NCBI RefSeq assembly: GCF_000243075.1
Contig: NC_016745.1
Location: 1-64,000 of the forward strand
From: Oceanimonas sp. GK1
Lineage (GTDB): Bacteria > Pseudomonadota > Gammaproteobacteria > Enterobacterales > Aeromonadaceae
Length of the DNA stretch: 64,000 nucleotides
Reading direction: 5' to 3'
In this document: one piece after another, positions 1 through 64,000 of the stretch
How positions within the stretch are numbered: position 1 is the stretch's first letter
Layout: every line of letters starts with the position of its first letter
Translations under genes and position numbers: made by a program
The notes under the pieces: generated by a model
What the model was told of the DNA's origin: nothing
The model's input: the letters and a program-made list of their open reading frames with translations, nothing else
Database searches by the model: none

Positions 1-25
1 CTGCTTTCGCTGGTCAGGGCTGCGT

Positions 26-53
26 ATTCTACGCCGTCCTATTTATTCGTCAA
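26..53 (-). promoter_or_regulatory. rRNA operon promoter P2 (transcribes leftward out of the window)
   Basis: Read on the minus strand: -35 TTGACG (48-53), 16-bp spacer, -10 TAGAAT (26-31), followed by a GC-rich stretch. It sits about 95 bp downstream of a second, stronger rrn-like promoter, the tandem P1/P2 arrangement of rRNA operons. The 16S gene itself would lie left of base 1. Confidence 0.7.
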
Positions 54-118
54 GCATTGGAACCGAAGTTTTTACTGCTTGTTGACCGTGGCGTGTTCCG
101 CCGTGTCAGTGAGGGCGC

Positions 119-146
119 ATTATAGGGAGCCGCGATTTTTGCGCAA
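119..146 (-). promoter_or_regulatory. rRNA operon promoter P1
   Basis: Minus strand: -35 TTGCGC (141-146), 16-bp spacer, perfect -10 TATAAT (119-124), then a GC-rich discriminator and CACTGACACGG. The stretch CTCCCTATAATGCGCC is almost the same as E. coli rrnB P1. An A/T-rich tract just upstream (about 150-175) could act as an UP element. The neighbour yrdA is also next to rrnD in E. coli, which supports the reading. Confidence 0.8.
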
Positions 147-299
147 GGGCTTTTTTGACAAAAAACGGGGTTTCAGCACCGAACGCTTATTAACCCAGCA
201 AAATCACATGTTAGCCACAGAGTTATACACAGATCCTGCACTTTTATCTGGGTTTCGGTACTATATTGCCCTGTCAGCCCCCAATAAAGAGATGAAGGC

Positions 300-836
300 A
301 TGAAATCATTAAAGGCATACCAGGGAATAGTTCCAACGCTGGGCGAGCGCGTGTTTGTAGAAGAGTCTGCCGTGCTCTACGGCGACATTACGCTGGGTGA
401 CGACAGTAGCATCTGGCCTCTGGTTGCCGCCCGAGGCGATGTGAACCACATTCGCATTGGTGCCCGTACCAATATTCAGGATGGCAGCGTGCTGCACGTC
501 ACCCGTAAAAGCGAATCACGCCCCGACGGCCTGCCTCTGCTGATCGGTGATGACGTAACGGTTGGCCACAAGGCCATGCTGCACGCCTGCACCATAGGAA
601 ACCGGGTACTGGTGGGCATGGGCGCCATTATTCTGGATGGTGCCGTAGTGGAAGACGATGTGATTATCGGTGCTGGCAGTCTGGTGCCGCCGGGCAAGCG
701 GCTGGAAGCCGGCTTTTTGTATGTCGGCTCACCGGTGCGTCAAGCCCGGCCGCTGACCGAAGCAGAAAAAGCCTTTCTGCCCGAGTCGGCCGACAACTAT
801 GTACGCCTGAAAGATGAATATCTGCAGCAAGATTGA
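300..836 (+). CDS. yrdA: Gamma-carbonic anhydrase family protein YrdA
   Basis: A 178-residue left-handed beta-helix protein of hexapeptide repeats (for example IGDDVTVGHKAMLHACTIG). Three histidines that would bind the metal in the trimeric gamma-class are present: His66, His90 and His95, the last two in the usual H-x4-H spacing. Family members bind zinc, but catalytic activity of the YrdA branch is not well established. Start: ATG preceded by GAAGG. It is the first gene right of the rrn promoter region, as in E. coli, and is probably monocistronic because yrdB runs the other way. Confidence 0.9.
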   Translation: MKSLKAYQGIVPTLGERVFVEESAVLYGDITLGDDSSIWPLVAARGDVNHIRIGARTNIQDGSVLHVTRKSESRPDGLPLLIGDDVTVGHKAMLHACTIGNRVLVGMGAIILDGAVVEDDVIIGAGSLVPPGKRLEAGFLYVGSPVRQARPLTEAEKAFLPESADNYVRLKDEYLQQD

Positions 837-884
837 GGTGTGAGGTGTGAGGTGTGAAATATCTCCTCACTCCTCACCCTTTTC
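834..884. repeat. TGAGGTG tandem triplicate with complementary CCTCAC arm (possible terminator)
   Basis: Three perfect copies of TGAGGTG (834-840, 841-847, 848-854) begin at the yrdA stop codon. They are followed by a pyrimidine-rich complement (CTCCTCACTCCTCACC, 863-878) and TTTT. The arms can pair, so the element may end yrdA transcription and, from the other side, yrdB. Repeat slippage could change the stem length. Confidence 0.5.
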
Positions 885-894
885 GCATCAGCAA

Positions 895-1155
895 TTACAG
901 GCTGATGCTGCCGTCCGGCGCAAAGGCCTCTTCTTCGATTCGTTCGCACACCAGCTCTTCGATATCGAAACGGACCTGCTCAAAAGCCAGGATCACACTG
1001 GCCTCGTCAGCCAGTTGCTGGCCGGACAGGTGCTCCAGCCGGTGCAACGCAATAAAGCAGGGAATTTGTCGTCCCTGCCAGTGGGTACTGAACGCCACCC
1101 GCTGATCATCGGGTTGCCAGTAAATTTCGTCACCGACGATGATGTCCTGATTCAT
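895..1155 (-). CDS. DUF1488 family protein (YrdB-like)
   Basis: An 86-residue acidic soluble protein that matches the position and general character of E. coli YrdB (DUF1488): an N-terminal beta-rich half, then a helical segment ending in many Glu residues. The function of the family is unknown. Its ATG overlaps the aroE stop by 3 bases (1153-1154 shared), so the two are translationally coupled and expressed together. No signal peptide or membrane segment. Confidence 0.75.
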
Positions 1156-1976
1156 TGTGCCTGCTCCAGCCTGGCCCTGAGCGCCAGCAACACCGGCTCC
1201 ATGTCGGGGCGCACACCGCGCCAGAGATAGAAACTCTCCGCCGCCTGCCCCACCAGCATGCCCAGACCATCGTAACGTTTACTTACTCCCTGCTCGGCCG
1301 CCCAGCACAAAAAGGGAGTTTCTTCCCGGCCATACATCATATCGTAGACCTGAGTACCGGAATGACAAAGGCTGGCAGGCAGCGTTAGTCGCTCTCCCTG
1401 AAGGCTGGCGGAGGTACTGTTGATGATAAGATCAAAGGCACCCTGCAGATCATCCATTGTCTGGTGAGTCACCGGCCCCAGTCCGGCAAAGCGTGTTGCC
1501 AGCGCCTCGGCGCGGGCCTGGGTACGGTTGGCTACCACCAGCGCGGCCGGCCGTTCGGCCAGCAGCGGCCCCATCACGCCCCGGGCCGCCCCGCCCGCCC
1601 CCAACAGCAGAATGCGCTGCTCCGCCAGGGGTACGCCCAGGCGATGAAGATCCATCACCAGACCGGCGCCGTCGGTGTTGTCGGCCAACAGGCGGCCGTC
1701 TTCCAGCACCTTGAGGGTATTGACCGCCTCCGCCAGCGTGGCGCGCTCGCTCAGTTCATCGGCCACCGCCAGGGCATCGGTCTTGAACGGTACGGTAATA
1801 TTGCAGCCACGCCCCCCTTCACGCACAAAATGACCCAGGCCGCCTTCAAAGTTGTCCAGCGGCAACAGCAGGCGCTCATAGCTCATGGCCTGCCCGGTCT
1901 GCTCGGCAAACGCCTGATGAATAAAGGGAGACTGACTGTGGGCAATGGGGTTACCGATAACGACATATCTGTCCAT
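1152..1976 (-). CDS. aroE: Shikimate dehydrogenase (NADP+)
   Basis: Reduces 3-dehydroshikimate to shikimate with NADPH in aromatic amino-acid synthesis, in the cytosol. The 274-residue product has the substrate motif SQSP near residue 15, the catalytic NITVPFK lysine, NTDGAG, and the nucleotide loop [12 protein letters not shown]. The start chosen is ATG 1976 ([10 protein letters not shown]), which matches the family; an upstream extension to 2036 in the same frame looks non-coding. It forms a two-gene unit with the downstream DUF1488 gene. Confidence 0.95.
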
Positions 1977-2138
1977 GATGGCTCTCGCTGCTGGTCGGGC
2001 GGCCGCCTGATCTCGGCGGCTAACCGTGATGTTCAAAGGGGATTGGAATTATATTGCCACGAACGGCGTTTTTTTGGTTGCATTAGCCGCTGAAACGAAT
2101 AGATTTTGCGCTAACGAACAAAATAATTGTGGTTGGCC

Positions 2139-4488
<2,350 letters not shown>

Positions 4489-4521
4489 TGAAACTGAATG
4501 TCCTTGTTGAATAAAAGCCGC

Positions 4522-5064
4522 TTACTGCTGGTAGCCACAGCCCTTGCAGGGGCAATGCAGGCGTCCCTTTCGCTCGGCCAGAATACCAAAGCCGCAGTCG
4601 GGACAGGCCTGGGCGACCGGTTTTTCATTGATGATATAACGGCAGCCGGGATAGGCATCGCAAGCATAGAAACGCTTGCCATAGCGGGACGTGCGGGCCA
4701 CCAGATGACCCTTGCTGCACACCGGGCAGACCGGATCACTGTTGCCCTGATCATTGAGATCGGCCACGTAGTGACAGGCGGGGTAATGAGAGCAGCCGAT
4801 AAAAAGCCCGTAGCGTCCCTTGCGAATGGCCAGGGTATGGCCACACAGGGGACAGGCGCTGCCTTCCAGCGGTTTCTCCACGTCTTCATCGTGTTCGATG
4901 ACTTTCAGCGGGCGCAGGTAGTCACAATCGGGATAGGCAGAGCAGCCCAGAAAGGCGCCATGCCTGCCATGACGCAATTGCAGGGGCCGGCCACAGTCGG
5001 GGCAGGCCTCATCGGGCCGGGCCGGTGGCTTGCCACTGAACAGACTGGGATCAATTTTCGACAT
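4522..5064 (-). CDS. yrdD: Topoisomerase I C4-zinc-ribbon protein (YrdD-like)
   Basis: A 180-residue protein made of four zinc-ribbon units without any topoisomerase catalytic domain. The CxxC pairs recur in CPDCGRPL, CPLCGHTL, CPVCSKGH and CPDCGFGI, each followed by a GC...YPxC half, the last one degenerate. The units match the C-terminal DNA-binding fingers of TopA. Probable single-stranded DNA or RNA binding; the exact role is unknown. It lies between smg and tsaC as in E. coli. Confidence 0.88.
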   Translation of the reverse strand: MSKIDPSLFSGKPPARPDEACPDCGRPLQLRHGRHGAFLGCSAYPDCDYLRPLKVIEHDEDVEKPLEGSACPLCGHTLAIRKGRYGLFIGCSHYPACHYVADLNDQGNSDPVCPVCSKGHLVARTSRYGKRFYACDAYPGCRYIINEKPVAQACPDCGFGILAERKGRLHCPCKGCGYQQ

Positions 5065-5112
5065 GCCGCGCCTCCGAATTCATCGCTCTGAATTCTACCA
5101 GCGCGGCCGGGT

Positions 5113-5586
5113 TCAGTGAACCGCTCCGTCGGGTTGATCGAACAACAGATCTTCCAGCTGGTGATAAGCCGACTCGCTGCCGGGTACATTGAACAGCACC
5201 ATCAGCACCACCCACTTGAGGTCGTCAAGTTCGATGACCGGCGAGTCCAGTTCCATCACCCGATCGATCACTATCTCCCGAGTGTCGGCATTGAGTACCT
5301 TGATCTGCTCAAGAAACAGCAAAAAGCCGCGGCCCTCGGTATCAAGCTTGTACAGCTCTTCCGGGGTGTAGATACGAAATGAATCGGGGGCGGAACAGGC
5401 CCAGGACGGAGGTTCATCCGCTTCCTGCAGCTCGGCCAGACGTTCCAGCCAGGCCAGCGCCTTGAGGATTTCTTCCTTGTTGAAACCCGCTTCGGTCAGT
5501 TCTTCGGCGAGTTCATCCTGATCCACCATGGTGTCTACATCCGCATGGATGTAGGTCTCGAACAAGTACATCAGTACTTCGAACAT
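5113..5586 (-). CDS. smg: Smg family protein (DUF494)
   Basis: 157-residue acidic helical protein of the conserved Smg family ([14 protein letters not shown]...), always found beside dprA and tsaC. Function unsettled. The ATG follows the dprA stop by two bases, with GGAGGAGCT inside the dprA 3' end as ribosome site, so translation is coupled. Confidence 0.93.
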
Positions 5587-5588
5587 GA

Positions 5589-6686
5589 TCAGCTCCTCCT
5601 CGCTCTGACATAACCCCCAGGCACGGACTCCACCCAGCCAGCCAGTTCCAGCTCGACCAACCGGGTTATCACCTCATGCACCGGCTGCCGACAACGGCTT
5701 GCTATCACATCCAGCGCCGTTGCCTCTAAACCTACGGTATCCAACAAGTCCGGATAAGGCAATAATTGCTCCGTGGCGGTATGGTGAATTTTGACTGCCG
5801 CCGCAGAGAACTGCGCCAGTTCTTCGAGCACGTCGTCCGCCTCACACACCAACTTGGCCCCCTGCTGGATCAACCGGTTACAACCTGCTGCCTGCGGGTT
5901 TTGCCGGGCTCCGGGCACGGCAAACACTTCCCGGTTCTGCTCCAGGGCAAAGCGCGCGGTGATCAGCGACCCGCTGCGCTCGGCGGCTTCCATGACCAGC
6001 ACGCCCAGGCTGAGACCGCTGATGATGCGGTTGCGGCGGGGAAACTGAAAAGCCTGGGGCTTTTCCCAGGGATAACATTCCGACAGCAGTGCACCACCGG
6101 CCTCGATAATCTGCCGGGCCAGGCGAGCATGGCGCTTGGGGTGGCACTGGGCCAGCCCGGAGCCGAACACCGCCAGGGTGGTGCCGCCGGCATTCAGGCT
6201 AGCCTGATGGGCCAGGCCGTCGATGCCCATGGCCAGCCCCGAGGTAATGGCCAGCCCCGCCTCCACCAGCGGCGGGATCAGGGTTTGGGTGTTTTCCTTG
6301 CCGACATAAGAAGGGTGGCGGCTGCCCACCACCGCCAGCTGGGGAAGATCCAGCACCTGCAGGTTGCCTTCCACAAACAGCAGCAAGGGGGCACCGGGCA
6401 GCCGGTTGAGCAAAACGGGGTAGCGTTCATCAGCGCGCGTCAATATATGCCGTTGGGGACCAGCCTGACACCACTGCAGCAACCGTTCCAGCAAGGCGTG
6501 CCGAGGCACCAGCAACTCGGTGCGCAACCCTTCGTCGATGCCCGCCTCGCGCAAGTGTTCAACATTTTGACAGCCGGCACCCAGCCGCTGCCACAGTGCC
6601 CAGCCACGCACCGGCCCCAGCCCGCGGGCCTGCTGCAAGGCAAGCCAGGGCAACAGGGAATGGGAGTCAAAGGCCCTGCTCGTCAT
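5589..6686 (-). CDS. dprA: DNA-processing protein DprA (Smf)
   Basis: Loads RecA on incoming single-stranded DNA during natural transformation. The 365-residue protein shows an N-terminal helical SAM-like region, a Rossmann core ([41 protein letters not shown]) and a C-terminal winged helix ([16 protein letters not shown]...). The start at ATG 6686 after GGAA gives the family length; a longer in-frame extension to 6851 is rejected because it lies inside the lysM gene. It overlaps lysM by 20 bp. Confidence 0.95.
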
Positions 6687-7734
6687 ATTCCGGCTCACCC
6701 AACTGATAGTGACGCTGCACCGGCTCCCGGCTGTCGAGCACCAGGGCCGCGCTGGCGTGTTCAAAGGTCTGGAACACCATGATCCGGGCCACCGCCAGGG
6801 GCGGCAGGGGGATCGACGTACCGCCCGGCGGGGCCGGGCGGTACACACCATAAAGGTCGCCCGTGCGCAGGCCGTCTTGCTGGCCCTTGTTCAACAGCAC
6901 CACCTCATGGCGGGCGGCCACGGCCCCCTCATGGCCCATTGCCAGCACCCGGCCGTCGCCGAGGTCCGGGCCCGGTGCGGGCTGGTAAAACGCCGCCAAC
7001 GCCTGCCCGGCCGACAGGGGCAGCAGCACATCGCCCGGCCGCATTTCCCGGCTCAGGCTGCGGATCTGCACGCTGGCAAAACGTGGCTCAAGCTGCTCAC
7101 GCGCATGCACGACGCCCACCAGCATGGCCCGGTGACCATAAACCTCACGGCGGTGTTCGTCGGTCAGCCTGCCCCTGTGCCGATACACGCCATACAGCTG
7201 TCCGGGCTTGGTCCGGCCAGCCACGTAGGCCAGCTCGCCCTGGCGCAGCAGATCCCGTCCGTGCCGACTGCCCAGCAGCACCGGCGCCGAGGCCAGCTCG
7301 GCGGAGGACAGCAACTGGTAATCACGGGTGTAGTTGATGATGGCGGCCAGGGGCACCGTGGTTACCGCCGACTCGGGCCGCATGCGGGGCGACAACCTGA
7401 CGACGCCGCCGGGCTGACCCGTGCCTTCGTGCACCAGCCGGGGCTCGCCGTTCACCCAGATCAGGGTCAGCCGGTCGCCGGGGTAAATCCGGTGGGGATT
7501 GGCAAGCTGAGGATTGGCCTGCCACAGCCGGGGCCACTGCCAGGGAGAAGCAAGAAAGCGGGCGGAAATATCCCACAGGGTATCCCCCTGACGCACGGTG
7601 TAACTGTCGGGATGGCTGGGTTTCAGCGCCAGGGTTCCGGCCTGAGGGGCGCCACAGATCAGCAGTAATATGCCGGTCAAAAGCCATGCTCTCGGTTTTA
7701 TCATCCCTGCCGCCCCAGACATGCTGTTGGCCAT
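6667..7734 (-). CDS. LysM-domain exported protein
   Basis: 355 residues with a hydrophobic N-terminal segment (about residues 15-32, signal peptide or anchor), then one LysM domain (SYTVRQGDTLWDISARFL...HRIYPGDRLTLIW, about residues 44-92) that should bind peptidoglycan, then a long beta-rich region without known motifs. LysM proteins upstream of dprA are common in gammaproteobacteria; function not assigned. Start ATG 7734 has GGAG nine bases upstream; ATG 7704 is possible. It is divergent from def. Confidence 0.85.
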   Translation of the reverse strand: MANSMSGAAGMIKPRAWLLTGILLLICGAPQAGTLALKPSHPDSYTVRQGDTLWDISARFLASPWQWPRLWQANPQLANPHRIYPGDRLTLIWVNGEPRLVHEGTGQPGGVVRLSPRMRPESAVTTVPLAAIINYTRDYQLLSSAELASAPVLLGSRHGRDLLRQGELAYVAGRTKPGQLYGVYRHRGRLTDEHRREVYGHRAMLVGVVHAREQLEPRFASVQIRSLSREMRPGDVLLPLSAGQALAAFYQPAPGPDLGDGRVLAMGHEGAVAARHEVVLLNKGQQDGLRTGDLYGVYRPAPPGGTSIPLPPLAVARIMVFQTFEHASAALVLDSREPVQRHYQLGEPEYDEQGL

Positions 7735-7833
7735 AAATAACCACTCCTGCCGTGGTCTGCCGACTGTTGCTGATTTTTATGTCGCAAATGGCTAAAATAC
7801 TGACAGTACCGAATACAGGAAAACAGTGTTGTT

Positions 7834-8343
7834 ATGGCCAAAGTATTAGAAGTATTGCGCTTTCCCGATGAGCGGCTGCGTACCGTCGCCAAACCGGTTG
7901 ACGCCTTCACCCCCGAGTTACAGACCATTGTAGATGATATGTTTGAGACCATGTATGCCGAAGAAGGCATAGGGCTTGCGGCCACCCAGGTCGACATTCA
8001 TCAGCGCATTATCGTTATCGACGTGTCCGAGGATCGCGAGCATCCGCTGGTGCTGATCAACCCGGAGATCCTGGACAGCCACGGCAGCACCGGCATCGAG
8101 GAAGGCTGTTTGTCGGTGCCCGGCGCCCGCGCCCTGGTGCCCCGCGCCGAACGGGTGAAGGTTCGCGCTCAGGATCGCCACGGCGAGACCTTTGAGCTGG
8201 ACGCCGACGATCTGCTGGCGATCTGCATTCAGCACGAGATGGATCACCTGATCGGCAAGCTGTTTGTCGACTACCTGTCGCCGCTCAAGCGCCAGCGTAT
8301 TCGTCAGAAAATGGAAAAAATGACCCGCCAGGAACAGCACTGA
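7834..8343 (+). CDS. def: Peptide deformylase
   Basis: Removes the N-formyl group from nascent proteins at the ribosome. 169 residues with all three signature motifs: GIGLAATQ (45-52), EGCLSVPG with metal ligand Cys92, and QHEMDH with ligands His134 and His138 and catalytic Glu135. First gene of the def-fmt-rsmB-trkA operon. Confidence 0.97.
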
Positions 8344-8363
8344 TTCACCGCTAAGGATTCCTC

Positions 8364-9308
8364 TTGAGCAAACTCAACCTCGTTTTTGCCGGCACGCCCG
8401 ACTTTGCCGCCCGCCACCTGCAGGCGCTGCTGGATGCCGGCCACCATGTGATTGCCGTTTACACCCAGCCCGACCGCCCTGCCGGCCGGGGCAAGAAGCT
8501 CACCCCCAGCCCGGTCAAGGTCACCGCCGAGCAGGCCGGCCTGCCGGTATACCAGCCCCAGAGCCTGCGTGACGAAACCGCCCAGGCCGAGCTGGCGGCC
8601 CTCGGTGCCGACCTCATGGTGGTGGTAGCCTACGGCCTGATCCTGCCGCAAGTGGTGCTCGACACCCCGCGCCTGGGCTGCATTAACGTGCACGGCTCCC
8701 TGCTGCCCCGCTGGCGCGGTGCGGCCCCCATTCAGCGTGCCATCTGGGCCGGCGATGCCGCCACCGGCGTCACCATCATGCAGATGGACAAGGGCCTGGA
8801 CACCGGCGCCATGCTGCACAAGGAAAGCCTGCCCATCGAGGCCGGTGATACCTCCGCCAGCCTGTATGAAAAGCTGGCCGTGCTCGGCCCACGAGCGCTG
8901 CTGCACACTCTTGGCCAGCTGGCCGACGGCAGCGCCGTGGCCGAACCGCAGAACGACGCCCTGGCCAACTACGCCGAGAAGCTGAGCAAGGAAGAGGCCC
9001 GCATCGACTGGACCCTGCCCGCCGCCCAGCTGGAGCGCTGCGTGCGCGCCTTCAACCCCTGGCCGGTGAGCTACTTTCTGGTCGGCGAGCACAACATCAA
9101 GCTGTGGCAGGCCGAGGTGCTGGATGAAGCCTCGGCTGCCGCCCCGGGCACCATCATCGCCGCCGGCAAAAATGGCATCGACGTGGCCACCGGCCAGGGC
9201 GTGCTGCGCCTGCTGAGCCTGCAACCGCCGGGCAAAAAGGCCATGAGCTGCCAGGATCTGCTCAACGCCCGCAAGGACTGGTTCACCCCCGGCAGCCAGC
9301 TGTCCTGA
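8364..9308 (+). CDS. fmt: Methionyl-tRNA formyltransferase
   Basis: Formylates initiator Met-tRNA with 10-formyl-tetrahydrofolate; pairs with Def. The 314-residue product has FAGTPDFAA, the catalytic [18 protein letters not shown] block, [15 protein letters not shown], and a C-terminal OB-like tRNA-binding domain. The start is a TTG (8364) with AAGGA six bases upstream; no in-frame ATG fits the conserved N-terminus. 20 bp after def. Confidence 0.97.
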
Positions 9309-9333
9309 CCACCGCCAACCAGAAGAGAACACC

Positions 9334-10629
9334 ATGAAAACTCGCGCCGCCGCGGCCTCCGTGGTTCACCAGGTGATCAACCAGGGCCAGTCCCTTTCCA
9401 CCCTGCTGCCCCGTTACCAGCAGGAGGTGGCCGCCAAGGATCGCGCCCTGTTGCAGGAGCTGTGTTTTGGCACCCTGCGCTGGTATAGCCGCCTCGACGC
9501 CATGGCCAAGCAACTGCTCGACAAGCCGCTCAAGGGCAAATACCAGCCGGTGCACGCCCTGCTGCTGGTAGGCCTGTACCAGTTGCTGTATACCCGCATT
9601 CCGGCCCATGCCGCCCTGGCGGAAACCGTCGCCGCCTGCAAGCGGCTCAAGGCCGAGCCTTTCAAGGGGCTGGTCAACGGCGTGCTTCGCAATGTGCAGC
9701 GCCAACAGCAGGAGCTGGAAGCCAAGGCCGATGCCCTGCCCCAACTGCGCCTGGCCCACCCCAACTGGCTGATGAAACGGCTGCAACAGGCCTATCCCGA
9801 TCAGTGGGAAGCCATCATGGCGGCCAACAACCGCCATCCGCCCATGTGGATTCGGGTCAACGAAAACCATCACAGCCGGGAAGATTACTCGGCGCTGCTG
9901 GCGGAAAACGGCATCGAGGCCAACGCCGATCCCCTCGCCCCCCAGGCCCTGCGGCTGGCCCGGCCGGCGGACGTCACCACCCTGCCCGGCTTTGACCTGG
10001 GTCACTGCTCGGTGCAGGACGCCGCCGCCCAGATGGCGGCCCAGTTGCTGGACGCACAACCGGGCGAACTGGTGCTCGACGCCTGTGCCGCCCCCGGCGG
10101 CAAGACCGCCCATATTCTGGAACGCCAGCCGGCGCTGAGCCAGCTGGTGGCCATCGACATGGACGCCGACCGGCTGCAGCGGGTGCACCAGAACCTGGCG
10201 CGCATCGGCCTGACCGCCACCGTGCGGCAGGGCGACGCCGCTCACCCCGGCGACTGGTGGCAAGGGCCACAGTTCGATCGCATTCTGCTCGATGCCCCCT
10301 GCTCCGCCACCGGCGTGATCCGCCGCCATCCGGACATCAAGTGGCTGCGCCGGCCCGAGGACATCGCCCAGCTGGCCGCATTGCAATCGCAAATTCTCGA
10401 TGCCCTGTGGCAACAACTGAAGCCCGGCGGTATGCTGCTGTACGCCACCTGCTCCATTTTGCCCGATGAGAACCGCGAGCAGATCAAGGCCTTTCTGGCC
10501 CGCACCCCGGACGCGGTGCACCGGCCCCTGCATGCCGGCGACACGCCGGACCAGCCGGGCTGGCAATTGCTGCCGGGTGAGGATGAGCGGGACGGTTTCT
10601 ATTACGCCAGCATAGCGAAACAGGCATGA
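9334..10629 (+). CDS. rsmB: 16S rRNA m5C967 methyltransferase
   Basis: Methylates C967 of 16S rRNA using SAM. 431 residues: NusB-like N-terminal RNA-binding domain (1-about 140), then a Rossmann methyltransferase with [16 protein letters not shown] (SAM loop), IDMDADRL and [18 protein letters not shown] containing the first conserved Cys; the catalytic Cys is in YATCSI. The stop overlaps the trkA start (ATGA). Confidence 0.96.
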
Positions 10630-12002
10630 AAATCATCATTCTGGGGGCCGGCCAGGTGGGCGGCACCCTGGCGGAAAACCTGGTGGGTGAGAACAACGAC
10701 ATCACCATAGTCGACACCAACACCGAGCGCCTGCGCGAGCTGCAGGACAAGTACGACCTGCGGGTGGTCAACGGTCACGGCGCCTACCCGGCGGTGCTGC
10801 GCGAGGCCGGCGCCCAGGATGCCGACATGCTGGTGGCGGTCACCAACAGCGACGAAACCAACATGATCGCCTGTCAGGTGGCCTATTCCCTGTTCAACAC
10901 CCCCAACAAGGTGGCCCGCATTCGCTCGCCGGAATTTCTGGCCGAGCGGGAGCGCCTGTTTCTGAACGAGGCCATTCCGGTCGATAACCTGATCGCCCCC
11001 GAACAGCTGGTCACCGAATACATCTACCGGCTGGTGCAATATCCGGGCGCCCTGCAGGTGGTGGACTTTGCCGAAGGCAAGGTTGGCCTGGTGGCGATCA
11101 AGGCCTATTACGGCGGGCCGCTGGTGGGCAACGCCCTGTCCACCCTGCGGGATCACATGCCCAGCATCGATACTCGGGTGGCCGCCATCTTCCGTCAGGA
11201 CAGACCCATTCGCCCCCAGGGGACCACCATTATCGAGGCCGATGACGAGGTGTTTTTCGTCGCCGCCAGCGGTCACATTCGCGCGGTCATGTCGGAGCTG
11301 CAGCGGCTGGAAAACGACTACAAGCGCATCATGATTGTCGGCGGCGGCAACATCGGCGCCGGCCTGGCCCGGCGGCTGGAGCAGCGCTACTCGGTCAAGC
11401 TCATTGAGCACAACCCGGCCCGGGCCGAGCAGTTGTCGGAGCTGCTGGAGAACACCATCGTCTTCTGCGGCGATGCCTCGGATCAGGAGCTGCTGATCGA
11501 AGAGCACATCGACCAGGTGGACGTGTTTATCGCGGTCACCAACCAGGACGAGGCCAACATCATGTCGGCCATGCTCGCCAAGAAAATGGGGGCGCGCAAG
11601 GTGATGGTGCTGATCCAGCGCGGCGCCTATGTCGATCTGGTGCAGGGCGGTACCATAGACGTGGCCATCTCACCCCAGCAGGCCACCATTTCGGCACTGC
11701 TGACCCATGTGCGCCGGGCCGACATCGTCAACGTCTACTCCCTGCGCCGGGGCGCGGCCGAGGCCATTGAGGCCATCGCCCACGGCGACAGCACCACCTC
11801 CCGGGTGGTGGGGCGCAAGGTCGGCGATCTCAAGCTGCCGCCGGGCACCACCATCGGCGCCATTGTGCGCGGCGAAGAGGTGCTGATCGCCCACGACAAG
11901 ACGGTGATCGAGCAAAACGATCATGTGGTGCTGTTTCTGGTCGACAAGAAGTTTATTCCGGAGGTGGAGCGGCTGTTTCAGCCCAGCCCCTTCTTTTTGT
12001 AA
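10626..12002 (+). CDS. trkA: Trk system potassium uptake protein TrkA
   Basis: Cytosolic NAD+/NADH-binding subunit that gates the TrkH/TrkG K+ channel. 458 residues arranged as two RCK units: [17 protein letters not shown] at residue 2 and [17 protein letters not shown] near residue 235, each followed by a TrkA-C domain. Translated in ATGA overlap with rsmB. The last 25 bp overlap the end of the convergent rmuC gene. Confidence 0.97.
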
Positions 12003-13378
12003 CCGGCCTCGGCGGATGCGCCTTCAACACCGCCACTCCCGCCCTCCAGTTGTGCCACCGGGGCGCTGTCCCGGGCCTGTTCACGCAGGTGCTCGGGCAG
12101 CGGCTTGACCACCTCCACCCCCAATTCCCGAAACGCCTCGGCCTGGCGCACCAGGTTGCCCCGGCCGTGAGCCAGCCGTTTCATGGCCCGCTGGTAGCTG
12201 TCGTCGGCCCGGCGCAGCGAGGATCCCACCGCCTCCATGTCTTCGGTAAACAGCCGCAGTTTTTCATAGAGTTTGCCCGCCGACTCGGCAATACGCCGGG
12301 CGTTCTGGTTCTGCCGCTCCACCCGCCACAGGTTCTCGATGGTGCGCAGTGCCACCAGCAAATTGGTGGGGCTGACCAGCAGAATATTGTGGTCGAGGGC
12401 GTATTTCACCAACCCGGGCTCGTGCTCCACCGCCACCAGAAAGGCCGGCTCCACCGCCACGAACATCAGCACATAGTCCAGGGTGCGCACCCCCTGCAGC
12501 TGGTGATAATCCTTGCGCCCCAGCTCACGAATGTGGCCCCGCACCGAGGTCACATGCTCGCGCAGGGCCTGCTCGCGCTCGGCTTCGGTTTCCCCGTTGA
12601 AGTAACGCTCGTAGGCGGTGAGCGAGACCTTGGCGTCGATGATGATGTCCTTGTCCTGGGGCAGGTGCACAATCACATCGGGCTGGTAGCGCTTGCCGTC
12701 GGCGTTGGTCAGGCTTTGCTGAGTGCTGTATTCATGGCCTTCCCGTAAACCAGACTCAGACAGCACCCGTGACAGTACCACCTCGCCCCAGTTGCCCTGC
12801 TGCTTGCTGTCCCCCTTCAGGGCCCGCGTCAGGGCATGGGTGTCGGCGCTCATCTGCTTGTGCAGCTCGGCCAGGCGCTCGATTTCAAACTTCAGGCTGT
12901 GGCGCTGGCGGCTTTCGTCGGCGTAGGTTTCCTGCATGTTGCGGCGAAACCCCTCCAGCTGCTCCCTGAGCGGCCCCAGCAGGGCATCCAGGCTGGTCTG
13001 GTTCAGCTCCCGCAGATTGTGGGTCTTCTGCTCAAAGATGCGCTGGGCCAGGTTTTCAAACTGCTGCTGCAGCCGGGTTTCACTGGCCTCGAACTGGGCC
13101 TGTTTTTCCGCCGCCCACTGCCGCTCCTGGCGCAGCAGGGTTTCATACTCCTTGAGTCGGCCGTTCATCTTCAGCACCAGCTGCTGCTGTTGCTCCAGCC
13201 GCTGGCGGCTGTCCTGCAGCTCGGCACTGCGCTCTACCAGCGCCTGCTGCCAGTGTGCCCCCTGCTGGGTCGCCAGTTGCAGGCGCACGCCCATGGCCAG
13301 CCGGGTCAATCCCCAGCCGGCGAAGGCAGACAGGGCGGCCAGCCCCAGTGGCCAGTAGTGGGGCAACCAGTCGGTCAT
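11978..13378 (-). CDS. rmuC: DNA recombination protein RmuC
   Basis: 466 residues. One N-terminal membrane segment (about 8-26), a long Gln/Glu-rich coiled coil (30-150), then the RmuC nuclease-like domain ([56 protein letters not shown]). RmuC limits inversions at short repeats and is also implicated in phage defence. ATG 13378 has GGAG six bases upstream. Its 3' end overlaps trkA by 25 bp. Confidence 0.95.
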
Positions 13379-13380
13379 AC

Positions 13381-13629
13381 TCATCTCCGTCTGGTGATCA
13401 GCGCCAGCACGCGACGGTTGAACCGCCACCACAACAGCACATAAAACAGGTAGAGGGACACCAGCACCCCTTTGTGATGATTGACGCCGTTATCGAACTC
13501 GGCGAGCGGCACACCCAGTATCTCCACATAGCCGAACACCAGCAGGGGAAACATCAGAAACACCGACCAGCGCCAGCACAACGCCAGGGCGGAAACCAGA
13601 AAACTGTCATTCACTGAAGCCGTCTCCAC
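13381..13629 (-). CDS. Small two-helix membrane protein, unknown
   Basis: 82 residues with two hydrophobic segments (about 10-35 and 53-69) separated by a short loop containing DNGVNHHKG, and a basic C-terminus, suggesting both ends in the cytoplasm. Start is a GTG at 13629 (GTG 13614 also possible). It overlaps the upstream sugar-kinase gene by 23 bp, and the rmuC ribosome site overlaps its stop, so it looks like part of a kinase-orf-rmuC transcript. Family not recognised. Confidence 0.6.
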   Translation of the reverse strand: METASVNDSFLVSALALCWRWSVFLMFPLLVFGYVEILGVPLAEFDNGVNHHKGVLVSLYLFYVLLWWRFNRRVLALITRRR

Positions 13630-14530
13630 TCACCTTCTCTGTCACGAGCTTACCAGCGCCGGCCGGGAAATTCAGCTCACCGGCCAGGTAGTCCCGCAAC
13701 AGCCCGGAGGGAATGGAGCTGATTGATGCCAGGGTAAAGGCCGCCCAGCGGCCGGCCTCGGTCAGGGCGTCGTCCATGGACGCACCGGCCACCAGGGCGT
13801 GGATCAGGCCACCGGCAAAGGCATCGCCGGCGCCGGTGGCATCCACCGCCGTGACCACCGGCGCCGGCACGCAAATGCGCCGTCCGGCAGAGATGGCCTC
13901 GGCACCGTCCTCTCCGTGGGTCAGCACCAGCCACTCCAGACCCTCGCCGGCCAGGGCCCGCGCCTGCTGCCAGGGGTCGGCCACCGCTCCCATGTCGGCG
14001 GCGGAAGCCATCATGATGCGGCAGGGCCGCGGCCAACGCCCGCCCCTGGGATACTGGCTGATCACCAGGCTATGGCGGTTCATGGCATCCATATAGGTGG
14101 CGACCTCGGCCCCTTCGGTGTTGACATAAAGGCAGTCAACGGGGGCCTGAGGCAGCCGGGCCGGCAACGCCGGCGCGCGGGCCTGGCGCAGTATGGTCCG
14201 CTCCCCCTGGCTGTCTACCAGCACCAGCAACTCGCCGGTGGCGTCGTCAACCCGCTCCACGTGGTCCAGGTTCAGCCCCAGTGCCTCGGCTTGCTGCAGC
14301 AGCCAGTCACCGGTAGGGTCCCGGCCCACTCGCGCCAGCACCGTCACCCGGTGCCCGGCCCAGCACAGTCCGGCGCCGGTATTGGCCGCCCCGCCCCCGA
14401 GCCGGCGCCCGGCATCCCGGTAGTGCAGCCGCGCCCCCGCCGTCAGGGGCGCGTCCAGCTGCAACACATGATCGCAGTTCAGATTGGCCAGCAGCATGAT
14501 GTTCTTTTTAATGGTGTTGGCTCCCGGCAT
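13607..14530 (-). CDS. PfkB/ribokinase-family carbohydrate kinase
   Basis: 307-residue ATP-dependent kinase. The N-terminal glycine-rich substrate segment is RRLGGGAANTGAGLCWAGH and the C-terminal PfkB signature DATGAGDAFAGGL holds the catalytic Asp. Closest in style to ribokinase or adenosine-kinase-like enzymes, but the substrate cannot be named from the sequence. ATG 14530 is chosen; the extension to 14560 lacks a ribosome site. No sugar transporter lies nearby. Confidence 0.85.
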   Translation of the reverse strand: MPGANTIKKNIMLLANLNCDHVLQLDAPLTAGARLHYRDAGRRLGGGAANTGAGLCWAGHRVTVLARVGRDPTGDWLLQQAEALGLNLDHVERVDDATGELLVLVDSQGERTILRQARAPALPARLPQAPVDCLYVNTEGAEVATYMDAMNRHSLVISQYPRGGRWPRPCRIMMASAADMGAVADPWQQARALAGEGLEWLVLTHGEDGAEAISAGRRICVPAPVVTAVDATGAGDAFAGGLIHALVAGASMDDALTEAGRWAAFTLASISSIPSGLLRDYLAGELNFPAGAGKLVTEKVSGDGFSE

Positions 14531-14780
14531 GATGATTCTCGACTGACATAAGGGCCGCATCTTACCGCCCGGCTCCCCCCCGGCACCAGCCCCTGATTGC
14601 CTTTCCCTTGATGCAGGTCAACCCGAAAGGACTCACAAGACTACCTTTGACGTTCTGAGTCCTGCTATGCTGCCCTGGCGATCAATACGGTCGCCATTTA
14701 GTCAAAATAGCAACAAGCATGGGACGCTTCAGCCCGCGGTTCGGGCTTAAAAGCCACCCTCAACCCGCACGAGGATGGAT

Positions 14781-16463
14781 ATGCAATTTTTCAATAACCT
14801 CAGTCTGCGCAACAAGCTGATGGCCATGGTCGTGACCCTGTTTATCGGCCTGCTGCTGGTACAGGGCTCGGCCATGAGCAGCCTGCACAACGAGCTGCTC
14901 AGTGCTCGCAAGGAAAAGGTGCAGGAACAGGTGGAAACCACGATTTCCCTGATCAACCACTTTTATGAGCAACGCCAGCAACTGGGCGAGAGCCAGAGCC
15001 GCCAGCTGGCGCTGGAAGCCGTGCGCGCCCTGCGCTATGGCAGCGAAGGCTACATGTGGATCAACGACATGCAGCACCGGCTGGTGATGCATCCGAAAAA
15101 GCCCGAGGAGGAAGGCCGCGACATGACCCGGGTGACCGACGCCGACGGCCGCCACCACTGGCAGGCCATGGTCACCACCGTCGCCAGCAACGGCGCCGGC
15201 TTTGTGGACTACACCTATATCGGCCCCCAGTTCGACCGTCCGCAACAGAAAGTCTCCTATGTACAGGGCTTTGCCCCCTGGGGCTGGGTGGTGGGCAGCG
15301 GCGTTTACCTGAGCGACGTCAATACCCTGTTCTGGCAGCAGGCGGGCAAATCCCTGGGGCTGCTGATGCTGGTGGTGCTGCTGGCGCTGGCACTGATCAT
15401 CATCATTACCCGCTCCCTTACCTTTTCGGTGGCCCGGGTGCAGGAAGTGATCGCCCGCTTTGGCAAGGGCGATCTCGGTGCCCGTACCGGCGCCACCCGC
15501 ACCGATGAAATCGGCCAGCTGTCCCGGGGAGTGGATGCCATGGGCGATCAGCTTTGCGCCCTGTTGACCCAGGTGCGCGAGGCCGCCACCCTGCTGGACG
15601 GCGAGGCCGAGGGCTTGAGCGTGAAAAGCAAACAGACCCGTGCCAGCATGCAAAGTCAGTTCAACGAGGTGGACCAGGTGGCCACCGCCATGAACGAGAT
15701 GAACGCCACCGTGCACGAAGTGGCCCGCCACGCCAACGACGCCTCGGCGGCGGCGGAAAAGGCCAACCAGGAAGCCAACATGGGCCACGATGACGTGGTG
15801 CGCAGCATCGACAGCATGCAGCAACTGGCCGATTCGGTGGGCGAAGCGGGCCAGGCCATGCAGGAGCTGGAAAGCCAGACCCGGCAGATCGATTCGGTGG
15901 TGGAGGTCATTCGCAACATCTCCGAACAGACCAACCTGCTGGCCCTCAACGCCGCCATTGAAGCGGCCCGGGCCGGCGAATCGGGACGGGGCTTTGCGGT
16001 GGTGGCCGACGAGGTGCGCTCCCTGGCCCTGCGTACGCAGGAGTCGACCGGTGAAATCCAGCGCATGATCCAGCAGTTGCAAAGCCATGCCGGTACCGTG
16101 GCAGAACACATGACCAACAGTCAGGAGCAGGCCGCCATCAGCATGGACGTGGTGCGCGCCGCCGGCCGAGATCTGGAGCAGATCCTCAACGAGGTACAGA
16201 GCATCAATGACATGAACGCCCAGATAGCCACCGCTTCGGAAGAGCAGTCGGCGGTGGCGGAAGAGATCAACCGCAACCTGATCAACATCAACGAAGGATC
16301 CCGGGAAGCACTGCAGGTGGCGGATCTGATCTCCGAAAGCAGCCAACGGGTGTATCAGTCTTCCAACCAGCTGACCCGGCACATCGCCCACTTTAAACTC
16401 GAGCGCAACGACGGGACCGCGGCCCGGCGCGAGCCCCAGGGGCTGACCGAAGCCAGGACCTGA
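14781..16463 (+). CDS. Methyl-accepting chemotaxis protein with single Cache domain
   Basis: 560 residues: TM1 (about 13-31), periplasmic sCache_2-type sensor (GSEGYMWINDMQHRLVMHP, GAGFVDYTYIGPQFDRPQQKVSYVQGF split by short gaps, GWVVGSGVYLSDV), TM2 (about 192-213), HAMP, and a signalling domain with the hairpin tip [32 protein letters not shown]. This Cache type senses small carboxylates such as pyruvate in known cases; the ligand here is inferred only. ATG 14781 has GAGG six bases upstream, better than ATG 14775. Confidence 0.93.
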   Translation: MQFFNNLSLRNKLMAMVVTLFIGLLLVQGSAMSSLHNELLSARKEKVQEQVETTISLINHFYEQRQQLGESQSRQLALEAVRALRYGSEGYMWINDMQHRLVMHPKKPEEEGRDMTRVTDADGRHHWQAMVTTVASNGAGFVDYTYIGPQFDRPQQKVSYVQGFAPWGWVVGSGVYLSDVNTLFWQQAGKSLGLLMLVVLLALALIIIITRSLTFSVARVQEVIARFGKGDLGARTGATRTDEIGQLSRGVDAMGDQLCALLTQVREAATLLDGEAEGLSVKSKQTRASMQSQFNEVDQVATAMNEMNATVHEVARHANDASAAAEKANQEANMGHDDVVRSIDSMQQLADSVGEAGQAMQELESQTRQIDSVVEVIRNISEQTNLLALNAAIEAARAGESGRGFAVVADEVRSLALRTQESTGEIQRMIQQLQSHAGTVAEHMTNSQEQAAISMDVVRAAGRDLEQILNEVQSINDMNAQIATASEEQSAVAEEINRNLININEGSREALQVADLISESSQRVYQSSNQLTRHIAHFKLERNDGTAARREPQGLTEART

Positions 16464-16466
16464 TCA

Positions 16467-16495
16467 AAAACGCCGCTCCATTGAAGCGGCGTTTT
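16467..16495. terminator. Bidirectional rho-independent terminator
   Basis: Perfect stem AAAACGCCGCT / AGCGGCGTTTT with a seven-base loop, A-run on one side and T-run on the other. It lies four bases after the chemoreceptor stop and 22 bases after the stop of the convergent aminotransferase gene, so it can serve both. Confidence 0.88.
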
Positions 16496-16517
16496 GTTAT
16501 TCAGGAAAGTGGCGGGA

Positions 16518-17651
16518 TCAGCCCTTCAGCACCTTGTCCAGCGCGGCTTCAAACGTCGCCACGGTGCGGTCCACATTCTTCAGCTTGTCGAGACCGAACA
16601 GACCGAGACGGAAGGTCTGGAAGTCGGCGGGCTCGTCGCAGGCCAGCGGCACACCGGCGGCGATTTGCAGGCCCTCGGCGGCAAACTTGCTGCCGCTCTT
16701 GATACCGGCGTCGTCGGTGTAGCACACCACCACACCCGGCGCGGCAAAGCCATCGGCGGCGACGCTCTTGATGCCCCGCGCCGCCAGCGCCGCCCGCACC
16801 CGATCCCCCAGTTCCTGCTGACGCTGTTTCATCAGCGCAAAGCCCAGCTCCCGGCTCTCGACAATGGTATCGCGGAACGCCGTCAGGGCGTCGGTGGGCA
16901 TGGTGGCGTGATAGGCATGACCACCCTGCTCGTAGGTTTCCATGATCTGCAGCCATTTCTTCAGATCAAGGGCAAAGCTGCTGCTTTGGGTATCTTCAAT
17001 GCGCTCCCGGGCGAGCCGGCTCAGCATCACCAGACCGCAGCAGGGCGAGCTGCTCCAGCCCTTTTGCGGCGCGCTCAGCAGAATGTCGACCCCACAGGCT
17101 TCCATGTCCACCCAGATGGTGCCGGAGGCGATGCAGTCGATCACCAGCAGGCCGCCCACCTCATGCACGGCGTCGGCCATGGCACGCAGGTAGTCGTCGG
17201 GCAGCATCATGCCGGCCGCGGTTTCCACGTGGGCGGCAAACACCAGATCGGGTTTTTGCTCACGAATGGCGGCCACCACCTCCTCAATGGGCGCCGGCGC
17301 CATGGCGGCCTGAGGACCGTCTTCAATGGTGCGGGCCTTGAGCACGGTTTCCGACGCCGGAATATTGCCGGCTTCAAAAATCTGGCTCCAGCGGTAGCTG
17401 AACCAGCCGTTGCGCACCACCAGGCAGCGTTTGCCGGTGGCAAACTGGCGGGCGACCGCTTCCATGCCAAAGGTACCGCTGCCGGGCACGATCACCGCCG
17501 AGTGGGCGTGATAGAGCGTTTTCAGGTTGGCGGAAATGTCCTTCATCACCTGCTGAAAACGCGCAGACATGTGGTTAAGCGCGCGGTCGGTATAGACCAC
17601 GGAATATTCCAGCAGACCATCGGGGTCGATATTGGGCAGCAATCCGGACAT
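16518..17651 (-). CDS. Class V PLP-dependent aminotransferase
   Basis: 377 residues of the alanine-glyoxylate / serine-pyruvate aminotransferase group. PLP lysine is Lys197 in SAPQKGWSSS; the PLP-binding Asp is in LLVIDCIASGT. Possible reactions are alanine or serine with glyoxylate or pyruvate; the exact pair is not decidable. ATG 17651 follows GAGGTGATT. Monocistronic, with a shared terminator at 16467-16495. Confidence 0.88.
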   Translation of the reverse strand: MSGLLPNIDPDGLLEYSVVYTDRALNHMSARFQQVMKDISANLKTLYHAHSAVIVPGSGTFGMEAVARQFATGKRCLVVRNGWFSYRWSQIFEAGNIPASETVLKARTIEDGPQAAMAPAPIEEVVAAIREQKPDLVFAAHVETAAGMMLPDDYLRAMADAVHEVGGLLVIDCIASGTIWVDMEACGVDILLSAPQKGWSSSPCCGLVMLSRLARERIEDTQSSSFALDLKKWLQIMETYEQGGHAYHATMPTDALTAFRDTIVESRELGFALMKQRQQELGDRVRAALAARGIKSVAADGFAAPGVVVCYTDDAGIKSGSKFAAEGLQIAAGVPLACDEPADFQTFRLGLFGLDKLKNVDRTVATFEAALDKVLKG

Positions 17652-17868
17652 AATCACCTCTTCAAACGTAGTCGATACTGAAAACAGGGCCGCGGGCGCG
17701 CCGCCGAACACTCCCAAGAATGGCACAATCTCCATTCAAAGGGCTACCTCTCAATTGAGTCTTGTGAGGCAGGGGTGAAACGCGGCCGGGCAGAACCGTC
17801 AATAATGCCCAACCCGTTGCAAAACAGCAAAAAAACCATCAACAAAACTAAATATCAAGCAAATATGC

Positions 17869-17894
17869 AAAACTTAAAACTATTTTTAAGTTTT
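17869..17894. repeat. A/T-rich perfect inverted repeat before ybcJ
   Basis: AAAACTTAAAA and TTTTAAGTTTT are perfect 11-bp arms around a four-base spacer, 34 bp before the ybcJ start. It could be an operator or a weak hairpin; there is no GC stem, so a terminator is unlikely. Confidence 0.45.
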
Positions 17895-17928
17895 CAGGCA
17901 AATTAAATAACCACTCAAGAGAACACTC

Positions 17929-18144
17929 ATGAACGAAACATTCAGCCTGGAAGGCAACGACTTTATTCCCCTGTGCAACCTGCTGAAGGTGCTGGGCTGG
18001 TGCGACTCGGGCGCCATGGCCAAGGGAGTGATCGACGACGGCGCCGTCACCGTAAACGGCCAGGTGGAAGTGCGCAAGCGCTGCAAGATAGTGGCGGGGC
18101 AGACCGTCCACTTCAACGGCCAGACGGTGACAGTCACCGAATAA
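17929..18144 (+). CDS. ybcJ: S4-like RNA-binding protein YbcJ
   Basis: 71-residue S4-fold protein (LEGNDFIPLCNLLKVLGWCDSG; GAVTVNGQVEVRKRCKI; GQTVHFNGQ). Small S4 proteins of this type bind structured RNA; E. coli YbcJ is a structural match of unknown partner. Single gene with a strong terminator straight after. Confidence 0.9.
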   Translation: MNETFSLEGNDFIPLCNLLKVLGWCDSGAMAKGVIDDGAVTVNGQVEVRKRCKIVAGQTVHFNGQTVTVTE

Positions 18145-18151
18145 GCACAAC

Positions 18152-18178
18152 AAGGGGCCGTCCGGCCCCTTTTGCTTT
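18152..18178 (+). terminator. Rho-independent terminator of ybcJ
   Basis: Stem AAGGGGCCG-TC-CGGCCCCTT followed by a T-rich tail, seven bases after the ybcJ stop. It also faces the end of the convergent antiporter gene. Confidence 0.85.
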
Positions 18179-18190
18179 GAGGGGGAATAG

Positions 18191-19549
18191 CTACAGCACC
18201 TGAGCCGCAATCCAGCCAAACAGGATCAGCGGAATATTGTAGTGAATAAAAGTAGGGATCACAGAGTCGCGAATGTGATCATGCTGACCATCCACGTTCA
18301 GTCCGGCGGTAGGCCCCAGCGTCGAGTCGGACGCCGGAGAGCCCGCATCCCCCAAGGCGCCGGCGGTACCCACCAGGGCAATAGTGGCCATGGGGGAAAA
18401 GCCGAAACTCAGTGCCATGGGCACAAAGATGGCGGCAATAATCGGCACGGTGGAAAACGACGAGCCAATGCCCATGGTAATAAACAGTCCGACCAGCAGC
18501 ATCATCAGTGCGGCCATGGACGGACTGTCGCCAATCAGGCTGCTGGCCCCCGCCACCAATTCGGGAATGGTGCCGGTGGCCTTCATGACCCCGGCAAAGC
18601 CCGAGGCGGCGATCATAACAAAGCCGATAAAGGCCATCAGCCGCATGCCCTGAGTAAACACATCGTCTTGCTCCTTCCACCTGAACAGGCCGTTAATCGA
18701 CAACAGGCTGAAGCCCAGCAGGCCACCCAGCACCATGGATCCGGTCAGCACCTGTACCGTCAGCGCCCCCACCACCGCCGCCGCCAGCACCGCAATCTGT
18801 AGCCCGGACAGCGATCCGGCCGTGTGCTGCTGTTCGTCATTGCCGCCCATGACCGGCTGGTGATACTCCACCTGATGGTAATCCCGAGGTTTGCGGTAAC
18901 TGAAGAACACCGCCACCAGCAGCCCGGCCACCATGCCCAGGGCAGGGATCAGCATGGCTTTGGGCGCCATGCCATAGCTCACCTCAAGCCCCAGACCGGC
19001 ACCGGCTTCATTGACGTTCTGGGTCAGAATATCGTTGAGAAAGATGGCGCCAAAACCCACCGGGGTAATCATGTAGGGAATGACAATACTGAAAGTCAGC
19101 ACGCAGGCAATGATGCGCCGGTCCAGCTTCATCATGTTCATCAGCCCCAGCAGCGGCGGGATCAGCATGGGAATAAAGGCGATATGAATGGGCACTATGG
19201 TATCGGCGGAAAAGCCGATCACCACCAGGGCCCCGTAAATGCCCCATTTGACGTATTTCATGCGGGTGGCATCTTCACCCGCGCCAATCAGCCGCAGGAT
19301 GCGTGCCGCCACCAGATCGGCAATACCGGTGCGCGACAGCGCCACCGCAAAGGCGCCCAGAGTGGCCGACGCCAGCGCCACCACGGCGCCACTGCCCAGA
19401 CCGCCGTTAAAGGCGGCAATAATGTCATTCACCGGCATGCCCGCATGCAGGCCGCCCACCAGAGCAGAAATCACCAGGGCAATCACCACCGGCACCCGTA
19501 ACAGGCTCAGGCCCGTCATGATCAGTACGGCCAATACTATGGTATTCAT
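18191..19549 (-). CDS. Na+/H+ antiporter-family membrane transporter
   Basis: 452 residues with about twelve hydrophobic segments, of the large antiporter/amino-acid transporter family that includes B. subtilis YuiF. Sequences such as GFSADTIVPIHIAFIP and SSFSTVPIIAAIFVP are pore-like. Annotated members are usually called Na+/H+ antiporters, but some carry amino acids, so substrate is open. ATG 19549 has GGAGG. It follows the Fe(II)/2OG oxygenase gene on the same strand at 93 bp, with two hairpins in the gap. Confidence 0.8.
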   Translation of the reverse strand: MNTIVLAVLIMTGLSLLRVPVVIALVISALVGGLHAGMPVNDIIAAFNGGLGSGAVVALASATLGAFAVALSRTGIADLVAARILRLIGAGEDATRMKYVKWGIYGALVVIGFSADTIVPIHIAFIPMLIPPLLGLMNMMKLDRRIIACVLTFSIVIPYMITPVGFGAIFLNDILTQNVNEAGAGLGLEVSYGMAPKAMLIPALGMVAGLLVAVFFSYRKPRDYHQVEYHQPVMGGNDEQQHTAGSLSGLQIAVLAAAVVGALTVQVLTGSMVLGGLLGFSLLSINGLFRWKEQDDVFTQGMRLMAFIGFVMIAASGFAGVMKATGTIPELVAGASSLIGDSPSMAALMMLLVGLFITMGIGSSFSTVPIIAAIFVPMALSFGFSPMATIALVGTAGALGDAGSPASDSTLGPTAGLNVDGQHDHIRDSVIPTFIHYNIPLILFGWIAAQVL

Positions 19550-19586
19550 CGACACCTCCATGTCGTTTGCTTCCAACACTCCCCGC

Positions 19587-19604
19587 GCCCCGGCAAACCG
19601 GGGC
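19587..19604 (-). promoter_or_regulatory. GC hairpin in the antiporter leader
   Basis: GCCCCGG / CCGGGGC with a four-base loop lies 38 bp before the antiporter start. There is no T-run after it, so it is not a plain terminator; it could modulate read-through or mRNA processing between the oxygenase and antiporter genes. Confidence 0.4.
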
Positions 19605-19623
19605 AGACGGCCGGCCATGCCGT

Positions 19624-19652
19624 CCGTCTGTAAACCACGGACTTACAGACGG
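19624..19652 (-). repeat. Inverted repeat spanning the oxygenase stop codon
   Basis: Perfect 10-bp arms CCGTCTGTAA and TTACAGACGG with a nine-base loop. The right arm contains the stop codon of the 2OG-oxygenase gene. No T-run follows, so it is more likely an mRNA-stability hairpin than a terminator. Confidence 0.5.
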
Positions 19653-20455
19653 CCGTAAAAGGTCAGCCGGGCATTTTCCGACAGCGCCACGCCGGGCCGG
19701 TTGTTGTAGGCCAGCACCACCAGCATGCGGGTGATGTCGCCTTCGGTGGGCGTGACCCTGTGTATGGCGTTGCGGCCACGGAACAGCACCAGAGTGCCGG
19801 CATCCATGTTCAGCTTCTTGGGGGTGACCTCACCCGCCAGCACACGGTGCACTCCTTCGAAGTTCATGTCGCCGCGATCGGCATCGCGCAGGTTTTCCAC
19901 GTATTCAAACACACCACCGCCGGCGGGTTTCTGGATCAGCAGGGTGGTGGCGAAGGAAGAATTATCAAAATGCCAGCCCAGCTCCTGGCCCTCACTGGCG
20001 TAATGCAGGTTGATGGACGACAGCGGATCGGCGTATTCATAGAGGGTTTCTTCCAGCACCTCGCCGAGAAACTCGCGGAATACCTCAGCATCGTAAAGGG
20101 TGCGCAGGGGCGTATCATGGCCGACGATATCATCGGTGATACAGCCCTTGGAGGAGGTGACCTTAGCGTTGCGCGGATGATCCTCGGCAAACGCCGGATC
20201 GGATTCGGAAAGATACACATTGTGCTGCTTGGCGGTGTAATGAGCCAGGTGCTGCTTGGCCAGGCCGTCCTGCCTTACCTGCTCCACCACCTCCGGCCTC
20301 ATAAAACCCGGCAGCACCAGGGCGCCGGTCTGCTCCAGGGTCTGGCGGCAACGGGCGCGAAAGGCGGGGTCGTCAATGGGGTAGACACTCCAATCGACAA
20401 TGCCCTGCAGCTTGTCCAGATCGCGGATGGGTGTCGGCTCGCTCAGGTTGCTCAT
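19643..20455 (-). CDS. Fe(II)/2-oxoglutarate-dependent oxygenase
   Basis: 270-residue jelly-roll protein. The facial triad is His162, Asp164 (WHFDNSSF) and His232 (NAIHRVTP), with Arg243 positioned to bind 2-oxoglutarate. Because Asp164 is present rather than Gly/Ala, it should hydroxylate rather than halogenate. The general pattern resembles small amino-acid-modifying members such as the BesD relatives; the substrate is unknown. It precedes an antiporter-type carrier and is divergent from a LysR regulator, suggesting import or export of the substrate under LysR control. Confidence 0.82.
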   Translation of the reverse strand: MSNLSEPTPIRDLDKLQGIVDWSVYPIDDPAFRARCRQTLEQTGALVLPGFMRPEVVEQVRQDGLAKQHLAHYTAKQHNVYLSESDPAFAEDHPRNAKVTSSKGCITDDIVGHDTPLRTLYDAEVFREFLGEVLEETLYEYADPLSSINLHYASEGQELGWHFDNSSFATTLLIQKPAGGGVFEYVENLRDADRGDMNFEGVHRVLAGEVTPKKLNMDAGTLVLFRGRNAIHRVTPTEGDITRMLVVLAYNNRPGVALSENARLTFYGRL

Positions 20456-20661
20456 ATTATTGCTCCGGTCAGTTTAGGTCTTGGGGATTACTGCCCAGTC
20501 ACCATACAAAACCCGACCGGAACCCAATAACGATAAAAACTTAACCCCTCATTAACATTTATTAACCCTCATCACCTCCGGCAAACTTGATTCATGCCCG
20601 GCAGGCTCGCATGATCACCCAACCTGTGCCTCAGGACGCAACATGACAAGGAAGGAATGTA

Positions 20662-21579
20662 ATGGAGCAACCCAGTCACCGTCTGCCCAAACTGAGCAAC
20701 ATCATGGCCTTTGAGACCGCCGCCAAAACCGGCAGCCTGGCCGGCGCCGCCGATATTCTGTGCCTGACCCCGGCTGCCGTCAGCCAGCAGATCCGCCAGC
20801 TTGAGGATCATCTGGGGGTCAAGCTGTTCCTGCGTTCCAAGCACGGGGTGGAGCTGACCGAGGCAGGCACCAGCTACCTCACCTTTACCCAGGAAGCCTT
20901 TGAGTCGCTGCGGGTGGGGCAGCAGAGTCTGGCCCGCTATCAGGGTGAGCAGGTACTGACCATCACCGCCCTGCCCACCCTGGCCAGCCGCTGGCTCATG
21001 CCGCGCCTGCACCAGTGGATGGCCCGGCATCCTCATATTCAGCTGCGGGTACAGGGCACGCACAGCCAGATTGACTTCGGCAACGATCCTACCGACTTCT
21101 ATCTGTCCTTTGGCGATGAGCACTACTCGTCCCAGCATTGTGTTGAGCTGTTCCGGGACAGAGTGATGGCGGTATGCAGCCCGGCACTCCTGCCCAATGG
21201 CAAGGTGATAGACTCATTTGAATGGATTGGCAGCCATGCCATGATCCATGTGGACTGGGGCCGGGACGGGCGCTTTCTGCCGGACTGGAGCGAATGGCTG
21301 CAGGCCGCGGGACACACGGCCAGCCCGGCCCGCCCCGGGCCATCCTTTAATCTGTCGTCCATGGCCATCGATGCTGCCCTCGCCGGCTGCGGTCTACTAC
21401 TGGGCCAGCGCGCCTTTATTCGCGACGAGCTGTCCGACGGCCGGCTGGTAGCTCTGTCGGACGTGACCCTGCCACTAAACAAAGCGTATTATCTGGTGTA
21501 CCCGGAGCGGGTGATGGGCAAGCCCGGCGCGCGGGAGCTGGTGAACTGGCTGCGCGAACAGGCCAACAACGAAGAATAA
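20662..21579 (+). CDS. LysR-family regulator (GcvA-like)
   Basis: 305 residues. N-terminal helix-turn-helix ([32 protein letters not shown]) of the GcvA type, followed by a LysR substrate domain with [15 protein letters not shown]. Start ATG 20662 after GGAAGG. The 206-bp A/T-rich gap to the divergent oxygenase gene is the likely shared control region. Confidence 0.88.
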
Positions 21580-21597
21580 TACGGGACAATGCAAACA

Positions 21598-21627
21598 AAA
21601 AAGCCCCGCATTGCTGCGAGGCTTTTT
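21598..21627. terminator. Bidirectional terminator between lysR and tRNA-Pro
   Basis: AAAAAGCCCCGCA and TGCGAGGCTTTTT form a stem with one mismatch and a four-base loop. It lies 18 bases after the LysR stop and eight bases after the tRNA 3' end on the other strand. Confidence 0.85.
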
Positions 21628-21634
21628 ATGAATC

Positions 21635-21711
<77 letters not shown>

Positions 21712-21724
21712 TTAACGGGGCGAG

Positions 21725-21753
21725 AATGTACCGAAACGCCGGTGCCCTTGCAA
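21725..21753 (-). promoter_or_regulatory. tRNA-Pro promoter
   Basis: Minus strand: -35 TTGCAA (21748-21753), 17-bp spacer, -10 TACATT (21725-21730), then a GC-rich discriminator (CTCGCCCC), as expected for a stringently controlled stable-RNA promoter. It ends just before the 3' end of the MOSC gene. Confidence 0.75.
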
Positions 21754-21764
21754 GCCCTTTTTCA

Positions 21765-22463
21765 TCAAAAATCCGCTTTTGGGCCCAATAATCGCATGGT
21801 CCAGTCATCCACCCGACCGGCGGCCAAATAATCCGCCGCTTTTTTACGCCAACTGGCGGATAATTGTTCAATTCCGACCAGCTGGCGCAGCCCGTCGGCA
21901 TCGAACCCCCGGTTGAACATAATATCGCCGGCCCGCTTTACCGGCATGGCGGGACAGGGCCGCTCCATCAGCTCAAGGGGCGAGATGGGGGTGACCACGC
22001 CTTCCTCCAGCACTCGCAGCAGCCAGCCGGTGCGGCCATTGGCCTGCACCAGCACCGAGAAAAAATCGTGACCAAAGCGGGCATTGAGCTTGTAGCAGGG
22101 GGAACGCGGCTGGCTGATCTGCACCAGGGCGTCCCCCAGCCGAAACACATCGCCAATGCAGGCGCTGTCTTCGGTCAGTCCGGTGCCGGACAGGTTTTCG
22201 CCAAAGGCGCCCGGCACCAGCCGCTTGCGGCTGTCGTTCAGCCCCATGCCCTCGAACCACTGGCGCCACACCGGGTAATGCTCCGCCGGATAATAATGCA
22301 GCGCCCGCTCGGGGCCGCCGTGAAACCGGGTGGACACCTGCGCATCTCCTTCCAGCCCGGTGCGGCGGCAAAGCAGGGCGGCGCCGACGGGCTGTTTGTC
22401 GATGGCGCTGTCGATGCCCGGCGCCAGCGGTTTTGCCTGTCCGGTGAGAAGGGTGACTCGCAT
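21765..22463 (-). CDS. MOSC-domain protein (YiiM-like)
   Basis: 232 residues with the MOSC core (GDAQVSTRFHGGPERALHYYP; LVPGAFGENLSGTGL; IGDVFRLGDALVQISQPRSPCYKL). The Cys in SPCYKL is the position expected to handle sulfur or the molybdenum cofactor. YiiM relatives reduce N-hydroxylated bases with the cofactor; this role is inferred. A C-terminal 3-alpha extension follows, as in YiiM. Single gene, reading toward tRNA-Pro. Confidence 0.88.
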   Translation of the reverse strand: MRVTLLTGQAKPLAPGIDSAIDKQPVGAALLCRRTGLEGDAQVSTRFHGGPERALHYYPAEHYPVWRQWFEGMGLNDSRKRLVPGAFGENLSGTGLTEDSACIGDVFRLGDALVQISQPRSPCYKLNARFGHDFFSVLVQANGRTGWLLRVLEEGVVTPISPLELMERPCPAMPVKRAGDIMFNRGFDADGLRQLVGIEQLSASWRKKAADYLAAGRVDDWTMRLLGPKADF

Positions 22464-22657
22464 GGGTGGCTCCTGTGGTGATATTCATCGTTACCCGTGA
22501 TGACATCAAGCGGCAAAAATACCTTCACATAAAATCATTATTTACCCTATCGGGCAAGCCTCTTTAGAGCATCCATCCTGCTCACCGGCTTGAAAAAGCC
22601 GAACGGCGGGCCCAATAATCCTTACAACCTTATCGGCAAACGGAGCCGCCTTTATTC

Positions 22658-23647
22658 ATGAAAATTGCCTTTTTCAGCACCCGCCCCTACATGCAGGCGC
22701 CCTTTGCCGAGCACAACCGCCACCACGGCTTTGACATCACCTGGTTCGATGCCGGCCTGAACGCCGACACCGCCGTGCTGGGCAAGGGCTTTGACGCCGT
22801 GTGCGTGTTCGTCAACGATCAGCTGGATGCGGACGTCATTCAGATCCTGGCCGACGGTGGCGTCAAATGCATCGCCCTGCGCTGTGCCGGCTATAACAAC
22901 GTGGATCTCCGGGCCGCCACCAACGCCGGCATCGAGGTGGTGCGGGTACCCGCCTATTCTCCCGAGGCGGTTGCCGAACACACCGTGGGCCTGATGCTGA
23001 GCCTCAACCGTCATATTCACAAGGCCTATCAGCGCACCCGGGACGCCAACTTCTCCCTCAATGGCCTGGTGGGTTTCAACATGCACGGCAAAACCGCCGG
23101 TATTATCGGCGCCGGCAAAATCGGCCTGGCCACCCTGCGTATTCTCAAAGGCCTGGGCATGACCCTGCTGGTGCACGACCCGCTGCAAGATCCCGAGGTG
23201 CTGGCCCTGGGCGCCCGTTACGTGGAGCTGGAGCAACTGTTTGCGGCGTCCGACGTCGTAAGCCTGCACTGCCCGCTGACCCCGGATAATCACCACCTGC
23301 TCAACCGGGACAGCTTTGCGCAAATGAAGGACGGGGTGATGATCATCAACACCAGCCGGGGCGGCCTGCTCAATGCCAGGGATGCCATTGCCGCCATCAA
23401 CAGCGGCAAAATCGGCCACCTGGGGCTGGATGTGTACGAGGAAGAAGAGCATCTGTTCTTTGAAGACAAATCCAGCGAGATCATTGATGACGAGATCTTC
23501 CACTTGCTTTCAGCCTATCCCAACGTCATTCTCACTGGACACCAGGCTTTTTTAACGAACGAAGCACTGGGCGCTATCGCCCGAACCACCCTCGACAACC
23601 TGCAATGCCTGGCCGATGGCCGGCCCTGCGATAACAAGATTAACTAA
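22658..23647 (+). CDS. ldhA: D-lactate dehydrogenase (fermentative)
   Basis: Reduces pyruvate to D-lactate with NADH. 329 residues of the D-2-hydroxyacid dehydrogenase family: RCAGYNNVDL, nucleotide loop GIIGAGKIGLATL, catalytic Arg in INTSRGGLLN, Glu in DVYEEEEHLFFE and His in LTGHQAF. The EEEHLFFEDKS segment is typical of LdhA. The Shine-Dalgarno GGAG lies rather far upstream (12 bases). It is followed at 9 bp by the META lipoprotein gene and trxC. Confidence 0.95.
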   Translation: MKIAFFSTRPYMQAPFAEHNRHHGFDITWFDAGLNADTAVLGKGFDAVCVFVNDQLDADVIQILADGGVKCIALRCAGYNNVDLRAATNAGIEVVRVPAYSPEAVAEHTVGLMLSLNRHIHKAYQRTRDANFSLNGLVGFNMHGKTAGIIGAGKIGLATLRILKGLGMTLLVHDPLQDPEVLALGARYVELEQLFAASDVVSLHCPLTPDNHHLLNRDSFAQMKDGVMIINTSRGGLLNARDAIAAINSGKIGHLGLDVYEEEEHLFFEDKSSEIIDDEIFHLLSAYPNVILTGHQAFLTNEALGAIARTTLDNLQCLADGRPCDNKIN

Positions 23648-23656
23648 GGAGCACTT

Positions 23657-24067
23657 ATGAAACTCGCCCTTGCCGCCACCACCGCCCTGCTGCTTACCGC
23701 CTGCAGCGGCGGCCTGAAAGTGGTTGAATCGGATCTGCAGCATCATCACTGGAAGCTGGCCGCCATCGACGGCGTGGCCGTCGACTCAGACATTCAGTCA
23801 GAGCTGGAAATCGGCGAGCACTTTTCCATTAACGGCCAGGCCGGCTGTAACCGCTTCTTCGGCAGTGCCACCCTGGAGCAGGGCGTGCTCAAGGCCGAGC
23901 CCCTGGGCGTGACCCAGATGGCCTGCTCGCCCCTGGCACAACAGGTGGAAACCGCCGTGCTGGATACCCTCACCAAGGGCGCCGTGGTCCGCCACCAGGG
24001 CCAGCAGCTGGAGCTGAAGGGCGAGCAATACACCCTTTCCTATGAACTGGCCGACTGGATGAAATAA
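23657..24067 (+). CDS. META-domain lipoprotein (HslJ-like)
   Basis: 136 residues with a lipoprotein signal (lipobox LLTAC, lipid-bearing Cys16) and a META/HslJ domain (HHWKLAAIDGVAV; INGQAGCNRFFGSATLEQG; MACSP). The family is linked to heat and antibiotic tolerance (HslJ); role here unknown. Its TAA shares one base with the trxC ATG, so the two are coupled, as META-trxC pairs often are. Confidence 0.88.
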   Translation: MKLALAATTALLLTACSGGLKVVESDLQHHHWKLAAIDGVAVDSDIQSELEIGEHFSINGQAGCNRFFGSATLEQGVLKAEPLGVTQMACSPLAQQVETAVLDTLTKGAVVRHQGQQLELKGEQYTLSYELADWMK

Positions 24068-24498
24068 TGAGTGAACATTACCTTGTGTGTCCGGCCTGCC
24101 AGGCCCGCAACCGGGTACCCGCCGAGCGCCTGCAACAGGGCCCCAAATGTGGCAAGTGCAAGGCCGCGCTGACCCCGGCCACGGCCCTGGAGCTGGACGG
24201 CCCCAGGCTGGACCGGCTGCTCGCCAACGAAAGCCTGCCGCTGATTATCGACTTCTGGGCGCCCTGGTGCGGCCCCTGCAAAATGATGGCACCGGTGTTT
24301 GAGGCCGCCGCCGGCGAGCACGCCGGCCGGCTACGCCTGGCCAAGCTCAATACCGAAGCCCACCAGCAGGCCGCCGGTCGCTTTGGCATTCGCTCCATTC
24401 CCACCCTGATCGCCTTCAGAGACGGAGAGGAAATCGCCCGCCAGTCCGGGGCCCTGTCCGCCAGCCAGCTTAGCCAGTGGCTGCGTCAGTTTTATTGA
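24067..24498 (+). CDS. trxC: Thioredoxin 2
   Basis: 143 residues: N-terminal zinc ribbon (Cys8, Cys11, Cys28, Cys31) and a thioredoxin fold with active site W67-C-G-P-C71. Cytosolic disulfide reductase; E. coli trxC is under OxyR control and helps under oxidative stress. Start shares a base with the upstream stop. Confidence 0.95.
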   Translation: MSEHYLVCPACQARNRVPAERLQQGPKCGKCKAALTPATALELDGPRLDRLLANESLPLIIDFWAPWCGPCKMMAPVFEAAAGEHAGRLRLAKLNTEAHQQAAGRFGIRSIPTLIAFRDGEEIARQSGALSASQLSQWLRQFY

Positions 24499-24573
24499 TA
24501 ATCCTTACGAGCGCTTTGCCCTGAAAGCGCTCATTATTCTGTTCGGACAAGACTTTCTACATTCATATTTTTT

Positions 24574-24594
24574 GAATATTCGGCTCGAATATTC
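24574..24594. promoter_or_regulatory. Perfect inverted repeat before the quinone-reductase operon
   Basis: GAATATTCG-GCT-CGAATATTC: 9-bp arms, each containing the 8-bp palindrome GAATATTC, 64 bp before the reductase start. Size and place fit an operator. The regulator is not in the window's immediate neighbourhood. Confidence 0.5.
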
Positions 24595-24658
24595 CCGCTA
24601 TATGCCAGCCTTCGTTCATCCATAATGATCCTGTACTCATCATTGACAGGAGCATTCC

Positions 24659-25660
24659 ATGGGCAAGCTGATCGAGGGCGTCTGGCACGATGTCTGGTAC
24701 GACACCGACAAAAACAAGGGCCGGTTTGAACGCAGCGAAAGCCAGTTCAGAAACTGGATCACCCCGGACGGCCGCCCCGGCCCCACCGGTGATGGCGGCT
24801 TTGCCGCCGAGCCGGATCGCTACCACCTTTATGTGTCTCTCGCCTGCCCCTGGGCCCACCGTACCCTGATACTGCGCCGGCTGAAGGGGCTGGAGAGCCT
24901 GATCTCGGTGTCGGTGGTACACCCGCTGATGGCCGAGCACGGCTGGACCTTCGACAGCGGTGTTGAGGGCAGCACCGGCGACTCATTATACGGCCACGAC
25001 TACCTGCACCAGCTCTACACTCAGGCCGACGCCCGTTACTCGGGCCGGGTCACGGTGCCGGTGCTGTGGGACAAGCAGCGTCAGACCATCGTCAGCAACG
25101 AGTCGGCAGACATCATTCGCATGTTCAACAGCGCCTTTGACAATGCTGGCGCAACCGAGGGTGATTACTACCCGGCAGCACTCCGGGAAGAGATCGACGC
25201 CCTGAACCGTACCATTTACGACCACATCAACAACGGCGTTTACAAGGCCGGTTTTGCCACCTCGCAAAAGGCCTATGACGAGGCCATCACGCCCCTGTTT
25301 GACACCCTGGGCGAGCTGGATCAACGCCTGGGCCAGCAGCGCTGGCTGCTGGGCAACCGGCTGACCGAGGCGGATATTCGGCTGTGGACCACCCTGGTCC
25401 GCTTTGATGCGGTCTATCACACCCATTTCAAGTGTGATCGCCACCGTATTGCTGATTATCACAACCTTTACGGCTTTTTACGCGATCTTTACCAGCAGCC
25501 CGGCATGGCCGATACCGTCAATATGGCGCACATTCGTCATCACTATTTTTGCAGCCACGCCACCATTAACCCCCACGGCATTATTTCCACCGGGCCGCAG
25601 CAGGACTGGTGGCAGCCCCACCATCGGGCAGCCCACTTTCCATCAGGAGCAACCAGATGA
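24659..25660 (+). CDS. yqjG: Glutathionyl-hydroquinone reductase (YqjG/EcfG-type)
   Basis: 333 residues of the Xi-class glutathione transferases. Catalytic Cys in YVSLACPWAHRTLILR; the helical C-terminal domain follows. Removes glutathione from glutathionyl-hydroquinones, a quinone detoxification step in the cytosol. ATG 24659 has AGGAG. The stop overlaps the pirin start (ATGA); E. coli also clusters yqjG with a pirin gene (yhaK). Confidence 0.93.
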   Translation: MGKLIEGVWHDVWYDTDKNKGRFERSESQFRNWITPDGRPGPTGDGGFAAEPDRYHLYVSLACPWAHRTLILRRLKGLESLISVSVVHPLMAEHGWTFDSGVEGSTGDSLYGHDYLHQLYTQADARYSGRVTVPVLWDKQRQTIVSNESADIIRMFNSAFDNAGATEGDYYPAALREEIDALNRTIYDHINNGVYKAGFATSQKAYDEAITPLFDTLGELDQRLGQQRWLLGNRLTEADIRLWTTLVRFDAVYHTHFKCDRHRIADYHNLYGFLRDLYQQPGMADTVNMAHIRHHYFCSHATINPHGIISTGPQQDWWQPHHRAAHFPSGATR

Positions 25661-26499
25661 CACCACGTTCCATTACCACCCTTTACCCGGCTCTGGACAC
25701 CCAGGACGGGGCCGGCGTGCGGCTGCGCCGGGTGCTCGGGCAACACCCCGGGCAGCGGCTGGATCCTTATCTGATGATGGATCATTTCGCCTCGGACGAC
25801 GCCAGCGACTATATCGCCGGCTTTCCCGACCATCCCCACCGGGGCTTTGAGACCATTACCTATATGCTCGACGGCCACATGCTGCACCGGGACCACATGG
25901 GCAATGAAGGCCACCTGCGCCCCGGCGATGTGCAGTGGATGACCGCCGGCCGGGGCGTGATCCATTCGGAAATGCCCCAGCAGGAAGCCGGCCGCATGCA
26001 GGGCTTTCAGATCTGGCTCAACCTGCCGGCGGCGCTGAAAATGCAGCCGGCCCGCTACCGGGACATTGCCGCCGACCAGCTGCCGCGCATTCCCTTGGAC
26101 GGCGGCGAACTGGTGCTGCTGGCGGGTGAACTGGCCCTGGCCGGCCGGGTCTGGCAGGGCCCGATCCACAGCGAGCAGACGCAACCACTGATCGCCGATA
26201 TTCGCCTGGCCCCGGATGAGCGGCTGAGCCTGCCGCTGGCGGCGGAACTCAGCGCCCTGGTGTATGCCTTTGAAGGCGAGCTGAGCATCAACGAGCGGCG
26301 GCTGCCACACGGGCAAAGCGCCCTGCTCAGCGCCGGCGATGCCCTGGAGCTCACCGCAGGCGTTAACGGCGGCCGGCTACTGCTGCTGGCCGGACGTCCA
26401 CTCAACGAGCCGGTGGTGCAATACGGTCCCTTCGTGATGAACACCCAGGCGGAAATCGAGCAGGCGATCATGGATTATCGGGCCGGCAAACTGGTATAA
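25657..26499 (+). CDS. Pirin family protein
   Basis: 280-residue double cupin. Metal-binding N-terminal motif DHPHRGFETITYMLDG and GDVQWMTAGRGVIHSEMP; the C-terminal cupin is more divergent. Bacterial pirins can act as quercetin dioxygenases. ATG 25657 overlaps the preceding stop, giving the conserved start TPRSITTLYPALDTQDGAGV; an upstream in-frame ATG at 25609 is not needed. Confidence 0.93.
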   Translation: MTPRSITTLYPALDTQDGAGVRLRRVLGQHPGQRLDPYLMMDHFASDDASDYIAGFPDHPHRGFETITYMLDGHMLHRDHMGNEGHLRPGDVQWMTAGRGVIHSEMPQQEAGRMQGFQIWLNLPAALKMQPARYRDIAADQLPRIPLDGGELVLLAGELALAGRVWQGPIHSEQTQPLIADIRLAPDERLSLPLAAELSALVYAFEGELSINERRLPHGQSALLSAGDALELTAGVNGGRLLLLAGRPLNEPVVQYGPFVMNTQAEIEQAIMDYRAGKLV

Positions 26500-26528
26500 C
26501 AGGCATTTTCAGCCAGCAGGAAATCATT

Positions 26529-26945
26529 ATGGATGCGCCGGAGCAGCAACGCCTGAAACGTATTCTTACCGACACTCGCAATATCGCCCTGGTGGGCGCC
26601 TCGAACCGGCCGGAGCGGGCCAGTTACCAGGTGATGGAGTACCTGCAGCAACAGGGCTACCGGGTTTATCCGGTCAACCCTCAGCTGGCCGGGGCCGTGA
26701 TCCTGGGAGAGACCTGTGTGTCGGGCCTGGAAGATCTGGATCAGCCGGTGCAGCTGGTCAACGTGTTCCGCCGGGGCGAGTTCGCCGCCGACATCGCCCT
26801 GGATGCCATCGAGCACGAGGCCCTGTGCCTGTGGTTGCAGGAGGGCGTGAGCAGCCAGGCCGCCGCCGACGCCGCTGCCGAGGCCGAGCTGGAATACGTG
26901 GAAGACCGCTGCATCAAGGTCGTGCACCGGGAACTGCTGGGGTAA
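26529..26945 (+). CDS. CoA-binding domain protein (YccU-like)
   Basis: 138-residue Rossmann protein with IALVGASNRPERASYQVMEYLQQQGYRVYPVNP and a final acidic segment (ECYVEDRCIKVVH-like LEYVEDRCIKV). Same fold as the CoA-binding half of succinyl-CoA ligases; function of the stand-alone protein unknown. Start after AGGAA. Co-directional with pirin at 29 bp. Confidence 0.9.
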   Translation: MDAPEQQRLKRILTDTRNIALVGASNRPERASYQVMEYLQQQGYRVYPVNPQLAGAVILGETCVSGLEDLDQPVQLVNVFRRGEFAADIALDAIEHEALCLWLQEGVSSQAAADAAAEAELEYVEDRCIKVVHRELLG

Positions 26946-26978
26946 ATCGTCTTCTGCAGCCATGAAGCCAGGTCGCAC

Positions 26979-27025
26979 AAAGGAACAACTTCACGACACG
27001 CTTCGATCGTGAAGCTGCTCCCTTT
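26979..27025. repeat. Long imperfect inverted repeat after yccU
   Basis: Arms AAAGGAACAACTTCACGA (26979-26996) and its near-complement (27007-27025) pair over about 18 bp with one bulge and two mismatches; loop of ten bases. No T-run follows. The segment CGACACGCTTC at 26994-27004 recurs in the repeat-rich gap at 42342-42352, suggesting a dispersed intergenic element. Confidence 0.5.
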
Positions 27026-27080
27026 GTTCTCCTCATTGGCATGTTTGCATGCCTGTTTGAAGCGCATGCAACAAAAGTAG

Positions 27081-27104
27081 AAAAGGGGCCTTTCGGCCCC
27101 TTTT
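27081..27104. terminator. Bidirectional terminator
   Basis: AAAAGGGGCC-TTTC-GGCCCCTTTT, six bases after the stop of the copper-chaperone gene on the minus strand; it also closes the yccU transcript from the left. Confidence 0.9.
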
Positions 27105-27109
27105 ATTTG

Positions 27110-27598
27110 TCAGTGGTGCTGATGCCCATCGTCGTGAGCCGGCTTCGCCGGTTTTTCATGAGCCGCTTCCACCGAGATTTCCACTGCCACCTCCCCCGCC
27201 TGCTCAAAGTTCAGGGTCAGGGGAAAGCGCTCGCCTTCTTTCGGCGCCTGCTTCAGGCCCATCAGCATCAGGTGATGGCCGCCCGGCGCCAGGGTAACGG
27301 ACTCCCCCGCCGGTACCGGCAGCGTCTCCAGCTGGCGCATTTTCATCATGTCGCCGTCCATCACGTGAGTATGGATCTCCACCCGCTCGGCCACCGGGCT
27401 CTCGGCACCGAGCAGTACGTCACCGGCCTGGCCGTGGTTGTTGATCACCAGATAGGCGCTGCCGTTGACCGCCATGGGCGGGGCCGGACGACTCCAGGGG
27501 TGATCGATGTGCAGCCCGCCCTGCTCATAGTCATGGGCCAGGGCGCCGGTGGCGCTCAGCAACAGCAGGGAAGCGATGGCAGTGCGTATTCTGTTCAT
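27110..27598 (-). CDS. Periplasmic copper chaperone PCu(A)C
   Basis: 162 residues with a signal peptide cleaved after GALA (about residue 20). The Cu(I) motif is present: His-Val-Met in VEIHTHVMDGDMMKM and HHLMLMG about twenty residues later, plus an extra His-rich tail (HDDGHQHH). PCu(A)C delivers copper to the CuA site of cytochrome oxidase. The neighbouring RegA/RegB pair hints at control by respiratory state, but that is inference. Confidence 0.92.
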   Translation of the reverse strand: MNRIRTAIASLLLLSATGALAHDYEQGGLHIDHPWSRPAPPMAVNGSAYLVINNHGQAGDVLLGAESPVAERVEIHTHVMDGDMMKMRQLETLPVPAGESVTLAPGGHHLMLMGLKQAPKEGERFPLTLNFEQAGEVAVEISVEAAHEKPAKPAHDDGHQHH

Positions 27599-27734
27599 GT
27601 TTTCACTCCTTAACCTAAAAAAGTGCGGTGCCGCTCGGCACCGCCGGAATCCATTGCACGGGTAGTGAAAGATGAGTCCCGTCCATACTAGAAAAAAGTC
27701 ACCTCTCGCACCATGCGGCGCATTGTCGCAGCCC

Positions 27735-28265
27735 TCAACGACCGACGGCGTGCTTTTGCAGCATGCGCTGCAGGGTACGCCGGTGCATGCCCAGGGCCCG
27801 GGCGGTGGCCGAAATATTGCCGTCGTGCTGCTGCAGCACAAACTGCACATATTCCCACTGATGACGTTTGAGCGACGGGGATTCTTCCTCGATACTCAGG
27901 CCCGCGGTCTGCTCGGCATCATCTTCTTCAAAGGCGGCAAGAATGGCGTCGATCTCCGCCGGTTTGGGCAGATACTGCACCGCGCCAAGTTTGATGGCGG
28001 CAATGGCGGTGCTGATGCTGGCATAGCCGGTAAGCACCACAATACGCGCCGCGGGCTGGGCTGCCACCAGTTCGGGCAGCAGTTGCAGGCCGCTTTCCCC
28101 GTCCAGGTTCAGATCCAGCAAAATGCCCTGGTAGTGGGCCGGCAGCGCCAGTGCCTCGGCCCCGGCTTGCGCCCAGTCCAGGGTCAGCCCCCGACGCTTA
28201 AAGCCCCGGCACAGCAAGCGGGCAAAGGTCTCGTTGTCATCCACCAGCAGAAAGTCGGTCATCAT
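27735..28265 (-). CDS. regA: RegA/PrrA/ActR-type response regulator
   Basis: 176 residues: receiver domain with Asp9/Asp10 and phospho-acceptor Asp51 (ILLDLNLDG), then a Fis-type helix-turn-helix (NISATARALGMHRRTLQRMLQKHA) that is almost invariant in the RegA family. A poly-Pro hinge seen in alphaproteobacterial RegA is absent here. Start ATG 28265 has GGAGG seven bases upstream and overlaps the sensor-kinase stop, so expression is coupled. Confidence 0.9.
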   Translation of the reverse strand: MMTDFLLVDDNETFARLLCRGFKRRGLTLDWAQAGAEALALPAHYQGILLDLNLDGESGLQLLPELVAAQPAARIVVLTGYASISTAIAAIKLGAVQYLPKPAEIDAILAAFEEDDAEQTAGLSIEEESPSLKRHQWEYVQFVLQQHDGNISATARALGMHRRTLQRMLQKHAVGR

Positions 28266-29530
28266 GACGCCACCTCCAGCGGCAGCAGGATACGGGCATA
28301 AACCCCGCCCTCGGCGTGATTACTGAGCTCCAGCCGGCCGTTCAGCCGCGACAGGGTGGCGTGGGACAGCCAGACTCCGAGCCCGAGGCCAGCGGGTTTG
28401 CCCGAGTCGAACTGATCCAGCCCGGCCCGGCGCAACTGGGCGTCGCTCAGCACGCCGCTGCGGTTATGCACGCCCAACTCCCAGTCACCGTTGTCGTGCA
28501 AGTGCGTATGCAGCTCGATGCGGCCTTCGCCGGCGTCGGCGGCATTATTGAGAATGTTGAACAGCGCCGGCCAGAACAGCGGGCTGAGCCGGACTTCCCG
28601 ATCCTGCGCCGCGACCGGACGCCGCCAGTCGACCCGCACCTCCGGCCGCAGGTTCTGCCACTGGGCCAGCCGCTCGCCCAGGGTGCGGTACAGCCACACC
28701 GGCTCCCGCTCCGCCTGGCTCTGAGATTTAAGCCGGCTCAGAATATCGGCGCATTGCGCCAGCTGGGTATGAGCCAGTTGCAGATCCTCCTGTACTGCCC
28801 CGGGCAGGTTGGGGGTTTCGCGCAGCTCTTCGTTAAGCAGAAACAGGTTGTTGAGGGGCGTGGATAGCTGGTGAGTGAGGCTTGCCGCCTCCATCGCCAG
28901 AACCAGCAGCCGTTCGTCGGTATCCTGGCGCTGGTAGGCCTGATTGAGCCGCCGCTCCCGCTCCCCCAGAATGCGCACCAGCCGGGACACACTGGCGGTG
29001 ATCAGCCCCGCCGACAAGGCAAAGGTCAGCCACATGCCTGCCAGATGCAGATTGAACAGGGCCTCGTGGTCGCCGTGGCCGGCGTGCTCCCCCGCCGGCA
29101 GCGGCACATGCCAGAAAAACAGCAGCAAATAGAGGACGGTGGCGATACCGGTGAGCCCCCAGGCAAAACGCGCCGAACACACCAGTGCGGCCATCACCAG
29201 CGGCAGCAAAAACAACACCGCCAATGGGTTGCTGGCGCCACCGGTCAGCCCCAGCACCAGTCCCAGCGCCAGCACATCCAGCAACAGGCCACGCTGCAAC
29301 AAGACCCGGGCCGCCCCCCGGCGCCCGGTCCGGGCCAGCCACCCATTGAGCCCGGCCATGCTCGCCGCCACCACGGCCAGCGGCAGCAGCGGCAAGCCGA
29401 GTTGCAGCAGGTAAAACACCAAAGTGCTGGTGCCCAGCACGGCCACAAACACCCAACGGCTGTACAGGCTGAAACGCAGCACGCGATCCAGATCGAGCAA
29501 TGGCAGGGTGGCGGAAAGGGGTCTGGTCAT
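28262..29530 (-). CDS. regB: RegB/PrrB-type membrane histidine kinase
   Basis: 422 residues with about six membrane helices in the first 185. The ubiquinone-binding heptapeptide GGxxNP(F) appears as G97-G-A-S-N-P-L103. Phospho-acceptor His220 lies in SLTHQLSTPLNN, followed by a HATPase domain. The redox-active cytosolic Cys found after the H-box in Rhodobacter RegB is missing; the only Cys near the core (Cys118) is in a helix. ATG 29530 is taken; the extension to 29596 runs into the upstream terminator hairpin. Confidence 0.88.
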   Translation of the reverse strand: MTRPLSATLPLLDLDRVLRFSLYSRWVFVAVLGTSTLVFYLLQLGLPLLPLAVVAASMAGLNGWLARTGRRGAARVLLQRGLLLDVLALGLVLGLTGGASNPLAVLFLLPLVMAALVCSARFAWGLTGIATVLYLLLFFWHVPLPAGEHAGHGDHEALFNLHLAGMWLTFALSAGLITASVSRLVRILGERERRLNQAYQRQDTDERLLVLAMEAASLTHQLSTPLNNLFLLNEELRETPNLPGAVQEDLQLAHTQLAQCADILSRLKSQSQAEREPVWLYRTLGERLAQWQNLRPEVRVDWRRPVAAQDREVRLSPLFWPALFNILNNAADAGEGRIELHTHLHDNGDWELGVHNRSGVLSDAQLRRAGLDQFDSGKPAGLGLGVWLSHATLSRLNGRLELSNHAEGGVYARILLPLEVAS

Positions 29531-29574
29531 GGCGGCGGAACAACACACAAACAAAGCGCCATGGTAGCACGAAT

Positions 29575-29614
29575 AAAAACGCCACAAGTGCGGCAAAATG
29601 TCGCACTTGTGGCG
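29575..29614 (-). terminator. Strong rho-independent terminator of the puuA-nhaC transcript
   Basis: Perfect 13-bp stem CGCCACAAGTGCG / CGCACTTGTGGCG with a nine-base loop, followed on the minus strand by TTTTT. It lies 46 bp after the transporter stop and separates the polyamine island from regBA. Confidence 0.92.
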
Positions 29615-29659
29615 TGTCGGCGAAGAGCAACCCTGCTGCTGCTTCGCATTGCCAAATCC

Positions 29660-31612
29660 TCAAGAGGGTGTTTTGGCTACCTTAACAGGCTCAACAGTGA
29701 CCGGCTCGCTTTCCTCGGCGTCGGCCCGCTTGCCCAGTAACCGCAGGCCGGCGGCCATGGCCAGGGTGCAGAGCACAATGCCCAGCCACCAGGGCATGCC
29801 GTAGGCCACGGGCACCACACCGAACAGGGTGGCGATCACCCCCACAAACAGCGCATAAGGCAGCTGGGTGCGCACATGCTCCACCAGGCCGCAGCCCGAG
29901 GCCATGGCCGCCAGCAGCGTGGTCTCGGCCAGGGGCGAACAATGGTCGCCCCAAACCGCCCCCGCCAGCACCGCCGCCACCGAGGCGTAGAATAGGTGCA
30001 TGGCCTCCGGGTCGCCGGCCAGGCCGTGGTGCTGCAGCACCGCCCAGGCCAGGGGTACCACCAGGGGCATCATGATGCCCATCACCCCCCAGGAAGAGCC
30101 GGTGGCAAAGGCGGTAAAGGCCGACAGCACAAACACGCTCACCGGAATCAGCTCCGGCTGCAGGCTGTCGCTGAGCACGCTCACCAGATAATCGCTGGTG
30201 TTCAGGGTTTCGTTCACCGACGACAGTGCCCAGGCCATCATCAGAATGGTGATGGGCAGCAGCATCGACTTCACCCCTTCAAACCAGTAATGAGCGGCTT
30301 CATCCATGCTCAGCAGGCCCTGAATCCGGGTCATCACCAGTGCCACCAGGGTACTGAGCAGGGAGCCCCACATCATGGCGGTAAAGGAGTCGCTGTTACC
30401 GAACACGTCACGCAGGCTGGCCTCGGCGGGGAAACCCAGTTCACTCAGGCCGGTGTACCAGATGCCGCCAAGGGTGGTCACCACCAGCACCGTCATGGGA
30501 ATAATGGCGTTCAGGGCGCGGTGGGGAATGCCCGGCTTGGCATCGATGCTGGCTTCCTCAGCAATGGCTTCCCGGTCGGTCAGGCCATCGTCCACTTCCG
30601 CCTGCCGGCGCACCGCCCGCTGTTCGGCCCTGAGCATGGGGCCAAAGTCCCGGCCGGAAAGGCTTATCATGAACACGAACACCAGCGCCAGAATGGGATA
30701 AAAGCTGTAGCTGATGGACGCCATAAACACGCCATAGGCGGAGCCGTCAAAGCCGTCCACCAGACTGAGCGCCTCGTCAATCAGCCCCACCTGAAAGCCA
30801 ATCCAGGTGGTCACCAGCAAAATGGCGGACACAGGCGCGGCGGTGGAGTCCACCAGATAGGCCAGCTTTTCCCGGGAGATGCGCAGCCGGTCGGTGATGT
30901 TACGCATGGTATTGCCGACGATCAGCGCATTGGCGTAGTCGTCAAAGAAAATGGCGGTGCCCAGCAGACCGGTGGTGGTCTGGGCGCTGCGCCGGCCGCG
31001 CACAAAGCGGGTAATGTGCCGGGCAATGCCCACGGTGCCGCCGTTACGAGAAATAATGCCCACCATGCCGCCGATCAGCAGACAGAACAGCACCACCGAC
31101 ATATGCTCCGAGTCGCTGGCGGCGGCCAGCACGTGCACGTTGACCGAGTCGAGCACGCTGTTAAGCAGCTTGTCGCCGGCCAGGCCATAACCCAGCCAGC
31201 CGCCGCAGCAGATGGCCACAAACAGCGCCAGTATCACCTGCCGGAACGCCAGTGCCAGCACAATGGCCAGCAGCGCCGGCACCACCGACAGCCAAGCGGC
31301 AATGGCCGGGCTGGCTGCTTCGGCCAGCACAGTGCCGGCCTCATTCTGCAGGCTGAGCGCCAGGCTGTCGGCCTCGGTGACCAGCTCAATGCTGGCCTCG
31401 CCGTCCACCGGCATCAGGGCATGACGACGCTCCCCCTGCACCAGCCACAGCGGCTGGTCGGTGGTGCCGCTCACCGTCACGTCAAAGGGAATGCCCTTCA
31501 GCACCAGGGCCGGGACGTCAAGGGTGGGCTCGCTGGCCCGGGCCAGCCCGGGCAGCAGTAAAACAAGGGCCAGCAGCGACGTCAGCCAGCGCCGAACATT
31601 ACATCCTTCCAT
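29660..31612 (-). CDS. NhaC-family transporter with extra exported N-terminal domain
   Basis: 650 residues. A signal peptide (LLPGLARA, to about residue 26) precedes a roughly 80-residue beta-rich extracytoplasmic domain, then an NhaC-type carrier with about eleven helices (FFDDYANALIVGNTMR, VDSTAAPVSAILLVTTW, FATGSSWGVMGIMMPL, GDHCSPLAETT). NhaC proteins are named for Na+/H+ exchange, but many exchange organic substrates. The gene is 13 bp after puuA, so putrescine or an acylated polyamine is a reasonable guess for its cargo. ATG 31612 chosen; the run-on to 31819 lies inside puuA. Confidence 0.85.
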   Translation of the reverse strand: MEGCNVRRWLTSLLALVLLLPGLARASEPTLDVPALVLKGIPFDVTVSGTTDQPLWLVQGERRHALMPVDGEASIELVTEADSLALSLQNEAGTVLAEAASPAIAAWLSVVPALLAIVLALAFRQVILALFVAICCGGWLGYGLAGDKLLNSVLDSVNVHVLAAASDSEHMSVVLFCLLIGGMVGIISRNGGTVGIARHITRFVRGRRSAQTTTGLLGTAIFFDDYANALIVGNTMRNITDRLRISREKLAYLVDSTAAPVSAILLVTTWIGFQVGLIDEALSLVDGFDGSAYGVFMASISYSFYPILALVFVFMISLSGRDFGPMLRAEQRAVRRQAEVDDGLTDREAIAEEASIDAKPGIPHRALNAIIPMTVLVVTTLGGIWYTGLSELGFPAEASLRDVFGNSDSFTAMMWGSLLSTLVALVMTRIQGLLSMDEAAHYWFEGVKSMLLPITILMMAWALSSVNETLNTSDYLVSVLSDSLQPELIPVSVFVLSAFTAFATGSSWGVMGIMMPLVVPLAWAVLQHHGLAGDPEAMHLFYASVAAVLAGAVWGDHCSPLAETTLLAAMASGCGLVEHVRTQLPYALFVGVIATLFGVVPVAYGMPWWLGIVLCTLAMAAGLRLLGKRADAEESEPVTVEPVKVAKTPS

Positions 31613-31625
31613 GGGACTTCTCCTG

Positions 31626-32999
31626 TCAGACCGAACGCAGGTACCAGTCATACTCTTGCGAGCTGACGTGGCGCATAAACAGTTGTCGCTCGCCGTAGCG
31701 GTTGGCGTGGTACACCCGGCAAAACTCCTGACCCAGGTATTCCGGCAGGATTTCGTTGCGCTGCCACTGATCCAGCGCCTGGATCCAGCTGTTGGGCAGG
31801 CTGGGCGGATGGCTGGCATAGGCGTTGCCGGTAACGGGCTCGGGGGCGCTCAGCCGGTGCGTCAGGCCATAGTGAATGCCGGCCAATATGCTCGCCACCA
31901 GCAGGTAGGGATTGACATCGGCACCGGCCACGCGATGCTCCAGCCGGCGGGCGGCGGGGTTGCCGCCGGGAATGCGTACCGCCACGGTGCGGTTGTCGGC
32001 GCCCCAGGTCTGGCTCATGGGTACGTAAAAACCGGGCTGAAAACGACGGTAGCTGTTGGCATTGGGGGCAAACACCACCATGGACTCGGGCATCAGCGCC
32101 AGTACCCCGGCCACCGCCTGTTGCAGCAGCTCGCTACCCAGCGGATGGTCGTCATCACCGCAGCAACGGTTGTTGCCCTCGCTGTCCACCAGGCTCACGT
32201 GAATATGGGTGCCGCTGCCCGCCTCCTGGTTATAGGGCTTGGCCATAAAGGTAGCTTCCATGCTGTGGCGGGCCGCCACGCCTTTAATCAGCCGCTTGAG
32301 CAGCACCGCCTCGTCGCAGGCCTGCATGGCATCGGGTCGGTGCTTGAGGTTGATCTCGAACTGGCCCGGCGCACACTCGGCAATGGCGGTGTCTACCGGC
32401 AGATTCTGGATCAGCGCCGCATGCTGAATGCTTTCAAGAAAATCGCAGTAGTCATCCAGATCCGACAGCGAATACACCTGGCACTGACGATCCCGCTTGC
32501 CGCTGACCGGCGACAGCGGCGGCTGCAGCTGATGATCGCGGTCCCGCTCCCGATCGATCACGTAGAACTCGGTTTCCACCGCCACCACCGGCGTCAGGCC
32601 CAGGGTGGCAAAGCGATCCAGCACCCGCTGCAGCACATGGCGGGGATCGTACACAAAGGGACTGCCGTCGTTTTCATACATGCTCATCAGCACCTGGGCA
32701 CAGGGTCTGTCCTGCCAGGGCACCCGGCTCAGGGTGCCGGGCACCGGAAAGCACAGCCGGTCGCCTTCACCCTGATCCAGCCCCAGTCCGGTTTCCTCAA
32801 TGGTGTTGCCGTTAATGTCGAGGGCAAACAGCGAGGCCGGCAGGCAAACCCCTTCCTCGTAGGCCTTGAGCAGGCTGTCCCGGGGAATACGCTTGCCGCG
32901 GATCACCCCGTTGATGTCGCCGATCATCAGATCGATGGAATTGATATCCGGGTTTCGTTCCAGAAACTCCCGGGCCTCTTGCATGCCCCTGTCACTCAT
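31626..32999 (-). CDS. puuA: Gamma-glutamylputrescine synthetase (glutamine synthetase fold)
   Basis: Joins glutamate to putrescine with ATP, opening the gamma-glutamylated degradation route. 457 residues with the glutamine-synthetase beta-grasp (DLMIGDINGVIRGKRIPRD), EFYVIDRE, GQFEINLKH, ATFMAKPYNQEAGSGTHIHVSL (split here by function) and the ATP segment VRIPGGNPAARRLEHRVAGAD. Start ATG 32999 has GGAGGT six bases upstream; an ATG at 33011 overlaps that ribosome site. A probable PuuR operator lies about 50 bp upstream. Confidence 0.93.
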   Translation of the reverse strand: MSDRGMQEAREFLERNPDINSIDLMIGDINGVIRGKRIPRDSLLKAYEEGVCLPASLFALDINGNTIEETGLGLDQGEGDRLCFPVPGTLSRVPWQDRPCAQVLMSMYENDGSPFVYDPRHVLQRVLDRFATLGLTPVVAVETEFYVIDRERDRDHQLQPPLSPVSGKRDRQCQVYSLSDLDDYCDFLESIQHAALIQNLPVDTAIAECAPGQFEINLKHRPDAMQACDEAVLLKRLIKGVAARHSMEATFMAKPYNQEAGSGTHIHVSLVDSEGNNRCCGDDDHPLGSELLQQAVAGVLALMPESMVVFAPNANSYRRFQPGFYVPMSQTWGADNRTVAVRIPGGNPAARRLEHRVAGADVNPYLLVASILAGIHYGLTHRLSAPEPVTGNAYASHPPSLPNSWIQALDQWQRNEILPEYLGQEFCRVYHANRYGERQLFMRHVSSQEYDWYLRSV

Positions 33000-33262
33000 G
33001 GTGACCTCCATGTTGTGTTTTGATAACCATCAAGAATGTGACTTGTTATAGGATAATGAACAAAACAAGGCAATCACTCAGGCGTCACAATGGTTAACAA
33101 ATTGTAAAAAAGAGTTAACTCTGTCACATATTTCAAACCAGACCTTCCTTTTAAAGCCTATTTTCACTGGATTTAGGCTGATTGGCGTGCTTCCATGAGG
33201 TTATGGATTCGGCACTCAAGGCCGTTGAATATATAAACCAATCGGTTTGAGCGGGTGAAAAT
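33000..33262. promoter_or_regulatory. Divergent control region puuA / puuD
   Basis: 263 bp without a gene between divergent puuA and puuD, clearly more A/T-rich than its surroundings. It holds a PuuR-like site (33048-33062) and two GTTAAC motifs (33093-33098 and 33114-33119) 15 bp apart. Both transcripts of the polyamine island presumably start here. Confidence 0.7.
33048..33062 (+). promoter_or_regulatory. Probable PuuR operator
   Basis: ATAGGATAATGAACA matches the published E. coli PuuR 15-mer AAAATATAATGAACA at 12 of 15 positions, with the ten-base core ATAATGAACA intact (asymmetric site). It lies 49 bp before the puuA start, in an island that encodes a PuuR-like repressor. Confidence 0.7.
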
Positions 33263-34024
33263 ATGGAAAGAATAATGCACAAGCCCCTGATCGGCGTGAC
33301 CGCCTGTCAGCGACAGATTGAAGGACACCATTGCCACATGGTGGTGAACAAGTACGTGGACGCCCTGCGCCATTCGGCAGGGGTGGAAGTGGTGCTGCTG
33401 CCGGCCCTGGCCGAAGGCCTGAATGAAGGGATCCTGGCGCGGCTCGACGGCCTTTGCCTGACCGGCAGCTACAGCAATGTGGATCCGCGCCATTACGCCG
33501 CGGATCGGGATCATCCCGACTACCGACTGGATCCGGATCGGGACGGATCCGCACTGTCACTGATCCGCGCCGCCCGCCGGCTGAAATTGCCCCTGCTCGG
33601 CATCTGCCGCGGCCTGCAGGAAATGAACGTGGCCTGGGGCGGCAGCCTGCGCCAGCCGCTGCAGGAGCTGCCCGGCCTGATGGATCACCGCGAGCCGGAC
33701 AGCCCAGGTGTTAACAGCCACTACGAGCCCGCCCACGCTCTCAGCCTGAATCCGGACGGCCTGCTGCACCGGCTGACCGGCGAGCTGAATTTTGAGGTGA
33801 ATTCGCTGCACCAGCAAGGCATCGACCGCCTCGGCGATGGCCTGCTGGCCGAGGCCCTGGCACCGGACGGTCTGGTGGAAGCCATCAGTGATCCCACCCT
33901 GCCCTTTGCCTTGGGCGTGCAGTGGCATCCGGAATGGCGCACCGACGAACACCCGCTCTATGCCGCCATCTTTACCGCCTTTGGCACCGCCTGCGCGAAC
34001 TACCGCCAGCGCGTCAACGCCTGA
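33263..34024 (+). CDS. puuD: Gamma-glutamyl-GABA hydrolase
   Basis: Class I glutamine-amidotransferase-like hydrolase that splits gamma-glutamyl-GABA to glutamate and GABA. 253 residues; nucleophile Cys115 in LGICRGLQEMNVAWGG, and His/Glu in QWHPEW. The N-terminus MERIMHKPLIGV parallels E. coli PuuD (MENIM...), favouring ATG 33263 over 33275. First gene of a rightward puuD-aminotransferase-puuC operon. Confidence 0.94.
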   Translation: MERIMHKPLIGVTACQRQIEGHHCHMVVNKYVDALRHSAGVEVVLLPALAEGLNEGILARLDGLCLTGSYSNVDPRHYAADRDHPDYRLDPDRDGSALSLIRAARRLKLPLLGICRGLQEMNVAWGGSLRQPLQELPGLMDHREPDSPGVNSHYEPAHALSLNPDGLLHRLTGELNFEVNSLHQQGIDRLGDGLLAEALAPDGLVEAISDPTLPFALGVQWHPEWRTDEHPLYAAIFTAFGTACANYRQRVNA

Positions 34025-34050
34025 AAAACATGAAGAAAAAGGACACCATC

Positions 34051-35412
34051 ATGCATCAGTACAACACTCAAGCATTACGCGAACAGGACGGCCAGCACCA
34101 CCTGCATCCCTTTACCGACACCAAGGATCTGGGCAGCAACAGCCGCATCATTACCGGGGCTGAAGGCATTTATATTGTTGACTCCGAAGGCAACCGCATT
34201 CTCGATGCCATGGCCGGCCTGTGGTGCGTGAACCTGGGCTATGGCCGTCAGGAGCTGGTGGACGCCGCCGCCGCCCAGATGACCGAGCTGCCCTACTACA
34301 ACAACTTCTTCAAGACCGCCCACCCGCCGGCGATCAAACTGGCCAAAAAGCTCACCGAGCTGGCCCCGGAGCACATCAACCACGTGTTCTTTACCGGTTC
34401 CGGATCCGAGTCCAACGACACTGTGGTACGCATGGTGCGCCGCTACTGGCAACTCAAGGGCCAGCCGGAAAAAACCGTGATCATCGGTCGGCGCAACGGC
34501 TACCACGGCTCCACCGTGGCCGGCGCCAGCCTGGGCGGCATGGCCCCCATGCACGAGCAGGGCGGCCCCATGCTGCCGGACATTGAACACATCGCCCAGC
34601 CCTACTGGTTTGGCGAAGGCCGGGAAATGAGCCCGGAAGCATTCGGCCTGCTGGCGGCCCGGTCGCTGGAGCAGAAGATCAAGGAGCTGGGTGTGGACCG
34701 GGTGGCGGCCTTTATTGCCGAGCCGGTGCAGGGTGCCGGCGGCGTGATCATTCCGCCCGAAAGCTACTGGCCCGAAATTCAGCGCATCTGCGATCACTAC
34801 GGCATTCTGCTGATTGCCGACGAAGTAATTTGCGGCTTTGGCCGGCTGGGCCAGTGGTTCGGCAGCCAGCACTTCAATATCAAGCCCGATCTCATGCCCA
34901 TCGCCAAGGGACTGTCTTCCGGTTACCTGCCCATCGGCGGCGTGCTGGTGGGCGACCGGGTGGCCGAGACCCTGATCGAGCAAGGCGGCGAGTTCTACCA
35001 CGGCTTTACCTACTCCGGTCATCCGGCCTGCGCCGCCGTAGCCCTGCGCAACCTGGAGCTGATGGAAGAAGACGGCGTGCTCGAGCATGTGCGTAACGAG
35101 GCCGCGCCCTACTTTGCCGAACGCTGGGCCAGCCTGGCGGATCACCCGCTGGTGGGCGAGGCCCGCAGTCTGGGACTGCTGGGTGCGCTGGAGCTGGTGG
35201 CCGACAAAACCACCCTGGCCCGTTTTGAGCCGGGTATCGGCGGCCGCTGCCGGGACAACTGCTTTAACACCGGCATCGTCATGCGCTCCGTGGGCGAAAC
35301 CATGGTGGTGTCTCCGCCCCTGGTGATCACCAAGCCCGAGATTGACGAGCTGGTGCGCCTGGCCCGTGAGAGCCTGGACACCACAGCCCGCCAGCTCGGC
35401 ATCATGAGCTAA
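34051..35412 (+). CDS. Class III aminotransferase (putrescine/omega-amine:pyruvate type, SpuC-like)
   Basis: 453-residue PLP enzyme. PLP Lys286 in MPIAKGLSSGYLPIGG; the YHGSTVAGASLGG and FIAEPVQGAGGVIIPP blocks are typical of omega-amino acid:pyruvate and putrescine:pyruvate enzymes. In Pseudomonas, SpuC turns putrescine into 4-aminobutanal. In this island it occupies the place of the missing PuuB oxidase, so it may deaminate putrescine or gamma-glutamylputrescine. ATG 34051 follows AAGGACACC; an upstream ATG at 34030 is possible. Confidence 0.88.
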   Translation: MHQYNTQALREQDGQHHLHPFTDTKDLGSNSRIITGAEGIYIVDSEGNRILDAMAGLWCVNLGYGRQELVDAAAAQMTELPYYNNFFKTAHPPAIKLAKKLTELAPEHINHVFFTGSGSESNDTVVRMVRRYWQLKGQPEKTVIIGRRNGYHGSTVAGASLGGMAPMHEQGGPMLPDIEHIAQPYWFGEGREMSPEAFGLLAARSLEQKIKELGVDRVAAFIAEPVQGAGGVIIPPESYWPEIQRICDHYGILLIADEVICGFGRLGQWFGSQHFNIKPDLMPIAKGLSSGYLPIGGVLVGDRVAETLIEQGGEFYHGFTYSGHPACAAVALRNLELMEEDGVLEHVRNEAAPYFAERWASLADHPLVGEARSLGLLGALELVADKTTLARFEPGIGGRCRDNCFNTGIVMRSVGETMVVSPPLVITKPEIDELVRLARESLDTTARQLGIMS

Positions 35413-35422
35413 GGAGACGACC

Positions 35423-36916
35423 ATGAGCCAACACACCCTTGCCCACTGGCAAGCCCTGAGTGAAGGACTGCGGCCCGAGGGCCGCGCCTTTATCAACGGC
35501 TGTTACTGCAACGCCATTGCCGGCGAACGCTTTGCCAGTGTTAACCCGGCCACCGGACAGCCACTGGCCGAGGTGGCCAGCTGCGACGAGCAGGACGCCA
35601 ACCTGGCGGTAGCCCACGCGCGCACCGCCCTGCCCCACTGGGCCGGACTCGCACCGGCCGAGCGCAAACAAGTATTGCTGCGCTTTGCCGACCTGGTAGA
35701 GCAACACGCCGAGGAGCTGGCGCTGCTGGAAACCCTGGACATGGGCAAGCCTATTTCCAACAGCCTGGAGGTGGACCTGCCCGCGGCGGTGCGCTGCCTG
35801 CGCTGGAACGCCGAGGCCATCGACAAGGTGTATGGCGAAATCGCCCCCACTGCCGCCAGCAGCCTGGGGCTGGTGACCCGGGAACCTTTGGGCGTGGTGG
35901 CCGCCATCGTACCCTGGAACTTTCCGCTGATGATGGCCTGCTGGAAAATCGCCCCGGCCCTGGCCGCCGGCAATACCGTGATTTTAAAGCCCTCGGAGAA
36001 GTCCCCCTTAAGCGCCCTGCGGCTGGCGGCCCTGGCCCATGACGCCGGCCTGCCCGCCGGCGTGTTGCAGGTGCTGCCCGGCTACGGTCATACCGTGGGC
36101 AAGGCACTGGCGCTGCATATGGACGTTAACGCCCTGGCCTTTACCGGCTCCACCGGCGTGGGCAAGCGGCTAACCCAGTATGCGGGCGAGTCCAACCTAA
36201 AGCGCACCTTTATGGAGTGCGGCGGCAAGAGCGCCAATATCGTGTTTGCCGACGCCGGCAATCTGGATCGCGTGGCGCAACAGGCGGCCCAGGCCATTTT
36301 CTACAACCAGGGCGAGGTGTGCATTGCCGGTTCCCGACTGCTGGTGGAAAACGCCATCAAGGACGAGCTGGTAGAGCGCATTGTGCACCACGCAGCCGCC
36401 TGGCAGCCGGGCAACCCGTTGGATCCGACCACCACCATGGGGGCCATTGTGGATGCCACCCAGCTCGACGGCATTGCCGGCCATGTGGCGGCGGCACACA
36501 AGCAGGGCGCGCGCCTGCGCACTGGCGGCGAGCCGGTGAGCATAAATGGCGGCCTGTATTTTGCTCCCACTGTGTTTGATAACGTGGACAACAACATGGC
36601 GCTGGCGCGGGAAGAGGTGTTCGGCCCGGTGCTGGCGGTGATCGGCTTTGACAGCGCCGACGAAGCGGTGGCCATTGCCAACGACTCACCCTACGGCCTG
36701 GCGGCGGCGGTCTGGACCCAGAATCTCGACCGCGCCCTGACCACGGCGCGGCGGCTGGAGTCGGGCCAGGTATTCGTTAACAACTACGCCGGTGGCGACA
36801 TGACGGTGCCCTTTGGCGGTTACAAGCAGTCCGGCAACGGCCGCGACAAGTCGCTGCATTCTCTGGCCGAATACAGCCAGCTGAAAACCACCTGGATAGA
36901 GTTTGGGGCGGGATGA
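35423..36916 (+). CDS. puuC: Gamma-glutamyl-aminobutyraldehyde / omega-amino-aldehyde dehydrogenase
   Basis: 497-residue NAD(P)+ aldehyde dehydrogenase. General base Glu265 (FMECGGKS) and nucleophile Cys300 (NQGEVCIAGSR) are in place; VPWNFPLMM and FTGSTGVGKRL form the coenzyme pocket. Oxidises the aldehyde made by the preceding aminotransferase to the GABA-level product. 10 bp after the aminotransferase gene, with AAGGAGA ribosome site. Confidence 0.93.
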   Translation: MSQHTLAHWQALSEGLRPEGRAFINGCYCNAIAGERFASVNPATGQPLAEVASCDEQDANLAVAHARTALPHWAGLAPAERKQVLLRFADLVEQHAEELALLETLDMGKPISNSLEVDLPAAVRCLRWNAEAIDKVYGEIAPTAASSLGLVTREPLGVVAAIVPWNFPLMMACWKIAPALAAGNTVILKPSEKSPLSALRLAALAHDAGLPAGVLQVLPGYGHTVGKALALHMDVNALAFTGSTGVGKRLTQYAGESNLKRTFMECGGKSANIVFADAGNLDRVAQQAAQAIFYNQGEVCIAGSRLLVENAIKDELVERIVHHAAAWQPGNPLDPTTTMGAIVDATQLDGIAGHVAAAHKQGARLRTGGEPVSINGGLYFAPTVFDNVDNNMALAREEVFGPVLAVIGFDSADEAVAIANDSPYGLAAAVWTQNLDRALTTARRLESGQVFVNNYAGGDMTVPFGGYKQSGNGRDKSLHSLAEYSQLKTTWIEFGAG

Positions 36917-36951
36917 TGGCGGTGTGAAACACAAACAGGCCGAAAAACACC

Positions 36952-36980
36952 AAGGGCGCCGAAAGGCGCCCTTTCTTTTT
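36952..36980. terminator. Terminator closing the puuD operon
   Basis: AAGGGCGCC-GAAA-GGCGCCCTT followed by TCTTTTT. It lies 35 bp after the puuC stop and abuts the stop of the convergent LuxR gene. Confidence 0.9.
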
Positions 36981-37749
36981 ACTCCACTCCCAACTGCCGC
37001 AAAAACAGCTGAAATAGCTCAGCCTGACTGTTAATGGCGAGTTTGCCGTAAATATTCTTGCGGTGGTTCTTCACCGTGCCGGGGCTGATACACAGCAGGT
37101 CGGCAATGGCCGGGGCACTGTGCCCTTGCAAAAACAGCCGTGCCACCTGCTGCTCACGCTCGCTCAGACGTTCATCCATAAACTCTTCAGAGCCCGCCCC
37201 ATCGTCACCCGCAGGCTGCCAGTGGTGCTTTTCCAGCAGCGCCTGCAACAGGGGGAACAGGTAGGCCATTTTTTCGCTAAGCAGGTGACCGTCAGGGTGC
37301 GGCTGGGGCTGATAAAAGCCAAAGGAAAAAGCCAGGGTGGCATTCGTGTTGGGTGAGAAGAAACACATCAGCTCGTCATGCAAGCCCAGTCCGGTGTAGT
37401 AGGTCAGAAAATACTCGGTGCGCCGAAACTCGGAGGGGGCAATGTCGTCCAGACGGAACACGCCGGCGGCAGGCCGGTTCAGCCAGTGCTGGTAAAAAGG
37501 GTCGAGCTGATACATGCCGGCACAGTAAGGATGCAGGGTTTTCGCTTCCTGACGGTGGTTCAGATTATGCAACAGTATTTCGGGGCTGCGCCGGCGGTGA
37601 AACCGGCATAACACCAGATCGATACCGGCAAAGTAACTTTCCAGGCAGGCCTGAAGCTCGGGAAGAAATCCCTTGCAATCAACTTGTGACAACAGTTGAG
37701 CCAGGGGTTCAAGAGAAGTGGGTGCAATATCCTTTTGCATGAACGCCAT
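36979..37749 (-). CDS. LuxR-type transcriptional regulator
   Basis: About 256 residues. N-terminal sensing region without the acyl-homoserine-lactone signature; C-terminal GerE/LuxR helix-turn-helix (LSEREQQVARLFLQGHSAPAIADLLCISPGTVKNHRKNIYGKL, split across about residues 196-245). Regulators of this form sit by catabolic and transport genes. Likely target: the amidohydrolase-nhaC pair or puuDC. Start uncertain among GTG 37755, ATG 37749 and ATG 37740. Confidence 0.82.
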   Translation of the reverse strand: MAFMQKDIAPTSLEPLAQLLSQVDCKGFLPELQACLESYFAGIDLVLCRFHRRRSPEILLHNLNHRQEAKTLHPYCAGMYQLDPFYQHWLNRPAAGVFRLDDIAPSEFRRTEYFLTYYTGLGLHDELMCFFSPNTNATLAFSFGFYQPQPHPDGHLLSEKMAYLFPLLQALLEKHHWQPAGDDGAGSEEFMDERLSEREQQVARLFLQGHSAPAIADLLCISPGTVKNHRKNIYGKLAINSQAELFQLFLRQLGVE

Positions 37750-37834
37750 ATTCACCGACCAATAAAACGGTGAATAAAATGTAACACTCCAAACAGGCCC
37801 TGACCAGTTTTTGCGCTGGTTCAGGGCCGGGTCA

Positions 37835-38941
37835 TCAGGCGTGAATATCCGTCAGCAAGGGCACAAGACTTTCGAGCAGCGCCGCCTGGTGGGGCTGCAG
37901 TTCCTGCTGGCCCCAGCGGGCGATATCACCGCCGGCGGGATCGGGCACATGAATGTCACTCTGGCTCAGGGTTTCGATCACCCGGTGACCGCAGAAGGGC
38001 ACATAACCTTCCGAATAGCCCCCTTCGTGCACCATCACCAGCCGGCCCCGGCACAGGCGATCGGCGGCGGCCATCACGTTGGCGGTGAGCTGGCCAAAAG
38101 CATCGGCATTGAGCAGCATGCAGCCGAGCGGATCCATGGCGCTGGCATCAAAGCCACAGGCCACCACGATCAGCTCCGGCTTGAAACGATCCAGTGCCGG
38201 GATCACCAGTTGATCCATGGCCGCCAGGTAGGTACCGATACCGGATCCGGCCGGCAGCGGCACATTAAGGTTATAACCAAAGCCGGCGCCGCTGCCCCGC
38301 TCCTCCGCGCTGCCCGAGCCCACGGGATAGTTGTTGTCGTGATGCAGGGAAAGGGTCAGCACCTCCGCATCCTCATAAAACGCCTGCTGGGTGCCGTTGC
38401 CATGGTGCACGTCCCAGTCGATGACCGCCACCCGGCGCACCAGGCCCTGGGCCTGAGCCGCCCGAATGGCGATGGGAATATTGCCAAGCAGGCAAAACCC
38501 CATGCCCCGGTCCGCTTCGGCGTGATGGCCGGGCGGACGCGACAGGCAATAGCCGTTGTCGACCTCGCCGTTGAGCACCGCCGCCACCGTGGCCATGGCC
38601 AGGCCGGCCGAGCGGCAGGCAATGGGAAAGGCATCCTGGCGAAAGGGCGCATACTGGCCGGCATCACCGAAGCCCTGCTCGCTCATGACGCTGAGCTCGT
38701 CGATGTAACGCTCGGTATGAAAGCGCAGCAAATCTTCCCGCGCCGCCGGTGCCGCGTTCACCGGCGTCAGCTGCTCCAGCAGGCCGCTGACCGCCAGCAG
38801 GTTGCGCAGCCGGCGCTTGGTTTCCGGGTGCTCGGCGGCGGCGGCGGGCTGCACAAAGCCACCGGGTCGGTCGAACACCGAGCAGGGGCCGGCATCGTGC
38901 CACAGGCAGTGTTCGTGAAAGGCGAATCCAGTTCGTTTCAT
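37835..38941 (-). CDS. Histone-deacetylase-fold amidohydrolase (acetylpolyamine amidohydrolase-like)
   Basis: 368 residues of the HDAC/AcuC/APAH superfamily. Zinc ligands Asp177 and His179 (DWDVHHGNGTQ) and Asp265 (GFDASAMDPLG); catalytic His139-His140 in RPPGHHAEADRGMGFC; EGGY near the end. Family members remove acetyl groups from polyamines or proteins. Its location in a putrescine island argues for acetylpolyamine deacetylation. ATG 38941 follows AAGGAGA; 20 bp after the transporter gene. Confidence 0.88.
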   Translation of the reverse strand: MKRTGFAFHEHCLWHDAGPCSVFDRPGGFVQPAAAAEHPETKRRLRNLLAVSGLLEQLTPVNAAPAAREDLLRFHTERYIDELSVMSEQGFGDAGQYAPFRQDAFPIACRSAGLAMATVAAVLNGEVDNGYCLSRPPGHHAEADRGMGFCLLGNIPIAIRAAQAQGLVRRVAVIDWDVHHGNGTQQAFYEDAEVLTLSLHHDNNYPVGSGSAEERGSGAGFGYNLNVPLPAGSGIGTYLAAMDQLVIPALDRFKPELIVVACGFDASAMDPLGCMLLNADAFGQLTANVMAAADRLCRGRLVMVHEGGYSEGYVPFCGHRVIETLSQSDIHVPDPAGGDIARWGQQELQPHQAALLESLVPLLTDIHA

Positions 38942-38961
38942 CTTGCTCTCCTTGTTCGGAA

Positions 38962-40401
38962 TCAGGCCAGCAGCCACAACAGCAGGGTGGTGACGGCGGC
39001 GGCAATCAGGGTATAGGGCAGTTGGCTGAGGGCATGCTGCATCGGGCTGATGCCGCATCCCCGGGCGGAAATCACGGTGGAGTCGCCAAAGAAGCAGGCG
39101 TGGCTGCCAAAGGCACCGGCCGACACCAGGGCGCCCAGGGTCAGCGCCATGTTGGCGTCCAGAGCCTGAGCCAGGGGCACCATGATCGGAAAGGCGATGG
39201 CATAGACGCCCCAGAAGGAGCCGGTGGCAAAGGTCAGCCCGGCCAGTACCAGAAAGCTGAGCGCCGGCAGCCACTGGGCGTTCATGTAGGGGGTGATGGT
39301 GTCGATCAGATAGGGCGCCAGCCCCAGTTTCTCGTTGACCGCCTGTAGCACGAAGGCCGCGAACACGATGCCCAGGGGCAGTAACATGGTAGCCATGCCC
39401 TGAATAATTTCATCAAACAACCGGGGCAGGCTGGCCAGCCCCTGCAGCCGGTACAGCACCAGCGACACCACCAGGGCACAGCCCACGCCCATCAGGGCAT
39501 CGATATCGAAATACCAGGTGGCCAGCAGCAGGGTCAGTACCGGCAGCATGAAGTTCATCAGCCGCGGCGGCTGACGGTGGCCCGGCTCGTCCTGATCCAC
39601 CGACATGCTGTTGCCTGCAAGGCAGTCCCGCTCTGCCTTTTTCATTGAACCAAACAGCGGGATCACCCCAAAGGCCACCAGCGGCACCAGCAGCAGCGCC
39701 ACCCAGGGGTACACCAGATAGGGCAACAGGCTCAGGTAATAATTGAAGCCTTCCCCTTCGGACACCAGGCCATTGGCTTCAATCAGCCCGGCGAGATAAA
39801 TCACCCAGGTGGAAAAAGGGATCAGCAGGCACACCGGCGCCGAGGTGGAGTCCACCACATAGGCCAGCATGTCCCGGGAGATTTTCAACTTGTCCGACAG
39901 CTTGCGCATGGCGGTGCTAACGGTCAGGGCGTTGAGGTAGTCATCGATAAAAATGGCAATGCCCAGCAGCCAGCTGGCCACCAGGGCATGAGAGCGGCGC
40001 TTGACGTATTTGCCCAGGGCATCGCTGAAGGCCAGGGTGGCGCCGGAAAACTGCAGCAGCGCAATCAGGCTGCCGAGCAGGCCGCACACCAGAATAAGCC
40101 AGCCCATGATGGGCCCCTGCATTACCTCCAGGGTGCTGGCCACAAAGTTGTGCAGCGTCCGCTGTGGCTCCACCAGGGCAAAGCCCGTCAGGGCACCGGC
40201 CAGCAGCGGCTCCAGGGTACGTCGGGTCAGCAACGCCAGCCCCAGCACCACCAGGGTGGGCAGCAGGGCAAAGAGCCCGAATTCGCCTTCGCGGTTGCCC
40301 GCACCCAGAGATACCGCCAGCATCACCAGAGCGCTCAATATCATCAGCCGTAGCCAGCCGATGGGTAGCTTATCCACGCTGGGGGTCAGTATTTTTTCCA
40401 T
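38962..40401 (-). CDS. NhaC-family transporter (second copy)
   Basis: 479 residues, about eleven helices, with the same landmarks as the carrier at 29660-31612 (IFIDDYLNALTVSTAMRKL, VDSTSAPVCLLIPFSTW, FATGSFWGVYAIAFP, GSHACFFGDSTVISA) but no exported N-terminal domain. It is cotranscribed with the amidohydrolase gene, which suggests that it imports an acetylated polyamine; that is inference. ATG 40401 follows GAGGAAGAGGC. Confidence 0.87.
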   Translation of the reverse strand: MEKILTPSVDKLPIGWLRLMILSALVMLAVSLGAGNREGEFGLFALLPTLVVLGLALLTRRTLEPLLAGALTGFALVEPQRTLHNFVASTLEVMQGPIMGWLILVCGLLGSLIALLQFSGATLAFSDALGKYVKRRSHALVASWLLGIAIFIDDYLNALTVSTAMRKLSDKLKISRDMLAYVVDSTSAPVCLLIPFSTWVIYLAGLIEANGLVSEGEGFNYYLSLLPYLVYPWVALLLVPLVAFGVIPLFGSMKKAERDCLAGNSMSVDQDEPGHRQPPRLMNFMLPVLTLLLATWYFDIDALMGVGCALVVSLVLYRLQGLASLPRLFDEIIQGMATMLLPLGIVFAAFVLQAVNEKLGLAPYLIDTITPYMNAQWLPALSFLVLAGLTFATGSFWGVYAIAFPIMVPLAQALDANMALTLGALVSAGAFGSHACFFGDSTVISARGCGISPMQHALSQLPYTLIAAAVTTLLLWLLA

Positions 40402-40461
40402 TGCCTCTTCCTCGTCTCTCCATTGACGCTTCATCATAGAAGGAGGCAGGATGTGGCCAAC

Positions 40462-40479
40462 ATGTCCCCCAAGGGACAT
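40462..40479. promoter_or_regulatory. Palindromic operator candidate before the nhaC-amidohydrolase operon
   Basis: ATGTCCC-CCAA-GGGACAT, perfect 7-bp arms, 61 bp before the transporter start. A plausible site for the LuxR-type regulator; not matched to the PuuR consensus. Confidence 0.45.
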
Positions 40480-40565
40480 TTGACGTGAGCAGGATCACAT
40501 CAACAATTAACCATTTAAAAACACTTTGAATACAGCTTACAAACAAGTCGGCCGATCAGGCATAA

Positions 40566-40583
40566 CGAGGGCACGCGCCCTCG
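40566..40583 (-). terminator. Hairpin after puuR
   Basis: CGAGGGC-ACGC-GCCCTCG just after the puuR stop. Only a short T-tract follows on the minus strand, so it is a weak terminator or a stability hairpin. Confidence 0.5.
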
Positions 40584-40590
40584 CTGAAGA

Positions 40591-41169
40591 TCAGAAATGC
40601 TTGGCGGGGGTGGAGCAGCTGACGATGCGGCAGGGCTGGTCACTGATATTGCGAAAGCGGTGGGGCTGGGTGGTGGAGAAGTAATAGCTGTCGCCGGCCT
40701 TCAGCAGCCGGTGCTGGGCACCGATGGTGATTTCGATTTCTCCTTCAATCACCACCCCCGCTTCCTCGCCGTGGTAGGCCATCATGTCGTGGCCGGTGTC
40801 CACGCCGGGCGGGTAGGTTTCCACAATAAAGGACATGGCCCGGTTCTTGCGGTTGTAACCCACCAGTTTCAGGGACAGGTTGCCGCTGCCCACGTCCTGC
40901 AGCTCGTCGGGGCTGAAAAAGATCTGATCGGTGTTTTGCAGATCCAGGGTAAAGAACTCGCCCACCGTCATGGGTATGCCGTCCAGGATCTTCTTGAGCG
41001 AGCTCACCGACGGGCTGACCTTGCCCTGCTCAATCAGCGACAGGCTGGAGTGGGTCACACCGGTGCGTTTGGCCAGCTCCCGCTGGGAAATATTGCGCAT
41101 CAGGCGCACGGCCTTGAGGCGGGTGCCCACATCATTGGCGTCGTCGCCGCCCTGCTTCGCTGTTGTCAT
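40591..41169 (-). CDS. puuR: PuuR-like XRE-cupin repressor
   Basis: 192 residues: XRE helix-turn-helix (LKAVRLMRNISQRELAKRTGVTHSSLSLIEQGKVSP, about 17-53) and a C-terminal cupin (VDTGHDMMAYHGEEAGVVIEGEIEI). Same layout and length as E. coli PuuR, which represses the puu genes and is released by putrescine. A weak PuuR-like site (41177-41191 on the minus strand) lies in front of it. Confidence 0.9.
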   Translation of the reverse strand: MTTAKQGGDDANDVGTRLKAVRLMRNISQRELAKRTGVTHSSLSLIEQGKVSPSVSSLKKILDGIPMTVGEFFTLDLQNTDQIFFSPDELQDVGSGNLSLKLVGYNRKNRAMSFIVETYPPGVDTGHDMMAYHGEEAGVVIEGEIEITIGAQHRLLKAGDSYYFSTTQPHRFRNISDQPCRIVSCSTPAKHF

Positions 41170-41248
41170 ATTTCTCCGTTCACTATCAGAAAACCCTCGG
41201 CCAAATTCTACTCAAGGGAGGATTCGGCTGTAAATTGAATTAAGACAC

Positions 41249-42247
41249 TTACAGCCCGGCCTGCTCCAGCCGGGTGGCCATATCATCCAGGCCGTCCAGC
41301 CCCTGAATATCCGTGGGCTGCAGATATAACGGATAGCGATTCAGGCCGGCAAAAGTTCGCTCTATCTCAGCCAGATGTGTTTTTTCCTGGCTTCGGCGTT
41401 GTGCCAGAAAAGCACCGTCAGCTTCATCAGGCAGAATGCGGTTCACCACCAGGCCGGCCAGGGGCAACTTTTCTTCCCGCAGCGCTGTTACCGCCCGTTC
41501 GGTTTCCAGTATCGGCAGCTTTTCGGGGGTGAGCACAAACAGCAGCGCGGTCTGTGTATTGTCGGTCAGCAGGCGGCGAGTGCGCTGAAACAGCCGCTGG
41601 CGCGCCAGCAGGGTGTCGGTAATGGACTTGGTGCGTTCGTCCATGCCGGCGGTTTCGTGGGTTCGCGGGTCACCAAAGGGGCTGTCCAGATCCTTGCCCG
41701 GGGTTAAATGGTTCAGCACCTCACCCAGTTTTTCCGAGCGCTGGTTGCTTTTCAGCATGCCTTGCGTCCAGGCCGCCATGGCCTCGGGCAGGCTGAGCAG
41801 GCGCAGGGTGTGGCCGGTGGGCGCCGTATCGAAAATCACCAGGTCATGAGTTTGCAGCCCTTCTTCCATCACTCTGGCCATGCGCTCCAGCAGCGCCGCT
41901 TCCTGGGCTCCCGGCGACTGACGGGTAAGCCGCATCTGTCGCTCCACCTCGCCGTACATTTCCGGGCGGGTAAAACGCTTGAGCTGGGCCAGCACTCGGG
42001 CCAGGTGCTGCTCCACCTCGTGATCCGGATCCAGCTCCAGACCATCGAGGTTGGGGGCCAGCCGGGTAATGGTGTCGCCGATTTCCCGGCCAAAGGCATC
42101 GGCCAGGCTGTGGGCGGGGTCGGTGGATACCAGCAGGCAGCGCTTGCCCCGGCGTGCCGCCAATAGTGCCAGGGACGACGACACCGTGGTCTTGCCCACG
42201 CCGCCCTTGCCGCCCACCAGCAACACCCGCTTGTCGGTCAGTAACAT
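41249..42247 (-). CDS. ArsA/Get3-family ATPase
   Basis: 332-residue single-domain ATPase: deviant Walker A GGKGGVGKTTVSS at residues 12-24, switch I STDPAHSLADAFG, and IFDTAPTGHTLRLLSLP. Only one Cys is present, so the arsenite-binding triad of true ArsA is missing; an arsenic pump role is unlikely. Related proteins sort tail-anchored membrane proteins (Get3). It is downstream of cstA and the Cys-Cys-ending small protein, 369 bp away, on the same strand. Start ATG 42247 gives the family N-terminus. Confidence 0.88.
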   Translation of the reverse strand: MLLTDKRVLLVGGKGGVGKTTVSSSLALLAARRGKRCLLVSTDPAHSLADAFGREIGDTITRLAPNLDGLELDPDHEVEQHLARVLAQLKRFTRPEMYGEVERQMRLTRQSPGAQEAALLERMARVMEEGLQTHDLVIFDTAPTGHTLRLLSLPEAMAAWTQGMLKSNQRSEKLGEVLNHLTPGKDLDSPFGDPRTHETAGMDERTKSITDTLLARQRLFQRTRRLLTDNTQTALLFVLTPEKLPILETERAVTALREEKLPLAGLVVNRILPDEADGAFLAQRRSQEKTHLAEIERTFAGLNRYPLYLQPTDIQGLDGLDDMATRLEQAGL

Positions 42248-42616
42248 GTCATCTCTCCAAACAGTAAGGCCGGCACACAAAGCCGGCCCCGGCATGCGAA
42301 GCCGGCCCCGGCATGCGAAGCGACAGCAGGGTTACCTTCTTCGACACGCTTCAAGCCCATCCCTGGGACGCTCGGCACATGCCATCCCTGGCATGTGACG
42401 GTCGAATACGGCAATCCCTGCTCCCGCTTCGTCAAACAAAGGCGTTGCCTGACTTGTATTACAGGCAACTGAGTGCTCGGCAGGGAGGGAAAAGGGAACG
42501 GCTCCACCGACCCTCTGCGCCATGGATGGCGCAGCGGAGCCCCCAAGGATGGGTTTACGGCGAGTCGGTGGCGCCGGCCCTTTTTCCGACCTTTGCCAAG
42601 CCAGAAGACAACTCAA
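42248..42616. repeat. 369-bp gene-free gap filled with repeats and hairpins
   Basis: No gene found. A 19-bp unit (AGCCGGCCCCGGCATGCGA) occurs twice in tandem at 42281-42299 and 42300-42318. Hairpins follow: ACATGCC...GGCATGT (42377-42396) and CTGCGCCAT...ATGGCGCAG (around 42517-42536). The latter, continuing GCGGAGCCCCCAAGGATGGGTTTACGGCG, looks like a dispersed intergenic palindrome family. CGACACGCTTC at 42342-42352 is shared with the element after yccU. Confidence 0.65.
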
Positions 42617-42889
42617 TCAGCAACAGCGGAAGTGATCCAGCGGTGAGTGCTCCATGCCCATGCGCTGGTGCCAGTCGTGAAACCGCTCCAGCAGCAGCGG
42701 CTGCAGCTCCAGGGTGTAATAGGAGGCCGGATTCGGCACCCCCATCATTTCCGAGAACACCAGCAGCATAAAGAGGTCGTCTTCCTCGCGCCGGGCCCGG
42801 GCAATGGCCGCCCGGTACGGCGCGTTGTACACCTCTTCCGCATAGCGGCTGGCCCGGTTAACCCAGGCCAGCATCCGCTTGATTTTCAC
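42617..42889 (-). CDS. Small CstA-associated protein ending in Cys-Cys (cory-CC-star type)
   Basis: 90 residues, mostly helical and charged, with a central aromatic/hydrophobic part (DDLFMLLVFSEMMGVPNPASYY) and the last two residues Cys89-Cys90 before the stop. This matches what I know as the 'cory-CC-star' family found next to CstA and ArsA genes. E. coli CstA and BtsT need the small proteins YbdD/YjiX, which also end in Cys-Cys, so this protein may have the same role. The start overlaps the cstA stop by four bases (ATGA). Confidence 0.8.
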   Translation of the reverse strand: MKIKRMLAWVNRASRYAEEVYNAPYRAAIARARREEDDLFMLLVFSEMMGVPNPASYYTLELQPLLLERFHDWHQRMGMEHSPLDHFRCC

Positions 42890-44568
42890 GACTTGTCCTC
42901 TACCTGCCCGGCCTTACCACCACGCAGCCGGGTCAGGGTGGCGCCACACTCCAGGGCCACCAGAATGGCTGCCGCCAGCACCACCAGATCCAGACCGAAC
43001 AGGAACCAGTTGGCCTGCTCATAAAAGCCCTTGAGCTGAATCAGCAGCGCCAGCACCGTCATCACCAGCAGGAACAGCAGCGGCACCAGCGTCACGTACA
43101 TGGGCCGGCCCAGACGCGCCAGCATCACGGTGATCACCAGCAAGGTCAGCCCCGCCAGCAGCTGGTTGGTGGTGCCGAACAGCGGCCAGATCAACAGACC
43201 GCCGGAGCCGTCTCCGCCGGAGCCAAAGGCCAACAGCAGACAGGAAGCCACCGCCAGCAGGGTGGCCGGGGCGGCCTTTTGCATCCAGTTAATCTTGTAG
43301 ATGACACCCCATTCCTGAAAAATGTAGCGCTGCAGCCGCAGGCCGGTGTCCATGGTGGTACCGGCAAAGAGTACCGCCATCACGGTGAGAATGGTTTGCG
43401 ACAGCTCGATCTCAAAACCCAGGCCATTGCTCAGAATGTTGGCGCCGCCCTGCACAAAGGCGGCCACGCCGCCCTGGCCAAAGCCGCTGTAAATGGCCTG
43501 CCAGTCGGCGAGCGTCGCAAAACCGGCGGTGGCGGCAATGATCGCAGCCAGTGCCAGACAGCCTTCGCCGATGGCGCCGAAGTAACCCACAAAACGCAGG
43601 TCGGTTTCCTTGTCGAGCTGTTTGGAGGTGGTGCCGGACGACACCAGACCATGAAAGCCGGAGATGGCACCACAGGCGATGGTCACAAACAGCAGCGGCA
43701 GCAATGACGGCGTCCCTTCCGGTACGTTGTCGTTAAAGGCCGGGGCCACCACCTCCGGGGCCGACAGCAGCACGGCCCCGTAGAGCAGGCCCAGGCCCAC
43801 GAACAGCTGCAGGCCGTTGATGTAGTCCCGGGGCTGCAGCAGCATCCACACCGGCAGCAGCGAGGCGATGGCGGCATAAACAAACAGCAGAATGATCCAC
43901 TGGGCCTTGTCGGTCAGTCCCAGAAACAGCTCGGGCAGTGCCAGCGGCAGGGACGGCCCCACCCAGATCAGGGCGTACAGGGCGATCACCCCCACCACGG
44001 AGACGGTGAGCAGGCCAATCATTTTGCGATAAATCAGCTGGCCGATGATCAGCGCGACGATGATGGCGCCCCATACCGGCACCACCGAGGTCTGAAACTG
44101 GGTGAGCAGGCCGGCGATGACCACGGCGAACACCGCGTTCACCATCAGCAATACCAGGAAGATGACGATCATGAAGATGCTGCGGGCGCGCTTACCCACC
44201 ACGTCGCCGGTAAGCGCGCCCACCGATTTGGCCTTGTTGCGGTTACTGGCCCATATGGCACCGGCATCGTGCACACCGGCAAAGAAAATGGTGCCGAACA
44301 CCACCCACAAAAAAGCCGGCACCCAGCCCCAGATCACCGCGATGGCCGGTCCGACGATGGGCGCGGCCCCGGCCACCGAGGTGAAGTGATGGCCCCAGAG
44401 CACGAACTTGTTGGTGGGCACATAGTCCACGCCGTCTTCAAACTCATGGGCCGGCGTGCGAAAGTTGGGATCCAGCCGAAATATTTTTTCGGCCACGAAT
44501 TTCGAATAGACAAAATAGCCGAGCGCCATGGCGCCCAGCCCGATCAACATCAGGAATATGGCATTCAT
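42886..44568 (-). CDS. cstA: Carbon starvation protein CstA-type transporter
   Basis: 560 residues with about fourteen to sixteen membrane helices. Typical CstA segments: PTNKFVLWGHHFTSVAGAAPIVGPAIAV (residues about 50-78), FHGLVSSGTTSKQL and GTTMDTGLRLQRYIFQEWG. CstA and its relative BtsT take up pyruvate and possibly peptides in E. coli. The product is shorter than E. coli CstA (about 700), closer to the actinobacterial and BtsT-like forms. Translational overlap with the Cys-Cys protein gene. Confidence 0.93.
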   Translation of the reverse strand: MNAIFLMLIGLGAMALGYFVYSKFVAEKIFRLDPNFRTPAHEFEDGVDYVPTNKFVLWGHHFTSVAGAAPIVGPAIAVIWGWVPAFLWVVFGTIFFAGVHDAGAIWASNRNKAKSVGALTGDVVGKRARSIFMIVIFLVLLMVNAVFAVVIAGLLTQFQTSVVPVWGAIIVALIIGQLIYRKMIGLLTVSVVGVIALYALIWVGPSLPLALPELFLGLTDKAQWIILLFVYAAIASLLPVWMLLQPRDYINGLQLFVGLGLLYGAVLLSAPEVVAPAFNDNVPEGTPSLLPLLFVTIACGAISGFHGLVSSGTTSKQLDKETDLRFVGYFGAIGEGCLALAAIIAATAGFATLADWQAIYSGFGQGGVAAFVQGGANILSNGLGFEIELSQTILTVMAVLFAGTTMDTGLRLQRYIFQEWGVIYKINWMQKAAPATLLAVASCLLLAFGSGGDGSGGLLIWPLFGTTNQLLAGLTLLVITVMLARLGRPMYVTLVPLLFLLVMTVLALLIQLKGFYEQANWFLFGLDLVVLAAAILVALECGATLTRLRGGKAGQVEDKS

Positions 44569-44848
44569 TCAACCGCTCTCCCGTAAAGAGATGTTCTTAT
44601 CATTGTTAGCATTCCCGGCGTCGTCAAACCGGGACCCGAAAGCCCCAATAAAAAGGAAAAACAAAACAGAATCAACACGGTAACGATAAATTCAAATGAA
44701 ACCCAAAGAGCCCGAAAAAATACCCCAAGGCTAAAATCGAAAATAACAAAAAAAACCACCACAAAAAATAAGCAAGGCAGTTTATAAAGCCAAATTCAAC
44801 CCGTAACCTGGAATAATAAATAAATCCACCCCTACTCCTATTCGAGGT
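44569..44848 (-). promoter_or_regulatory. A/T-rich cstA upstream region
   Basis: 280 bp without a convincing gene. One strand is strongly A-rich (the coding-side strand for cstA is T-rich), unlike the GC-rich surroundings. It must hold the cstA promoter; no clear CRP site or sigma-54 motif was seen. A 65-codon hydrophobic reading frame here is best explained by T-rich composition. Confidence 0.6.
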
Positions 44849-45094
44849 TTATTCGTCCCGAAAAATGGTGATCTGGCTGAAACCCAGCTTGCGGAAATAT
44901 TCCTCCCGAAATTCCTTCATGGTTTTCCGGTCGTTGCGGCTGATATTGGCCAGCTGATCTTCCATGCGGCGAAACTCCGCCAGGTCCAGCTCTTCGGCGC
45001 TGGCAATGGCATCATAAATGCTGTGATGCTTGTCATTGGCATAGCCGATTTCTTTTTGCTGCTTGCGGTAGTGGTAACGAATGCGAAAGGCCAT
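44849..45094 (-). CDS. Small conserved protein, DUF2960-like
   Basis: 81 residues starting MAFRIRYHYRKQQKEIG, with a helical acidic middle (IYDAIASAEELDLAEFRRMEDQLANI) and a basic C-terminus (EEYFRKLGFSQITIFRDE). It recalls the small DUF2960 proteins of vibrios by memory only. ATG 45094 has GGAG; the frame extends to 45163 but without a ribosome site. Divergent from dctB. Confidence 0.6.
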   Translation of the reverse strand: MAFRIRYHYRKQQKEIGYANDKHHSIYDAIASAEELDLAEFRRMEDQLANISRNDRKTMKEFREEYFRKLGFSQITIFRDE

Positions 45095-45201
45095 GGGGGC
45101 TCCGTAAAAAGTGTCATTGTCGCTGCAAACCGCCTTCGCGCTCAAGAGTGCGGGAAACATCACGTCAACCGGCGGCCGAAAGGCGCATAATACCGGGCAT
45201 C

Positions 45202-47037
45202 ATGATCCAGCCTTCCACCCGCTTTGTCACCCGCCTGCGTCGCTTCGCCCTGCCGCTGCTGTTACTGCTCGGCACCCTGCTGGTGACCACCGGACTGTTC
45301 CTGCATGCCCGCCACCAGGGGCTGGCGCAGATCCGCCAGGACGCCGAAGCCAGCCTGGGCCGCTACATCATCAACCTGCGTCACCAGCTGGCCCGGCACC
45401 GGGATCTGCCAAAGCTGCTGGCCAGCCAACAACAGCTGAAAGCCTTGCTCAGCGATCCCGGCAATCCCCACAAAACCAGCGCGGCCAACCGCTATCTGGC
45501 CTGGGTCAACGCCACCATGGGCGCCACCGACAGCTACCTGATTAACAGCAATGGCCTCACCCTGGCTGCCAGCAACTGGGATCAGCCCCGCTCCTTCATC
45601 GGCAACGACTACAGTTTCCGGCCCTATTTCCAGCAGGCGATGGAAGGCGGCCAGGGCCGCTATTTCGCCCTGGGCAACACCTCCCGGGTGCGGGGTTATT
45701 TCTTCTCCGCGCCGATCCGCGAGGCGGATCAGATCGTCGGCGTGGCTGTGGTCAAGGTGGATCTGGAAGACATCGAAGACAGCTGGAACGATCCGCTGCA
45801 GGATATTCTGGTGATGGACGAAGACGGGGTGATTTTTATTTCCACCCGCCACGACTGGCGCTTTCGGCTGCTGCCCCAGGACGGCGCCCTAGTGCCGGAT
45901 CCGCAGTTGCTGGTGCGCATTGAAGCCAGCCGCCGCTACGAGAACGCCGAAGTGCGCCCCCTGCCACTGCAACACCGGGATACCACTCCCAGGGGTAACC
46001 CGCTGCTGACCCTGGATGGGCGCGATGCGGCCGGCCATTACCTGCTGGTGAGCGAACTGCTGCCGGAAGCGGGCATGCGGGTGGCGGTACTGGCCAACCT
46101 GAGTCCGCTCAAGTCCCGTATCGCCCGCACCCTGACGGTGGGCCTGGGCGCCTTCTGGGCCCTGGCCGCCCTGGCGCTGTTCCTGCGGGCCCGCCACCGC
46201 ATGCAACAACGCCACCAGCACGAATTGCAGCAGGCCCACGAAGCCCTGGAGCGACGGGTGGAGCAACGCACCCGGCAGCTGACCGACAGTAACCAGCGGC
46301 TGAAGCAGGAAGTGGCCGAGCACCGCCAGACTCAGAACCAGCTGGTGCAGGCCGCCAAACTGGCGGTGCTGGGCCAGTTGTCGGCGGGCATCAACCATGA
46401 GCTGAACCAGCCGCTCACCGCCATTCGCCAGTTCGCCGACAATGGCCGCAAATTGCTGGAGCGGGGCCGCCCCGAGGCGGTGGCCGGCAACCTGCAGGAA
46501 ATCGGCGGTCTGGCGGAGCGCATGGCCGCCATTTTGCAGCCGCTCAGGGAATTTGCCCGTCAGCGCGATGCCGACGGTGCTCACACCCGGCTCGACCAGC
46601 TGCGTCAGGGGGTGAGGGTGCTGATGGGCGGCGAGCTGGAAAAACGTCACGCCGGGCTGAACTGGCCGCAGGAACACGACGCGGTGGTGGTCACCGGCGA
46701 TCCGGGCCGGCTGGAGCAGGTGCTGGTCAACCTGATTGGCAACGCCCTGCAGGCCATGGCCGATAACCCGTCACCCCGTATCGACATTGGCGTGACCACC
46801 ACCGCCGAACGCGTCACCCTGACCGTGCGCGATCAGGGCCCCGGCCTCAGCGAGCAGGCCCTGGCGCATATTTTTGAACCCTTTTTCACCACCAAGTCCA
46901 CCGGCCTGGGGCTGGGGCTGTCCATCTCCCACCGCATTGCAGAAAGCCTGGGGGGTCAACTGACCGCCGCCAACCACCCGGACGGCGGCGCCGTCTTTAC
47001 GCTGGTGCTGAACCGAGCCGACAAGGAGCCCGCATGA
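45202..47037 (+). CDS. dctB: C4-dicarboxylate-type sensor histidine kinase DctB
   Basis: 611 residues: TM1 (about 13-34), periplasmic double-PAS/Cache sensor (NRYLAWVNATMGATDSYLINSNG..., FRPYFQQAMEGGQGRYFALGNTSRVRGYFFSAPI in order), TM2 (about 305-330), a coiled coil, then His399 in SAGINHELNQPLTAIRQFADNGRKL (DctB signature) and an HATPase domain (GLGLGLSISH). It should sense an organic acid and phosphorylate DctD. ATG 45202; stop overlaps the dctD start (ATGA). Confidence 0.92.
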   Translation: MIQPSTRFVTRLRRFALPLLLLLGTLLVTTGLFLHARHQGLAQIRQDAEASLGRYIINLRHQLARHRDLPKLLASQQQLKALLSDPGNPHKTSAANRYLAWVNATMGATDSYLINSNGLTLAASNWDQPRSFIGNDYSFRPYFQQAMEGGQGRYFALGNTSRVRGYFFSAPIREADQIVGVAVVKVDLEDIEDSWNDPLQDILVMDEDGVIFISTRHDWRFRLLPQDGALVPDPQLLVRIEASRRYENAEVRPLPLQHRDTTPRGNPLLTLDGRDAAGHYLLVSELLPEAGMRVAVLANLSPLKSRIARTLTVGLGAFWALAALALFLRARHRMQQRHQHELQQAHEALERRVEQRTRQLTDSNQRLKQEVAEHRQTQNQLVQAAKLAVLGQLSAGINHELNQPLTAIRQFADNGRKLLERGRPEAVAGNLQEIGGLAERMAAILQPLREFARQRDADGAHTRLDQLRQGVRVLMGGELEKRHAGLNWPQEHDAVVVTGDPGRLEQVLVNLIGNALQAMADNPSPRIDIGVTTTAERVTLTVRDQGPGLSEQALAHIFEPFFTTKSTGLGLGLSISHRIAESLGGQLTAANHPDGGAVFTLVLNRADKEPA

Positions 47038-48389
47038 CCTCACCGCAAATCCTGCTGATCGACGACGACGCCGCCATTCGGCGCTCCGCCGGCCAGACCC
47101 TGGAGCTGGATGATTACCGGGTCTGCGCCCTGGACAGTGCCGACCAGGCCCTGCCGCTGCTCAGCGAGGACTTTGCCGGCATCGTCATTACCGACATCAA
47201 CATGCCCGGCCTTACCGGGCTGGAGCTGCTGGAACGGGTCAGGGCGCTCGACCGCGACATTCCGGTCATCCTGATCACCGGCTTTGGCGATATCTCCATG
47301 GCGGTGAGCGCCATCCGCAACGGTGCCTACGACTTTATCGAAAAACCGTTTTCCTCGGATCTGCTGCTCGATGTGGTACACCGGGCCCTTGAAAAACGCA
47401 CCCTGACCCTGGACAACCGCCGCCTGCGCCGGGAGTTGCAGGCCCAGAGCGCGCCGGGCCCACGCATTATCGGCAACTCAACCGCGGTACAGGATCTGCG
47501 CCGACTGGTACAGACGGTGGCGTCCAGCCCGGCGGACATTTTGCTGATGGGGGAAACCGGCTCGGGCAAGGATCTGCTGGCCCGTTATATTCACGAACAC
47601 AGTCCGCGCCGCCACAACAACTTTGTGGCCATCAACTGCGGCGGCATGCCTGAAAGCCTGATCGAATCGGAGCTGTTCGGTCACGAAAGGGGCGCCTTTA
47701 CCGATGCGAAGGAAAAGCGCATCGGCAAGTTCGAGCATGCCCAGGGCGGCACCCTGTTTCTCGACGAGATTGAAAGCATGCCCATGAGCCTGCAAATCAA
47801 GCTGCTGCGGGTGCTGGAAGAGCGCGCCATTGAGCGGCTGGGCTCCAACCGCCTGATACCGCTGGATATTCGCATTATCGCCGCCACCAAGGCGGATCTG
47901 CGCGCCCTGGCCGACGCCGGCGAATTCCGGGAAGATCTCTACTACCGGCTCAACGTGGTGCGCATCGACATTCCCCCGCTGCGCGCCCGTCCGGAAGATA
48001 TTCCCTTGCTGTTTCAGCACTTTGCCCTGCTCGCCTCGGCGCTGTATGAGCGGGAAATCCCGCCGCTGTCGGCCGAGCGGCTGCACCTGCTGCTGAGCCA
48101 TACCTGGCCGGGCAATGTGCGCGAGCTGCGCAATCTGGCGGAGCGTTACGTGCTGCTGGGCGAAGCCTGCTCCTTTGACCTGAATGAACAGGGCCATAAC
48201 GACACTCCGGCCGCCGGCCAGGGCCTGGCGGCCCGGGTGGATCGGTTCGAAAAAACCCTGATCCAGACCGAGCTGGCCCGTCACGGCGGCTCCATCAAGC
48301 ACACTCAGGAAAGCCTGCAACTGCCGCGCAAAACCCTGTACGACAAGATGAAAAAACACGGCCTCGACAAGAACGACTACAAGGGCTGA
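47034..48389 (+). CDS. dctD: Sigma-54-dependent response regulator DctD
   Basis: 451 residues: receiver with Asp54 (VITDINMPG), AAA+ domain with Walker A GETGSGKD (173-180), Walker B GGTLFLDEIES, and a Fis-type C-terminal helix-turn-helix (GSIKHTQESLQLPRKTLYDKMKKHGL). The sigma-54 contact loop reads GAFTDA (220-225) instead of the usual GAFTGA. Likely target is the -24/-12 promoter at 49177-49190 via the palindromes upstream of it. Confidence 0.92.
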   Translation: MTSPQILLIDDDAAIRRSAGQTLELDDYRVCALDSADQALPLLSEDFAGIVITDINMPGLTGLELLERVRALDRDIPVILITGFGDISMAVSAIRNGAYDFIEKPFSSDLLLDVVHRALEKRTLTLDNRRLRRELQAQSAPGPRIIGNSTAVQDLRRLVQTVASSPADILLMGETGSGKDLLARYIHEHSPRRHNNFVAINCGGMPESLIESELFGHERGAFTDAKEKRIGKFEHAQGGTLFLDEIESMPMSLQIKLLRVLEERAIERLGSNRLIPLDIRIIAATKADLRALADAGEFREDLYYRLNVVRIDIPPLRARPEDIPLLFQHFALLASALYEREIPPLSAERLHLLLSHTWPGNVRELRNLAERYVLLGEACSFDLNEQGHNDTPAAGQGLAARVDRFEKTLIQTELARHGGSIKHTQESLQLPRKTLYDKMKKHGLDKNDYKG

Positions 48390-48447
48390 ACGCTTGCTTT
48401 TAACGCCGCCCGACTTAATATAAGAAAAAACTAAATTAGAGGTGTTT

Positions 48448-48873
48448 ATGGCAATCAAGACATACAAGGTCACCACCGAGATGACCGATGGCTGGCAGGT
48501 GCGGGCAGAGGTGGGAAAACATCAGATGGTGATCGATCAGCCGGCCGCCGGCGATACCGGCCCCAATCCCCTGGATACCTTTCTGTTTGCCCTCGCCGGC
48601 TGCATTTCCACCATCGCCAAAATGACCGCCCGGGAGCAGGGCTTTGAACTGCGCGGCATTCGCGTGGAGGTCAGCGGCGAGCTCAATCCGGCGGGGCTGG
48701 CCGGCAAGCCGAGCGACGATCCGGTGGGCTTTAAACACATCGACATTCGCGCCGACATCGATGCCGACCTCAACGAGGCCGACAAGCAGGCTTTTCTTGA
48801 GCTGGTGTGTGCCCGCTGCCCGGTGCACGACAACCTGCTGCGGGCCACACCAGTCAGCCACCAAAGCCGTTAA
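48448..48873 (+). CDS. OsmC/Ohr family protein
   Basis: 141 residues. The two redox cysteines of the family are present: LAGCISTIAKM and CARCPVHDNL, with an extra Cys before the second. Members reduce organic hydroperoxides. ATG 48448 has AGAGG. It lies between dctD and the transporter promoter; the first palindrome begins seven bases after its stop, so that palindrome may also work as a weak terminator. Confidence 0.88.
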   Translation: MAIKTYKVTTEMTDGWQVRAEVGKHQMVIDQPAAGDTGPNPLDTFLFALAGCISTIAKMTAREQGFELRGIRVEVSGELNPAGLAGKPSDDPVGFKHIDIRADIDADLNEADKQAFLELVCARCPVHDNLLRATPVSHQSR

Positions 48874-48879
48874 TCCTTT

Positions 48880-48901
48880 AATGGGTGGAATTCCACCCAT
48901 T
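48880..48901. promoter_or_regulatory. DctD enhancer candidate site 1 (perfect 22-bp palindrome)
   Basis: Half-site AATGGGTGGAA followed directly by its exact complement. It is about 300 bp upstream of the predicted sigma-54 transcription start and is repeated at 49038 and 49070, which argues for a protein site rather than only a hairpin. A T-rich tail follows. Confidence 0.7.
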
Positions 48902-48907
48902 CTTTTT

Positions 48908-49009
48908 GTCACTCCCGAGAAGGCGAGGAGTCCAGACGCACCTTCAGCTCTGTCGTCGCTATCCCACTGAGTAAGCCATGCTCTGGATGCCCGTCTGCAC
49001 GGGCATAAC
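48908..49009. repeat. Degenerate palindromic intergenic repeat
   Basis: Left part GTCACTCCCGAGAAGGCGAG...TCCAGACGC and right part CTCTGGATGCCCGTCTGCACGGGCAT look like the two ends of the widespread 'GTCATTCCCGCGAAGGCGGGAATCC...' type repeat. The right end has its own stem ATGCCCGT/ACGGGCAT. It is lodged between enhancer sites 1 and 2. Confidence 0.5.
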
Positions 49010-49037
49010 AGGGTCTGGCATCACGGCCGCTCTCCCC

Positions 49038-49059
49038 AATGGGTGAAAACCCGCCCATG
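49038..49059. promoter_or_regulatory. DctD enhancer candidate site 2 (imperfect)
   Basis: Matches site 1 at 17 of 22 positions (AATGGGTG...CCCAT preserved, centre altered). Ten bases before site 3, so the two could bind adjacent dimers. Confidence 0.55.
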
Positions 49060-49069
49060 GCTTCTTATT

Positions 49070-49091
49070 AATGGGTGGATTTCCACCCATT
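49070..49091. promoter_or_regulatory. DctD enhancer candidate site 3
   Basis: Same as site 1 except for one central base (GGATTTCC for GGAATTCC). About 110-130 bp upstream of the predicted start site, a usual distance for enhancer-binding proteins. Confidence 0.72.
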
Positions 49092-49176
49092 TTTTCACCC
49101 TATCGAAGTCACTCTCGCGTCCGCATTGCTTCCAAGCCCCCTTTTGGTGCGGGTCTCGCCGGCATGCACCAAAGTT

Positions 49177-49190
49177 GGCCTGCCTTTTGC
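49177..49190 (+). promoter_or_regulatory. Sigma-54 (RpoN) -24/-12 promoter of the TAXI-TRAP operon
   Basis: GG at 49177-49178 and GC at 49189-49190 with exactly ten bases between, in the context TTGGCCTGCCTTTTGCT (consensus TGGCACG-N4-TTGCW). Predicted transcription start near 49202, about 50 bp before the permease ATG. The activator DctD is encoded upstream. Confidence 0.85.
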
Positions 49191-49251
49191 TAACAACATG
49201 TTAATGAAAACGGCGGCATGTTGGCGGCCGATGAAAAAACGAGGTTAAGGA

Positions 49252-51453
49252 ATGTCACAGCAACAACAACAGCTCGACGGACTCAGCCCCGAGGAGCAGA
49301 AAAAGCTCAAGGAGCTGATGGAAAAGGACGCCAAGTCCGAGCGCAAGCTCACCGGGCCCTGGGCCTGGCTGGTGGCGGGGCTGGCCGCAGCCATGGTGGC
49401 CCTCTACTTCTACGGTGCCGGCGTCGCCGCCCTCAGCACCCAGTATCACCTCGGCATTTATGTGCTGATCACCTTTGTGCTGGTGTTTCTGCTCTACCCC
49501 GCCGGCAGCCGCGCCGCTCACGGGGGCCTGTCGGTGGTGAGCGCCGCCCTGCTGGCACTGCTGGCCGGCTGCTTTGTCATCTACGACTCCCCCACCGCCC
49601 TTTACCAGCAGTTCACCCTGTTTCGGGAAACCTGGGAGTACGATGGCCTGGGCATGGCGCTGGAGCAGGATCTCGACCGGCTGCACTATGTGCTGCTGCT
49701 TATCCTGCCCTTTGCCGCCCTGATGGTTCCGCTCGATCAGTGGCTGAGCCGGCGCAACGGCAACAGCCCCACCGCCAGCGACGTGGTGCTGGCGCTGATG
49801 GTGGCCGGCACCGTGCTGTACTGGATCAGCCAGTTTGAAGCCCTCAACTACCGGGCCGGGGCCGAGAACGAAGTGGACATGCTGGTGAGCGTGGTGGGCC
49901 TGCTGCTGTCGCTCGAGATCTGCCGCCGGGTGCTGGGCTGGTCCATCACCCTGATCGGCGTGGGCATGATCGCTTTCGCCCTGTTCGGCCCCTACCTGCC
50001 GGAGCTGTTCGCCCACCGGGGCTTTCGCTTTGAGCGCCTGGCCACCGCCCTGTTCCTGACCACCAACGGCGTGTTCGGGGTGATGGCCAACGTGCTGGCC
50101 ACCTACGTGATTTTGTTCATCTTCTTCGGCGCCTTTTTGCAGAAGTCCGGCGCCGGCAAGTTCTTTATCGACTTGCCCCTGGCCCTGGCCGGCCGCTCCA
50201 CCGGTGGCCCCGCCAAGGTGGCGGTGATCTCCTCCGCCCTGTTCGGCTCGGTGTCCGGCTCTGCCATCGCCAACACCGTCTCCTCCGGTGCCTTTACCAT
50301 CCCGATGATGAAGCGGGCCGGCTTCAAGCCCCACGTGGCCGGCGCCATCGAGCCCGCCGCCTCCATCGGCGGCATGTTCCTGCCCCCCATCATGGGCGCG
50401 GGCGGCTTTCTGATGGCCGAGCTCACCGGCACCCCCTATTCCACCATCATGATCCTGTCCATCGGGCCGGCCATTCTGTATTTCCTGGCGGTGTACTGCA
50501 TGGTGCACTTCGAGGCCAAAAAACACGGCCTGGTGGGTGTGCAGGGCGAGGAAATCCCCCACTGGAAAACCGTGTTCAAGGGCGGCTGGTACTACGCCCT
50601 GCCGCTGGTGATCATCACGGTGCTGCTGCTGGCCGGCCGCTCCGCCGGCAACTCGGCGTTCTGGGCCACACTGTCGTGCATCGCGGTGAGCTGGGTCAAC
50701 AAGGAAACCCGCATGGGGCCGAAACAAATCTGGGAAGCCATCCAGGTGGGGGCGCGCAACACCCTGATCGTGGGCGCCACCATTGGGGTTATCGGCGTGA
50801 TTGTGGGCACCATCTCGCTCACCGGCATGGGCCTCAAGTTCTCGGATCTGATCATCTCCATGGCCGGCGACAGCCTGCTGCTGGCGCTGGTGCTGGTGGC
50901 CATCGCCTCCCTGGTGCTGGGCATGGGCGTGCCGGTGACCGCCGCCTACCTGATCGTCGCCGTGCTGGCGGTGCCGGCCCTGGGCGAGTTCGGGGTCTCC
51001 GCCATCGCCGCCCACATGATCGTCTACTGGCTGTCCCAGGACTCCAACATCACGCCGCCGGTGTGCGTGGCCGCCTACGCCGGCGCCGCCATCGCCGGCT
51101 CGGACCCCTGGAAAACCGGCTGGACCTCCTTCAAGTTCGCCAAGATGCTGTACGTGATGCCGCTGCTATTCGCCTATGTGCCGGCCATGCTGCTCGACGG
51201 CACCACCCTGGAAATCATCACCGCCTTTACTTCCGCCACTCTTGGGACCCTGGCCTTTGGCGCCTTTGCCATGGGCTATCTGCGTCGCCAGACTCGGTGG
51301 CACGAATGGCTGTTGCTGGGCGCCGGCACCCTGCTGCTGTACTGGCCGACCTTTGTATCGGATATCGCCGGCCTGGCGCTGGTGGCCCTGGTGTGGTGGC
51401 TGCAGCGCGAAGGCAGCCCCGGCGCCGCCGTTCATCATTCCAACGCCCATTAA
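49252..51453 (+). CDS. TRAP transporter fused permease (4TM/12TM, TAXI type)
   Basis: 733 residues. A charged cytosolic N-terminus (Glu/Lys-rich, 1-36) leads into about sixteen to nineteen helices combining the small (DctQ-like) and large (DctM-like) subunits, as in TAXI systems. The DctM part is seen in FFGAFLQKSGAGKFFIDL, GSVSGSAIANTVSSGAFTIPMMK and MGVPVTAAYLIVAVLAVPAL. Energy comes from an ion gradient. Operon with a stress protein and the binding protein, under a sigma-54 promoter. Confidence 0.93.
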   Translation: MSQQQQQLDGLSPEEQKKLKELMEKDAKSERKLTGPWAWLVAGLAAAMVALYFYGAGVAALSTQYHLGIYVLITFVLVFLLYPAGSRAAHGGLSVVSAALLALLAGCFVIYDSPTALYQQFTLFRETWEYDGLGMALEQDLDRLHYVLLLILPFAALMVPLDQWLSRRNGNSPTASDVVLALMVAGTVLYWISQFEALNYRAGAENEVDMLVSVVGLLLSLEICRRVLGWSITLIGVGMIAFALFGPYLPELFAHRGFRFERLATALFLTTNGVFGVMANVLATYVILFIFFGAFLQKSGAGKFFIDLPLALAGRSTGGPAKVAVISSALFGSVSGSAIANTVSSGAFTIPMMKRAGFKPHVAGAIEPAASIGGMFLPPIMGAGGFLMAELTGTPYSTIMILSIGPAILYFLAVYCMVHFEAKKHGLVGVQGEEIPHWKTVFKGGWYYALPLVIITVLLLAGRSAGNSAFWATLSCIAVSWVNKETRMGPKQIWEAIQVGARNTLIVGATIGVIGVIVGTISLTGMGLKFSDLIISMAGDSLLLALVLVAIASLVLGMGVPVTAAYLIVAVLAVPALGEFGVSAIAAHMIVYWLSQDSNITPPVCVAAYAGAAIAGSDPWKTGWTSFKFAKMLYVMPLLFAYVPAMLLDGTTLEIITAFTSATLGTLAFGAFAMGYLRRQTRWHEWLLLGAGTLLLYWPTFVSDIAGLALVALVWWLQREGSPGAAVHHSNAH

Positions 51454-51462
51454 GGAGGGCCC

Positions 51463-51912
51463 ATGTCACGGATTCATTCCATCCTGTACGCCACCGACTT
51501 TTCCGAAGGGGCCGCCGAGGCGGCGGCCCTGGCTCGGAACATGGCCGAAACCCATGGCGCCCGGCTGCATCTGCTGCATGTGATCACCGAGCTGGACGAC
51601 CGCCACCGCCGTGGCATTCCCGCCAGCGTGATGGAAGCCTTTGTGAAGGAAGTGAAAACCCAGGCCATGGCCGACCTGCACGCCTTTCAGCAACGCCATT
51701 TTGCCGGCTTTACCGGTGAACTGAGCACCGAGCTGAGACTGGGCCACGATGCCGAGGAAATTCTGGCCGGTGCCGCCGCTTGCCAGGCCGATCTCATCAT
51801 GCTCGGCACCCACAGCCGGCGTGGCATGGAGAAACTGCTGCTCGGCTCCACCGCCGAGCGGGTGATCCGCCAGTCGAGCCTACCGGTGCTGACGGTGCCC
51901 GAGCGCCGCTGA
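51463..51912 (+). CDS. Universal stress protein, TRAP-associated
   Basis: 149 residues, UspA fold with ATP-type motif GTHSRRGMEKLLLGSTAERVIRQS (G-2x-G-9x-G-S/T). UspA-like TeaD binds ATP and tunes the TeaABC TRAP transporter in Halomonas; this gene lies between the permease and the binding protein and may play that part. AAGGAGG ribosome site, 9 bp after the permease. Confidence 0.92.
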   Translation: MSRIHSILYATDFSEGAAEAAALARNMAETHGARLHLLHVITELDDRHRRGIPASVMEAFVKEVKTQAMADLHAFQQRHFAGFTGELSTELRLGHDAEEILAGAAACQADLIMLGTHSRRGMEKLLLGSTAERVIRQSSLPVLTVPERR

Positions 51913-51961
51913 CCCTGATTCATTGGAAGACCATAAACCTAACGACAACGAGGAAATCACC

Positions 51962-52954
51962 ATGACCAAGCACACCACATCCTTTCGTGTACTGACCACC
52001 CTGGCCGTGGCCACCGTCGCCAGCCTGGGCACCGGTGCCGCTCAGGCCCAGACCGAGCGCCTGGCCTTTTCCGGGGGCCCCGACGGCGGTACCTTTCAGT
52101 ATTTCTCCAACGGCATCTCCACCCGGCTGTCCCGCACCCTGGACGGCGTGGAGGTGTCCAACATGGCCTCTGCCGGCTCGGTGGAAAACCTGCGTCGGGT
52201 CAACTCCCGGGATGCCGACTTTGGCATCGTCTACTCCGGCGACATGTACCTGGGCCAGAACGGCCAGCTGACCAACGATACCCGCAAGTACCGCAACGCC
52301 AGAGCGGTGTCCTACCTCTACGGCGCGCCGGCCCACCTCATTGTGCTCGACGGCGCCGGTATTACCGAGGTGTCCCAGCTGGAGGGCAAGAATGTAGCCG
52401 TGGGCCCGGCCGGCTCCGGTGCCGCCGCCTCGGCCCAGCGTTTTTTTGAAAGCGTGGGCCTGTGGGACAAGATCACCCCTCAGTACATCGGCTACAACCA
52501 GGGCGCCTCGGCCCTGGGCGACCGCCAGATAGACGCCCTCTGGGTGTTTGCCGGCTTCCCCAATGCCTCGGTGATCCAGGCCGCCTCCAGCAACGACATT
52601 CGCCTGCTGCAGGTGCATGAAGCCGCCAGCGCCGGCACCCTGTTCCAGGATCACCCCTACTACGCCGAGGTGACCATTCCCGCCGGCACCTACCCGGGCG
52701 TGGACTACGACGTGGTCACGGTGCAGGACTCCGCCCTCTGGGTGGCCGGTCGTCATTTGTCCGCCGACCGGGTGGCCGACAGCCTCAAGCAAATCTATTC
52801 CGAGGAAGGCCTGACCTTTATGCGCTCCGTGTCCCAGGCCGCCGCCTCCATGAGCATCGACACCGGCACCATGGGCATCGTGACCCCGCTGCACGACGGC
52901 GCCAAGGCCTTCTGGACCGAGCAGGGCAAAACCCTGACCGAGCAACAGCAGTAA
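51962..52954 (+). CDS. TAXI-family TRAP solute-binding protein
   Basis: 330 residues with a Sec signal (cleavage after AAQAQ, about residue 30). Opens with the TAXI hallmark SGGPDGGTFQYFSNGISTRL and continues with NSRDADFGIVYSGDMYLG and KNVAVGPAGSGAAASA. TAXI proteins bind glutamate, 2-oxoglutarate or related acids in the few studied cases; ligand here not decidable. ATG 51962 after ACGAGGAAATC; a frame extension to 51923 is not needed. Confidence 0.92.
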   Translation: MTKHTTSFRVLTTLAVATVASLGTGAAQAQTERLAFSGGPDGGTFQYFSNGISTRLSRTLDGVEVSNMASAGSVENLRRVNSRDADFGIVYSGDMYLGQNGQLTNDTRKYRNARAVSYLYGAPAHLIVLDGAGITEVSQLEGKNVAVGPAGSGAAASAQRFFESVGLWDKITPQYIGYNQGASALGDRQIDALWVFAGFPNASVIQAASSNDIRLLQVHEAASAGTLFQDHPYYAEVTIPAGTYPGVDYDVVTVQDSALWVAGRHLSADRVADSLKQIYSEEGLTFMRSVSQAAASMSIDTGTMGIVTPLHDGAKAFWTEQGKTLTEQQQ

Positions 52955-52982
52955 CCTTTTTTCCTGCCTCCTGGAAGATCAT

Positions 52983-53006
52983 AACGGGCCCATCGCGGCC
53001 CGTTTT
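52983..53006 (+). terminator. Terminator of the TAXI-TRAP operon
   Basis: AACGGGCC-CATCGC-GGCCCGTT followed by TTCTTA, 29 bp after the binding-protein stop. Confidence 0.85.
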
Positions 53007-53057
53007 CTTATTCCGGGCCTTCTATACTGAACAACAGTCTTTCAGCCGGAGTTCACC

Positions 53058-53618
53058 ATGACCCACCTCAGCGCCGAACGGGATGCCCTTCTCGACACCG
53101 CCCTGCACCTGGCCCTGCACCGGGGCTGGCACGGCTTCAGCCTGTACGAACTGGCCGACGCCCGGGAGCTGAGCCTGGCGGAGCTGAGCCGGTATTTTCG
53201 CTCCCGGGATGACCTGGCCGAGGCCCTGTTCGACCGGGCCGACCAGGCCCTGCTCAGCCTGCCACTGGACCCGCAGGAGCCCATGCATGAGCGGCTGCTC
53301 ACCGGCATCATGGTCTGGCTCGACTACCTGGCACCCTACCGCCATCTGGTCAGGGAGATGCTGGGCTACAAGCTGGAGCCTGGTCACCTGCATCTGCAGG
53401 CCCACGGTATTACCCGCATCAGCCGCACCGTGCAGTGGCTGCTGGAAGCCGCCGACTGGCAGGCCGGCGGCCTGCACCGCTCGGCGGGGGAAGTGGCGCT
53501 CACCGGCATCTACCTCACCGCCATGGCCAGCTTTATGGTGGACACCAGCGACCACCTCAACACCACCCGTACCCTGGTCCACGGCCTGCTTGCCCGTACC
53601 GGCCGGCTGCTGCAATAA
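53058..53618 (+). CDS. TetR-family transcriptional regulator
   Basis: 186 residues. N-terminal TetR helix-turn-helix (LLDTALHLALHRGWHGFSLYELADARELSLAELSRYF) and an all-helical ligand domain. Ligand and targets are not evident. It could control the following membrane-protein gene, 72 bp downstream in the same direction. Confidence 0.82.
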   Translation: MTHLSAERDALLDTALHLALHRGWHGFSLYELADARELSLAELSRYFRSRDDLAEALFDRADQALLSLPLDPQEPMHERLLTGIMVWLDYLAPYRHLVREMLGYKLEPGHLHLQAHGITRISRTVQWLLEAADWQAGGLHRSAGEVALTGIYLTAMASFMVDTSDHLNTTRTLVHGLLARTGRLLQ

Positions 53619-53690
53619 ACCCTTTCGGCCCCCGGCCTGTGGGAGTAGCATAACCACAACACCCTGTTTTGACTGGGAAAGCCATATTTC

Positions 53691-55049
53691 GTGATCACCG
53701 CTGAACGCAAGGACGGCCACATCCTCAGGCTCTCACGTATTTTACGGGAAGCCACCGAGCACCGGCTGGATCTCTATCTGTTCGTGCCCGGCGAGCTGGG
53801 GCTGAACAGCCACGTCGTGCCGGAAGAACACTTTTACCACAACGCCATTCACAGCAGCCGCACCTATTTCAGCGATCGGCCCCACCTGCCGCTGGTGCAC
53901 AGCCGGCTGGCCGAGCGCGGCAAACTCACGCCGGAACAATACCGGTTGAGCCTGAGCCTCTATGGCTACCAGTATGTGGTGGGGCTGGAGCAATCCTGCC
54001 ATGAGCTGCGCCACCGCATGGACACCGTGTCCCAGGCGGAAGTGGAGGAGGTCGTCGCCCTGGCCCAGGACATTCTCGGCCGGCTGCGCCGCCGGGTGCC
54101 GAGCGACGACACCCTGCGCAAGTACTACGCCAATATCGACAACTATGTGTCCTGGTTCACCGAACAGCGGCTACTGTCGCTGGTGGCCCACCTGCCCCGC
54201 AACGGCGATTATAAAAACGTCAAATCGCTGCTGCTGGAAGTGGGCGCCATTGAGCGCCAGCACCGCATCGACAACCAGTACAACACCGCCCACGCCAACG
54301 ACTCGCTGTCGCGCATTTCCAACAAGATGCGGCTGCTGCGCCGGCTGATTGAATATCCGGTAACCCTCAAGGAACGCACTCGGGAGCTGGGCGGCGGCGA
54401 GCAGAAGCTGCTCAAGGCGGTGGTCACCGCCGTGGTGATGACCACGGTGTCGCTGGCCGCCTACGAGGTGCGCGAAACCCTGGGCGGTATTTCCATGATG
54501 GTGATTTTCGCCCTGGCCCTGCTGTACGCCCTGCGCGAGCTGTTCAAAGACGATCTGCGCAACACCCTGTGGCGCTGGCTGCGCAAGGGCCGGCCCAAGT
54601 GGCGGCGGCAATACTTTGATGTGCACAGCACGCAATTGGTGGGGCGCCAGCTGGAGTGGTTCGACTATCAGCGCCCGTCCCGGGTGCCCGACGACGTGCG
54701 CGCCGTTCGCCGGGCCAACATCAGCCAGCGGGAAGAAGTGGTGATGCACTACGGCAGCCACTCGCGCATGCTGCCCACCCGCTTTCTGACCGGCTATGAG
54801 CAGACCCGGGAGAGCCTGCAGCTGGATCTGGCCCTGCTGGCCCGGCTGATGGAGAAGGGCTCCCACCATGTATACCAGCTGAAAGACAACCAGGTCTCCC
54901 GTCAGCCGGTGGAAAAGCGCTATCTGTTCAACCTGATCACCCGCGAGGTGCAGGGCCAGAAGCCGCCGGTACTGCAACGCTGGAAGGTGGTGGTCAGCCG
55001 CTCCAAAATCGTGGAGGTGGAGGAAATTCCCCAGTCCCGGCGCCCATAA
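53691..55049 (+). CDS. Unidentified 452-residue protein with two central membrane helices
   Basis: Starts at GTG 53691. The first 240 residues are soluble and helix-rich (many Arg, His, Tyr), two helices follow (about 243-260 and 264-282: TAVVMTTVSLAAYEV and MMVIFALALLYALREL), then a 170-residue soluble C-terminal part ending in beta-like sequence. No enzyme motif recognised. The charge pattern (RELFKDDLRNTLWRWLRKGRPKWRR after helix 2) suggests both soluble parts are cytosolic. Coding use is like that of its neighbours. Confidence 0.75.
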   Translation: MITAERKDGHILRLSRILREATEHRLDLYLFVPGELGLNSHVVPEEHFYHNAIHSSRTYFSDRPHLPLVHSRLAERGKLTPEQYRLSLSLYGYQYVVGLEQSCHELRHRMDTVSQAEVEEVVALAQDILGRLRRRVPSDDTLRKYYANIDNYVSWFTEQRLLSLVAHLPRNGDYKNVKSLLLEVGAIERQHRIDNQYNTAHANDSLSRISNKMRLLRRLIEYPVTLKERTRELGGGEQKLLKAVVTAVVMTTVSLAAYEVRETLGGISMMVIFALALLYALRELFKDDLRNTLWRWLRKGRPKWRRQYFDVHSTQLVGRQLEWFDYQRPSRVPDDVRAVRRANISQREEVVMHYGSHSRMLPTRFLTGYEQTRESLQLDLALLARLMEKGSHHVYQLKDNQVSRQPVEKRYLFNLITREVQGQKPPVLQRWKVVVSRSKIVEVEEIPQSRRP

Positions 55050-55078
55050 CAACACTCGGGCCCGGGCACAGGGGCCCG

Positions 55079-56260
55079 TCAGGCGTGTCGTTTGATCTGG
55101 CGCAGGGGAGTGGGTAAGGAGGCATGCCTGGCAAACCAGCTTTCGAAATCCGTAGCCGTCATCGGTTTGCCAATGACGTAGCCCTGGCCCTGCTCGCACC
55201 CCATTTCCACCAGCATCTGCTGCTGGCGCTCGGTTTCAATCCCTTCCGCCACCACCCGCATGCCCAGGGATTGCCCCAGGCTGATGATATTTCTGACGAT
55301 GGCACAGGCATTGTGGTCCTGCTCTATCTTGCTCACGAACAGACGATCGACCTTGAGCTCACTGAAGGGGATCTGATAGAGCTGATTGAAAGAAGCATGA
55401 CCGGTGCCAAAGTCGTCCAGGGACAGGTCGACCCCCATGATCCTCAGCCGGGTCATGGTTTCCAGCCCCAGCATCAGGTTGCCCACCTCGGCGGTCTCCG
55501 TCAGCTCCAGCGTCAGCTGGGACGGCTCTATGCCATGCTCATCCAGCAGGCGCGTCGTGATATCACACACATCGGTACGCGAAAACAGCACTGCCGACAT
55601 GTTAATCGCCATGCTTACCCGAATCCCGGTGGCCTGCCAGCGGGCCAGTTGCGCCAGCGCCACGTCCATGACCCACCAGGTGATGGGCGCAATATGGCCA
55701 TGGGTTTCGGCAAAACGAATAAACTTGTCCGGCGGAATCACCCCAAGCTCGGGATCCTTCCAGCGCAGCAGGGCCTCGACCGATACCGGCCGGCATGACA
55801 CCAGATCAATCTTGGGCTGATACATCAGAAAAAAGTGTTCGTTTTCAAGCGCCAGGTTCAGCGCGTCGTGACTGACCGGGTTGGAGACCCGATCAAGCTG
55901 CGCCACCAGGGTCGTCAAGTCGGGCAGTTTGAGCGGTTTGGGCAAAAAGCCGATCATGTTCAGCCCACTGGCCTGGCCAACCCGAATCACGCTCTGCGCG
56001 GTACGGGCATCACAACTGCTGATCAGCAGCACCGGCGAAACCAGCCGAATGCGGTTCAGGTACTGCAGCACCTCCAGCCCGTCCCGGCGACCCAGGTTGA
56101 GATCGAGGATCAGCAAATCCACTTTTTCACTTGCCAGGTGAAGGCTGGCCTCGTTCAGCGAGGCAAAGCCCTCCACGGTATGCCCCTTTTTTTCCAGCAG
56201 CATTCTGGCCAGGGTTCTGATTTCAATGTCATCATCGATGACCGTGATAGTTAACGCCAT
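55079..56260 (-). CDS. Response regulator with EAL cyclic-di-GMP phosphodiesterase output
   Basis: 393 residues: receiver domain with Asp53 (LLILDLNLG), then an EAL domain. Catalytic and metal residues are all visible: EALLRW, INMSA, ELTETAE, DDFGTGHASF, ELKVDRLF, VVAEGIETE, so the phosphodiesterase should be active. Start ATG 56260, ten bases after the hybrid-kinase stop at 56271. It is likely phosphorylated by that kinase through its Hpt domain. Confidence 0.92.
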   Translation of the reverse strand: MALTITVIDDDIEIRTLARMLLEKKGHTVEGFASLNEASLHLASEKVDLLILDLNLGRRDGLEVLQYLNRIRLVSPVLLISSCDARTAQSVIRVGQASGLNMIGFLPKPLKLPDLTTLVAQLDRVSNPVSHDALNLALENEHFFLMYQPKIDLVSCRPVSVEALLRWKDPELGVIPPDKFIRFAETHGHIAPITWWVMDVALAQLARWQATGIRVSMAINMSAVLFSRTDVCDITTRLLDEHGIEPSQLTLELTETAEVGNLMLGLETMTRLRIMGVDLSLDDFGTGHASFNQLYQIPFSELKVDRLFVSKIEQDHNACAIVRNIISLGQSLGMRVVAEGIETERQQQMLVEMGCEQGQGYVIGKPMTATDFESWFARHASLPTPLRQIKRHA

Positions 56261-56270
56261 AAGATCATCC

Positions 56271-58526
56271 CTAAGGTGCTTCTGTGTCACCCGTCCGTCT
56301 GTTATCCCGATGCTGCGCCACTCGGGCCGTAGTCCACTGCGCCAGCGCCTGCTCGGAGCGGGATCTGAGTTCCTCCAGCGTGGTCAGCAGTTGCTCCGGC
56401 ACCACGGCATGCTGCCGCTCAACGCGATGCTCGTATTCCTGTGCCAGCCTGCTGATGCTGCTCAACCCCAGGGTGCCGGCCGCCCCTTTCAGTGAGTGCA
56501 ACTCTCGACTCAGGGCCTGGCCATCCTCCTGCCCCGCCGCCTGCCGCAGGGCTTCGCAACGCTCGTCCAGACGCGTAAAAAACATGGCAAACAGATGCTC
56601 CATGCTATCGCCCCCCAGCCCCTCGAACAGGCTTTCCAGCATCTCTACATCCAGCAGCTCGCCGGCTGGCTGACCATTACGGCAAACAGAGAGCCGGTGC
56701 AGCGAAATGACCTCGCTGGTGGCCGCCGCCGGCTCACCGGGCGCCGCCACGGGAAGATAGCCGGCCAGCATGCGCCGCAGGATCTCGGGGTTCACCGGCT
56801 TGCTCAGGTAGTCGTCCATGCCGGCGGCCAGGCAGCGTTCCCGCTCCCCCGGCATGACATTGGCGGTCATGGCGATGATCGGCAGGCCTGCCCCCTCTGG
56901 CTGACACCGCAACTGGCGTACCGTTTCCATGCCGTCCATGCCGGGCATTTGGATGTCCATCAAGACCAGGTCGAAACGCTGCTCCCGGCACAGCTGCAGC
57001 GCCGCTTCACCGCCGTCCGCCACCGTTACCTCCAGCCCCATTTTCTCCAGCAGGGCGCGGGCAACTTCCTGATTGACGGCATTGTCTTCCACCAGCAACA
57101 GGCTCGCCTCCGCCATGGAGGGCGCAAGGGCGGAGGGCGCTGGCTGGTCCATGCCGGCCGGCGCCGGGCTCAGCGGCAGCTCAAACCAGAAGTGACTGCC
57201 CAGCCTGGGCTCGCTGTAAAAACCGATATTTCCCGCCATGGCTTCCACCAGCCGTTTGCTGATGGCCAGGCCCAGCCCGGTACCGCCGTAACGCCGTGCG
57301 CTGGATGAATCCACCTGCATAAAGGAATTGAAGATGCGGTCCTGCTGTTCGCGCACTATGCCGACACCGGTGTCGTACACGGCAAAGCGCAGGCGCGCTC
57401 CGTCCACCGGCTCGATGCGTAATGTCACCCGGCCGCTGTCGGTAAATTTGAAGGCATTGGAGAGCAGGTTAATCAACACCTGACGCACTCGGTCCACGTC
57501 GTAATACAGGCTGTCCGGCACCGTTTCGTCGATATCGCAGACAAAGTCTACCCTGTCGGCGTTGTCCCGAATGCTGAACATGGCCTGCAACCCCTTCACC
57601 TCGGCCTGCAGCGACATGGGAACAGGATGAATGGCCAGTTTGCCGGCCTCGACCTTGGAATAGTCAAGAATGTCATTGATCAGGTGAAGCAACAGATCGG
57701 CGCTGCTTTTTATGGTGGCCCCGTAATAACGGCTGCGTTCGTCAAGGGGCTGTTCCAGCAACAGGCCGGACAGACCGATAATGGCATTCATCGGGGTGCG
57801 GATTTCATGGCTCATGGTGGCCAGAAATTCCGACTTGGCCTTGCTGGCAAGACTGGCCTTTTCCGCCGCCAAACTCAACTGAGCCGTCAGTTGCTCCAGC
57901 TCCTGGCGTTTTTCACTGTTGAGGCGGTGCTCCTTGAGCAGGTTGCGCAGCACCATGACAATGGACAGGCTCATGAACAGCAGCAAGGCGCAGGTATAAC
58001 CGTACAACCGAATGCTGGTTTCGTATTCCCCGCTTTTAAGCTGATAGACAAACCGGTTGGCCTTGAGCAACAACTGTTCACTGCCGGTCTGGGCCTGGGC
58101 CAGTTGTTGATTGATCCGCTCAATCAGCCCGGCATGCTCGTTAAAGCCGTCGTCCTGCCACTGCCCAAAGTCCCGATCCACGGCATCGATAGCGGCCATG
58201 ATCTCGTTCGCCAGCTGCGGGCCGCCCTCCACCCGCTCCATCAAGCGCGATACCTGTCCCTGGCGAAACAGCATGATGCGGCTGTAAAGAATGTCCAGTT
58301 GTAATATCAACTCATCGGCCGGTACGCTGGAGCGCCGGGCCAGGGCCAGCCTTAGCTTGGCGATTTCACGGTCAAGCTGGTACACATGCCAGACACCGTC
58401 CTCAATCAGCCGGTTTTTAAAGATGTGCTGATTCCACGCCAGCACACCGCCAATCACCATCACGGCCACAAAACAGAGCACCGCCGCCAGCGCGGACAGC
58501 TTGATACGCAAGGGGAGCTTTGGCAT
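56271..58526 (-). CDS. Hybrid sensor histidine kinase with receiver and Hpt domains
   Basis: 751 residues: TM1 (about 9-31), a helical periplasmic sensor (about 32-172), TM2 (173-195), HisKA with His240 ([17 protein letters not shown]), HATPase, receiver ([29 protein letters not shown]) and a C-terminal Hpt ([16 protein letters not shown]). A BarA-like phosphorelay. Follows the molybdopterin-fold gene with no gap (stop 58527, start 58526) and precedes the EAL regulator. Confidence 0.93.
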
Positions 58527-59030
58527 TTATTCGACAACGATTTCTTTTATCTGCCAGACGGAGCGGGTCAGAATGCTTTCCGTCATCAGCTCGGGATGCT
58601 CATCAAAGGGATAGATGATAAACAGCGGCCCGTGCTCGCGCACACTCAGTGTCCGGCCGTTACGGCTCATGGCCAGAATCACCTCGTAGTCATCCACGTC
58701 CCGTATCGGTACCGTGACTTCATAATCGTTCAGGGCAATCACCCGCAGGCTGCTGCCGGTCGCCCCCACCGCCTGCAGCAGTGCCCGCAGCAAGGGGCCA
58801 GAGAAGGTGGAAACGTCATCATACCAGGGGGTACGGGTCTTGGTGTCACGCTGGGGCAGGGCCTGCAGCATGGTCCGGTCAAACTCGGCCACACCATTGG
58901 CGGTATTGGACTCGGTGATGGCGCCGGACACGCTCAGCAACACCCGCTCCCGGGGAGGCTCCAGCGCCGCGGCAGCGGCAGCGGCAGAAAACATCAGCAG
59001 TATCATGCCGGCGGCAAGGGACTTGGACAT
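58527..59030 (-). CDS. Small periplasmic molybdopterin-binding-fold protein
   Basis: 167 residues with a Sec signal peptide (cleaved about residue 21-22). The remainder (LLSVSGAI, FDRTMLQALPQRDTKTRTPWYDDVSTFSGPLLRALLQAVG, GPLFIIYPFDEHPE, WQIKEIVV) matches the sulfite-oxidase/YedY-type fold but is too short to be a full enzyme and lacks the cofactor Cys. Such proteins often accompany signalling genes. Adjacent to the hybrid kinase, so it may be its ligand-binding partner. Confidence 0.75.
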   Translation of the reverse strand: MSKSLAAGMILLMFSAAAAAAALEPPRERVLLSVSGAITESNTANGVAEFDRTMLQALPQRDTKTRTPWYDDVSTFSGPLLRALLQAVGATGSSLRVIALNDYEVTVPIRDVDDYEVILAMSRNGRTLSVREHGPLFIIYPFDEHPELMTESILTRSVWQIKEIVVE

Positions 59031-59180
59031 GGGAAGGATTCCGTTCAGTTGAACACGGGCGGGGATTATATAAAGGTGTTCACCGCAACAATGTGAACAA
59101 ATGTGTCCTGACGGTCGACGTCGCGCGTTTTTTGCGGCCGCGCCGCGGCCATCATACTCTCTCTGTTGTTCGGGCCCCGA

Positions 59181-59891
59181 TCAGGCCGTTTTTTCCAGCC
59201 GGTAACCCAACTGGTACACCGAACGCAAGCGCAGACCAAACTCCCCGCTGAGCGCGAGTTTCTTGCGTAGCCGGGACATGTGCGTATCCAGGGTCCGGGT
59301 ACCGACACCGTCCTCCATGCCCCACACCGAGCGCAGCAGGGTTTCCCGGTGCAGCAACTCGCCCTGACGCTGAAACAGCAGGGCGGCGAGGTCAAACTCG
59401 CGATTGGTCAGGGGCACCTGCTGTCCATTAAGACACAGCTGACGGGGCTCCATGTCCAGCCGATACGCGCCCACCTGACAAGGCGTATCCAGCGTGGTTG
59501 CCACGGCACGCCGGGCCAGGGCCCTTACCCTGGCCTTCAGCTCGCCAATACGCACCGGTTTGGCGATAAAATCATTGGCCCCGGCTTCAAAGGCCGTGAT
59601 CAGGCTGTCTTCATCATTTCTGGCCGTGATCACCATGGCCAGCAGGTGATGTCCCTGGCGACGCAACTGGAGAAGCAGCTCAATGCCGGTCATGTCGGGC
59701 AGGTGCCAGTCCAGCAGCACCACATCAGGCACGCAGCGGGACAGGGAGCGCACAAAGGCGGTGGCGTTCGAGTAACTGTTAAGCCGGTAATCGGGCTCAA
59801 GGCAAAGGCGCAGATAATCCCGTTGATCCCTGTCATCCTCGACAATGGCAACCGTGGGCTCCCGTTTCGTTGCACAGGCGTGACGATCCAT
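59181..59891 (-). CDS. OmpR-family response regulator
   Basis: 236 residues: receiver with Asp19/Asp20 and phospho-acceptor Asp61 (VVLLDWHLPD), then a winged helix (LFQRQGELLHRETLLRSVWGMEDGVGTRTLDTHMSRLRKKL region). No cognate single kinase is adjacent; the hybrid kinase Hpt module downstream may serve it. Start ATG 59891 after GGAGGGGG. Divergent from bufA. Confidence 0.9.
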   Translation of the reverse strand: MDRHACATKREPTVAIVEDDRDQRDYLRLCLEPDYRLNSYSNATAFVRSLSRCVPDVVLLDWHLPDMTGIELLLQLRRQGHHLLAMVITARNDEDSLITAFEAGANDFIAKPVRIGELKARVRALARRAVATTLDTPCQVGAYRLDMEPRQLCLNGQQVPLTNREFDLAALLFQRQGELLHRETLLRSVWGMEDGVGTRTLDTHMSRLRKKLALSGEFGLRLRSVYQLGYRLEKTA

Positions 59892-59979
59892 ACCCCCTCC
59901 CTTCGGCTGATCTTGTGCGGACTATATCTAATCGGGGCCACACCCGAGTCGATCGCCTTCAAATTAAAGGTAAAAAACC

Positions 59980-60006
59980 TGTAATAACGGCCCCCTGTCC
60001 TTCGAC
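59980..60006 (+). promoter_or_regulatory. Candidate ECF-type promoter before bufA
   Basis: TGTAATAAC (59980-59988) and CGAC (60003-60006), 14 bp apart, about 66 bp before the bufA start. It resembles the general -35 'TGTAAC' / -10 'CG(A/T)C' look of promoters read by ECF factors linked with DUF2282/DUF692 operons. The sigma gene of this operon would be the obvious reader. Tentative. Confidence 0.35.
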
Positions 60007-60071
60007 CAACTAAGGTGTAGAGACGGTAAACGCCGTTTTTACGCTCATTCACAAACAGAAGGATCATCACC

Positions 60072-60380
60072 ATGAACAAGGTCAACACCGCCACCACCCT
60101 CGCCTTTGCCCTGAGCAGCGCCCTCGCCGCTTCCGCTCCCGCCCTGGCCGACAACCACGCCGGCGCCGAGCACGAAATGGAAAAATGCTACGGCGTGGCC
60201 CTGGCCGGCCAGAACGATTGCGCCGCCGGCCCCGGCACCACCTGCGCCGGCACCGCCAAAACCGACTACCAGGGCAATGCCTGGAAACTGGTGCCCGCCG
60301 GCACCTGCCTGGAAACCGACTCTCCCACCTCACCCACCGGCAAGGGCCAGCTGGACGCCTTTGAGGAAGTCAACGCCTGA
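60072..60380 (+). CDS. bufA: BufA1-type bufferin precursor (DUF2282, copper-binding peptide)
   Basis: 102 residues with a Sec signal peptide cleaved after PALA (residue 26). The mature part holds four Cys: C39 (EKCYGVA), C50 (NDCAAG), C58 (TTCAGT) and C79 (GTCLET), the DUF2282 pattern. In studied bufferins, BufB/BufC convert Cys to thiooxazoles, giving a copper-sequestering periplasmic product. Followed 15 bp on by bufB. Confidence 0.9.
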
Positions 60381-60395
60381 GCCTGAGGAGGCACC

Positions 60396-61286
60396 ATGAC
60401 CACAGCGTTAAACACAGCGTCGGCCGGTGCCTCCCGCCTGCCGGCCGACGCCGGGCTGGGGCTCAAGCTGCAGCACGCCGAAACAATACTGAACACCCGT
60501 CCAAGGCTGGGCTTTGTGGAGATCCACGCCGAAAACTTTATGGTGGACGGCGGCCCGCGCCACCACTACCTGGGCCGGATTCGTGAGCACTATGCCCTGT
60601 CGGTGCACGGGGTGGGCCTGTCGCTGGGCGGTGCAGAGCCTCCCGATGAAGCCCACCTGGCCCGGCTGGCGCGGCTGGTTGCGCGTTACCAGCCCGAGGC
60701 GGTATCGGAGCACATCGCTTGGGCCGGCATGGGCGGCCGCGTTGCCAATGATCTGCTGCCCCTGCCCTACACCCCCGCCAGTCTGCAACGGTTGTGCGAT
60801 CACGTGGATCGGGTGCAACAGCTATTGCAGCGTCCCATTTTACTGGAAAACCCCGCCACCTACCTCGCCTTTGCCGAGTCCACCCTGGATGAGACCGACT
60901 TTATCCGCGAAGCGGTACGCCGCACCGGCTGCGGCCTGCTGCTGGATGTGAACAACCTGTACGTGTCGGCGGTCAATCACGACCGCGATGCCCGGGCCTA
61001 CATGGCGGCCCTGCCCCTGGAGCGGGTGGGCGAGGTGCACCTGGCGGGCTTTGACGAACAAGCCGACGACAGCGGCGCCCGCCTGCTGATCGACAGCCAC
61101 GGCAGTCCGGTGGCCGAGCCGGTGTGGGCGTTGTACCAGTGGCTGCTGGCGCAAACCGGGCCGCTGCCCACTCTGCTCGAGCGTGACAATAACGTGCCCG
61201 CCCTGACCGAGCTGCTGGCTGAAACCGACCAGATTCGCCGGCTGTTGGCCCAGGCTGGACAACCGGAGGAGCGCCGCCATGCATGA
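60396..61286 (+). CDS. bufB: BufB, MNIO-family (DUF692) peptide-modifying oxidase
   Basis: 296 residues, TIM-barrel multinuclear non-heme iron oxidase. Visible metal-site residues lie in FVEIHAENFMVDGG, SVHGVGLS, VSEHIAW, ILLENPATYL, LLLDVNNLYVSAVNH, EVHLAGFDEQ and IDSHGSPV. Installs the thiooxazoles on BufA cysteines together with BufC. Its stop overlaps the bufC start by 8 bp. Confidence 0.93.
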   Translation: MTTALNTASAGASRLPADAGLGLKLQHAETILNTRPRLGFVEIHAENFMVDGGPRHHYLGRIREHYALSVHGVGLSLGGAEPPDEAHLARLARLVARYQPEAVSEHIAWAGMGGRVANDLLPLPYTPASLQRLCDHVDRVQQLLQRPILLENPATYLAFAESTLDETDFIREAVRRTGCGLLLDVNNLYVSAVNHDRDARAYMAALPLERVGEVHLAGFDEQADDSGARLLIDSHGSPVAEPVWALYQWLLAQTGPLPTLLERDNNVPALTELLAETDQIRRLLAQAGQPEERRHA

Positions 61287-62037
61287 CGCCTTTCTCGATG
61301 CCCTGCTCGATCCGGCCCGGCCGGTGCCCGCCGAAGTTGCCCCTCACCCCGGCCGGCAGGCCCGCTTCAACGTCTATCGCAATAACGTGCGAGTATCGCT
61401 GACCGAGGCGCTGGCGGCGCAGTTTCCGGTGTGCCGGCAACTGGTGGGGGAAGACTTTTTTAACGCCATGGCGGGCGTCTATATCGCGCAGTCGCCGCCG
61501 GCCTCCCCCCTGCTCACCGACTACGGCATCACCCTGCCCGACTTTATTGAACACTTCGCCCCCGCCGCTGCCGTGCCCTACCTGGCGGACATGGCCCGGC
61601 TGGAGCTGACCGTACAGCGGGTGCAGCATGCCGCCGACACCACCCCGGTGACCGCCGGGGCCCTGCAGGCGCTACTGGCCGATCCCGAGCGGCTTGCCCG
61701 CCACGGCCTGCAATTGTGTCCGGCCTGCGCCCTGCTGCGATCCCGCTTCGCGCTAGCCTCGCTGTGGCTGGCCCATCACGGCGAGGGCTCGCTTGGCAGC
61801 ATTGCCCCCGCCAGCGCGGAAAACGCATTGCTGCTGCGCCCGGAGCTGTCGGTGACATTGCTGCGCCTCGACGATGCCGACGCGGACTTTATGGCGTTGC
61901 TGCTCGCCGGCCACAGCCTGGGCAGGGCCCTGGAGCAGACCGCACAACGGCATGCCGGTTTTAATCCCGCCCATCTGCTGCAGTGCCTGCTGGCCCATCA
62001 GGCCATCACCGGCCTCGACCTCACGGGAGAAGCATGA
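61279..62037 (+). CDS. bufC: BufC, DUF2063 partner protein
   Basis: 252 residues; N-terminal DUF2063 DNA-binding-like helical region ([33 protein letters not shown]) that in this system serves as precursor-binding partner of the DUF692 enzyme. Has a C-terminal second domain. Translationally coupled to both bufB and doxX. Confidence 0.9.
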
Positions 62038-62519
62038 TGCATGTCCCTCACACCCTGTGCGCCTGGCGCGAGCGGCTGAACCGACTGCCCCATTCGCTGA
62101 TCGCCCTGCTGGGCCGTTTTTCCATCGCTGCCGTGTTCTGGCGCTCGGGCCAGACCAAGGTGGACCACTTCGCCCTCGACATCGTCAGCGGCGAAGTCAG
62201 CCTCGGCTGGCCCAGCCTGAGCCCGTCGGCGGTGTTTTTGTTCCGGGAAGAGTACCGGCTGCCGCTGATTTCCCCGGAGCTGGCCGCCCTGCTGGCGGCC
62301 AGTGCCGAACACCTGTTTCCCTTGCTGCTGTTGTTGGGTCTAGCCACCCGGCTGTCGGCACTGGCACTGCTTGGCATGACCCTGGTGATCCAGCTACTGG
62401 TGTATCCGGGCGCCTGGCCGCTGCACGGCCTCTGGGCCACGGTGCTGTTGTTGCTGGTGGCCCGGGGACCGGGCGTGGTGTCACTGGATCATTGGCTAAC
62501 CAGAAGGCGCTGTGATTAA
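62037..62519 (+). CDS. DoxX-family membrane protein (bufferin operon)
   Basis: 160 residues with four hydrophobic segments (about 22-40, 77-100, 105-125, 130-148). DoxX proteins regularly close DUF2282-DUF692-DUF2063 operons (gold/copper-induced gig genes in Cupriavidus); exact job unknown, possibly redox or membrane. Two neighbouring ATGs (62034 in ATGA overlap with bufC, and 62037); 62037 has the better ribosome spacing. Confidence 0.88.
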
Positions 62520-62550
62520 CTGCTATCAGACCCCACTGACAAGGATCGTC

Positions 62551-63138
62551 ATGGCAACGCCTTCGAATGCCTCACCCGGGCTGAACGAGCAACTGCGCCT
62601 GCAACTGCTGAAGTTCGCCACCCTGCAACTGCGCGACTCCCACTCGGCGGAAGACGCGGTGCAGGAGGCCATGCTCGGGGCCTTTCGCTACGCCGGCTCC
62701 TTTCATGGCCGTGCCGCCTACAAGACCTGGGTGTTTGCCATTCTCAAGCACAAGATTGCCGATCAGCTCCGCCAGCGCCAGCGGCTGACCACGGTCAGCG
62801 AACTGAGCGACGAGGCCGACCAGCCGTTTGAAGACACCCTGTTCAACCAGGCCGGACGCTGGCACAGAGAAGAGCGCCCCATGCGCTGGAGCTCCCCCGA
62901 CGACAGCCTGGAAGACGAGCGTTTCTGGCATATTTTCGAGGCCTGTCTCGACGGCCTGCCGGCGCGCCAGGCCAGAGTGTTCATGATGCGGGAATTTGTG
63001 GGGCTGGAAAGCCCGGAAATCTGCGCCGAGCTGGCACTCACCGTCAGCCACCTCAACGTATTGCTGTACCGGGCCCGGCTCAGGCTGCGCGAATGCCTGG
63101 AAAACCGCTGGCAACGGGAAGGAGACTGCTCATGCTGA
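62551..63138 (+). CDS. ECF-type RNA polymerase sigma factor
   Basis: 195 residues. Sigma region 2 (LLKFATLQLRDSHSAEDAVQEAMLGAFRYAGSFHGRAAYKTWVFAILKHKIADQL in pieces) and region 4 (LPARQARVFMMREFVGLESPEICAELALTVSHLNVLLYRARLRLRE region). ATG 62551 has AAGGA ten bases upstream; a GTG 62512 start overlapping doxX is less likely. ECF factors of this class are linked with bufferin operons (SigF in Caulobacter). Probably reads the promoter before bufA. Confidence 0.9.
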   Translation: MATPSNASPGLNEQLRLQLLKFATLQLRDSHSAEDAVQEAMLGAFRYAGSFHGRAAYKTWVFAILKHKIADQLRQRQRLTTVSELSDEADQPFEDTLFNQAGRWHREERPMRWSSPDDSLEDERFWHIFEACLDGLPARQARVFMMREFVGLESPEICAELALTVSHLNVLLYRARLRLRECLENRWQREGDCSC

Positions 63139-63314
63139 AATGTCGCCAGGCCACCCGGCTGATGTCCGAAAGCCAGGAGCGGCCCCTCACTCCCCGGGAA
63201 AAGCTGTCGCTCAGGCTACACACCCTGATGTGCCGCGCCTGCCACCACTTTCAGCAGCAGTTGCCGGTGCTGCGCCGGCTGAGCCGCCGCTATGTCCGGC
63301 GCAAGGACGAATAA
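63132..63314 (+). CDS. Tiny zinc-finger anti-sigma candidate (ZAS type)
   Basis: 60 residues, no membrane helix. Cys4 and the H-x3-C-x2-C motif (His30, Cys34, Cys37; LHTLMCRACHHF) match the zinc-binding anti-sigma core of RsrA/ChrR. The ATG overlaps the sigma stop by 7 bp with GGAGA upstream, so it is made together with the sigma factor. Caulobacter uses a six-helix membrane anti-sigma at this place, so the type differs here. Confidence 0.75.
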   Translation: MLKCRQATRLMSESQERPLTPREKLSLRLHTLMCRACHHFQQQLPVLRRLSRRYVRRKDE

Positions 63315-63319
63315 CCACC

Positions 63320-64000
63320 TCAGCGCTTGAGCCGCAGCACCAGATCGTGCAGCTCGGTGGCCACCGACTGTAATGCTACCAGGCTGCTGGCGGCGGCGTC
63401 CGACTGGGCCAGCCCCGTGTCCGACAGCCTGGCCATGTGCACCGCCTGCCGGTTGATGTCTTCCGCCACCCGGGCCTGCTGCTCCACCGCCGAGGCCATC
63501 TGCAGCGACATATCAGCAATGCGGGACACCGCCGAGACAATACTGCTCAGGGTATGTTCGGTTTCCAGCACTCGGGCTAGCCCCGACTCGGCGCTGATTT
63601 TGCCCTGTTCGGCCACGTCCACCGAGGCGCCGGCACCAGCGGTCAGCTCCGCCACAATATGATGAATTTCCCTGGTCGACGCCCGGGTCCGCGCCGCCAG
63701 CTGGCGTACCTCGTCGGCCACCACCGCAAAGCCCCGCCCCTGCTCGCCAGCCCGGGCCGCCTCAATGGCGGCGTTGAGCGCCAGCAGGTTGGTCTGCTCC
63801 GACAGGCTTTCAATCATGCCCGCCACCCGGGCAATGCCGGCGGTCTGCTGCGCCAGCCGCTGCACCTCGCCGCTGATGTTGTCGACGGTGGTTTTCAGCC
63901 CGGCAATGGCCTCCCGGGTCACCCCGGCCACCTCCAGCCCCTGGCGGGCCATGCGGCTGGCGCTGTCGGCCTGGCTGGCGGTTTCCTGCACATGGGCGGT
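63320..64000 (-). CDS. Methyl-accepting chemotaxis protein, C-terminal part (continues past the window)
   Basis: The last 226 residues of a chemoreceptor; the gene runs off the right edge. Signalling hairpin [38 protein letters not shown] is intact and ends in basic residues without the CheR/CheB docking pentapeptide. Sensor domain and start lie beyond base 64000. Stop is six bases from the anti-sigma gene stop (convergent). Confidence 0.92.

Follow-up and report, generated by a model that had tools for sequence, protein, structure and literature searches.

The window analysed here, 64,000 nucleotides from Oceanimonas sp. GK1, carries on its minus strand three consecutive genes for a carrier, a small protein and an ATPase. 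The features of the locus are as follows.

42886..44568, minus strand: cstA, a CstA-family carrier of 560 aa from the subfamily that accompanies cory-CC-star ("class II"); PF02554 at 465 bits, tree position within the cory-CC-star clade
42886..42889, minus strand: GTGA overlap of 4 bases between the start of the small gene and the stop of cstA, read from the sequence
42617..42889, minus strand: cory-CC-star / CstX, a small protein of 90 aa with a GTG start and the C-terminus Arg-Cys-Cys (...DHFRCC); NF041419 at 141 bits
42620..42625, minus strand: terminal Cys-Cys codons of the small gene, read from the sequence
42248..42616, minus strand: gap of 369 bases between the small-gene and arsA ORFs
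41249..42247, minus strand: arsA-like gene, a single-domain ArsA/Get3-family ATPase of 332 aa with one non-conserved Cys; TIGR00345 at 268 bits, conservation over 100 rows

The ORF coordinates bear out the initial annotation in that cstA and the 90-residue gene overlap by four bases and that the small protein ends in Cys-Cys. The GTGA overlap suggests that the two genes are translationally coupled. The third element of that annotation, a single-Cys ArsA/Get3-like ATPase next on the same strand, holds with the start that matches the congeners: the ORF as listed starts at 42295 and encodes 348 aa with two Cys, and the congener-matching ATG at 42247 (MLLTDK) gives 332 aa with one Cys. No terminator-like site was found on the minus strand of the gap before arsA, which, judged by gene positions, is shorter in several congeners. 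None of the genes named as neighbours of the three-gene set is an ars gene.

The three-gene set itself has been known since 2010, when Castillo & Saier (PMC2963123) described cstA-cstX-arsA operons and proposed that CstX couples CstA to ArsA. According to the part of that paper available to us, CstA, CstX and ArsA co-occur and their trees match (section 3.2), the metal cysteines are missing in single-domain ArsA homologues, and arsenic-resistance genes are absent from such operons. The present locus belongs among them, combining CstA, a small protein of ~90 aa and a single-domain ArsA of ~330 aa without metal cysteines, and we found nothing that sets it apart. From its size and context, we infer that CstX is the cory-CC-star family. 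The paper makes no mention of YbdD, and in its available part the Cys-Cys end of CstX is not mentioned either.

The small protein is a full-length member of NCBIfam NF041419, cory-CC-star (141.2 bits against a curated cut-off of 80), a family name that states no function. NF041419 was its only NCBIfam match, so that NF033934 was not hit, and no Pfam match to PF04328 (Sel_put/YbdD/KCU-star) appeared up to an E-value of 1. All 95 loci retrieved through the small protein show the Cys-Cys C-terminus, as do nine of nine further loci with the full protein; we drew tail counts from these loci because the 106-row alignment contains L004 and L005 twice, together with 11 added rows selected partly by their CC ending. 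A weak remnant, L231, has a different C-terminus. Such endings are rare in longer reading frames: only 11 of the 1064 distinct ORFs of at least 200 codons in the fetched loci end in CC, and each of these is identified by its sequence as a frame of Sel_put, cory-CC-star or self-tailed CstA. The four-base overlap with cstA occurs in 25 of the 95 loci, a count that always took the start codon closest to the stop of cstA and is thereby biased toward small gaps and overlaps. No cory-CC-star relatives were found in viral contigs.

The initial annotation had read the three genes as one functional set and had called for a survey of their co-occurrence. cstA, the small gene and arsA are contiguous on the same strand in every one of the 95 loci that the small protein retrieved, a set that includes the window itself and in which several species occur in two collections. 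Single plasmids examined from Pseudochrobactrum, Paracoccus and Cytobacillus carry the same trio; the Cytobacillus plasmid has one extra small gene inside the trio. Among 23 genomes of the genus, the small gene, class II cstA and full-length ArsA (>230 bits) each occur in 10, and these are the same ten genomes, the other 13 lacking all three. In one genome, cstA and the small gene occur with no full-length ArsA. Three genomes of one genus retain class II CstA with neither the small gene nor full-length ArsA, so the need for the partners is not absolute. The gene context strongly supports one functional set, as already published (PMC2963123). The loci examined are mostly from Gammaproteobacteria with shared ancestry, and the genes could be neighbours by descent only, travelling together without working together. 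However, the genes are present or absent together within one genus, the trio persists in Alphaproteobacteria and Bacillota, and both partners are jointly missing from the three genomes that retain CstA, all of which makes this explanation very improbable.

The ArsA-like protein belongs to the subfamily defined by TIGR00345 (GET3/arsA/TRC40; 268.5 bits, cut-off 135) and contains the Walker A motif GGKGGVGKT together with STDPAH and DTAPTGHT. Across an alignment of 100 ArsA rows, from which three fragmentary ArsA (L068, L091 and L118) were left out, the ATP-binding and ATP-hydrolysis motifs are conserved, and no Cys column is. The protein thus shares its sequence family and its P-loop and switch motifs with the ArsA/Get3/TRC40 ATPases, but it lacks both the metal-site Cys and the zinc CxxC, and it is tied to cstA instead of ars genes or tail-anchored proteins. 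Models of arsenical ArsA score far below their cut-offs (144 against 650 and 157 against 800 bits), and with one domain in 332 aa it has neither the two ATPase domains nor the conserved metal-site Cys of an arsenical pump. The initial argument that the missing metal cysteines speak against arsenite pumping is supported by the lack of a conserved Cys column and agrees with PMC2963123 on single-domain homologues. Vicinal Cys beside an ArsA homologue might still recall the hand-over of metal from ArsD to ArsA, with the thiols of the small protein carrying arsenite or another soft metal to the ATPase. Such a metalloid system is hardly credible, considering the ATPase without conserved Cys, the genomes that lack full-length ArsA (G166, G054, G034 and G018) but have the same Cys-Cys tail, carried by Sel_put or CstA, and the operons devoid of arsenic-resistance genes in the available text of PMC2963123.

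A PDB sequence search matched the ATPase to solved archaeal and eukaryotic Get3 chains, in keeping with its family assignment to GET3/TRC40, and one could imagine it acting as a targeting chaperone like Get3, with CstA or the small protein as the client to be inserted into the membrane. In the Get3 targeting factor, the zinc CxxC is the dimer motif; the absence of any conserved Cys means that this family has no such motif, and Gly and Leu align at the two Cys positions of 3zq6. Moreover, CstA is a multi-spanning protein and not tail-anchored. The small protein has no transmembrane stretch, with a maximum 19-residue hydropathy of 0.90-1.48 and none of the 106 rows above 1.6, although the CstX of one archaeal cluster was called single-TMS in the available part of PMC2963123. 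We consider the chaperone explanation quite improbable. As first suggested, the ATPase might serve the maturation, insertion or regulation of the carrier.

For the small protein, the obvious comparison is E. coli YbdD, a member of Pfam PF04328 (Sel_put, DUF466; NCBIfam NF033934, KCU-star). The premise that E. coli CstA needs YbdD agrees with a 2018 study, in whose available text YbdD is required for full pyruvate uptake by CstA and its function is left unknown (PMC5847655). Our literature search found no paper showing that BtsT needs YjiX. As in E. coli CstA-YbdD, the small protein directly follows cstA and consists of helices and then a loose Cys-Cys tail, but here there is no detectable sequence homology, the CstA is of another subfamily and ArsA is present. 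The proposed survey for absence of ybdD detected Sel_put in none of the 51 genomes carrying the small protein and in none of the 23 genomes of the genus. Among 299 Pseudomonadota genomes, the two families do not overlap, where only about one overlap is expected by chance; this non-overlap partly reflects the CstA subfamily present in each genome. The case that would contradict replacement, the small protein in a genome that also has ybdD next to cstA, was not found with the Sel_put model, which can miss short divergent forms such as that of G114.

Homology between cory-CC-star and Sel_put was rejected, since hhalign gave a probability of 1.5% and a score reached by 8 of 150 column shuffles. 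Predicted models of both small families are helical with a loose tail, and with a mean pLDDT of 70 for both and pTM of 0.40 and 0.44 we drew no homology from them; a PDB sequence search returned nothing credible for either family. The claim that the Cys-Cys protein replaces YbdD stands only in part: no genome was found to contain both families, but the CstA here is of a different subfamily and no homology to Sel_put was detectable. The different subfamily indicates a parallel partner instead of a swap on the same carrier. In some Campylobacterales, the YbdD family has Cys-Sec in place of Cys-Cys, and the available text on Sel_put describes natural terminal Cys-Sec forms with SECIS elements, which its authors read as redox (PMC4607533). 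No Sec form of cory-CC-star was seen.

The carriers themselves provide a third setting for the tail. With the E. coli-type equivalog model (cut-off 1188), the window CstA scores 235 bits, placing it in the same family but outside that equivalog; a PDB sequence search with it returned nothing. Among 55 distinct E. coli-type CstA, 43 have a small ORF ending in CC or CxC directly downstream, 10 themselves end in RCC, none has both and two have neither; of the 28 among them retrieved by CstA score alone, 27 have the small ORF. L243 (G089) and L205 (G222) have neither partner nor tail nearby, and Sel_put lies elsewhere in both genomes. G114 was ruled out as a genome with E. coli-type CstA and neither Sel_put nor tail, because its contig carries an ORF, 52-57 aa long and with a GCC ending, across the stop of cstA. 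In G097 and G153, only N-terminal CstA fragments are present, leaving the tails unreadable. Self-tailed CstA occur in ten genomes, all without a Sel_put match. Nine of the ten are in the CstA tree, from which L237 was left out, and form one clade (support 100) among the Sel_put-linked CstA; their placement inside the Sel_put clade, not beside it, depends on branches of 80-93, none starred. Self-tailed CstA is one evolutionary event. The RCC is invariant, and the tail preceding it is largely variable.

A universal need of CstA for Cys-Cys was rejected, as many CstA are partnerless. In the genus, a second CstA type has a Cys-Cys partner in 0 of 20 cases; its copy in the window genome lies beside a LytS/LytTR pair. 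No related small gene accompanies ten class II CstA that lie outside the operon, and two class II groups are partnerless. Of 108 distinct class II CstA, 19 lack a CC/CxC ORF within 450 bases: nine in the partnerless groups, two second copies (L086 and L098), and the rest in operons whose gap is longer or whose frame is broken. In the downstream-ORF scan, L212 is an unrelated chance ORF, the one such match in 30 partnerless CstA.

What is new here is that, from sequence, the terminal Cys-Cys looks portable, as it is found on YbdD, on cory-CC-star and on CstA's own end. The recurrence of a two-cysteine tail on quite different proteins around CstA suggests a working role for the tail itself, and the published Cys-selenocysteine forms in the YbdD family make a redox dithiol the likely common element. 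We propose that the three genes form one operon, presumably with one transcript, for a CstA-family importer, whose likeliest substrate by analogy with E. coli CstA would be pyruvate. The small protein would be an accessory subunit of class II CstA, its helical body probably docking on both CstA and the ATPase, and its flexible C-terminal Cys-Cys would serve as a redox-active dithiol needed by the carrier, as the YbdD tail would for E. coli-type CstA. The ArsA-like ATPase would work on CstA via the small protein, either by ATP-driven loading and resetting of the tail or by energising transport. We regard this proposal as a whole as having about an even chance of being right. It builds on what was observed: the order of the genes, their shared gain and loss, their non-overlap with Sel_put genomes, the invariant tail and the occurrence of the same tail on three carriers.

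Castillo & Saier (2010) offered a rival model, in which ArsA energises CstA directly, so that transport by a secondary carrier becomes ATP-driven; the small protein is then a linker and, by extension, its Cys-Cys is structural. The published co-occurrence and matching trees (available part of PMC2963123) and the conserved ATPase motifs agree with it, and a linker would allow the one genome with the small gene but no ArsA and the three with CstA but neither partner. However, the E. coli-type CstA genomes that were checked, G166, G054, G034 and G018, have no full-length ArsA, indicating that CstA as such is independent of ArsA, and a linker leaves unexplained why the terminal Cys-Cys is invariant in two families and occurs on CstA itself. 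We therefore consider direct energising unlikely.

More generally, we suggest, tentatively and at somewhat less than even probability, that two CstA lineages share a portable working part in the form of a C-terminal dithiol or thiol-selenol. It would come from YbdD, from cory-CC-star, which is unrelated to YbdD, or from CstA's own end, with the ArsA-like ATPase acting on the cory-CC-star version. The comparison ties the need for YbdD to a selenoprotein family with terminal Sec and adds a second, unrelated small family and self-tailed CstA, which reduces the question of the role of the tail to simple tail mutations in E. coli K-12. If the suggestion is true, a nutrient carrier would depend on a redox tail provided in cis or in trans.

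Three genes follow one another on the minus strand of the window. As the initial annotation had claimed, cstA overlaps a small gene for a Cys-Cys protein by four bases, and a gene for an ArsA-like ATPase with one cysteine lies next after the small gene; the sequence confirmed this arrangement, with GTGA as the overlap.

42886-44568, minus strand: cstA, 560 aa
42617-42889, minus strand: cory-CC-star small gene, 90 aa, C-terminal Arg-Cys-Cys
42250-42616: gap between the small gene and arsA; it contains short GC-rich repeats, and its length differs from congener to congener
41249-42247, minus strand: single-domain ArsA/Get3-family ATPase gene, 332 aa from MLLTDK, one Cys

The gap has no second copy in the window. 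The 90-residue protein belongs to NCBIfam NF041419 (cory-CC-star) as a full member, without a match in Pfam and without a membrane-spanning stretch. Beside the operon, at 35423-41169, lie aldehyde-dehydrogenase-like (by eye), histone-deacetylase-like and Na+/H+-antiporter-like genes and a PuuR-like regulator that scores under its cut-off; together they may form a polyamine-use cluster.

The three-gene set is already published. Previously, Castillo and Saier (2010) reported 26 associations of CstA with ArsA, 24 of which also included CstX (equated here with cory-CC-star by size and context), and proposed that CstX couples CstA to ArsA (PMC2963123). In the literature searched, that paper alone treats CstX together with CstA, and cory-CC-star is not mentioned; the word YbdD is absent from the paper, and its available text has no mention of the CstX tail.

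Within the genus, the small gene occurs in 10 of 23 genomes, and class II cstA, the subfamily that accompanies it, and full-length ArsA (>230 bits) occur in the same ten. None of the three occurs in the other 13, of which 12 carry a CstA of another type. The three genes also stayed together in the genome survey that the initial annotation had proposed: they are consecutive and on one strand in 95/95 loci, a set that comprises the best 80 of 572 confirmed loci from a GTDB scan for the small protein, biased to close relatives, and 15 from a second genome search, with the window's locus included, some species present twice and a few frames broken. A broader sample, 369 Gammaproteobacteria, yielded nine matches to the small protein, eight over the cut-off, and seven new loci; six have the full protein ending in Cys-Cys, with ArsA adjoining in five, and the seventh retains a weak remnant scoring 27.7 bits. 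The set was also found on the plasmids examined from Pseudochrobactrum, Paracoccus and Cytobacillus. Two Natronospirillum loci (L086 and L098) carry a second class II cstA directly 3' of arsA, without its own small gene.

The sixth full-protein locus (L229, G564:C39) has cstA and cory-CC-star, and no ArsA match was found anywhere in its genome at E 1e-20; a congener (G668) has one. A 309-aa ORF without a convincing family match lies downstream in L229. This is the one case in which ArsA alone is missing. Three genomes of a single genus (G015, G276, G288) lack both the small gene and full-length ArsA but keep class II CstA proteins (L212-L214) that are nested in the cory-CC-star clade. This pattern, from few cases, fits a linker-like order in which the small protein depends on CstA, and ArsA in turn on the small protein; ArsA may act by energising, loading or inserting. 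Across 100 ArsA rows, conservation covers the P-loop, STDPAH, DTAPTGHT and an LPE..AW..G segment; the commonest Cys position, among columns present in the window's protein, is filled in 18 of them. Judged by its motifs, the ATPase can hydrolyse ATP, but it belongs neither with the arsenical ArsA proteins nor with zinc-type Get3. It resembles the single-domain homologues of Castillo and Saier, in which the three ArsA metal cysteines are likewise unconserved (PMC2963123).

E. coli lacking YbdD shows a drop in CstA-dependent pyruvate uptake about as large as that caused by the lack of CstA itself (PMC5847655, which does not mention cysteine). The initial annotation suggested that the Cys-Cys protein replaces YbdD. 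The expected absence of YbdD was borne out: Sel_put (the YbdD family, DUF466) has no match in the window's genome, in 51/51 genomes carrying cory-CC-star or in 23/23 of the genus, two overlapping sets. Among 299 Pseudomonadota, cory-CC-star occurred in 6, Sel_put in 50 and both in none, a draw that by itself proves little because about one overlap is expected by chance. However, in a quick tree of 78 rows, Sel_put-linked and cory-CC-star-linked CstA formed separate clades (supports 100 and 97), and therefore each subfamily has its own partner. No genome in the sets searched has both families, but replacement on the same carrier does not hold, and the comparison with YbdD is right only in part. 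The window genome's second, distant CstA (G000:C1:3447417-3448898) adjoins a LytS/LytTR-like pair and has no Cys-Cys partner.

No homology between cory-CC-star and Sel_put was detectable. Terminal Cys-Cys is common to both, with Cys-Pro-Cys instead in 4/34 Sel_put proteins (L223, L224, L160, L221). A search for E. coli-type CstA in genomes without a Sel_put match turned up ten that themselves end in Arg-Cys-Cys (L219, L220, L232-L239; genomes G018, G034, G077, G041, G101, G053, G073, G045, G181, G137), invariant in ten distinct proteins of 78-95% identity. The nine included in the tree group as a single clade (support 100), so this is one event; the branches that put them within the Sel_put clade are unstarred, with values of 80-93. 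Distinct E. coli-type CstA number 55, from loci gathered in several ways: a small ORF ending in CC or CxC follows 43 of them, ten are self-tailed, none has both and two have neither. The small ORF accompanied 27/28 fetched by CstA score alone; the same scan gave 0/20 for the genus's second CstA type and, for ten class II CstA without a partner, one chance ORF. Outside the Sel_put, cory-CC-star and self-tailed groups, none of 1064 distinct ORFs of at least 200 codons ends in Cys-Cys. In L240 (G114:C54), an ORF of 52-57 aa ending at 755 overlaps the cstA stop and ends in GCC; the Sel_put model missed it.

The tail thus looks portable, and a redox role is suggested by some Sel_put forms in Helicobacter and Campylobacter species, which end in Cys-Sec and have SECIS elements; redox activity of DUF466 was inferred with thioredoxin reductase as comparison (PMC4607533). 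The DUF466 selenoprotein is listed elsewhere as KCU-star (PMC13188914), and one contig retrieved in the survey encodes a YbdD-type protein that matches Sel_put and, below its cut-off, KCU-star. The available text of both papers has no mention of CstA, and the literature searched gave no link between CstA/YbdD and the Cys-Sec selenoprotein work. The initial comparison with YbdD becomes, in this form, a testable idea on the tail.
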